Positions 1 to 34,986 of a stretch of DNA of 34,986 nt are shown here, in pieces (position 1 is the first letter of the stretch; each line of letters starts with the position of its first letter). The stretch is from Candidatus Saccharimonadia bacterium (GTDB lineage Bacteria > Patescibacteriota > Saccharimonadia > Saccharimonadales > Saccharimonadaceae). Position numbers and translations under genes: made by a program. The stretch spans positions 1 through 34,986 of the forward strand of contig JALQVV010000002.1 in NCBI GenBank assembly GCA_023260255.1. The letters run 5' to 3'. The notes under the pieces are model-generated. The model saw only the letters and a program-made list of their open reading frames with translations. It was not told the origin of the DNA and ran no database searches.

Positions 1-1008
1 GCGCTCATCGCCATCATGTTCCTGTCATTCACTGTTTGGCTGCACCATTTCTTTACGATGGGTGCGGGTGCCAATGTGAATGCATTTTTCGGTATCATGA
101 CAATGATTATTTCGATACCGACGGGTGTCAAAGTATTTAACTGGCTGTTTACGATGTTCCGCGGGAGAATCAGTTTCAAGACCCCGATGCTGTGGTTTAT
201 GGGATTTGTCGTGACATTTACGATCGGGGGTGTGACGGGTGTATTGATGGCAGTACCGGGCATTGACTTCCAGGTGCATAATAGCCTGTTTTTGGTCGCG
301 CATTTTCATAATATGATCATTGGTGGTGTCCTGTTTGGCGTCTTTGCGGGCTTTAGTTACTGGTTCCCGAAGTTTACTGGTTTTCGCCTTCATGAAGGGC
401 TTGGCAAAGCTGCATTTTGGTGTTGGCTGATTGGCTTTTTGCTGGCGTTCTTGCCACTCTATATCCTAGGATTTATGGGCGCGGTGCGGCGGCTTGATCA
501 TTACGATCCAAGCCTTGGATGGCAGGGTCTGTTTATTGTTGCGGGTGTCGGTGTCATGGTGATCTTGCTCGGGGTATTTTTCCAGGTAGTACAGATAGCG
601 TACAGTATTTGGAAACGCAAAGAATTAGCTGTTGGTCCAGATCCTTGGGATGGCCGTACGCTCGAATGGGCAACATCAACACCAATTGCTGAATATAATT
701 TCGCAACGCTCGATACTGTACGTGAACGCGATGCGTACTGGGATATGAAGCAACGCTTTGTGAAATCATCAACAAAATACGAACCGATTACTGTACCAAA
801 TAATACAGGTATCGGGGTATTTATCTGCATCGCGGCGGTAGCGATTGGTTTTGCGATTATTTGGCATATTTGGTGGCTGGCACTCGTCGGTTTAGTTGGC
901 ATGATTGTCCTTGTGATTGTATCGACGCTGCGCGAAAATACAGAACATACAATTTCGGCAAGCGAAGTCGCCGCTATCGAAAAGCAGTTACGGAGGGCTA
1001 AGGCATGA
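1..1008 (+). CDS. cyoB: Cytochrome bo3 quinol oxidase subunit I, C-terminal part
   Basis: Catalytic subunit of a haem-copper quinol oxidase: reduces O2 to water with electrons from quinol and pumps protons across the membrane. The frame is open from base 1, so the N-terminal half lies outside the window. Visible marks are the paired copper-B histidines in WLHHFFTMGAG, the haem-ligand stretch AHFHNMIIGG, and the tail GPDPWDGRTLEWATSTP, which is typical of CyoB rather than of cytochrome c oxidases. Several hydrophobic membrane spans follow, with a final hydrophobic pair near the C-terminus. The stop overlaps the cyoC start (ATGA), so the genes are co-transcribed. Subunit II (cyoA) is presumably upstream, outside the window. 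Confidence 0.93.
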   Translation, partial: ALIAIMFLSFTVWLHHFFTMGAGANVNAFFGIMTMIISIPTGVKVFNWLFTMFRGRISFKTPMLWFMGFVVTFTIGGVTGVLMAVPGIDFQVHNSLFLVAHFHNMIIGGVLFGVFAGFSYWFPKFTGFRLHEGLGKAAFWCWLIGFLLAFLPLYILGFMGAVRRLDHYDPSLGWQGLFIVAGVGVMVILLGVFFQVVQIAYSIWKRKELAVGPDPWDGRTLEWATSTPIAEYNFATLDTVRERDAYWDMKQRFVKSSTKYEPITVPNNTGIGVFICIAAVAIGFAIIWHIWWLALVGLVGMIVLVIVSTLRENTEHTISASEVAAIEKQLRRAKA

Positions 1009-1589
1009 GTGTTGCGGTAGAAGAAAAAGCTCGGCTCGGAAGGACGACGATTGGTTTCTGGGTATATCTGATGACCGACTGTCTGTTGTTTGCCAGTTTG
1101 TTTGCGACATTTGCCGTGCTCCGTGGTGCTACGGCGGACGGGCCAAGCGGCAAGGACATATTTGAGCTACCGATGGTACTCGCTGAAACGATTATTCTGC
1201 TCGCGAGTAGTTTTACCTGTGGGCTGGCGCTTCTTGGCATTAAGTCTGGCAATCTGCGTCAGATTGTGATTGCTCTTGGTGCGACATATGTTCTGGGTGT
1301 CGCCTTTTTGACGATTGAGTTGAGCGAATTTGCGAAGTTACTATCCGAAGGACATGGTCCACAGCAAAGCGCATTTTTGTCGGCGTTCTTTACGCTTGTT
1401 GGGACACACGGACTGCATATTACCGTCGGATTAATCTGGCTGGTGACGCTTGCGGCCGTCCTGGTGCGCCGTGGTCTCACCGCCAAAGTATCAAGGCAAT
1501 TAACACTCTTCGGTTTGTTTTGGCATTTCCTTGATCTTGTATGGATATTCATTTTCACCGTTGTTTATCTGATGGGGGTTTCTGTATGA
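1005..1589 (+). CDS. cyoC: Cytochrome bo3 quinol oxidase subunit III
   Basis: 194-residue membrane protein with about five hydrophobic segments, fitting subunit III of haem-copper oxidases. It begins with a hydrophilic N-terminus, then GFWVYLMTDCLLFASLFATF, which matches the CyoC family opening (FGFWIYLMSD-type). The segment GTHGLHITVGLIWLV carries the family HG-H pattern. Subunit III stabilises the oxidase and is not itself redox active. The start overlaps the cyoB stop by ATGA and its own stop overlaps the cyoD start by ATGA, so translation is probably coupled. Family length is about 200 residues, so it looks complete. Confidence 0.92.
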   Translation: MSVAVEEKARLGRTTIGFWVYLMTDCLLFASLFATFAVLRGATADGPSGKDIFELPMVLAETIILLASSFTCGLALLGIKSGNLRQIVIALGATYVLGVAFLTIELSEFAKLLSEGHGPQQSAFLSAFFTLVGTHGLHITVGLIWLVTLAAVLVRRGLTAKVSRQLTLFGLFWHFLDLVWIFIFTVVYLMGVSV

Positions 1590-1930
1590 CACTGCAGAAG
1601 TACATTATTGGCTTTGTCGGTTCATTGCTATTAACACTCGCGGCATATTTCCTTGTTACCAACAACACGGCAAGCGGATTGACGCTGTTGTTGATACTCG
1701 GCGGGCTCGCATTGGTACAGATGATTGTTCAGCTTGTTTATTTCTTGCACCTCGGTGACGAGGCGCGGCCGCGTTACAAACTGGCATCATTTGTATTCAT
1801 GGCGGGTATTTTAGTAATTGTCGTTGTGGGATCGATCTGGATTATGAATAATCTCAACGCTAATATGATGGACATGACACCCACCCAAAAAGACGAGTAT
1901 ATGAAAACACAGTTCGATAAAGGCTTTTAA
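1586..1930 (+). CDS. cyoD: Cytochrome bo3 quinol oxidase subunit IV
   Basis: 114-residue protein with three hydrophobic spans, the size and topology of CyoD, an assembly and stability subunit of the bo3 oxidase. The second span ends in VQLVYFLHLGDEARPRY, close to the family pattern VHLVCFLHM. I chose the ATG at 1586 because it overlaps the cyoC stop as ATGA; an earlier in-frame ATG at 1541 would sit deep inside cyoC. The C-terminus is a short hydrophilic tail rich in Met, Asn and Asp. Confidence 0.88.
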   Translation: MTLQKYIIGFVGSLLLTLAAYFLVTNNTASGLTLLLILGGLALVQMIVQLVYFLHLGDEARPRYKLASFVFMAGILVIVVVGSIWIMNNLNANMMDMTPTQKDEYMKTQFDKGF

Positions 1931-1933
1931 TCT

Positions 1934-2800
1934 GTGCGAGAAAAACTGAACGCGTACTATCAGTTGACCAAACCTGGCGTGTTATATGGCAATGTGCTCA
2001 CTGGTGCTGCCGGTTTTTTACTGGCTGCTGCGGGACAGGTTAATTGGCTGCTATTTATTGCGGCAATTGCTGGCATGACGCTTGTCATCGCGGCCGCTTG
2101 TGTGATCAATAACTACTTGGACCGTGACATTGATAGTATTATGGAGCGGACGAAATCACGACCGAGCGTGACTGGTGTTATCAAGGGTAACCATATGGTA
2201 ATCTATGGCATCACGCTATTAGTGCTCGGTATTGCAATTCTTGCATTTTGGACCAATTGGCTCGTTGTCGTGATTGGTATTATTGGATTTGTCACGTATG
2301 TTTGGCTCTACGGTGCGCTGTCAAAGCGACGATCAATCCACGGTACACTGGTCGGCAGTATTTCGGGTGCGATGCCGATTGCGGGCGGGTATGCAGCTGT
2401 CAGCGGTCATGTTGACATAGGGCTGATTCTCGTCTTTCTCATCCTCTTTTTCTGGCAGTTCCCGGAATTTTATTCGATAGCTATCTATCGGCGCAAAGAG
2501 TACGCCGCTGCCCATGTACCAGTTATGTCAGTTATCAAAGGCGTCCGATCAACAATCCTGCAGATTTACATTTATACGATTTTATATGTGTTCTGTACAT
2601 TACTTCTCACCGTATTTGATTACACGGGTATTGTGTATCTGATTGTTATGGCTGTGGCTGGTGGTTATTGGGTATGGCTTGCGGGTAAGGGGCTTTCGAC
2701 CAAGCATCCCGAATCGTGGGCACGCAAAATGTTCCGCACATCGATGTACACCATCTTGTTGCTCTGTGTCATGTTGGCTGTCGGCCCACTTTTGCCGTGA
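1934..2800 (+). CDS. cyoE: Protohaem IX farnesyltransferase (haem O synthase)
   Basis: UbiA-family membrane prenyltransferase that adds a farnesyl group to haem B, making the haem O needed in the bo3 oxidase active site. The Asp-rich motif NNYLDRDIDSIMERTKSRP binds the prenyl diphosphate through magnesium, and a later YGALSKRRSIHGTLVG loop matches the second conserved region. 288 residues with about eight or nine hydrophobic helices, the usual size. The likely start is a GTG at 1934, three bases after the cyoD stop. Placement last in the cyo operon is the classic arrangement. No haem biosynthesis genes are visible here, so the haem B source is unknown. Confidence 0.92.
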   Translation: MREKLNAYYQLTKPGVLYGNVLTGAAGFLLAAAGQVNWLLFIAAIAGMTLVIAAACVINNYLDRDIDSIMERTKSRPSVTGVIKGNHMVIYGITLLVLGIAILAFWTNWLVVVIGIIGFVTYVWLYGALSKRRSIHGTLVGSISGAMPIAGGYAAVSGHVDIGLILVFLILFFWQFPEFYSIAIYRRKEYAAAHVPVMSVIKGVRSTILQIYIYTILYVFCTLLLTVFDYTGIVYLIVMAVAGGYWVWLAGKGLSTKHPESWARKMFRTSMYTILLLCVMLAVGPLLP

Positions 2801-2802
2801 TG

Positions 2803-2811
2803 TGCTATACT
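2803..2811 (+). promoter_or_regulatory. Extended -10 promoter for the NADH dehydrogenase gene
   Basis: TGCTATACT, an extended -10 element just after the cyoE stop. No good -35 box is seen at 17 bp. It would give a leader of about 38 nt with a purine-rich AAAAGGAC ribosome site before the ATG at 2857. Confidence 0.55.
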
Positions 2812-2856
2812 GGCAGCAAGAAGCTTAAGGTAAATAAAAACTAAAAAGGACAAACG

Positions 2857-4041
2857 ATGAAAGTAACGATTGTGGGCGGCGGTTTCGGGGGTGTGAAAAC
2901 AGCACTTGAATTGGCTAAAAACAAACAGAACCGTGTGACGTTGATTAGCGATAAAGATGAGTTTCAGTTTTATCCGGTGCTCTATGCAACTGCAACTGGC
3001 CGTAGTCATCTGCAGTCATGGGTACCACTCGGGACGATTTTTGCTGATAAGCCCAACGTTGATGTTGTTCTGGACAGTGTCACCAACGTAAATCCTACAA
3101 AAAAACAACTACAGGCTGCAAGCGGTAATACATATGAATACGAACACCTTGTATTGGCGCTTGGGACAGTGACGACTTACTTTGGTATCAAGGGCCTGGA
3201 CCACTATGCTTTCGGTATTAAATCCGAAGCTGAAATACACAAACTCAAACACCATCTGTTCCAGCAAATGAACGAACAGCGAACCGTCGACAAGCATTAT
3301 GTCATTGTTGGCGGTGGTCCGACAGGTGTTGAGTTGGCTGCTACGCTCGGGTCGTATCTGAAGCGTTTGAGCAAAGACTATGGATTGCCGAATCGTAAAA
3401 TCAGAATTAATCTTGTCGAGGCATCACCACGATTACTCCCACGCATGCACCCTAAGACGAGTGAGCGAGTTAAAAAGCGGTTGGAAAAGCTTGGTGTCCA
3501 TGTAGAGCTGGATAAAAAAGTTGAATCGGCAACAGCCAACAGCTTGACGATCAGCGGTGTGCCGCTCAATAGCCAGACAATTATATGGACATCCGGTGTC
3601 GCCAATCATCCTTTCTATATGGCGAATGATAAACATTTCGAATTCGCAAAGAATGGCAAAATAGTCGTCAATCAATATATGCGAACAAAAGACGGTATTT
3701 ATGTGATTGGTGACAATGCCGCAACGCCTTTTAGTGGACTGGCACAGACGGCATTATATGATGCGCATTTTGTTGGCCATAATTTCAAGTTGCGACAAGC
3801 TCACAAGCCGCTGAAAAAATACCATCCGCGATTGCAGCCGGTGGTTATACCGCTTGGTGAAGACTGGGCCGCGTTTGAATGGCACGGCATACGTGTGTAC
3901 GGTTGGATCGGAGCATTGATGCATCATGCTGCAGATGCATTGATGTATTATGATGTGCTGCCACTTTTCCGAGCACTCAGTGTGTGGCGCAGCCGTGGCG
4001 ATTACGAGCGCGATTACTTTACGCCAACACCGCCACGATAG
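2857..4041 (+). CDS. Type II NADH dehydrogenase-like FAD oxidoreductase
   Basis: Membrane-associated flavoprotein that would pass electrons from NAD(P)H to quinone without pumping protons. Two dinucleotide-binding folds are visible: GGGFGGVKTALELA at the N-terminus for FAD and GGGPTGVELAATLG around residue 150 for NADH. GIYVIGDNAA near residue 280 is the second FAD-binding motif of this superfamily. Length (394 residues) fits NDH-2. It sits directly after the cyo operon under its own promoter, so NADH to quinol to O2 is a plausible two-step chain. No quinone biosynthesis genes are in the window. A sulfide:quinone reductase-like role is less likely, because the expected cysteines are missing. 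Confidence 0.8.
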   Translation: MKVTIVGGGFGGVKTALELAKNKQNRVTLISDKDEFQFYPVLYATATGRSHLQSWVPLGTIFADKPNVDVVLDSVTNVNPTKKQLQAASGNTYEYEHLVLALGTVTTYFGIKGLDHYAFGIKSEAEIHKLKHHLFQQMNEQRTVDKHYVIVGGGPTGVELAATLGSYLKRLSKDYGLPNRKIRINLVEASPRLLPRMHPKTSERVKKRLEKLGVHVELDKKVESATANSLTISGVPLNSQTIIWTSGVANHPFYMANDKHFEFAKNGKIVVNQYMRTKDGIYVIGDNAATPFSGLAQTALYDAHFVGHNFKLRQAHKPLKKYHPRLQPVVIPLGEDWAAFEWHGIRVYGWIGALMHHAADALMYYDVLPLFRALSVWRSRGDYERDYFTPTPPR

Positions 4042-4170
4042 ATTCGATAGAGCAAACTACCTCCTCATTTTTTAACCATCGTAACCCTCTTGGGAATCTT
4101 GATGTAAACTTCAGGAATCGCAAGAAGATTAGCGAAAAGTGTTAACGGTGCGAAAAATAAGAAAGCGGTC

Positions 4171-4179
4171 TGCTATAAT
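4171..4179 (+). promoter_or_regulatory. Extended -10 promoter for the FKBP gene
   Basis: TGCTATAAT, a perfect extended -10 element. It lies in the 170-bp gap 4042-4211, which otherwise holds nothing I recognise. The ribosome site AGAGAGGTG at about 4192-4200 precedes the ATG at 4212. Confidence 0.7.
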
Positions 4180-4211
4180 GATGAGAGCTAAAAGAGAGGT
4201 GTAAATTACAT

Positions 4212-4754
4212 ATGTCAACGACAAAAAGTCAACGTATTGGTATTTGGGTTATTGCAATTGTTATGGCCATTGGAACGATCGGCTCGTTTTTCGTCATTAT
4301 TCTTGCGAATGATAACGCAAAGATTGATCAGCAAAAACAGCAGGAAGAGTACCAGAAACTGGTTGATGAAATGCGTAAAGCTAATAAGCCATTGGAGGGT
4401 TATGAAGCCACGCCGTTTGACAAAGCTAGCGTGACTGAGCTGAAATCCGAGGTCATAAAAGAAGGTGACGGTGCCGAAGTCAAAGCCGACTCGACAATCA
4501 ATGCCAACTATTTTGGCTGGACTGCTGATGGCAAGATCTTTGACAGCACAAACAAAAATGGCACGACAACGCCGATTGATTTTAACCTCGGACAGGTGAT
4601 CAAAGGCTGGACAGAAGGCTTGGCTGGCAAAAAAGTTGGCTCAACTGTGAAGCTGACGATTCCTGCTGACAAGGCGTATGGTGATGTCGATAGCGGTACG
4701 GGGCAGCCAACGGGTCCATTGATGTTTATCGTTGAAATAAAAGCACTAAAATAA
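4212..4754 (+). CDS. Membrane-anchored FKBP-type peptidyl-prolyl isomerase
   Basis: Folding helper that speeds cis-trans isomerisation of prolyl bonds, here probably outside the membrane. An N-terminal hydrophobic segment (about residues 10-33, IGIWVIAIVMAIGTIGSFF and following) is a signal anchor. A short Lys/Gln/Glu-rich linker follows, then an FKBP domain at about residues 75-180. The domain shows NYFGWTADGKIFDST, IDFNLGQVIKGWTEGLAG and VKLTIPADKAYG, the standard FKBP core, ending in PLMFIVEIKAL. 180 residues is normal for a single-domain secreted FKBP. It is monocistronic by appearance: trxB has its own promoter in the gap that follows. Confidence 0.9.
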   Translation: MSTTKSQRIGIWVIAIVMAIGTIGSFFVIILANDNAKIDQQKQQEEYQKLVDEMRKANKPLEGYEATPFDKASVTELKSEVIKEGDGAEVKADSTINANYFGWTADGKIFDSTNKNGTTTPIDFNLGQVIKGWTEGLAGKKVGSTVKLTIPADKAYGDVDSGTGQPTGPLMFIVEIKALK

Positions 4755-4763
4755 GCATAACAA

Positions 4764-4772
4764 TGCTATACT
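4764..4772 (+). promoter_or_regulatory. Extended -10 promoter for trxB
   Basis: TGCTATACT located 10 bp after the FKBP stop and 17 bp before the trxB ATG, with AGGAAAC between as a weak ribosome site. Confidence 0.6.
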
Positions 4773-4789
4773 TTATATAGGAAACAACG

Positions 4790-5764
4790 ATGACAGATAC
4801 GATACACGACACCATCATGATAGGAACCGGACCGAGTGCGCTGGCAGCGGCTGTTTATACGACGCGCGAAGATATTGACACAACACTGTATGAAAAAAGT
4901 GTTATTGGGGGCCTCGCGGCAGTGACCGATGTTGTCGATAATTACCCAGGTTTTCCCGAAGGCGTGTCGGGTCTGCAGCTTGCCGGACAGCTGCAAAAAC
5001 AGGCTGAGCGTTTTGGGGCAAAAATTGAGTTTGGCGAAGCATCGGGCCTCACTGTGGGTGAGGATAACGTCAAAACGGTTATTATTGATGGCCGGGAAGT
5101 GAAGGCCAAGACAGTGTTAATCGCAACGGGCAGTGACTACAACAAGCTAGGCATTCCTGGCGAGGCTGAACTGTATGGTCGTGGTGTTCACTACTGTGCG
5201 ACCTGTGACGGTGCATTTTATCGCGAAAGACGGCTGGTTGTTGTTGGTGGTGGTAATTCGGCAGTCCAAGAAGCGATTTTTCTGACGCGATTTGCGACTC
5301 ATATTGATCTGTTGGTGCGCAGTACGATTAAGGCAAGTGACGTCTTACAGCAAGATTTGCAGCGATTTGTTGACGAGGGCAAAATTACGATTCATTTGGG
5401 TGTTGTACCAACTGAAATCATTGCTGAGGATAACAAGGTGACACATGTGAACGCCAAAAAGGGCGATGAGGATGTGCGATTTGATACCGACGGCGTATTC
5501 GTGTTTGTCGGGCTAAAACCTAATACGCGATTTTTGAAAGATTCAGGCATTGAATTTGATGCACAAGGATTGATCAAAACAGACGAGCATCTGGAAACAA
5601 ACTTGCCGGGCGTATTCGCGAGTGGTGATGTTCGCAGCGGTGCAACCATGCAGATTGCGAGTGCAGTTGGCGAAGGTGCAAGCGCGGCTCTATCAATTCG
5701 TGAGTATTTAGACAACCTACATCATGTCGAGAACGTACCGGCGGTTGCTCACGCATCTGCCTGA
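4790..5764 (+). CDS. trxB: Thioredoxin reductase-like disulfide oxidoreductase
   Basis: Low-molecular-weight thioredoxin reductase family: moves electrons from NADPH through FAD to a redox-active disulfide and on to thioredoxin. Seen: FAD motif GTGPSALAAAVY at about residues 12-23, active-site CATC at 136-139, NADPH motif GGGNSAVQEA at about 153-162, and the C-terminal FAD motif GVFASGDVRSG. 324 residues is typical. The N-terminal glycine motif reads GTGPSA rather than the common GSGPAG, a mild variation. Its 3' end overlaps the 3' end of the converging phosphodiesterase gene by 16 bp. No thioredoxin gene is in the window. Confidence 0.88.
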   Translation: MTDTIHDTIMIGTGPSALAAAVYTTREDIDTTLYEKSVIGGLAAVTDVVDNYPGFPEGVSGLQLAGQLQKQAERFGAKIEFGEASGLTVGEDNVKTVIIDGREVKAKTVLIATGSDYNKLGIPGEAELYGRGVHYCATCDGAFYRERRLVVVGGGNSAVQEAIFLTRFATHIDLLVRSTIKASDVLQQDLQRFVDEGKITIHLGVVPTEIIAEDNKVTHVNAKKGDEDVRFDTDGVFVFVGLKPNTRFLKDSGIEFDAQGLIKTDEHLETNLPGVFASGDVRSGATMQIASAVGEGASAALSIREYLDNLHHVENVPAVAHASA

Positions 5765-6417
5765 AGTGCTGTAGCGATTCGATCGGGATAATTAGTCACG
5801 ATTCCGTCAATACCGCGCCGGGCAAGTCGTCGTGCTGTATCTGGCCTATCAACAGTGTAGACATAGGTAAAAATACCGAGTTCTTTGGCGACGGCGAGCG
5901 CGAGACTATTGACTGTGAGCCGGTGAAAACCAACAGCGGCAAAGTTGAGACTTTTGTGATGACGAGTAAAGACAAACGGATCGATATGGTGTAAAAGCCC
6001 TAAATTGACGGCCGTACTTTGTCGCCGCAGTGACGCGAGCGCCTGTGGCTTGAATGACGAGAACAGAATATTGTCCCAGTCTTTTGGTCGTTTTACATAA
6101 CGAGCCACTGTTTCATAGACAGTATGTACGCCCCGAGTCTCTTTCAATTCGATATTTAAAAGTATTTTTCCAAAAAAACTATCGAGTACTTCATCGAGCG
6201 TTGTAACAGTTGTCATGGTGCGTAGTTCATCAAGCGTATGGCTGCCGATTCGCTTACCTTTAATAGTTGCATTATGGGTAAGGATGGGAATATGATCTGC
6301 GGTCAACCGGATATCGAATTCCAAAATATCTGCACCGGCGCGTCGTCCGGCGCGCAGTGCTTTGAGTGTATTCTCGGGTGCAAGTCCAGCTGCTCCACGA
6401 TGTCCGATGATCAGCAT
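5749..6417 (-). CDS. Glycerophosphodiester phosphodiesterase family protein
   Basis: Cytosolic TIM-barrel enzyme predicted to hydrolyse glycerophosphodiesters to glycerol-3-phosphate and an alcohol. The catalytic set is intact: H6-R7 (GHRGAAG), E15-N16-T17, E33 and D35 (LEFDIRLT) and H48 (LTHN). 222 residues fits the short bacterial GDPD type, and no signal peptide is present. On the minus strand a TATAAT box (6426-6431) ends 8 nt before the ATG, so the message is probably leaderless. The C-terminus converges on trxB with a 16-bp overlap. Substrate is not predictable from sequence. Confidence 0.85.
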   Translation of the reverse strand: MLIIGHRGAAGLAPENTLKALRAGRRAGADILEFDIRLTADHIPILTHNATIKGKRIGSHTLDELRTMTTVTTLDEVLDSFFGKILLNIELKETRGVHTVYETVARYVKRPKDWDNILFSSFKPQALASLRRQSTAVNLGLLHHIDPFVFTRHHKSLNFAAVGFHRLTVNSLALAVAKELGIFTYVYTVDRPDTARRLARRGIDGIVTNYPDRIATALQADA

Positions 6418-6425
6418 ATTTACTC

Positions 6426-6431
6426 ATTATA
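6426..6431 (-). promoter_or_regulatory. -10 box for the phosphodiesterase gene
   Basis: TATAAT on the minus strand, with 8 nt between its end and the ATG at 6417. That distance puts the transcription start at or next to the start codon. Confidence 0.6.
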
Positions 6432-6475
6432 AGCCGATTACTATAAATGATGAAATAGGTGAGGTAGCGTGGATT

Positions 6476-6484
6476 TGATATACT
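6476..6484 (+). promoter_or_regulatory. Extended -10 promoter for ppa
   Basis: TGATATACT. It gives a leader of about 20 nt containing AAGGAG, one of the few good Shine-Dalgarno sites in the window, before the ATG at 6513. Confidence 0.6.
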
Positions 6485-6512
6485 GGTCGAAGTAACAAGG
6501 AGCAACAAATAT

Positions 6513-7043
6513 ATGGCAGATTTTAATCAAATTCTTACCCCCGGCAATGTTGATGAAGGTGTTATCAACGTTGTCGTTGAAATTCCAGCTGGCAGTAGCC
6601 ATAAAATCGAATGGAATCGTGACCTTGCGGTGATGCAGCTTGATCGCGTTGAGCCAGCGGTTTTTGCAAAGCCAACTAACTACGGTTTTATTCCTCAGAC
6701 GCTTGATGAGGATGGTGATGAATTGGACGCACTTATTATTACCGACGAGCCACTTCCAACGGGCATATTCCTAGAAGCAAAAGTTATTGGTGTGATGAAA
6801 TTTGAAGATGATGGTGAAGTTGATGACAAAGTTGTCGTCGTGCCTGCGGACGATCGCAACACCGGCAATAGCGTCAATTCACTTGATGACCTGCCTCAGC
6901 AGTTGATCAAACAAATTGAATTTCATTTCAATCACTATAAGGACCTGAAAAAACCAGGTACCACAACGGTTAAAAGCTGGGGCGATGCCGAGGAGGCAAA
7001 GGCGGTCATTCACGAATCGATTGAGCGCTGGAATAATCGCTAA
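6513..7043 (+). CDS. ppa: Inorganic pyrophosphatase (family I)
   Basis: Soluble enzyme that splits pyrophosphate to phosphate and pulls biosynthetic reactions forward. The family pattern is clear: VVEIPAGSSHKIEW near the N-terminus, PTNYGFIPQT, then DEDGDELDALII (D67, D69, D72 region), the metal-binding signature, and a second acidic cluster EDDGEVDDK at about 98-106. 176 residues is normal. It has a good AAGGAG ribosome site. Its TAA overlaps the ATG of the following Nudix gene by one base, so the two are an operon. Confidence 0.94.
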   Translation: MADFNQILTPGNVDEGVINVVVEIPAGSSHKIEWNRDLAVMQLDRVEPAVFAKPTNYGFIPQTLDEDGDELDALIITDEPLPTGIFLEAKVIGVMKFEDDGEVDDKVVVVPADDRNTGNSVNSLDDLPQQLIKQIEFHFNHYKDLKKPGTTTVKSWGDAEEAKAVIHESIERWNNR

Positions 7044-7465
7044 TGAAACTCCGCTATGGCGCCAAAGCGGTCATTCGTCGTCGTATTGATGGCAAGTATC
7101 TTGTGCTTTGGAGTAGCAAATGGGAGGAGAATCCTCGGAGGTCACAAAAACCTGATCTACCAGGCGGCCTAATGGAAGATGGAGAATCTATTGTTGAGGG
7201 ATTACGTCGTGAAGTATTGGAAGAAGCAGGGTTTTCTGTACCGGAATCAGACTTAGTGTTGACATATGCTCTTGTCTGGAATGAAGGTGATATATCAACA
7301 TTGTTCCAAGCATATTTTGCAGAGATTGAGAATCCAACAGTTACTATCAGCTGGGAGCACGAACGTTATGCATGGTTGAGTGCAGATGAAGTATTAGCTC
7401 TTGAAATCAGACAACCATATCCCACGATCTTTCAGCACATGAACGCGATTGGATTGTTAGTTTAA
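7043..7465 (+). CDS. Nudix hydrolase
   Basis: 140-residue Nudix-fold protein with an exact Nudix box at residues 42-64 (G-x5-E-x7-REVLEEAG-F). The family removes nucleoside-diphosphate-linked groups; many members release pyrophosphate, which fits coupling to ppa (TAATG overlap). Substrate cannot be told. The gene looks more AT-rich than its neighbours by eye, which may hint at a separate history. The 3' end overlaps the end of the converging rel gene by 4 bp. Confidence 0.85.
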   Translation: MKLRYGAKAVIRRRIDGKYLVLWSSKWEENPRRSQKPDLPGGLMEDGESIVEGLRREVLEEAGFSVPESDLVLTYALVWNEGDISTLFQAYFAEIENPTVTISWEHERYAWLSADEVLALEIRQPYPTIFQHMNAIGLLV

Positions 7466-9012
7466 TCTTTCGCTTTGGCGGGTTTTTTTCGCGCTGCTTT
7501 TTCGCGGATGATAGCCGCAGCACCACTGACGGCTTCGATCAGACCGAGTTTGCGTAGCTGCATACGTAATTTTGCTCTGGCATGCGATGTGGTGACAAGT
7601 TCTTGCCAGTCACTGCGCGGGAGTGATAATTTTCGCGTAATAACTTCGACAACATCGCCATTATGAAGTGGTTTGTCAAAGGCGTGAATATTGCCATTCA
7701 CTCGAAAACTATACGCATGTTTGCCAATATCACTGTGGACGAGATAGGCAAAATCAAGCGGCAGTGCACCTTCGGGCAGATTATAGATATCGCCCTTTGG
7801 CGAATAGACGAATATACGGTTTCCAAAGAGGTCAATGTTCAACTGGTCTTGGCTAATTTCCTCGCCTTCGCGCAGGCGTACGGCGATTTCTTGCATTTGG
7901 GTAATCCATTGCAACTCGGCTGGTAGGGCCGCAGCGTTTTTTGATTTAGTGTAATCTTTGGTTGATTTCTGCGCGTGATAGTGAAAACTCGCGGCCAGAC
8001 CGCGCTCGGCCCAGTCATGCATTTCCTGGGTACGGATCTGGAACTCTACGATTTGTTCTGACGGTGTGATGACCGTCGTATGGAGTGATTGGTAGCCATT
8101 TGGTTTTGGTACCGCAATATAGTCTTTGATCCGCGCAATCATGGGCTGGTACATGCTATGCAGGATGCCAAGCACGCGGTAGCACGTTTCGTTGTCACGA
8201 ACGATGATGCGCAGCGCCATTAGGTCGTAAATATCATCAATATTACCGTTTACCTTTTGTAATTTTTTGTACAGACTATAAATACTTTTAACGCGTCCAT
8301 TGATCTCGAATTTGATGTTGTGTTTGGCGAGCTCACGCTCCACCTCAACACGTACAGTACCAAGTTTGCGTGTGCTTTTGCCCAGGCGTTTTTTCATGAG
8401 GTTTTGCAAATGTTTGAACTCTTTCGGATCGAGGTGACTAAATGCCAACTCTTCGATTTGCATGCGTACACGGCCCATACCTAAGCGGTCGGCAAGCGGT
8501 GCGAAGACTTCTAGCGATTCACGGGCGATTTTGGTTCGTTTTTCGGGTGGCATGTAGCGGAGTGTTTGCAAGTTATGCAGCCGATCGGCAAGCTTGATAA
8601 TGATCACACGCACGTCTTGACCAACGGCAATGAGCAGTTTGGACAAATTATCTTTGGTTTGTGGTAAATAACTACCAAGGTCGCGCATGCCAGCGCGAGC
8701 CTGGCTAACTTTTGTCACGCCATCGACCAAAAACGCTACGTCGCGGCCAAACAAGTTTTCGATATCTTCAAGTGTCGCTGAAGTGTCTTCGACCGTGTCG
8801 TGCAGTACGCCAGCAAGTACGCTGTCGATATCCATGTCCCACTCGATCAATGTACGGGCAACCGCAAGTGGGTGCGTAATGTATGGTTCGCCGCTTTTTC
8901 GTTTTTGACCTTTGTGCTTTTCGGTCGCAAAGTCGATGGCGTGTTCCAGCTCGGCGATCTGATTCTCGTCGTAGAATTCTTTGGCCAGTTCCAGCACTTC
9001 ACGTTTTTTCAT
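7462..9012 (-). CDS. rel: Rel/SpoT family (p)ppGpp synthetase/hydrolase, short form
   Basis: Makes and degrades the stringent-response alarmone (p)ppGpp. In the 516-residue protein from the ATG at 9012: an HD hydrolase domain with H33, H47 and HD at 71-72 (VLHDTVEDT); a synthetase domain with RVKSIYSLYKKL, RIKDYIAVPKPNGYQSLHTTV and EFQIRTQEMHDWAERGLAASF; then a TGS domain (IFVYSPKGDIYNLPEGALPLDFAY). The usual C-terminal zinc-finger and ACT region is missing, and the protein ends in a Lys/Ala-rich tail. Both catalytic halves look intact. I prefer the start at 9012 over in-frame upstream starts because a TATACT box (9022-9027) lies 9 nt before it. Confidence 0.9.
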   Translation of the reverse strand: MKKREVLELAKEFYDENQIAELEHAIDFATEKHKGQKRKSGEPYITHPLAVARTLIEWDMDIDSVLAGVLHDTVEDTSATLEDIENLFGRDVAFLVDGVTKVSQARAGMRDLGSYLPQTKDNLSKLLIAVGQDVRVIIIKLADRLHNLQTLRYMPPEKRTKIARESLEVFAPLADRLGMGRVRMQIEELAFSHLDPKEFKHLQNLMKKRLGKSTRKLGTVRVEVERELAKHNIKFEINGRVKSIYSLYKKLQKVNGNIDDIYDLMALRIIVRDNETCYRVLGILHSMYQPMIARIKDYIAVPKPNGYQSLHTTVITPSEQIVEFQIRTQEMHDWAERGLAASFHYHAQKSTKDYTKSKNAAALPAELQWITQMQEIAVRLREGEEISQDQLNIDLFGNRIFVYSPKGDIYNLPEGALPLDFAYLVHSDIGKHAYSFRVNGNIHAFDKPLHNGDVVEVITRKLSLPRSDWQELVTTSHARAKLRMQLRKLGLIEAVSGAAAIIREKAARKKPAKAKD

Positions 9013-9021
9013 GTACCTACT

Positions 9022-9027
9022 AGTATA
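9022..9027 (-). promoter_or_regulatory. -10 box for rel
   Basis: TATACT on the minus strand, 9 nt before the ATG at 9012: a leaderless arrangement. It is divergent from the gap promoter about 30 bp away. Confidence 0.55.
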
Positions 9028-9052
9028 AAACATTTGCGCTTCCCTGGCCGCG

Positions 9053-9063
9053 TGATATACAAT
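9053..9063 (+). promoter_or_regulatory. Extended -10 promoter for gap
   Basis: TGATATACAAT. Two overlapping hexamers (TATACA, TACAAT) are possible. The leader of about 35 nt carries TAGGAGAG before the ATG at 9103. Confidence 0.55.
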
Positions 9064-9102
9064 CATAGCGAAAGTACTAACGCTTAGGAGAGTAGGAAAG
9101 AC

Positions 9103-10122
9103 ATGACAGCAGCAAAACTGGGCATCAACGGCTTTGGCCGTATAGGGCGGAATGCGTTTAAGATTGCGTTTGAGCGCAAAGATCTGGAAGTTGTCGCAAT
9201 CAATGATTTGACAGATACCAAGACACTAGCCTATCTGTTAAAGCACGATAGTAATTATGGTACCTATCAGCACGATGTCGGCTATGACGATTCGGGGATT
9301 ATCGTGGATGGTCAGCATATTAAGGTGTTAGCCGAAAAAGACCCTAGCGTATTACCATGGGGTGATCTAGGTGTTGAGCTCGTTATTGAATCAACTGGGT
9401 TTTTTACTGCCAAAGAAGATGCGGAAAAACACATCACGGGCGGTGGCGCCAAACGCGTCGTTATTAGCGGCCCATCTAAATCAGATGGTGTTGATACGAT
9501 TGTTTTGGGCGCGAATGACGACAAAGTTGATAACGCGACTGAAGTGATCAGCAATGCCAGCTGCACCACAAACAGCTTGGGTGCCGTCATGGCGATTCTC
9601 GATGCTGAATTCGGTGTTGAAAAATCACTATTGACCACTGTTCATAGTTACACCGCTAGCCAAGCGATCCAGGACGCGCCAAAGAAAGATCTGCGTGAAG
9701 GCCGTAACGGTGCCGAAAACATCGTTCCGACCACCACCGGTGCGGCAATCGCTGTCACGAAGACTCTTCCTCAGCTAGAAGGCAAGTTCGATGGTTTATC
9801 AATTCGCGTTCCGACGCCTGTTGTATCGATCAGCGATGTAACAGCACTACTGAGCAAAGACGTGACAGTTGACGATGTCAACAATGCGTTCAAAAAAGCT
9901 GCCAAAGAACCATTCTACCAAGGAATTCTGGGTGTTAGCGAAGAGCCACTCGTATCGCGCGATTATATCGGCAACAGCCACTCAGGGACCGTCGATTTGC
10001 TGCTCACGAAAGTCGTGGGGGGTAATTTGATTAAAATCTGTGTCTGGTATGACAACGAATGGGGCTATAGCAACCGTCTTGTTGAGCTGACGGCTGATGT
10101 CGGCAAATCTCTCCATAAATAG
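9103..10122 (+). CDS. gap: Glyceraldehyde-3-phosphate dehydrogenase
   Basis: Glycolytic enzyme that oxidises and phosphorylates glyceraldehyde-3-phosphate to 1,3-bisphosphoglycerate with NAD+. The Rossmann opening INGFGRIGRNAFK, the catalytic Cys at about residue 154 (SNASCTTNSLG) and the partner His at about 181 (TVHSYTASQ) are intact. NDLTDTKTLAYLL has the Asp expected for NAD binding. WYDNEWGYSNRLVEL closes the domain. 339 residues is standard. A real Shine-Dalgarno sequence and a leader precede it, unlike the leaderless neighbours, which may mark high expression. It opens the sugar-metabolism cluster. Confidence 0.96.
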   Translation: MTAAKLGINGFGRIGRNAFKIAFERKDLEVVAINDLTDTKTLAYLLKHDSNYGTYQHDVGYDDSGIIVDGQHIKVLAEKDPSVLPWGDLGVELVIESTGFFTAKEDAEKHITGGGAKRVVISGPSKSDGVDTIVLGANDDKVDNATEVISNASCTTNSLGAVMAILDAEFGVEKSLLTTVHSYTASQAIQDAPKKDLREGRNGAENIVPTTTGAAIAVTKTLPQLEGKFDGLSIRVPTPVVSISDVTALLSKDVTVDDVNNAFKKAAKEPFYQGILGVSEEPLVSRDYIGNSHSGTVDLLLTKVVGGNLIKICVWYDNEWGYSNRLVELTADVGKSLHK

Positions 10123-10156
10123 CCATAACAACCTTTCATATTCCAAGTAAAACGCT

Positions 10157-10162
10157 TATACT
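10157..10162 (+). promoter_or_regulatory. -10 box for rpiB
   Basis: TATACT, 6 nt before the rpiB ATG at 10169. The RNA would start at or inside the start codon; no Shine-Dalgarno sequence is present. Confidence 0.55.
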
Positions 10163-10168
10163 AAAACC

Positions 10169-10624
10169 ATGAAAGTTTATCTTGGCTCTGATCATAATGG
10201 TTTCCATCTGAAAGAAAAAATCTTTGCCTACCTGGCAAAACGAGGTATCGAAGTCGAAGATGTTGGCAACGAAGAACTCGACCCTCGAGATGATTTTCCT
10301 CAGTTTGCCCAAATGGCAGCGCTGAAAGTGATCGGCGATGAAGACAAAGATCCACGGGCTATATTAATCTGTGGCGGCGGTCAGGGTATGGCGATGGCGG
10401 CAAATCGGTTTAAGGGTATTCGCGCCAGTGTGATTTGGGATGCAGAAGAAGCACGGATTACGCGCAACGATAATGACAGTAACGTACTTGCATTGCCATC
10501 ACGCGTTCTGGAAAGCGAGAACGATCAGGTCTGGCAAGATATTATTGATACCTGGCTGCACACGCCATTTGCCGATGCAGCAAGGTATAAGCGCCGTAAC
10601 GCGGAATTGGACGAACTTGCCTGA
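10169..10624 (+). CDS. rpiB: Ribose-5-phosphate isomerase B family protein
   Basis: Interconverts ribose-5-phosphate and ribulose-5-phosphate in the pentose phosphate pathway. The family opening KVYLGSDHNGFHLKEKI, the active-site loop ICGGGQGMAMAANRFKGIRA with its Cys, and NDSNVLALPSRV near the end are visible. The loop reads CGGGQG where most RpiB proteins have CGTGIG, and this could shift substrate preference within the RpiB/LacAB family. 151 residues is normal. The stop shares one base with the start of the next gene (TGATG), which encodes the next pathway step. Confidence 0.88.
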   Translation: MKVYLGSDHNGFHLKEKIFAYLAKRGIEVEDVGNEELDPRDDFPQFAQMAALKVIGDEDKDPRAILICGGGQGMAMAANRFKGIRASVIWDAEEARITRNDNDSNVLALPSRVLESENDQVWQDIIDTWLHTPFADAARYKRRNAELDELA

Positions 10625-11268
10625 TGGCGACGATCGTTCCTTGTGTCACGGTGAGTACGCCCGAAGAATACAAGGCGTCGCTTGAGCGCGTCCACCTGTT
10701 TGCGCAGCGTATTCATGTTGATATTAGCGACGGTGTGTTTGCGCCCATCACATTGATCGAACCAACTCAAATCTGGTGGCCACAGGAATGGTTAGCTGAT
10801 ATCCATGCGATGGTGAGTCAGCCGTCAGTGTACGTACCGCAGCTGATTGCCCTCAAGCCACATATGATCACACTCCATGCCGAGGCCAAAGAAGACATAC
10901 TGCCACTATTGCAACAAATAAAACAGGTCGGTATTAAGGCGGGTGTTGGCCTCTTGAAATCAACTGTCCCTTCGGATGTTGCCGGACTGATTGAAGCAGC
11001 AGACCATGTGATGATATTTAGCGGTGATCTGGGTAAATATGGCGGTACTGCCAGTATGATGCAGCTGGAAAAAGTCCGGCTCGTCAAAAACATCAATGCA
11101 GGGGTTGAAATTGGCTGGGATGGCGGTGTGTCAGTGGACAATGCGTTTAGTCTCGCTCAGGGTGGCGTCGATGTTTTAAACACAGGCGGGGCGATCCAAA
11201 AAGCCAAAGACCCTCATGCCGCCTATGATGCGCTGGTCAAAGAAGTCAATAAACAGGGAGTGATGTAG
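10624..11268 (+). CDS. rpe: Ribulose-phosphate 3-epimerase-like protein
   Basis: TIM-barrel protein of the ribulose-phosphate epimerase family, interconverting ribulose-5-phosphate and xylulose-5-phosphate. The metal-binding and catalytic strands are recognisable but diverged: RIHVDISDGVFAP in place of the usual HxDxMDGxFV, then ADIHAMVSQP, and a phosphate-binding end GWDGGVSVDNAF with NTGGAIQKA. 214 residues fits the family. The lost Met of the DxMDG motif makes it an atypical member, so epimerase activity is likely but not certain. Position between rpiB and transketolase supports the role. Confidence 0.8.
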   Translation: MATIVPCVTVSTPEEYKASLERVHLFAQRIHVDISDGVFAPITLIEPTQIWWPQEWLADIHAMVSQPSVYVPQLIALKPHMITLHAEAKEDILPLLQQIKQVGIKAGVGLLKSTVPSDVAGLIEAADHVMIFSGDLGKYGGTASMMQLEKVRLVKNINAGVEIGWDGGVSVDNAFSLAQGGVDVLNTGGAIQKAKDPHAAYDALVKEVNKQGVM

Positions 11269-11269
11269 C

Positions 11270-12130
11270 ATGAATAAACAGCTGACGATTACTGATCTTG
11301 AACATATGGCATATCGTCTCCGCGAAGACGTTATTCGTATGCTAGAACACGCTGGAAGTGGGCATAGTGCCGGGCCATTGGGGTTGGCTGAAATATTTGC
11401 CACACTCTATTTTGATGTCATGCGCTATGATCCAAAAAATCCTGAATGGGATGATCGGGATTATTTTTTCCTCAGTAATGGTCACTGTGTGCCTATCCAA
11501 TATGCAGCTATGGCCGAGGCTGGGTTTTTCCCAAAAGAAGAGTTGATGACTCTGCGCCGTCTGGGTAGTCGTTTACAGGGCCACCCGGAGCGCACTAAAC
11601 TACCTGGGCTTGAAAATACGAGCGGCCCATTGGGGAGCGGACTGTCTCAGGCATCGGGTGTCGCCTATACCTTGCAATATATCGATAAACAACCGCATCG
11701 GTTTGTCTATGCAGTGACCGGTGATGGTGAGCTCGATGAAGGCAATATATGGGAAGCGGCAATGTTTGCTGGTAAAAACAAATTGTCACAATTGATTGTA
11801 TTTGTCGATCGCAACAATATACAGATTGATGGCACAACCGATCATGTTATGCCGCTCGAGGACTTGCATGGCAAATGGGAATCATTTGGCTGGCATGTAC
11901 AGGAAATCGATGGCCACAATGTCGAAAGTATCCGCGATGCGGCCAGCATGGCGCGAGCAATCACCAATAAACCGAGTGTTGTTATTGCGCATACGATTCC
12001 AGGCAAGGGCGTTGATTTTATGGAATATGATTATCATTGGCACGGATCCCCGCCAAACAGTGAACAGGCCAAAGAGGCGCTGCATAAACTGCGCACGCTG
12101 GATGGCAAAATCAAAGGAGAACACGAATGA
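11270..12130 (+). CDS. Transketolase, N-terminal (TPP-binding) subunit
   Basis: First half of a split transketolase, which moves two-carbon units between sugar phosphates. It holds the thiamine-diphosphate motif GDGELDEGNIWEAAMFAG beginning near residue 151 and ending NNIQIDG, plus an N-terminal GSGHSAGPLGLAEI loop with the catalytic-type His. 286 residues matches N-terminal subunits of two-piece transketolases. An AGGGAG ribosome site lies 10 nt before the ATG, inside the rpe end. The last four bases overlap the next gene (ATGA), which carries the second half. Confidence 0.93.
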   Translation: MNKQLTITDLEHMAYRLREDVIRMLEHAGSGHSAGPLGLAEIFATLYFDVMRYDPKNPEWDDRDYFFLSNGHCVPIQYAAMAEAGFFPKEELMTLRRLGSRLQGHPERTKLPGLENTSGPLGSGLSQASGVAYTLQYIDKQPHRFVYAVTGDGELDEGNIWEAAMFAGKNKLSQLIVFVDRNNIQIDGTTDHVMPLEDLHGKWESFGWHVQEIDGHNVESIRDAASMARAITNKPSVVIAHTIPGKGVDFMEYDYHWHGSPPNSEQAKEALHKLRTLDGKIKGEHE

Positions 12131-13125
12131 GCCATTATCCGCTGGTTGAAAACTTGTTTGGCGATGACATTGCTAAGGAACCGATTCGCGCCGGGTTTGG
12201 TCGTGGGTTGAAAGCCGCTGGCGAAATAAATGAACGCGTTGTAGCTCTGTGCGCCGACCTGACTGACAGTACGCAAATGAGCAAATTTAAAGAAGCGTTT
12301 CCTGAGCGGTTCGTCGAAATTGGCGTGGCCGAACAGAACCTGGTAACCGTTGCGAGTGGTATGGCGCGTGCAGGCAAAATTCCGTTTACAAGTAGTTATG
12401 CAGCGTTTAGCCCTGGCCGTAACTGGGAACAAATTCGTACGACGATCGCGCTAAATGATCAACCGGTCAAAATCGTCGGCAGTCATGCGGGCGTCAGCGT
12501 GGGACCGGATGGCGCGACGCACCAGATGCTCGAAGATATCGCAATTATGCGCGTCCTGCCAAATATGGTTGTCGTGGCACCTGGTGATAGCGTCGAGGCG
12601 GAGAAGGTGACGAAGGCAATCGCCGAAAACGGCAAACCAAGCTACATCCGCCTGGCTCGTGAAAAAACACCGGTTTTTAGCGTAGAGGAATCGCCATTTG
12701 AAATTGGTAAGGCGTATGTTCTACGCGAAGGATCCGACATCAGTTTGCTCGGTACCGGCACAATGTCCTACCAACTACTTGTTGCCGCCAAAGCACTAGA
12801 AGCACATGGTATTCATGCCGAGGTTGTTCATGTGCCAACGATCAAACCATTAGACGAAGCGACAATTCTCCATAGTATTACTAAGACTGGACGCGTACTG
12901 ACTGCTGAAGAGGCGCAGGTGAACGGTGGTTTTGGTAGTGCGATCGCCGAACTGATCAGTGAAAAGAAACCAACACCACTGTTGCGGGTTGGCATGCTGG
13001 ATCGATTTGGCGAATCAGGTGCTCCGGAGGAATTGTTGGATCATTTTGGGCTCACAGGTGCTAAAATAGCAGAGAAAGCAAAAGCGTTTATTGACACGAC
13101 ACCACAATATCACAGGGAGGGCTAA
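12127..13125 (+). CDS. Transketolase, C-terminal (pyrimidine-binding) subunit
   Basis: Second half of the split transketolase. The conserved Glu that activates thiamine diphosphate is in EIGVAEQNL (about residue 69), followed by SYAAFSPGRNWEQIR and SHAGVSVGPDGATHQ, typical of the pyrimidine-binding domain. The C-terminal swivel domain occupies about residues 190-320. 332 residues fits. Start overlaps the N-subunit stop as ATGA, giving coupled translation and equal amounts of the two chains. A 1-deoxyxylulose-5-phosphate synthase was considered, but the two-subunit layout and the pentose-phosphate neighbours favour transketolase. Confidence 0.92.
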   Translation: MSHYPLVENLFGDDIAKEPIRAGFGRGLKAAGEINERVVALCADLTDSTQMSKFKEAFPERFVEIGVAEQNLVTVASGMARAGKIPFTSSYAAFSPGRNWEQIRTTIALNDQPVKIVGSHAGVSVGPDGATHQMLEDIAIMRVLPNMVVVAPGDSVEAEKVTKAIAENGKPSYIRLAREKTPVFSVEESPFEIGKAYVLREGSDISLLGTGTMSYQLLVAAKALEAHGIHAEVVHVPTIKPLDEATILHSITKTGRVLTAEEAQVNGGFGSAIAELISEKKPTPLLRVGMLDRFGESGAPEELLDHFGLTGAKIAEKAKAFIDTTPQYHREG

Positions 13126-14037
13126 GTGAGTTTATCGATACCGCAGATCAGAGCAAACACCATGCGCGCACGGCATTTATACCAGCGCACGCGTCGTCAG
13201 CATTTTGCTGTTGGGGCATTTAATATTGATAATCAAGAGACGTTGATTGCGATATGTCGCGCGGCGCAAAAGTTGAGATCCCCCGTACTTATAGAGGTGA
13301 GTCACGGCGAGGTGAAAGCACTTGGACTCGAGAATGTGCGTGATCTGGTTGATAACTACAAAGTCGAATACGGCATTGAAATCTATTTGAATCTTGACCA
13401 TAGTCCGACGGTCGAGGACTGTAAGCGTGCCATTGATGCTGGTTACGAGTTTATTCATATCGATATCAGTCAAGAGGATCATGAAGCTCCACTGGAAGAA
13501 ATTATCAAAAAGACAAAAGAAGTGGTTGATTACGCTAAGTTTACGGGAGCATTGGTCGAAAGCGAACCGCACTATTTCGGTGGCTCCTCGAATTTGCATA
13601 CCGAGAAAATCGACTACGAAGAAATCAAGAAAACATTTAGTACGCCTGACTTCTCTAAATATTTTGTCGAGAGCACGGGTATCGATACATTTGCTGCAGC
13701 AGTTGGTAATTTACACGGAAAATATCCTGTTCCTAAGGTGTTGGATCTCGAGTTGTTGCAGGAAATTCGAGATGCAATTGATTGTGGGATTAGCTTGCAT
13801 GGTGGTTCAGGCACTCCATCGCACTATTTTGAAGATGCAGCCAAGATCGGTGTCAGCAAGATTAACATCAATAGTGACATGCGCTATGCCTTTCGTACGG
13901 CTCTGGAAAAGGTGTTAAAAGAAAACCCAGACGAATACGCTGTGGTCAAACTCATGCCCGAAGTATATGGCGCAGTGCAAAAAGTCGTCGAGGAAAAAAT
14001 CCAGGCATTTGGCAGCGCTGGTAAAGCGGTCGTCTAA
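13126..14037 (+). CDS. Class II fructose-bisphosphate aldolase family protein
   Basis: Zinc-dependent aldolase family (FbaA/GatY/KbaY): splits or joins ketose-1,6-bisphosphates. Seen are VGAFNIDNQETL, LNLDHSPTVEDC with the zinc-ligand His, FIHIDISQEDH, GNLHGKYP with a second ligand, and SLHGGSGTP then KININSDMRYAF, the phosphate-binding loops. 303 residues fits. The start is a GTG at 13126 right after the transketolase TAA, with AGGGAGGG just upstream. In this cluster it would link fructose bisphosphate with the triose phosphates used by Gap. Fructose versus tagatose specificity cannot be told. Confidence 0.88.
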   Translation: MSLSIPQIRANTMRARHLYQRTRRQHFAVGAFNIDNQETLIAICRAAQKLRSPVLIEVSHGEVKALGLENVRDLVDNYKVEYGIEIYLNLDHSPTVEDCKRAIDAGYEFIHIDISQEDHEAPLEEIIKKTKEVVDYAKFTGALVESEPHYFGGSSNLHTEKIDYEEIKKTFSTPDFSKYFVESTGIDTFAAAVGNLHGKYPVPKVLDLELLQEIRDAIDCGISLHGGSGTPSHYFEDAAKIGVSKININSDMRYAFRTALEKVLKENPDEYAVVKLMPEVYGAVQKVVEEKIQAFGSAGKAVV

Positions 14038-14049
14038 GCATAACCATAG

Positions 14050-14058
14050 TGGTATACT
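14050..14058 (+). promoter_or_regulatory. Extended -10 promoter for the first PfkB kinase
   Basis: TGGTATACT, 9 nt before the ATG at 14068, in the only 30-bp gap of the sugar cluster. Likely leaderless. Confidence 0.6.
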
Positions 14059-14067
14059 GAAAACACT

Positions 14068-15045
14068 ATGAGTGGGAAGACAAAAATTCTGACAATCGGC
14101 AAAACCGTCCAGGATGTATTTCTGACAAGCGACGAATTTGACCCGCACAAAGAAGGTAAGGTGATGTATACGCACTTGCCACTTGGGCTCAAAATGGAAG
14201 TCGAAGACGTCACATTTAGCACTGGCGGTAATGCAGGCAATGTTGCGGTGACATTGGCGCGGCAGGGTCTGGATGTGTCGTATATGTGGACGCTTGGGGT
14301 CGATCCAGCCAGCGAGACGATTCTACGTGAGCTGGATCATGAAGGTGTTAATACATCGCATGTCGTCCAAAATGATCATTATCAGGCGGGTTACTCGACA
14401 ATACTGATCGCAACCAACGGTGAGCGAACGATTTTGAATCATCGTGGTGTTTCGACGAATGTGCACGGTAAAGACCTTGATTTTGCTGCTATTGAAGCTG
14501 CTGATTGGGTTTACCCGACATCGCTAGCAAATGGTGGCATTGATCTGCTAAAAAAGATTGTCGATTATGCTGAAAAACACGACACTAAAGTCATGCTGAA
14601 CCCGGCGGGTCCAGAACTTGCCGAACCAGGTAAGTTAAAAGCATTGCTTGATAGCGTCGATATTCTGTGTATGAACAAAGAAGAAATGCAACAAATCGTC
14701 GAGGGTCAAACACTCGAAGAATTAGTACAGCACGCACTGAACTATGTTCCGGTTGTGATCGTTAGTGACGGACCGAATGGCGTGGTGGCAAGTGACGGTA
14801 AAACGGTTGTTAAAGCTGGCATGTACGAAGATGTCAAAGTGATCGACCGCACGGGTGCCGGCGATGCGTTTGCATCTGGCTTTTTGAGTCAGTGGATACA
14901 GGGGGAGTCTTTGGCGGATAGTATTGTGTTTGCCAGTGCCAACTCAACATCAGTCGTTCGCTACATTGGTGCCAAAACGGGCATTTTGCATAAGGGCGTA
15001 AAGCTCCACCACATGCCACTGCACGAGCATAAATTACAAGCATAA
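14068..15045 (+). CDS. PfkB-family carbohydrate kinase
   Basis: Ribokinase-fold kinase that phosphorylates a sugar, sugar phosphate or nucleoside with ATP. Visible: STGGNAGNVAVTLARQG near residue 52, the substrate-lid region, and the catalytic signature DRTGAGDAFASGF at about 260-272, with D266 as catalytic base. 325 residues is normal. Being next to aldolase and the pentose-phosphate genes it may act as a phosphofructokinase or ribokinase, but the family is too broad to name a substrate. A second, longer PfkB protein follows 23 bp downstream, so the pair may be paralogues with different roles. Confidence 0.87.
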   Translation: MSGKTKILTIGKTVQDVFLTSDEFDPHKEGKVMYTHLPLGLKMEVEDVTFSTGGNAGNVAVTLARQGLDVSYMWTLGVDPASETILRELDHEGVNTSHVVQNDHYQAGYSTILIATNGERTILNHRGVSTNVHGKDLDFAAIEAADWVYPTSLANGGIDLLKKIVDYAEKHDTKVMLNPAGPELAEPGKLKALLDSVDILCMNKEEMQQIVEGQTLEELVQHALNYVPVVIVSDGPNGVVASDGKTVVKAGMYEDVKVIDRTGAGDAFASGFLSQWIQGESLADSIVFASANSTSVVRYIGAKTGILHKGVKLHHMPLHEHKLQA

Positions 15046-15048
15046 GTA

Positions 15049-15057
15049 TGATATAAT
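15049..15057 (+). promoter_or_regulatory. Extended -10 promoter for the second PfkB kinase
   Basis: TGATATAAT, 11 nt before the ATG at 15069. Leader is at most a few nucleotides and has only GGGGG as a possible ribosome site. Confidence 0.6.
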
Positions 15058-15068
15058 TCGGGGGATAC

Positions 15069-16571
15069 ATGACGCACTATCTGAAACAGCTTTTGGGCAA
15101 TGATCATCCGTTGTTTTCTGCCAATCTGGCGGAACTTGAGCACGCAACTGGTGGTGCTGGAGTTGATACGCGGCTGATTGCTGACATTACTGAAAAAGCA
15201 CATAACGTGCTGCGGACTATCGGGCTTGATCCCGCCGATAGTTATGGCAAGGAAGTCTATCAAGCGCTTAATGCCCGCGTGCGATCGGGCAAAATCGAAG
15301 AACTGCTCAAAGACACGTCGTATGTCCTACTGGATTTTAATGATGAAGTCGTTTCGTTTAATCTACAAGACGTCATAGAAAATGCGCACCATGAACTGCC
15401 ATACGAACAGCGCACATCGGCGCATGGGCTGCGCCATCTGCGTGCGGAAATTGTTCGTCGCTATGCCGAGCATGATCGTACCGACGATGAGCTCGTCCAT
15501 AAATTGGCCGACCAAATAGGACTAAAGCCACCGCAGGACGAAGGCCACCCAACGCTCGAACCGATGTCTGATTCGGCACCCTCTGTTTTGGCGATTGGTG
15601 ATATTTTTACCGACGCGTTTATTAAGCTGAACGAAGAAGTTGCACGAGTTGATACTGATCCTGACGGCAGCAAGCGACTTAGCTTGCCACTCGGCAGCAA
15701 ACCACCTTATGATGGTGTCGATATTATCAGGGCAGTCGGCCCATCGCCAAATGCGGCTGTGTCATTTCGACGGCTTGGACTTCATGCGGGTCTACGGGCA
15801 TTTATGGGAAACGACGAACCGGGCCTGGCATCCAAAGAACATTTGGAATTTGAAGGGATCGATACCGAACTATTGTCTATTCAGTCAGGACTACAGTCTA
15901 ACTATTACTATGTACTGCGGTATGGTGCCGAACGAACGATTTTGGTAAAGAACCAGGACTATGAGTACACCTGGCAAGCACCAGCAAAGGCCCCCGATTG
16001 GATTTATCTGTCATTGATCGGGGATGCGTCGTGGCAACTTCACGAAGATATGTTGAATTATCTAGAAGAGTATCCGGACATAAAATTAGCGTTTCAACCC
16101 GGTACCTTTCATTTTAAATGGGGCGTCGAGAAGCTCGCGCGTGTGTACAAACGCAGTCACATTGTCATTATGAACCGCGAAGAAGCGATGGATGTAACCG
16201 GTAAATCGCATGATTCGATTCGCGACCTCGCTAATGGATTGCATGATCTTGGTCCGAATATCGTTGTTATCACCGATGGCCCTAACGGATCGTACGCCTC
16301 GTATGATTGGAAACTTGTAACGATCCCGAATTATCCTGATCCTGCACCGCCGTTTGATAGAACTGGTGCCGGCGATGCATTTGCATCAACAATTGTTGCT
16401 GCATTGGCGCTTGGTGAAACTATGGATACCGCGCTCACCTGGGCGCCGATCAATAGTATGAACGTTGTGCAGCACCTCGGTGCTCAAGCAGGGCTACTCC
16501 CGATTCAAAAGATTAAAGACTATCTGAAAAAAGCCCCAGAAGACTACAAATTGACTGAGGTAAAAGAATAA
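15069..16571 (+). CDS. PfkB-family kinase with a long N-terminal extension
   Basis: Two-part protein of 500 residues. Residues about 175-490 form a PfkB kinase domain: SVLAIGDIFTDAFIKL, VGPSPNAAVSFRRLGLHAGL, and the catalytic FDRTGAGDAFASTIV at about 429-443. The first 170 residues are soluble, acidic and mostly helical by appearance, with YGKEVYQALNARVRSGKIEE and LLDFNDEVVSFNLQDVIEN. I do not recognise that domain. Family members are usually 300-350 residues, so the extension is unusual. It shares one base with the next gene (TAATG). Substrate unknown; the extension may be regulatory or a separate enzyme. Confidence 0.82.
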   Translation: MTHYLKQLLGNDHPLFSANLAELEHATGGAGVDTRLIADITEKAHNVLRTIGLDPADSYGKEVYQALNARVRSGKIEELLKDTSYVLLDFNDEVVSFNLQDVIENAHHELPYEQRTSAHGLRHLRAEIVRRYAEHDRTDDELVHKLADQIGLKPPQDEGHPTLEPMSDSAPSVLAIGDIFTDAFIKLNEEVARVDTDPDGSKRLSLPLGSKPPYDGVDIIRAVGPSPNAAVSFRRLGLHAGLRAFMGNDEPGLASKEHLEFEGIDTELLSIQSGLQSNYYYVLRYGAERTILVKNQDYEYTWQAPAKAPDWIYLSLIGDASWQLHEDMLNYLEEYPDIKLAFQPGTFHFKWGVEKLARVYKRSHIVIMNREEAMDVTGKSHDSIRDLANGLHDLGPNIVVITDGPNGSYASYDWKLVTIPNYPDPAPPFDRTGAGDAFASTIVAALALGETMDTALTWAPINSMNVVQHLGAQAGLLPIQKIKDYLKKAPEDYKLTEVKE

Positions 16572-17182
16572 TGCGATACCAGATCTGCGTGTCAGGCGCA
16601 GCGAGCGGCGAAACTGTCACAGCGTCACATCAGTTGGCGTATGATTTGGGTAAGGCGATTGCCGAACGGAACAAGACACTCTTAACTGGCGCGACTGTTG
16701 GGCTGCCACATTATGCCGCCATGGGATATGCGAGTGTTCAGGATACCCACCATGGTGTGTCGGTTGGGTTTAGCCCAGCCAGTTCGTTCCGGGAGCATGT
16801 TGCTGCTTATAAATTGCCGACGAAAGAATTCGACTACATTAATTTCACTGGTATGGAATATGTCGGGCGTGATGTGCATTTGGTGCGCAGTAGCGATGCC
16901 GTGATTACAGTCGGTGGCCGTATGGGCAGCTTGCACGAACTCGCAACGGCACTTGAAAGCCGCAAGGTTTGTGCGGTGTTACTCGGCAGTGGCGGCCTGG
17001 CGGATTACGTCCCCACCCTTATTGAAAAAATTGAAGCACCAGGTGCAAAAGACATTATTTTTGATACCGATCCCGGCCGAATAGTCGATAAAGTCATCAA
17101 GGCTTTGGACGAAAAATATGCTGATTTCGAGCATGACAATACTGACAGTCACCTTGCAAATCGCTATAGCCAGAATGGCTAG
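16571..17182 (+). CDS. LOG-family-like Rossmann protein
   Basis: 203-residue protein with a nucleotide-binding Rossmann-type layout: ICVSGAASGETV at the N-terminus, LLTGATVGLPHYAAMGY, and VITVGGRMGSLHELATAL at about residues 113-130. The last stretch resembles the PGGxGTxxE motif of LOG (cytokinin-riboside phosphoribohydrolase or lysine-decarboxylase-like) proteins, with Val for Pro and Ser for Thr. LOG proteins release a base from a nucleotide as ribose-5-phosphate, which would fit a pentose-phosphate operon. The altered motif makes activity uncertain. It is co-transcribed with the long PfkB kinase (1-base overlap). Confidence 0.7.
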   Translation: MRYQICVSGAASGETVTASHQLAYDLGKAIAERNKTLLTGATVGLPHYAAMGYASVQDTHHGVSVGFSPASSFREHVAAYKLPTKEFDYINFTGMEYVGRDVHLVRSSDAVITVGGRMGSLHELATALESRKVCAVLLGSGGLADYVPTLIEKIEAPGAKDIIFDTDPGRIVDKVIKALDEKYADFEHDNTDSHLANRYSQNG

Positions 17183-17208
17183 CTGACACAATCCATAGTC
17201 GCGGCTGA

Positions 17209-17217
17209 TGGTATAAT
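17209..17217 (+). promoter_or_regulatory. Extended -10 promoter for uvrB
   Basis: TGGTATAAT, 7 nt before the uvrB ATG at 17225. No Shine-Dalgarno site and no room for one: a clear leaderless case. Confidence 0.65.
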
Positions 17218-17224
17218 TAATAGG

Positions 17225-19195
17225 ATGAGCCAGAAATTCAGCCTAGCAACCAACTATCAGCCAACTGGTGATCAGCCAGCTGCTATTAGGCAGTTGGTTA
17301 AGGGGCTGGAAGCTGGTGAGCATGAACAGACACTGCTGGGCGTGACTGGTAGTGGCAAAACATTCACGATGGCCAATATTATTCAGGAGCGTCAAGTGCC
17401 CACGCTTGTATTAGCCCACAACAAAACATTGGCGGCGCAGCTGTATTCAGAATTTAAAGCTTTTTTTCCGGATAACGAAGTCCACTACTTTGTTAGTTAC
17501 TTTGATTATTATCAGCCGGAAGCCTACATTTCATCGAGTGATACGTATATCGAAAAAGACAGCAAGATTAACGACGAAATTGATCGTTTGCGTCATGCTG
17601 CTACAACGGCACTTTTAACACGCCGAGACGTGATTATTGTTGCGAGTGTTAGTTGTATTTATGGTATCGGTAGTCCTGATGACTATGCCGACATGTCAAT
17701 TCGTTTGACAGTAGGTGAGCGTCGCCAGCAAGACAAGTTCGTCCGATTGCTCACGGACATCCAGTACCAGCGCAACGATATCGATTTTCACCGCGGCACG
17801 TTCCGTGTCAAGGGCGACGTTGTTGATGTGTTTCCGGCGGGCAGCGATGTGGCGTATCGTATTGAATTCTTCGGCGATGAGCTCGAGCGCATTACCCGTA
17901 TTGATCCGCTGACTGGTGAAATCCTGGGTGAACCGCATGAGCTGCAGATATTTCCATCAAGTCACTATGTGACACCCAAACAAAAACTGGAACGCGCGAT
18001 CGAAGGTATCAAAAAGGAATTCGAAGAGCGGCTGGAGTGGTTTGAAAAACATGACAAGTTGCTCGAAGCTCAGCGTCTGGCTCAGCGGACAAAATACGAC
18101 ATTGAAATGCTCGAACAAACAGGGTTTGTGAAAGGCATCGAAAACTACAGCCGCTATTTGACTAATCGCGAACCGGGTGAACAGCCGGCAACACTTATTG
18201 ATTATTTTCCAGATGACTGGCTGCTGTTAGTCGATGAGAGCCACCAAACTTTGCCGCAGGTTCGTGGTATGTACAATGGCGACCGCGCTCGTAAAGAAGT
18301 GTTGGTAGAATACGGCTTCCGTCTGCCATCGGCACTTGATAACCGCCCGCTGCGATTTGATGAATTTGACCGTCATATTAACCAGGCGATTTATGTATCG
18401 GCAACACCAGGCGATTACGAGCTAGAACATAGCCCAGAACCAGCTCAGCAAATTATCCGTCCAACTGGACTATTAGACCCGCAAATTATCATCAAGCCAA
18501 CCAAGGGACAGATTGACGATTTGATTGCTGAGATTCGTGAAAGAACCGCCAAAGAACAGCGTGTATTGGTGACAACGCTCACAAAACGGATGGCCGAAGA
18601 TCTTAGCACCTATCTTCAAGAACTCGATATCAAGACGGCTTATATCCATAGTGACATTGACACGCTTGAGCGAGGTGATATTCTGCGCGATCTACGTATG
18701 GGCGTCTATGATGTTTTGGTTGGTATTAACTTGCTTCGCGAGGGGTTGGACTTGCCCGAAGTGAGCATGGTGGCGATCATGGATGCAGACAAGGAAGGTT
18801 TTTTGCGATCAGAGAGTGCACTTATCCAAACAATTGGTCGTGCAGCGCGCCATGTTGATGGGACGGTGCTCCTGTATGCAGATACAACCACGAGATCAAT
18901 GCAAGCAGCGATTGACGAGACGAATCGTCGACGCAGTATTCAGGAGGCATACAACAAAGAGCACGGCATTACGCCGACGAGTGTGGCCAAGGAGATTGGC
19001 GAAGGGTTGCGTGCGATTATACCAATGAAAGAGGATACGAAGCCAAAACTCGATCTCAAGAAGATTCCAAAAGACGAATATGAAAGTCTGATCAAGGACT
19101 TGAGTGGTCAAATGGAGCTAGCAAGTGCTAATTTGGAGTTTGAAAAAGCCGCCGAACTACGCGATTTGATCACCGAAATTCGCCAAAAGCTGTAA
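17225..19195 (+). CDS. uvrB: Excinuclease ABC subunit B
   Basis: DNA-damage recognition helicase of nucleotide excision repair; works with UvrA and UvrC, neither of which is in the window. Seen: Walker A GVTGSGKT at 39-46, the beta-hairpin that threads between DNA strands ([11 protein letters not shown], about 95-105), [11 protein letters not shown], helicase motifs [14 protein letters not shown] and IGRAARH, and a C-terminal UVR domain ([13 protein letters not shown]) that binds UvrC. 656 residues is standard. It stands alone, with a leaderless promoter in front and a 49-bp gap behind. Confidence 0.97.
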
Positions 19196-19224
19196 TCTCA
19201 GCAGCATTGTTTATTCATAACCGG

Positions 19225-19230
19225 TATAGT
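19225..19230 (+). promoter_or_regulatory. Possible -10 box for the RCC1-repeat protein
   Basis: TATAGT, 14 nt before the ATG at 19245. A second hexamer, TATGAT (19230-19235), lies 9 nt before it; I cannot choose between them. Confidence 0.35.
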
Positions 19231-19244
19231 ATGATGTTGCTAGA

Positions 19245-21533
19245 ATGAGGTTTTCGTTCAAAAAGAGAACAGGGGTAATAAATAAACAAAACCAGCCAAA
19301 TAGTGCCGGGTTCCTATTGCCAGTCGTTATTTTTCTGGGTATAGGCATTGGTACTGTCAGTGTTGTTGCGCTGCAGTCGGTGGCTAATAACAGTACGACA
19401 CTCAATACGCAGTATTATGATTCGGCTGCGCGAGAGGCTGCGCAAGCTGGGATTGCCTCTGCGGCACAGTGCATTAAGAGTAACGATCGGTCATGGAGTG
19501 CGGATACCGATCCAGCAACCACCCTACGCCCCGATACCGGCTGCGATGGCAACGCGGTCGGCGGTCGGTCGGCATACGTGGTCGATCCAGCAGACAATCT
19601 GCCTTATGTTAGTTACTACGAAGTGGGAAATCTGCAAGCGCCCTCTTCAAACACAGTCGTTGTGACATCAACCGGCACGGTAAAGGTAAAAGGGCCAAGC
19701 GGCACGTATGTCAGCACGACAACAAGTACGGTTCGGACATTTGCCAAATCATCAACCACACCAACCGGTTATGTCAGTAAGAATGTCACCGGTGTGAGTA
19801 CTGGACCCAGTACAGCCTGTGCGGTTGCTGAAGGCTGGGTATATTGTTGGGGAAGTAACGCCAACAAGATGGTAGGTGCAGGTAAAAATTTTGCCAATGA
19901 TAGGGCGCTCCTTCCAACCAAAGTTGCCGATAACGGAGCGACAACAACGGCCCTTCCTGGTTCCCCAAATCCTTGTGGGGGCTTCCTTCAGCCAGGGTGC
20001 GTGACGAACCCAACCCCAGCCCAACCCAAAAGTGCTTTGACGAATGCGGATGGTAGTCGCAAATATGTCATGAAAGTAAGCGTTGGCAGCACACATGTGT
20101 GCGTCATGGCAAAAGATAGTCAGAGTGCCAATGACAATACGGCAAATGCCTATTGCTGGGGCGATAATGCAAGTGGTCAGTTGGGTACGCGTAATACAAC
20201 GGATACCATGACGCCTGTTGCTGTCGACACAGCGCCGTATGTGCCAGCTGAAGTCTCAACCGGACAGTGTGGTGGCTGGTTCCAGCGCGCGTGCAATCCG
20301 GCAGCTCCTGCGAGTGCGTTGAATGGCAAAAATATCAAGGATATTAGTGCTGGCAGTGGCTTCACCTGCGCACTGACAACCGATGGCCACGTGAGTTGCT
20401 GGGGGGCAAATGATAGCGGGCAACTCGGGACGGGTGATAGCTCAACATACAACTACCCAGTGGCTGTCAATGAAGATCCCTATGTGCCAGCTGAAGTCTC
20501 AACCGGACAGTGTGGTGGCTGGTTCCAGCGGCCCTGTAACCCAGCGGTGCCTGCCAGCGCCTTGAACGGTAAGTCGGTGAAGGCGCTCGGTCGAGTAAAA
20601 GCAGCGAGGACGATGTGTGTCATTGAGACCGATGATAAACACGCCTGTTGGGGCGAAAACTGGTCGGGGCAAGCTGGGGATGGAACGAAATCAGGCAATA
20701 CAACATCAACAACCGATTGTTCAGGTGGCAACTCATCGACACCGCCAGACTCATCTTTCCCTATTACATCTGCGGCTGACGAGCTACGGCCAGTCGAAGT
20801 GCAAACAACACTCAAGTTTGACTCGATCACAACATTCGGTGGAAGTGATTGGGGCTATACCATCGCAAAAACCTCTAGTTCATCGACGAATCCAAACCGT
20901 GTGTTCTATTGGGGTGGCACGACGGATGTCTCGTCCAAGACACGGCGAGCATGTGGAAGTACCGGTGGGTCGAGTGGTCCAGGTGTCAATAAGTATGAAT
21001 GGACAGGCACTCGCACCTATACGGGACAAACAACCCCAACTGGACCCCTCTTCAATGATTCCTCTGCTGGATCTCTCAATGGTGCGACACTCAGTCTTAT
21101 ATCGGGTAATGCTATCAACGGGCTATTTTGCGCCCAGACAACAACAAATGTTTCGTACTGTACAACCAACGGCGGGCGCGCAGCCGATGGCCAGACAGGT
21201 AATGGAACTGTCGTGTCATGTTCGACGAACTGGCTTGGTGTTGAAACCTGTACGCCGTCAATCCCTTCGGGGCCGCAACCGGTCAAATTGACAGGCGCTC
21301 TAGCAGGACAACTGCCGATCACTGATATAGACACCGGGTCGAGCGGCTATACCTGTGCCGTGGCAGCAAATGCGGTCTATTGTTGGGGGGTTAATAGCAG
21401 TGGTCAGGCAGGGGTTAATAACACAACCGATCAGTTTGAACCCGCTCGCCAATACCTCGACCCACCGAGTGACTTAGGTGTACAGTCGTCTGCATCCGGT
21501 ACGACGGTATGGAGTGATCCAGTAAACTTCTAG
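19245..21533 (+). CDS. Prepilin-like surface protein with RCC1-type repeats
   Basis: 762-residue protein, probably exported. The N-terminus is a short basic stretch, then SAGFLLPVVIFLGIGIGTV, a hydrophobic helix in the style of type IV pilin or PilX-like proteins (small residue, then Phe, then a long apolar run; the usual Glu5 is not present). After about residue 190 come RCC1-like beta-propeller blades with a repeated CWG core followed by GQxG: near residues 200, 303, 384, 466 and 713, plus a degenerate one (YWG) near 554. Many cysteines suggest disulfides outside the cell. Two blades share an 81-residue duplication. A host- or surface-binding role is a guess. Confidence 0.72.
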   Translation: MRFSFKKRTGVINKQNQPNSAGFLLPVVIFLGIGIGTVSVVALQSVANNSTTLNTQYYDSAAREAAQAGIASAAQCIKSNDRSWSADTDPATTLRPDTGCDGNAVGGRSAYVVDPADNLPYVSYYEVGNLQAPSSNTVVVTSTGTVKVKGPSGTYVSTTTSTVRTFAKSSTTPTGYVSKNVTGVSTGPSTACAVAEGWVYCWGSNANKMVGAGKNFANDRALLPTKVADNGATTTALPGSPNPCGGFLQPGCVTNPTPAQPKSALTNADGSRKYVMKVSVGSTHVCVMAKDSQSANDNTANAYCWGDNASGQLGTRNTTDTMTPVAVDTAPYVPAEVSTGQCGGWFQRACNPAAPASALNGKNIKDISAGSGFTCALTTDGHVSCWGANDSGQLGTGDSSTYNYPVAVNEDPYVPAEVSTGQCGGWFQRPCNPAVPASALNGKSVKALGRVKAARTMCVIETDDKHACWGENWSGQAGDGTKSGNTTSTTDCSGGNSSTPPDSSFPITSAADELRPVEVQTTLKFDSITTFGGSDWGYTIAKTSSSSTNPNRVFYWGGTTDVSSKTRRACGSTGGSSGPGVNKYEWTGTRTYTGQTTPTGPLFNDSSAGSLNGATLSLISGNAINGLFCAQTTTNVSYCTTNGGRAADGQTGNGTVVSCSTNWLGVETCTPSIPSGPQPVKLTGALAGQLPITDIDTGSSGYTCAVAANAVYCWGVNSSGQAGVNNTTDQFEPARQYLDPPSDLGVQSSASGTTVWSDPVNF
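20238..20287 (+). repeat. Exact 50-bp direct repeat, copy 1
   Basis: Identical to 20481-20530 over 50 bases, offset 243 bp (81 codons), encoding VPAEVSTGQCGGWFQR. Flanking repeat sequence has diverged, mostly at third codon positions. Confidence 0.9.
20481..20530 (+). repeat. Exact 50-bp direct repeat, copy 2
   Basis: Second copy of the 50-bp repeat in the RCC1-type gene. Perfect identity next to diverged sequence suggests gene conversion or a recent slip between blades. Confidence 0.9.
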
Positions 21534-21548
21534 TTACTTGCATAAGCA

Positions 21549-21557
21549 TGATAAAAT
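21549..21557 (+). promoter_or_regulatory. Extended -10 promoter for the protease-like gene
   Basis: TGATAAAAT, 10 nt before the ATG at 21568. It argues for the internal start rather than an ATG at 21538, which lies upstream of this box. Confidence 0.55.
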
Positions 21558-21567
21558 AACCATAAGC

Positions 21568-24180
21568 ATGGAAGATTCGTCGACGAACCCGTATATCCCG
21601 CAGGAGTCTGAGGCTATTCGGCAAAAAGTATACCAGCAACAATCGCCGCTTGGACGCGTGGTGAAATGGTCGCTGATTGCGACAATTATTGTTGCAGTGC
21701 TTGTAGGGATTGGTTTGTTTTTTGTTGTTCCACGAAGTGAAGCGGTTGATCAACAGGCTCGGGTAAAACTTGCTGACGCATTGCAGCCACCCGATCAGAC
21801 ATTAAAACGTGTTCCAGTCCAGTCAGATCTTGGATTCAAACTGAATTATGACAACCGTGTTTATAGTAGCTATGCAGAAGTAGGTGACAGCACGGCAGGG
21901 TCGGATAGTAGCGCTGCAGTCTTGTCGGGTCAAACATATGAAAACAATGATTTGCGGGTGACTCGTGCCTACAATTATGTTCGTATTCGGCCGATTGAAA
22001 GTGTTGAAGGTGCACGTGCGTTGGCGACTCAACCACCCCAACTTGAATTATTTGCAACCGTCACAGACAAAGATTTAACAACCGCTGCAACAGTTGCGGA
22101 GAATAAGGGGCTGTCCAAGCTTAGTTTGTTCGTTAAGCTTGATTCCGACAAGCGTTTGGCGAAAAAGGTGGCCGATGACAAAACAGTTGTCACAATCGAA
22201 GCCTCAAAACCTGTTTCGGCGAGTATTGGAAGTGTTGACTATCAAAAAGTGAGGTTTACGACAACGAACGATAACCACCGCGTTTCCAATGTGCAATATG
22301 ATGACTGCTACTACACAATTCAAAATGATCAGCCTTATTCCGTGTGTATCAGTAATGTCCGACCTACCAATGTCAGTGCTGCGAGTTTGGTGGAGCAGGT
22401 TTTCGATTCGATTACCTATGAGCAGCCTTCGGTTGACGCATCGGGGGCGGATAACAATACAGATACCAGCAAGAAGACCTCGTATGCGCTTCCGCTGGCA
22501 CGGCTTGCCAAGACATCAATAACCGATGAGGCATCGCAGTCAGGTAGTTCGGACAATACCCAGGACAGCAGTGAGGCACCACTTCTTACTATTACGCCAG
22601 AATACTACGCAGATGCTGCCAGTCTGAAAGCAATCGCCAAAAATCAGCCAAGTGTCGTGAGGATTGGCACGCTCTACTGTACGAATCTTGCTCTCAAATT
22701 TGAAAGCGGTGAAACAGCCACAACGCTGACCGATGCTTGTGCTGGCACGGTGGCGAGCGGTGTATTTATTTCAAAAGATGGCTATGTTGCGACGACTGGT
22801 CATGCGATTCGCGCACAGAAAAAAGCAGCGATCAACGGGTATATTAACTTTGCTCCAGATCAAGATCAGATGCTCGATCGTTTGCAGCGTATTCTCGACT
22901 ACCTGCTAAAGGCAAAGATTATTCTGCAGTCAGACGCGGACTATCTGAAAACAGGCGCTTCTATCGGCGATCAAGAAGCGCTCGCGAAAGTTGAAAACAT
23001 TGCTTCTGTCATACCGGATAATTTTATCGTGCCGGTGAACGAAAGCTACACTTACGCGATTCAGCCAACCGATAAGCCAATCGTCATCAACAGGACAGAT
23101 AGCAACAAGCCAGCGTTTGCCTACTCGGATAGTGTACTGAATGCAAAATATGTTGCATCTAATTATGATGCGGCAAAATCCATTCAGGAGGTCTTCGGGA
23201 GTCAGACGCCATCGACTGACGTCGGACTATTAAAAGTCGATGGTGATTTTCCAAATGTTTCAATAGCAGCCAATGAGGATGTCAAAGCGAATGACACGCT
23301 GAGCACTGTTGGCTATTCTGCCTACACCGATAGTTCGCTAACAATCGACAAGATCCGCAATATTCCTGTGGTTACCTCAAGTAAGGTCGAGCAAGCCTAC
23401 CAAAAAGATGGTGGTCGTTTGATTCAGACAAATATGCCAGTGCTCCCTGGGAATGATGGAGCGCCAGTCTTTTCGAGTACTGGCAGCCTGGTTGGTTTTG
23501 CCGTCTATGGCTTGTTGTATTGCCCGGATCAACAGTGTTTTGCAAACGGCACCGTTCGATCATCAGCTGAACTCGTAAAATTATTGGACGACAGTAACAT
23601 CAAACTAGATACTTCTAGTAAAGCGTCGGCAACATGGGAGGAAGGCGTTCACCAGTATTTCCGCGCCAACTATGCAACGAGTACGACCGCATTTGCTGCT
23701 GGGGGAAATGAATATCCATTCAACCGATGGGCGGAGCCACTCAGTAAATTATCGAGTAGTCTAGAAGGTTCTCAGAGCGATACATCACTATGGAATCAGC
23801 TGCAAACGATTATGATCGTCGCGCTAATTATCCTGGTTGTACTGACAATAGTACTTGCGATTGCTTACTTCCTTCACCGTCGTCGGATTAGCTATTTGCA
23901 GGTTGGTCATTATGGTGCCGCTGAACCGCAACCTACTGTTATGGGGCCATCTGCGACATCAATGCAGCCACCCACTGCGCTTCCTCCGGCTCAACCTACA
24001 CAACCTACGCAACCTTTTCAACCATCGGCCGCACCAGCTCAACCTGGACAGCCTATTCAGCCGCAAACGCCATCACTCCAGATGCCTGTTCAGTCACCGC
24101 CAAGCTCCTCCGCACAGCAATACCCGCCTGCAGCGCCCACGGCTCCTTCGACACCGCCAGAAGATCCATTCTACAAATAG
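21568..24180 (+). CDS. Membrane-anchored trypsin-fold (S1) protein, nucleophile replaced
   Basis: 870-residue protein with an N-terminal anchor (about 30-52, KWSLIATIIVAVLVGIGLFF), a long outer region, a trypsin-like domain at about 340-665, a second membrane helix at about 740-765 (TIMIVALIILVVLTIVLAIA) and a Pro/Gln-rich cytoplasmic tail. The protease fold shows SGVFISKDGYVATTGHAI with His412 and DVGLLKVDGDFP with Asp551. The nucleophile loop reads PGNDGAPV, with Asp630 where active enzymes have Ser (GNSGGPV). It is therefore probably an inactive binding or scaffold protein, unless another residue serves. It follows the RCC1-type gene by 34 bp. Function not known. Confidence 0.75.
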   Translation: MEDSSTNPYIPQESEAIRQKVYQQQSPLGRVVKWSLIATIIVAVLVGIGLFFVVPRSEAVDQQARVKLADALQPPDQTLKRVPVQSDLGFKLNYDNRVYSSYAEVGDSTAGSDSSAAVLSGQTYENNDLRVTRAYNYVRIRPIESVEGARALATQPPQLELFATVTDKDLTTAATVAENKGLSKLSLFVKLDSDKRLAKKVADDKTVVTIEASKPVSASIGSVDYQKVRFTTTNDNHRVSNVQYDDCYYTIQNDQPYSVCISNVRPTNVSAASLVEQVFDSITYEQPSVDASGADNNTDTSKKTSYALPLARLAKTSITDEASQSGSSDNTQDSSEAPLLTITPEYYADAASLKAIAKNQPSVVRIGTLYCTNLALKFESGETATTLTDACAGTVASGVFISKDGYVATTGHAIRAQKKAAINGYINFAPDQDQMLDRLQRILDYLLKAKIILQSDADYLKTGASIGDQEALAKVENIASVIPDNFIVPVNESYTYAIQPTDKPIVINRTDSNKPAFAYSDSVLNAKYVASNYDAAKSIQEVFGSQTPSTDVGLLKVDGDFPNVSIAANEDVKANDTLSTVGYSAYTDSSLTIDKIRNIPVVTSSKVEQAYQKDGGRLIQTNMPVLPGNDGAPVFSSTGSLVGFAVYGLLYCPDQQCFANGTVRSSAELVKLLDDSNIKLDTSSKASATWEEGVHQYFRANYATSTTAFAAGGNEYPFNRWAEPLSKLSSSLEGSQSDTSLWNQLQTIMIVALIILVVLTIVLAIAYFLHRRRISYLQVGHYGAAEPQPTVMGPSATSMQPPTALPPAQPTQPTQPFQPSAAPAQPGQPIQPQTPSLQMPVQSPPSSSAQQYPPAAPTAPSTPPEDPFYK

Positions 24181-24201
24181 CAACAAGGATAACCGTAATA
24201 C

Positions 24202-24230
24202 TTGAAAAAGTACATTAAATGTGCTACAAT
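24202..24230 (+). promoter_or_regulatory. Promoter of the DEAD-box helicase gene
   Basis: TTGAAA (24202-24207), 17-bp spacer, TACAAT (24225-24230) with an extended TGC before it. This is the best two-part promoter in the window. It predicts a leader of about 100 nt. Confidence 0.7.
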
Positions 24231-24235
24231 GAATA

Positions 24236-24340
24236 TATTGCATTCGATTGAATGTCACACTCTCTTTTTTGATAGACCAGAGATAGATAACAGACACACC
24301 TTTTGACTGCAACCGAATTAACCTGACGGAAAGGCTATAC
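24236..24340 (+). other. Long 5' leader of the DEAD-box helicase gene
   Basis: About 100 nt between the predicted start site and the ATG, unusual here where most leaders are absent. A small hairpin, CATTC/GAATG with loop GATT, lies at 24241-24254, a run of six T follows at about 24265, and GGAAAGG precedes the ATG. A cold-shock style or self-regulatory leader is possible, but no known riboswitch was recognised. Confidence 0.4.
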
Positions 24341-25552
24341 ATGCCCCAATTTCAAAAAAGCGGCCAGCGCTCATTTCATGCTGCGCGCCGCAACTTCCGC
24401 CCCGGCGGATCAGGGAAAGGTGCTCACCGTAGTAACGGCAAGCAAAACATTCATCCCTCAAAATTCATCAATAAAGCAACCGCCTACGAAGAAAAACCCT
24501 ACGAACCGGCACATCGGTTTGCGGACTTTCCTTTTGGTGCAGAATTGCAGTACAACATCGCCAAAAAAGGTTTTGAACTACCAAGTGCAATTCAGGATCA
24601 GGCAATTCCACTGATCGTTGAAGGTCGCGATGTCATTGGCTTGGCAAATACCGGCACCGGCAAAACAGCTGCATTCCTATTGCCAATCATTGAACGCCAG
24701 CGGGGGATTATGCTCCGCCCAAGCGTGCTAATAGTCACACCAACACGAGAATTGGCACAGCAAATCGTTGAAGAATTCAATGATTTTGCTCGTGGTCTTG
24801 ATCTCGAGGCAGCGCTTATTGTCGGTGGGGTAAATATCGACCGCCAGATTCGTAGTTTGCGTCGTCGCCCGCACTTTATTGTGGGGACGCCAGGTCGTCT
24901 GAAAGATTTGATCGAGCGTCGTGAACTACAGATGAAAAACATGACGACACTTGTGCTGGATGAGGCTGATCGTATGCTAGACATGGGCTTTCTGCCCGAT
25001 ATTAAGCGTATTGTTGGCGGTATGCCACGTGAGCGCCAGACACTGTTTTTCAGTGCAACCATGACGCCTGACATCAAAGCTTTGACTGCGCAATTTCTGC
25101 ATGATCCTGCAACAGTACAAGTGCGTACTGGTGAGACAAGCGAACATGTTGAACAAGATGTGATCGAAGCTCGCGACAAAGCACATAAAATCGAATTGCT
25201 TCAAGATCTGTTGCAGCGCGACGGATACACCAAAGTCTTAGTGTTTGGCGATACGAAATATGGCGTACAACGCCTGAGTGATTTGCTGCATAAGAGTGGC
25301 ATTCCATCGGTGGCAATTCATGGCAACAAAAACCAATCTCAACGTCAAAAGGCCCTGCAGCAGTTTAAAGATGAGAGAGTCCGCGTATTGGTGGCAACAG
25401 ATGTTGCGGCACGTGGTCTCGACATCCCAAATGTGACGCACGTCATCAATTTTGACACACCGAAGACCTACGAGGATTATGTACACCGCATTGGCCGTAC
25501 CGGTCGTGGTGGTGCAAGTGGGCGTGCGCATACATTTATCGACGCGCGCTAA
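24341..25552 (+). CDS. DEAD-box ATP-dependent RNA helicase
   Basis: Unwinds short RNA duplexes in ribosome assembly or mRNA decay. A basic, Gly/Arg-rich N-terminal tail (1-45) precedes the core. The Q motif GFELPSAIQDQAIP is at 78-91, Walker A ANTGTGKT at 102-109, followed by PTRELAQQI, DEADRMLDMGF, FFSATM, VLVATDVAARGLDIPNV and YVHRIGRTGRGG. 403 residues with almost no C-terminal extension, so it is a minimal RhlE-like helicase. It has a strong promoter and a long leader. Its stop lies only about 27 bp before the proposed closing helix of the retron-like RNA, so read-through into that RNA is possible. Confidence 0.94.
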   Translation: MPQFQKSGQRSFHAARRNFRPGGSGKGAHRSNGKQNIHPSKFINKATAYEEKPYEPAHRFADFPFGAELQYNIAKKGFELPSAIQDQAIPLIVEGRDVIGLANTGTGKTAAFLLPIIERQRGIMLRPSVLIVTPTRELAQQIVEEFNDFARGLDLEAALIVGGVNIDRQIRSLRRRPHFIVGTPGRLKDLIERRELQMKNMTTLVLDEADRMLDMGFLPDIKRIVGGMPRERQTLFFSATMTPDIKALTAQFLHDPATVQVRTGETSEHVEQDVIEARDKAHKIELLQDLLQRDGYTKVLVFGDTKYGVQRLSDLLHKSGIPSVAIHGNKNQSQRQKALQQFKDERVRVLVATDVAARGLDIPNVTHVINFDTPKTYEDYVHRIGRTGRGGASGRAHTFIDAR

Positions 25553-25559
25553 CTAAGCG

Positions 25560-25565
25560 TATATT
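25560..25565 (+). promoter_or_regulatory. Possible -10 box for the retron-like RNA
   Basis: TATATT just after the helicase stop. It would start the RNA near 25572, a few bases before the closing helix. No good -35 box is seen, so transcription from the helicase promoter remains an alternative. Confidence 0.3.
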
Positions 25566-25578
25566 TGGTGTTTTGGTT

Positions 25579-25590
25579 TTGGGTTATGGT
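25579..25590 (+). other. Putative retron a1 strand
   Basis: Core GGGTTATGG (25581-25589) is the exact reverse complement of 26079-26087; three G-U pairs extend it to 12. The bases just after it read TGCG, so G25592 is a candidate branching guanosine for 2'-OH priming. The last point is inference from known retrons. Confidence 0.6.
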
Positions 25591-26077
25591 TGCGCGGTGA
25601 GGATCGTTCTTGTATTATTACCCCGACAGCCGTGGAAAGAAATGTTGTACCCGCTCTGGTGAGTATGAGATCAGAGCTACATGTTAGCAGCAGGGCCAGT
25701 CGGACCCACGCACTCGGTCTCGTTCGATGTCGCGCACGTGCGCGCATGGCCGAGCGATCGGATCCATTACCATCCGGCAGTGAACTGTCAGTGACGCTGG
25801 CACGACGACCGGAGGGATCCATCAGCGGGCCCGACCCTCTTGTATCCTGCGGTCCCTGCGGGGGCACGTCGGACGACGGCATGCGCCGTGGCGAGAGGGC
25901 ATGGCACGTCTGATCGCGCTACAGAACCGGACTCGGAGTCTGTGCCCTGGGCGAGCGAAAGCACAGGACGGCGCGATCGCATCGCTCCTTTGCGAAGCCT
26001 GCCGCTATCATGGAACGACGGTACCCCGAGCACCCACGTGGTGGGCTGCCACAAACTTTTTCCACCTCGGGTGTACT

Positions 26078-26089
26078 GCCATAACCCGG
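26078..26089 (+). other. Putative retron a2 strand
   Basis: Core CCATAACCC (26079-26087) pairs with the a1 strand 490 bp upstream. The final hairpin can shorten to 9 bp (26088-26108) and stack directly on this helix without conflict. Confidence 0.6.
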
Positions 26090-26122
26090 TTCTCGCATAG
26101 CGGGAACCGGGCAACTTACTAT

Positions 26123-27148
26123 ATGAAGAGTAATCGAAATTATATACCACGCAAAAAGCACAGAGAGATCTGGACGCCGAACGAATACGAACTTGCTGTT
26201 CATCGTGAGTTTTTGCATGCGCTTTCATGGTTATCGAATAATCCTCAGGTCCACGCACCATTTATACCGCTGATTGCTCCAGAAAATGTGACTCTGTATG
26301 AACCGGGGGTTGTGTCGCGTTACGCCGTCGGAGGTCTTAAGGGCGGTGGTGTTCGGGCAAATGCCGAGCGGCATGCGAATAACCGGCATTTCTTTGTGAC
26401 GGATATCCGATCGGCATACACAAATGTCTCCATGGATCGACTCAATGAAAAGATGGCAGAGGCATTTACTCCTTCGACTGCGGGTTGGTTTAAAGAAATA
26501 CAGCAGTATTGGTGGCCTGACGGCCAAAAAGGTCTGCCGCAAGGCTCGCCATTATCGCCCTTTTTGTTTAATGTTTATTGTCACGACTTAGATGAGCGGA
26601 TCGGTGAAATAACCAAAGAGATGATGGGTGGTAAGCCTGTCTATACCAGATATATTGACGATATTACTGTTTCTGTTTCGGCTGAAAAGGACGGGGTTCC
26701 AAAATGGTTGGGCCGCAAGATTATTACTGCGATTCGGGAGTATGGGTTTGATGTAGCTGACCACAAGACTGCCTATATGAGTCTCGATCGCGGACCGCTG
26801 ACTATTACGGGAGTCCGCATCCAACCGGATGGAACGTTCTCGCTGCCGCATCAGCAGATTGTCGATGCTAAGGCAGCGGCATGGCAGTATGATTTAGAGG
26901 GCAGTCCTGATGCACCTGAATATGCTGATCGACTTCGTGGGTATTATGGTTTGGCATTATCGGTGTGTCCGCGAGGTACAGAAACGACAGAAGCCATGGA
27001 ACAACTCAGGGCAATGTTGCGCCGGCGAGTGATTGACTCGCATAGACAAGAAGCTGGGTATGAAGAAGACTTGAGGATGTCCGTTCCTAGGATAACAACT
27101 CAATCGAGCCATACGATAGGTCAGCTTGCACTCTTTGATATCTCATAA
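26123..27148 (+). CDS. Retron-type reverse transcriptase
   Basis: 341-residue RNA-dependent DNA polymerase. Motifs in order: NAERH at 80-84 (the retron NAxxH motif), motif A FFVTDIRSAY with catalytic D94, motif B GLPQGSPLSPFLFN at 137-150, motif C YTRYIDDITVS with D179-D180, motif D EYGFDVADHKT at 206-216, motif E TITGVRI at 227-233 (retron VTG), and LRGYYGLALSV in the thumb. These align in order with retron Ec86 RT as I remember it, including equal spacing from NAxxH to the motif A Asp. YIDD replaces the usual YADD. No maturase, endonuclease or fused effector domain is seen. I chose the ATG at 26123; an in-frame ATG at 25901 would translate through the structured RNA. No Shine-Dalgarno is visible, and the stem ending at 26111 is 11 nt upstream. 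Confidence 0.88.
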   Translation: MKSNRNYIPRKKHREIWTPNEYELAVHREFLHALSWLSNNPQVHAPFIPLIAPENVTLYEPGVVSRYAVGGLKGGGVRANAERHANNRHFFVTDIRSAYTNVSMDRLNEKMAEAFTPSTAGWFKEIQQYWWPDGQKGLPQGSPLSPFLFNVYCHDLDERIGEITKEMMGGKPVYTRYIDDITVSVSAEKDGVPKWLGRKIITAIREYGFDVADHKTAYMSLDRGPLTITGVRIQPDGTFSLPHQQIVDAKAAAWQYDLEGSPDAPEYADRLRGYYGLALSVCPRGTETTEAMEQLRAMLRRRVIDSHRQEAGYEEDLRMSVPRITTQSSHTIGQLALFDIS

Positions 27149-27170
27149 CCTATATCGAGCTTTTTGTATT

Positions 27171-27181
27171 TGATATACAAT
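27171..27181 (+). promoter_or_regulatory. Extended -10 promoter for the ABC transporter operon
   Basis: TGATATACAAT, with 9 nt between its end and the ATG at 27191. It gives the transporter its own transcript, separate from the RT. Confidence 0.55.
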
Positions 27182-27190
27182 GGAAAGCAT

Positions 27191-27946
27191 ATGACTATGA
27201 TCGAAGTAAAAGACTTGAAAAAGCGTTACGGCGACAAACAAGCCGTTGACGGTATTAGCTTTTCAGTAAAAAAAGGTGAAATTTTCGGTATTTTAGGACC
27301 GAACGGCGCCGGCAAAACGACGACGCTTGAAATGATGGAAACACTCCGCCCAATTGATAGCGGCGAAGTGATTATTGATGGTGTGAACGTTGCCAAAGAT
27401 CCGCAAAAAATCAAATACTTAATCGGTGTGCAGCCACAATCTCCAGCGTTTCAGGATAAGACACGATTGACCGAAGTGATCGAAATGTTTGCAGCGGCTT
27501 ATGGAGAAAAAGTTGACCCGATGGAATTCCTGCGTGATGTTGACTTGGAAGAAAAAGCAAAAAGTTATGTCGAAGATTTGTCCGGAGGTCAAAAGCAGCG
27601 CCTGAGTATCACGACTGCGCTTGTCCATGGGCCGAAAGTTTTCTTCTTGGACGAACCGACGACTGGGCTTGACCCCCAGGCACGTCGTCATCTATGGGAG
27701 CTGATTGAAAAAGTTCGTGACAAAGGCATCAGCGTTATTATGACGACCCACTATATGGATGAGGCCGAGATCCTGTGTGATCGCATCGCAATTATGGATA
27801 ACGGTAAAATTATTGCTATTGATACGCCAAAAAATCTTATCAAGGCACTGCTAAAACGTGGTTTCAAGAAAAAGCAAGAAGTAGAGCAGGCAAATCTTGA
27901 AGATGTGTTTATCGATCTGACCGGAAAGGGGCTTCGTGATGAATAA
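27191..27946 (+). CDS. ABC transporter ATP-binding protein
   Basis: ATPase that powers the following permease; the pair resembles drug or lipid exporters of the ABC-2 type. Walker A GPNGAGKTTT, signature LSGGQKQR, Walker B VFFLDEPTTGLDP and the switch His in MTTHYMDEAE are all intact. 251 residues from the ATG at 27191, chosen from the position of the promoter; another ATG lies two codons later. The C-terminus carries a Lys-rich stretch and ends EDVFIDLTGKGLRDE, common in this subfamily. The last bases overlap the permease start. Confidence 0.93.
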   Translation: MTMIEVKDLKKRYGDKQAVDGISFSVKKGEIFGILGPNGAGKTTTLEMMETLRPIDSGEVIIDGVNVAKDPQKIKYLIGVQPQSPAFQDKTRLTEVIEMFAAAYGEKVDPMEFLRDVDLEEKAKSYVEDLSGGQKQRLSITTALVHGPKVFFLDEPTTGLDPQARRHLWELIEKVRDKGISVIMTTHYMDEAEILCDRIAIMDNGKIIAIDTPKNLIKALLKRGFKKKQEVEQANLEDVFIDLTGKGLRDE

Positions 27947-29048
27947 ATCACTCTACACTGTTGCAACGTTCGTTCGCATTAATACGAAACGCTATTTTCG
28001 CGATCGACTGGCTATTTTTTTCACGGTTATTTTTCCGCTCATCTTTCTGTTTGTATTCGGAAGCTTGAATTCTGGCAGTGGCAATATTTCGTTCCGTGTC
28101 GCATTACTCAATCAGTCGGATAGTACATTTGCCAGTGATTTTGTGAAGCAGGCCAAGGACAGTGGCATTTTCAAGATCAGTGATGAAGCAACGACACTTG
28201 ATAAAGCGAAAGATCTGATGACCAAATCACAGCTGGATGCGGCGATTGTGCTGCCAAAAGATTTTGGCACGGTCAAACCGGGACAATCGGTGCCAAGTGG
28301 TCAGGCCGAGGTGATCTATACGCAGAATAATGCGCAATCTGGCACAGCGCTCAGTTCGGTGCTTGAAAGCCAGTTTAAGGCCATTAACGCCAAATTAGTG
28401 ACTGTACAAACACCGTTTACGGTGAAGTCAGAACAGCTGAGTCAAAAGAGTTTGTCGGCATTTGATTATACTTTTGCAGGGCTTCTTGGGTTTTCGATCA
28501 TCGGTATGGGTATCTTTGGACCAATGAATGTCTTTCCAGAACTCAAAAAGATGGGTATTCTTCGCCGTCTCAGCACGACACCACTCAAAGTCTGGCAGTA
28601 TTTCTTATCAACCATGATCGGACAGCTTATCATTGGTTCACTAGCGCTCGCTGCAATGTTCGTGGTTGCGATCCTGGTGTTCCACCTGAAAATTGTCGGC
28701 AACTGGCTTGAACTTGCCGCCTTTCTTGGACTTGGAGTTGTTACAATCCTTGGTATAGGGTTGGCCCTCGGTGGGTGGGCACAAAATGAACGTCAAGCTG
28801 CGCCGCTATCCAACATTATTGTTTTCCCAATGATGTTTCTTTCGGGTACCTTTTTCCCGCGGTATATCATGCCGGAATGGCTACAAAACGTGTCTGGCTT
28901 TTTGCCACTCACACCGATTATTGACGGTATCCGTTTGATTGCGACCGAGGGTAAACACCTTTGGGAGATTGCACCGCAACTTGGTCTCATCGGTATTTGG
29001 CTAGTCGTTATCTATATTATTGCCTTCCGTGTCTTCCGTTGGGAGTAA
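27939..29048 (+). CDS. ABC-2 type transporter permease
   Basis: Membrane part of the ABC exporter. One N-terminal helix (LAIFFTVIFPLIFLFVFGSL, about 25-44), an outer domain of about 130 residues, then about five C-terminal helices, including GLLGFSIIGMGIFGPMNVF and PLSNIIVFPMMFLSGTFFPR, the classic ABC-2 signature region. 369 residues from the ATG at 27939, which overlaps the ATPase stop; a GTG one codon earlier is also possible. GGAAAGGGG lies 8 nt upstream as ribosome site. Substrate not predictable. Confidence 0.9.
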   Translation: MNKSLYTVATFVRINTKRYFRDRLAIFFTVIFPLIFLFVFGSLNSGSGNISFRVALLNQSDSTFASDFVKQAKDSGIFKISDEATTLDKAKDLMTKSQLDAAIVLPKDFGTVKPGQSVPSGQAEVIYTQNNAQSGTALSSVLESQFKAINAKLVTVQTPFTVKSEQLSQKSLSAFDYTFAGLLGFSIIGMGIFGPMNVFPELKKMGILRRLSTTPLKVWQYFLSTMIGQLIIGSLALAAMFVVAILVFHLKIVGNWLELAAFLGLGVVTILGIGLALGGWAQNERQAAPLSNIIVFPMMFLSGTFFPRYIMPEWLQNVSGFLPLTPIIDGIRLIATEGKHLWEIAPQLGLIGIWLVVIYIIAFRVFRWE

Positions 29049-29056
29049 TAACCTAC

Positions 29057-29062
29057 TATAAT
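29057..29062 (+). promoter_or_regulatory. -10 box for the gatCAB operon
   Basis: TATAAT, 6 nt before the gatC ATG at 29069, with no Shine-Dalgarno site: leaderless. Confidence 0.6.
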
Positions 29063-29068
29063 AAACAT

Positions 29069-29362
29069 ATGACCACCGCCATCTCTCGTGATGATGTGCT
29101 GCATTTGGCACAACTATCCAACTTGCAACTGAGTGATGATGAAATCACTGCTCTTCAGACCGATCTTGGTAGTATTCTTGGCTATGTGGCACAACTGAGT
29201 GAACTCGATACGAGCGGCGTTGAACCAACATATCAGGTGACTGATCTAGAGAACATTTGGCGTCAGGATGAAATACAGCCGCATGGGGCCGGTCGTGAGC
29301 AACTACTTGCACTCGCACCGCAGCAACAAGATTATCAAATAAAAGTCCCGAAAGTTCTCTAA
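29069..29362 (+). CDS. gatC: Asp-tRNA(Asn)/Glu-tRNA(Gln) amidotransferase subunit C
   Basis: 97-residue small subunit that ties GatA and GatB together. Family pattern: ISRDDVLHLAQLSNLQLSDD, then VAQLSELDTSGVEPTYQV and WRQDEIQPHG. I chose the ATG at 29069 from the family N-terminus and from the TATAAT box 6 nt upstream; the open frame continues upstream into the permease gene. One base separates it from gatA. Confidence 0.92.
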   Translation: MTTAISRDDVLHLAQLSNLQLSDDEITALQTDLGSILGYVAQLSELDTSGVEPTYQVTDLENIWRQDEIQPHGAGREQLLALAPQQQDYQIKVPKVL

Positions 29363-29363
29363 T

Positions 29364-30734
29364 ATGACTGCTATTTCTGATTTTATCGATAGCTCAGCAA
29401 CTGACAATGTAAAGAAGGCAATTGCTGCAGCCAAAGAAAACGAGTCGATTCATGCGCTCCTAAGCCTCACCGAAGAGCGGGCACTGGAACGAGCTACTTT
29501 GGTTGATAAGGGCGAAATAACGGGCCGACTGGCTGGCGTACCATTTGTTGCCAAAGATAATTTTATGACGCTTGGCGGTACGACAACCGCTGCGAGCCAT
29601 TTCCTAGAACAGTTTGAAGCGCCATTGCAGGCGACGGTGATTGAGCGGCTCGAAGCTGAAGGGGCAATTTGTATTGGCAAAACAAATCTGGACGCGTTTG
29701 CTCATGGTGGCAGTACCGAAAACTCTGCGTTTGGTCCAACACTTAATTCGGCTGATCCAACCCGTGTCGCGGGTGGTTCGTCTGGTGGTTCAGCGGTTGC
29801 AACAGCGCTTGGTATTGTGCCGTTTGCAATCGGTACCGATACCGGCGGATCAATTCGTCAACCAGCAAGCTTCAACGGAGTCGTTGGCGTGAAGCCGACC
29901 TATGGTACCGTGAGTCGCTATGGAGTGGTGGCAATGGCGAGCAGCACCGATACAATTGGTTGTTTCGCTACGACCGCACATGACGCCGAACTCGTGATGG
30001 ATATCATGGCCGGGCGGGACGATCGCGATATGACGACTTTGCCAGATTTTTTTGCGCCAGCAGAGGCACCGACAGCACTAAAAGTTGGTGTGATCAAAGA
30101 ATTTATGACCGATGATGTCGATGCAGGTGTGCGGCAACAGGTTGCGACGTACGTCGAATCACTGAAGGCTGCCGGACACATCGTCGAAGAGGTAAGCATG
30201 TCGATGCTCAAGTATGCGCTTGCTATGTACTACATTATCGTCCCGGCCGAAATCAGCAGTAATTTATCGCGGTATGATGGTGTGCGTTATGGTAGGCGAG
30301 CCGAAGCGGGCAACCTATCAGAGCTTTACGGAAAGTCACGTGACGAAGGTTTTATGGCCGAAAACAAACGACGCATTATGATTGGCAGTTACGTATTGTC
30401 GAGTGGTTATTTTGATGCGTATTATTTGCAGGCGCAGAAGGCCCGAACGCTGCTTATTAATGAATTTAACGAACTGTTCAAAACATATGATGTTCTTGTT
30501 GGACCCGTGGCGCCAACGCCTGCGTTTAAGCTCGGTGAAAACACGGCCGATCCTGTCAAAATGTATCTGGCGGATATTATGACGGTCCCTGCTAGCCTTG
30601 CGGGATTGCCAGCTATAAGCGTGCCTGCGGGTACGACCGATGAAGGATTGCCTGTCGGTGTGCAGCTGATTGGTCAGCGCCGCGATGACGCCAAGTTGTT
30701 AGCGCTCGCAGCAAGCCAGGAGGAAGCAGCATAA
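29364..30734 (+). CDS. gatA: Asp-tRNA(Asn)/Glu-tRNA(Gln) amidotransferase subunit A
   Basis: Amidase that frees ammonia from glutamine for conversion of misacylated Glu-tRNA(Gln) or Asp-tRNA(Asn). The Ser-cisSer-Lys triad is present with family spacing: K64 in VAKDNF, S139 in AGGSSGGSA, S163 in TDTGGSIRQP. 456 residues is a little short for GatA, and the C-terminus ends soon after PVGVQLIGQRRDD. Its stop shares one base with the next start (TAATG), which is not gatB but a small membrane protein. Confidence 0.95.
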   Translation: MTAISDFIDSSATDNVKKAIAAAKENESIHALLSLTEERALERATLVDKGEITGRLAGVPFVAKDNFMTLGGTTTAASHFLEQFEAPLQATVIERLEAEGAICIGKTNLDAFAHGGSTENSAFGPTLNSADPTRVAGGSSGGSAVATALGIVPFAIGTDTGGSIRQPASFNGVVGVKPTYGTVSRYGVVAMASSTDTIGCFATTAHDAELVMDIMAGRDDRDMTTLPDFFAPAEAPTALKVGVIKEFMTDDVDAGVRQQVATYVESLKAAGHIVEEVSMSMLKYALAMYYIIVPAEISSNLSRYDGVRYGRRAEAGNLSELYGKSRDEGFMAENKRRIMIGSYVLSSGYFDAYYLQAQKARTLLINEFNELFKTYDVLVGPVAPTPAFKLGENTADPVKMYLADIMTVPASLAGLPAISVPAGTTDEGLPVGVQLIGQRRDDAKLLALAASQEEAA

Positions 30735-31150
30735 TGGATGGCAGTTTAATCTTCCTTTTTGCCGCGATTATCATTGTTGGCGTCCTCCTGTTTGCGGCTA
30801 TCACCTTTGGCAAGCGTGGCGGCTCGCTCGATATCGAGAAATACCGTAGTCGCTGGCTGAGTATCGAGCAGTCGCTGGTCCGTGATAATGAAGCGAGTTA
30901 TCATATGGCCATTTTGAATGCTGACAAGCTGGTCGATCAAGCCCTGCGTGATAAGGGTTTTTCTGGCCAGACAATGGGTGATCGATTGAAATCGGCGAAA
31001 GATGCATTGCCGCATCGCGACGCAATATGGACGGCGCATAAACTCCGCAATCAAATCGCGCATGAACCTGATGTCAAAATCAACTACAATCATGCACGCC
31101 AAGCACTTGCACAGTTTAAACAAACCCTAAAAGATTTGGGGGCAATATAA
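30734..31150 (+). CDS. Small membrane protein with HEPN-like R-x4-H motif
   Basis: 138 residues. An N-terminal hydrophobic helix (about 5-25, LIFLFAAIIIVGVLLFAAI) is followed by a soluble helical domain. That domain holds ADKLVDQALRDKG and HKLRNQIAHEP, where R105-N106-x3-H110 fits the HEPN superfamily R-x4-6-H motif; some HEPN proteins are RNases and others only bind nucleotides or partners. It sits between gatA and gatB with one-base overlaps on both sides (TAATG), so it is made together with the amidotransferase. I do not recognise a named family. A tRNA-linked role is suggested only by position. Confidence 0.7.
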   Translation: MDGSLIFLFAAIIIVGVLLFAAITFGKRGGSLDIEKYRSRWLSIEQSLVRDNEASYHMAILNADKLVDQALRDKGFSGQTMGDRLKSAKDALPHRDAIWTAHKLRNQIAHEPDVKINYNHARQALAQFKQTLKDLGAI

Positions 31151-32577
31151 TGACGAAATATGAAATGACCATTGGTATTGAGTGTCACGTGCAGCTTGCA
31201 ACAGTGACAAAATTGTTCAGCCCTGCCGACAACGATGCTCGCAGTAAAGATCCAAACAGCGTCGTCCACCCCATTGATTATGGGCTGCCTGGTATGTTGC
31301 CGATCCTTAATCGCCAAGCAGTCACATTAGCCGTTCGTGCCGGTAAAGCGCTGAATGCCAAGATTGCCAATACTAGTCGATTCGATCGTAAGCACTATTT
31401 CTATCCAGACTTACCAAATGGCTATCAGATTACCCAGATGTACTATCCGACAATCCTCGCAGGATTAGTTGAAGCGCCGATGGAAGACGGAGCGACAGTC
31501 AAAGTTCGTATTCACCATGCGCACATCGAATCTGACGCCGGCAAACTGAGCCACTACGGCGACTATAGCTTGGTTGATTTAAACCGTGCGGGCACGCCAC
31601 TGATCGAAATCGTATCCGAACCTGACATGCACTCACCGCAGGAAGCAAAAGCCTATGCGGCCGAACTGCATAAATTGATGACATATGCCGGTGTGACATT
31701 TGGTGATTTGTATCATGGCAACATGCGTTTTGATGTTAATATTTCCGTGGCACCAGAGGGTTCAACAGAACTAGGTAAGCGTGCCGAAATCAAAAACCTC
31801 AACTCGTTCCGTAGCGTTGAGCGCGCAGCCGAGTATGAATTTAAACGACAAGTCGCCCTGCTCGAAAAAGGTGAACGAGTCGTCCAGGAAACCCGCGGTT
31901 GGGACGACGCAACCGGTAAAACCACCAGTCAACGCAGCAAAGAAGATGCTCAAGATTATCGCTATATGCCTGATCCAGATATTCCGCCCGTTATCCTCGC
32001 CGACGAAGAAATCGCAGCTATCCAAGCGGAAGTGCCTGAGTTGCCACCGTATTACCGCGAAAAATGGGCAAATCTAGGGCTTGATAAGTCGGTCATTGAC
32101 TCGATTTTGGCGCATCAAAGCTATGCAGTCCTACTGGCCACCATTCAAGACCAAGCCGGTGACGATAAGATGAAACGCGTCGCGCACTGGTTTGCCAGCG
32201 GTGTCTCAACCGACGAAGAAACCGCGGAAGTCGCGAGCAATTTTGTGCCCGAAGGTTTTATTGAACTGGCCGACATGGTAGATAAAAACGAGTTGTCGAG
32301 TACAGCGGCTAAAGAAGTGTTTAACGAACTACTGAATAGCGACAAGACTCCACGCGAAATTGCCGAAGCCAGAAACTTACTGCAGGTTAGTGATGAAGGC
32401 GCAATTGCTGCAATCGTCGACGAAGTTTTGGCCGATCCTGCCAGTGCCAAAGCTGTCGAAGATATCAAAGCCGGCAACGACAAAGCAATTGGATTCCTAG
32501 TTGGCCAAATTATGAAAAAATCCCAAGGCAAAGCCAACCCTGCTTTGGCCCAAAAACTCATCAGGGAGCGTTTGTAA
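31150..32577 (+). CDS. gatB: Asp-tRNA(Asn)/Glu-tRNA(Gln) amidotransferase subunit B
   Basis: Subunit that binds the misacylated tRNA, activates its side chain with ATP and joins it to ammonia coming from GatA. Seen: TIGIECHVQLATVTKLFSP, HYFYPDLPNGYQITQ, DLNRAGTPLIEIVSEPD, RAEIKNLNSFRSV and DYRYMPDPDIPP. The helical and YqeY-like tail ends in GKANPALAQKLIRERL, typical of complete GatB. 475 residues is standard. The start overlaps the stop of the HEPN-like gene by one base. Confidence 0.96.
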   Translation: MTKYEMTIGIECHVQLATVTKLFSPADNDARSKDPNSVVHPIDYGLPGMLPILNRQAVTLAVRAGKALNAKIANTSRFDRKHYFYPDLPNGYQITQMYYPTILAGLVEAPMEDGATVKVRIHHAHIESDAGKLSHYGDYSLVDLNRAGTPLIEIVSEPDMHSPQEAKAYAAELHKLMTYAGVTFGDLYHGNMRFDVNISVAPEGSTELGKRAEIKNLNSFRSVERAAEYEFKRQVALLEKGERVVQETRGWDDATGKTTSQRSKEDAQDYRYMPDPDIPPVILADEEIAAIQAEVPELPPYYREKWANLGLDKSVIDSILAHQSYAVLLATIQDQAGDDKMKRVAHWFASGVSTDEETAEVASNFVPEGFIELADMVDKNELSSTAAKEVFNELLNSDKTPREIAEARNLLQVSDEGAIAAIVDEVLADPASAKAVEDIKAGNDKAIGFLVGQIMKKSQGKANPALAQKLIRERL

Positions 32578-32579
32578 TC

Positions 32580-33125
32580 GTGCAGCCTTGGCCCCATGCA
32601 GAAGAGCCTGAGGAGATAAAAGTTGGCTGGCGGCGATTGGTTCGCAAAGTATTTGTTGATCCAAATGGTAAAAAACAAGAATACTATACTAAAGAAGATC
32701 CAAAGCGGCCCTCTGTTGCAATCATTGCATTGACACCGGATAACAAAGTTATTGTTGCCGAGCAATTCCGACCAGGACCGGAGCGTATTATGCAAGAACT
32801 GCCAGGCGGCGGCGGTGAGAACGACGAGGACCTACAGGCTGCAGCTATACGAGAGTTACATGAAGAAACAGGCTATGCAGTTGGAACTGTCGAATCCCTC
32901 GGTTTTGTCTATAAAGACGCTTATACCAATCCAACCAGCAATTACTTTCTTGCACGCGATTGTGTTCGTGATGCCGATCAGCATACCGATGAAGGTGAAT
33001 TTATCAACGTCAAGGAAATAACAATCGACGAATTATTCGACAATGCAAGAAACGGCTGCATGACTGATTCCGAAGGTGTATTCCTGGCCTATGAAAAATT
33101 AAATGCTATTCGAGCGGGGGTATAA
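32580..33125 (+). CDS. Nudix hydrolase, ADP-ribose pyrophosphatase-like
   Basis: 181 residues with a full Nudix box at 77-99 (G-x5-E-x7-RELHEETG-Y). The preceding VIVAEQFRPGPERIMQELPGG pattern (EQFR, then an ELP-glycine run) is typical of ADP-ribose or sugar-nucleotide pyrophosphatases. GFVYKDAYTNPTSNYFLA follows the box. The likely start is a GTG at 32580, just after gatB, with AGGGAG upstream. Two bases separate it from galU, and both may act on sugar nucleotides. Confidence 0.85.
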   Translation: MQPWPHAEEPEEIKVGWRRLVRKVFVDPNGKKQEYYTKEDPKRPSVAIIALTPDNKVIVAEQFRPGPERIMQELPGGGGENDEDLQAAAIRELHEETGYAVGTVESLGFVYKDAYTNPTSNYFLARDCVRDADQHTDEGEFINVKEITIDELFDNARNGCMTDSEGVFLAYEKLNAIRAGV

Positions 33126-33127
33126 CA

Positions 33128-34006
33128 GTGAAGAAACCGACCAAAGCAATCATTGCTGCAGCAGGACTAGGGACGCGATTTTTGCCGCAGACTAAGGCGA
33201 TGCCCAAGGAAATGTTGCCGATTATTGATCGGCCAGTTATCCAGTTGATCGTCGAAGAAGCCGTTGCGGCTGGCGTGACGGAAATCATTATTGTCACGGG
33301 TAGTACCAAACGCGCCATCGAGGATCATTTTGATCGCAGCGATGAGCTCGAGCGTGAACTACGCGAAAAGGGCAAGCGCGACAAAGCCGATGAGATTGAA
33401 AAGATCGCCAATCTTGCAAACTTCGTGTATGTCCGACAAAAAGGATCACCGAAGGGTAATGCTCGCCCAGTATTGAATGCTCAACATCTCATCAATGACG
33501 ACGAGCCATTTTTCGTATTTTTTGCCGACGATTTTTTCCGAAGCAAAGTACCGCGTGCCGAACAGTTGCTTGAAGCTTACGAGGCTACTGGCAAATCGGT
33601 CATCACATTGATAGAGGTCGATAAAAAAGATGCCGACAAGTATGGGATGGCCGCTATTGATACAAAGTTCGATGACAAAACTTTTCAGCTGACACAACTG
33701 GTCGAAAAACCGGGCGAAGCCAATACACCCAGCAACTTCGCCTCGGTCGGTGGGTATCTACTCACGCCAGATATTTTACCGATCATTGCCCAGGAAAAGC
33801 CAGACAAAAACGGCGAGATTACCCTTGCGGATAGTATTAATGAACTAGCACAGCAGGACAAAGTGTATGGACGTTTTGTCGAAGGCATCTGGCACGATAC
33901 TGGCGATCAGTTGAAATACATTAAAGCCGTGGTTGACTTGGCACTTGAAAGTCCGGAATACGGCGACAAACTGGCAGCTTATTTACAGGAGCGGTTGCAG
34001 CAATAG
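33128..34006 (+). CDS. galU: UTP-glucose-1-phosphate uridylyltransferase
   Basis: Makes UDP-glucose, a donor for envelope glycans. The nucleotide-binding N-terminus IIAAAGLGTRFLPQTKAMPK (8-27) is diagnostic, with MLPIIDRPVIQLIVEEA next. Further marks are FFVFFADDFF near the metal site, QLVEKPGEANTPSNFASVGGY, and GRFVEGIWHDTGDQLKYI. 292 residues is normal. The start is a GTG at 33128, preceded by a G-run. It is the last gene before a new leaderless promoter. Confidence 0.94.
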   Translation: MKKPTKAIIAAAGLGTRFLPQTKAMPKEMLPIIDRPVIQLIVEEAVAAGVTEIIIVTGSTKRAIEDHFDRSDELERELREKGKRDKADEIEKIANLANFVYVRQKGSPKGNARPVLNAQHLINDDEPFFVFFADDFFRSKVPRAEQLLEAYEATGKSVITLIEVDKKDADKYGMAAIDTKFDDKTFQLTQLVEKPGEANTPSNFASVGGYLLTPDILPIIAQEKPDKNGEITLADSINELAQQDKVYGRFVEGIWHDTGDQLKYIKAVVDLALESPEYGDKLAAYLQERLQQ

Positions 34007-34009
34007 TTG

Positions 34010-34018
34010 TGCTACAAT
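34010..34018 (+). promoter_or_regulatory. Extended -10 promoter for the small-protein cluster
   Basis: TGCTACAAT. It overlaps an early in-frame ATG and lies 7 nt before the ATG at 34026, supporting that start and a leaderless message for the cluster. Confidence 0.6.
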
Positions 34019-34025
34019 GATGCAT

Positions 34026-34277
34026 ATGGATTGGGCTTACGTTTTAGTCATCATATTATCAATCTTCCTGGCGTTATTCTTACTCCTGGGGATTATATTG
34101 ATCATATTGCTTATTCGAGTGACATTGCAGATCAAATCAATTACCGAATCAGCCCAGCGAACGGCTGATACTGTTGAGGGGATCGTCAGTGGTATTGGCC
34201 GATTCAGTTCGCCAAGCATCATTGCTGGAATGTTGATAAAAAAAGCCAAAAAATTTACACGAAAGAAGGACCGATAA
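34026..34277 (+). CDS. Small single-pass membrane protein
   Basis: 83 residues: one long hydrophobic N-terminal helix (about 3-30, VLVIILSIFLALFLLLGIIL), then an amphipathic region (QIKSITESAQRTADTVEGIV) and a very basic tail. It somewhat resembles DUF948-type membrane proteins, which often precede YtxH genes, and a YtxH-like gene does follow one base later. I prefer the ATG at 34026; ATGs at 34017 and 34020 overlap the -10 box. Function unknown. Confidence 0.7.
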   Translation: MDWAYVLVIILSIFLALFLLLGIILIILLIRVTLQIKSITESAQRTADTVEGIVSGIGRFSSPSIIAGMLIKKAKKFTRKKDR

Positions 34278-34278
34278 C

Positions 34279-34482
34279 ATGGCAAAGAAAATTTTCCCAT
34301 TTGGAGCGATTATTGGTGCAATTGCTGGTGTGATTGCCGGCGTATTAGTAGCGCCTAAAAGTGGCCGAGAAACTCGTGCAGATATCAAGGCAAAAGCCGA
34401 AGAGCTGAAAGACAAAGCCGAAACAGAAATCGACAAGGCCAAAGCATCTGCTGGTGAGCTCAAAGATAAACTGAAAAAGTAG
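34279..34482 (+). CDS. YtxH-like small protein
   Basis: 67 residues. An N-terminal Gly/Ala-rich membrane helix (FGAIIGAIAGVIAGVLVAPK) followed by SGRETRADIKAKAEELK and a charged helical tail is the YtxH pattern, usually linked to general stress. One base after the preceding membrane protein and 2 bases before the next gene, so the three form one operon. Confidence 0.8.
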   Translation: MAKKIFPFGAIIGAIAGVIAGVLVAPKSGRETRADIKAKAEELKDKAETEIDKAKASAGELKDKLKK

Positions 34483-34484
34483 TC

Positions 34485-34763
34485 ATGGTGAAGTCACTAG
34501 CTAAACGCATTCGCCGCGGACAACAAATGGGTGCTCGTCGCGACTTGCTTCAGGAATTATTCAACGATTTCTATCGTGATCGTCATAATATTTACAAAAT
34601 CAATTTCATACGAGGCATATTCTTTGGTCTGGGTACCGCACTCGGCGGCACGGTGGTCGTTGCGCTCGTAGTGTGGGCACTGAGTTTCTTTGTGAATATT
34701 CCAGGCATTGGCGACGCTGCCCAAAAAGCCCAATCCACTCTGGAATCTGGGCATCAGAACTAG
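34485..34763 (+). CDS. DUF5665-like small membrane protein
   Basis: 92 residues: a basic N-terminal half (KSLAKRIRRGQQMGARRDLL), then NFIRGIFFGLGTALGGTVVV leading into one membrane helix, ending in a polar tail. The layout matches what I recall of DUF5665 proteins in CPR bacteria and Gram-positives, but I cannot run a profile search. Last gene of the three-gene stress-type cluster. Function unknown. Confidence 0.65.
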   Translation: MVKSLAKRIRRGQQMGARRDLLQELFNDFYRDRHNIYKINFIRGIFFGLGTALGGTVVVALVVWALSFFVNIPGIGDAAQKAQSTLESGHQN

Positions 34764-34764
34764 C

Positions 34765-34786
34765 AATTGTTAAATAATTGTTAAAT
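34765..34786 (+). repeat. Tandem 11-bp direct repeat
   Basis: Two perfect, back-to-back copies of AATTGTTAAAT in the AT-rich 95-bp gap before the last gene. One helical turn apart, so a protein binding both copies from the same DNA face is possible. No clear promoter hexamers could be fixed in this gap. Confidence 0.7.
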
Positions 34787-34858
34787 TAAACTTCACTATT
34801 GCATTCTTGTCAATTTAAATATATTTTAAAAGTATTAGCATTATTGGAGGGGTACCAC

Positions 34859-34986
34859 ATGAGCGAGGGTCTATTACGTATTGCCAATTTTATGAAATTA
34901 CTGACTGTAAAGCGGGTTTTCCTGGTATTTTGTTGTTTTGTACTGGTCTTTACGCTCATGATGCCAGCGCAAACCCAGGCGTGGAG
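34859..34986 (+). CDS. Secreted protein, N-terminal part (cut by window end)
   Basis: The first 42 codons are seen. A basic stretch then a hydrophobic core (VFLVFCCFVLVFTLMMPA) ending AQTQA-W makes a typical signal peptide with a likely cleavage after AQTQA. A strong ribosome site, TTGGAGGGG, lies about 7 nt before the ATG. The rest of the protein is outside the window, so no function can be given. Confidence 0.7.
   Translation, partial: MSEGLLRIANFMKLLTVKRVFLVFCCFVLVFTLMMPAQTQAW

Follow-up and report, generated by a model that had tools for sequence, protein, structure and literature searches.

Here we ask what a protein that begins like a prepilin and ends as a propeller could do for a Saccharibacterium when its gene stands apart from the pilus genes. 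The window, the whole stretch of 34,986 nucleotides that was analysed, is an entire contig (C24) of a 1.02 Mb assembly in 121 contigs that is 98% complete. On its forward strand, adjoining uvrB, an unbroken frame of 762 codons runs from an ATG start as an orphan, unlinked to pilus genes. The most likely reading of its product, and one that we consider probable, is a PilX2-type modular minor type IV pilin that acts as a pilus-tip adhesin.

19245..21533, forward strand: probable PilX2-type modular minor pilin with an RCC1 propeller head (open reading frame; Pfam RCC1 E 3.6e-21; AF2 mean pLDDT 76, pTM 0.69).

That the protein has a prepilin-style hydrophobic start was proposed in the preliminary description and is borne out: AGFLLPVVIF occupies residues 21-30 and follows a leader that has five Lys/Arg but lacks acidic residues. 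Hydrophobicity peaks in a segment that starts at residue 23 (19-residue mean 2.48), and the hydrophobicity profile of the 762 residues contains no second segment that looks membrane-spanning. The stem that precedes the propeller consists of three parts.

19245..19310, forward strand: basic leader, residues 1-22 (5 K/R, 0 D/E), ending in Gly22, after which prepilin peptidase presumably cuts (G^FLLPV, no Glu5; Gly/Ala in 108/109).
19311..19478, forward strand: long helix alpha1, residues 23-78, a hydrophobic half followed by an AxEAAxAG half (AF2 helix 24-78; 14-67 in the stem model).
19479..19784, forward strand: rest of the stem, residues 79-180, a small beta-sheet (121-168, AF2 strands) and a linker, with Cys76-Cys100 (Cys in 107/109 and 108/109 stems).

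Across the stem family, the residue at -1 is Gly in 102 and Ala in 6 of 109 stems, a Cys pair, a Trp and the AxEAAxAG motif are conserved, and the conserved domain extends 100 residues beyond the membrane segment. Position +5 is Glu in none of the 109 stems (Val in the present protein), and Glu5 is invariant across the alignments of the V and W partner pilins. The absence of Glu5 counts against a major pilin or an ordinary one, but not against a tip subunit. In its own AF2 model (pLDDT 85), the stem is laid out as a long helix and an antiparallel sheet. A Foldseek search of this model against the PDB returned nothing significant, pilin or other (best E 0.076), and the stem matches no Pfam pilin family, N_methyl included. 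Membership of PilX_N (PF14341) was dropped, as the match is at best marginal in the group and above cut-off in none of 15 genomes. The predicted fold appears right in layout for a pilin and is unproven by structure comparison.

The lack of a Pfam pilin match or a fold match for the stem and the orphan locus in the window would also fit a cell-surface propeller held on an uncleaved N-terminal signal anchor outside any pilus, with a pilin likeness that amounts to a basic leader and a hydrophobic helix; the stem-less, Sec-type RCC1 proteins of the same genome, described below, point the same way. We consider this unlikely. Gly or Ala at -1 in 108 of the 109 stems, a conserved domain that reaches well past the membrane segment, the long helix and the near-invariant Cys pair are not those of an ordinary signal anchor.

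The head matches Pfam RCC1 (PF00415) at 75.9 bits against a cut-off of 21.7, too far above it to be a chance match. The AF2 model of the whole protein, built from an 18-row alignment, has a 55-residue helix at 24-78, followed by a sheet at 121-168 and by seven blades that span 181-736, and the propeller matches UVR8 and RCC1 structures in a Foldseek search against the PDB. The RCC1-type blades proposed earlier from the sequence are thus matched by structure prediction, and the predicted seven-bladed fold is well supported. The outcome that the preliminary description had named as refuting, an ordinary signal anchor and no propeller fold, was obtained in neither of its halves.

19785..21452, forward strand: predicted seven-bladed RCC1-type propeller, residues 181-736 (AF2 strands; best Foldseek match UVR8, 6dd7, E 1.9e-27, target TM 0.83), with blades at about residues 181-226, 274-326, 364-407, 445-518, 525-599, 616-670 and 692-736.
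19974..20000, forward strand: inter-blade, disulfide-type loop CGGFLQPGC, residues 244-252 (from the sequence; putative pairing).
20268..20294, forward strand: inter-blade loop CGGWFQRAC, residues 342-350 (from the sequence; similar loops in the Sec-type paralogues on C52 and C81).
20511..20537, forward strand: inter-blade loop CGGWFQRPC, residues 423-431 (from the sequence).
20214..20329, forward strand: copy 1 of an internal duplication (116 nt, 80% identical, spacing 243 nt or 81 aa).
20457..20572, forward strand: copy 2 of the same duplication.

As had been noticed, the protein is rich in Cys and has repeated CWG blades; we count 24 Cys and five C-x(n)-CWG blade cores. The Cys fall mostly in neighbouring pairs: the stem has one, most blades have one each, and others close inter-blade loops, three of which (listed above) are aromatic-tipped. 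As far as can be read from the sequence, these pairs would form disulfides; a gene for VKOR, which serves disulfides, is present in the genome. The propeller shares its seven-bladed fold with UVR8 and RCC1 at about 18% identity, but unlike them it would be extracellular, carries Cys in nearly every blade and has no Ran or light-sensing link.

The earlier remark that the window contains no pilus genes holds, in that no other ORF in the window has a prepilin motif including Glu5. No Rfam RNA was found in the window. A second ORF follows the pilin gene closely.

21538..24180, forward strand: membrane-anchored trypsin-like protein (Pfam Trypsin_2 E 2.6e-13), adjacent downstream ORF given as context only, outside the pilin.

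This ORF starts 4 nt past the stop of the pilin gene, with an in-frame ATG at 21568, and is possibly co-transcribed with it. Some 4 kb downstream of the pilin gene lies a reverse transcriptase (25901-27148, forward strand) that bears the motifs QGSPLSP and YIDD; it is nearest to retron St85-type and DRT/retron reverse transcriptase models, below their curated cut-offs, and is possibly a defence reverse transcriptase or a retron. Its position led us to consider a diversity-generating retroelement acting on the pilin gene. We rejected this, since the enzyme is retron/DRT-like and the only direct repeats between the two genes are the blade repeats of the propeller itself. A set for aerobic respiration in a Saccharibacterium lies at positions 1-2800 and 2857-4041; its members, named by eye, are cytochrome o-type oxidase subunits, a protohaem farnesyltransferase-like protein and a type II NADH dehydrogenase-like protein.

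The genome search that the preliminary description had proposed found a prepilin peptidase, two assembly loci and minor-pilin genes. PilD is encoded on contig C120, as are two pilins and PilM, N, O, B, T and C; contig C2 has another set of PilB, C, M, N and O. On contig C114, the frames of two canonical minor pilins (N_methyl) overlap that of a second RCC1-pilin, which has the same type of stem and is 33% identical to the present protein across residues 13-219 of the latter. V and W profile searches found just one full-length copy of each in the genome, both of which belong to C114. Contig C83 carries a murB-like gene and then two pilins; in UBA1050 and oral taxon 348, too, the pilin cluster is flanked by a murB-like gene (named by eye), an arrangement that resembles the published locus 3. 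It was considered that C114 and C35 hold two halves of one gene split by the assembly; the ends of the two contigs share no overlap.

Other genes in this genome and in a congener deserve mention. Three more RCC1 proteins (L015 952-2646 and 3652-5625; L016 7104-8915, on contigs C52 and C81) are stem-less. Judged by eye, their signal peptides are of the Sec type; their Cys loops have aromatic tips like those listed above, and each of their genes adjoins one that encodes a member of a single family of membrane-anchored proteins (C81_DUFnext type). Propellers in this genus therefore need not sit on pili. In the congener G002, a Sec-type RCC1 gene (L068 651-2705) lies directly upstream of the T4P-1 locus, which encodes a TPR protein, a 784-aa protein and PilM, N, O, B, T and C; its product recalls PilY1 as a separate tip protein. 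The T4P-1 locus of the present genome encodes a 788-aa protein (L014 2128-4494) with a vWA-like N-terminus by eye, no Pfam match and a homologue in G002, which is a possible non-pilin tip protein. A third PilB/T2SSE-type ATPase gene (L020 590-2257, contig C40) lies apart from both pilus loci.

That the stem belongs with minor pilins is suggested by its relatives. The closest full-length relatives, from the congeners G001 and G006, are 41-46% identical to our protein in the stem and 42-45% in the head, and their genes directly precede V and W pilin genes with overlapping frames (L049 9909-13535; L050 813-4394); G006 additionally has a separate V-W-X cluster. The C114 paralogue and several other stem genes come after V-W, and the partners match N_methyl. 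Orthologues and paralogues lying within minor-pilin clusters argue against a signal-anchored surface protein. On the stem tree, the present gene, the X-V-W genes of G001 and G006 and two genes of G002 form a set of five (support 96/95), which is separate from C114 and from the majority of V-W-X genes. From the V-W pairs that G001 and G006 keep, the tree placement and the single V and W copy here, we conclude that the genus has a second tip set, whose V-W partners are gone or unassembled in this genome. Since the gene stands alone beside uvrB here while its congeners have their own V-W pair, its product probably borrows the pair of C114.

It could be argued that the gene is a leftover of the second minor-pilin cluster, unused since its V and W partners were lost, as the assembly has one V and one W gene, both of C114, and the G001 and G006 orthologues keep their own pair. 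However, the 762-codon frame is intact, and the stem and the head are about equally conserved against the orthologues. Moreover, an assembly that is 98% complete but in 121 contigs could have a gap where the missing pair lies. We regard such disuse as very improbable.

An orphan placement is common, since in several genera the stem gene adjoins the ATP synthase operon (identified by eye from sequence and gene order) and not a pilus locus. Modular pilins with the same stem lie just upstream of this operon in L064, L066, L063, L065, L059, L057, L072, L075 and L145, a placement that is conserved over many genera.

The pairing of a pilin start with RCC1 blades, which the preliminary description took to be uncommon, is in fact widespread in the group and has already been published for PilX2 of TM7x (Nanosynbacter lyticus), a minor pilin whose RCC1 propeller is hepta-bladed (PMC12206443). 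The signal predictor used in that paper called no PilD site in PilX2; deletion of pilX2 lowered the hosts bound from 10.6% to 4.6% and impaired competition, and the authors proposed PilX2 as the T4P-2 adhesin (PMC12206443). Going by the published description, both proteins have the layout of a Saccharibacterial minor pilin with a non-canonical signal peptide and a C-terminal seven-bladed RCC1 propeller. Their settings differ: pilX2 is in minor-pilin locus 3, whereas the present gene is an orphan and the locus-3 type gene of this genome is on C114. Homologues beside V- and W-type pilins resemble the published five-pilin locus 3 of TM7x. That the loss of PilX2 resembles the loss of pilA2 and pilB2 in host binding (PMC12206443) further argues against a propeller that acts outside any pilus.

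The same mutants bear on the alternative that the tip subunit mainly starts pilus assembly or has another task, such as DNA uptake or retraction control, with a propeller that is structural and no adhesin. Minor-pilin tip complexes do prime assembly (PMC10191384), and TM7x without PilX2 had thick pili of altered diameter and length; yet thin pili still form without it, and binding falls as in the pilA2 and pilB2 mutants (PMC12206443). The alternative also sits poorly with a stem that is kept while its heads are exchanged for unrelated binding folds, as described next, and we think that it is unlikely to be correct.

The stem profile matches 121 of the 295 genomes of this family; outside the family, matches were only weak among 380 sampled genomes of the phylum. 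In the oral record HOT 348, the sole stem match is a distant one (E 3.3e-7). Of 102 stem proteins, 72 bear RCC1, 21 match Ricin_B_lectin and 17 match Gly_rich_2, with single or double cases of a lactonase-type propeller, FGE-sulfatase, laminin-G, fibrinogen-C, CBM_4_9 and phage collar. The ricin domain can lie inside the RCC1 series (L064, L066), and two stems of 61% identity, from different genomes, differ in their heads, which are of the RCC1 type in L199 and Gly-rich in L204. At L054 (2142-3728), the same stem follows V and W pilins and bears a lactonase/YVTN-type propeller in place of RCC1. The stem tree requires at least 14 changes among RCC1, Gly-rich and other heads, although its well-supported branches alone force only one to three changes per head type. 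Several of the relatives' heads (ricin-B, laminin-G, fibrinogen-C, CBM, phage collar) are typical binding folds. We found no report of family-wide head exchange on this stem in the open-access papers searched; with the RCC1-pilin pairing already known from PilX2 (PMC12206443), this exchange seems to be the new part.

Binding modules on pilin stems are known from other bacteria. The modular pilins PilB (vWA) and PilC (concanavalin-A-like lectin) of S. sanguinis (PMC8179133, PMC9934059) resemble the present protein in that the module is thought to be displayed at the pilus tip, but the stem studied here is different, without Glu5 and without N_methyl/IPR012902. Modular pilins have been described as a class in a survey that used IPR012902 (PMC8179133), which stems of the present type probably escape. 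PilY1/PilC likewise places an adhesin propeller at the tip of a type IV pilus, as we propose here; PilY1 is, however, a non-pilin with a propeller of another family (IPR008707), whereas the present protein joins propeller and pilin in one chain. Its head does not match IPR008707, and RCC1-type matches alone came from Pfam and Foldseek. The tip-capping minor pilin GspK/PilK shares with the stem family the lack of Glu5 and two small minor-pilin partners in V-W-X order. No sequence or fold match to GspK/PilK was found, and the present protein carries a propeller head, not the GspK insert. The V-W-X order also recalls the gene order of I-J-K tip sets.

Taken together, the predicted fold, the conserved stem, homologues in minor-pilin clusters, PilD with two assembly loci and a published protein of the same layout with a host-binding phenotype (PMC12206443) support a propeller adhesin at the pilus tip, as first suggested, and give the pilus link strong indirect support. 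In the mechanism that we infer, the N-terminal helix would insert the protein in the membrane, the prepilin peptidase would cut after Gly22, and the helix would join the top of the growing pilus with two small minor pilins of the V and W types. According to a review, the subunit that caps the minor-pilin tip complex lacks Glu5 (PMC10191384); because the present protein lacks it too, it would occupy the outermost place in the pilus, like the GspK/PilK subunit. The disulfide-braced, seven-bladed propeller would then be held out in front of the tip, where it could bind a receptor on the bacterial host and so tether the ultrasmall parasitic Saccharibacterium. On the best reading, the protein is a PilX2-type tip pilin that is unlinked and supernumerary, a further copy beside the locus-3 type protein of C114 that probably uses the V-W pair of the latter.

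More tentatively, for we hold it at somewhat less than even confidence, the conserved tip pilin without Glu5 may serve throughout the family as an exchangeable head-holder, on which lineages swap whole binding domains (RCC1, with or without an inserted ricin-type lectin; other propellers; lectin and phage-collar folds), and in genomes such as this one two tips, one locus-linked and one orphan, may share a pilus and set host range. Judging from the stem family, a survey of modular pilins that relies on N_methyl seems to miss a large group. For how epibiotic Patescibacteria choose their hosts, TM7x PilX2 is one tested case. With about a hundred homologous stems that carry different heads, the idea that the head sets the choice of host becomes testable.
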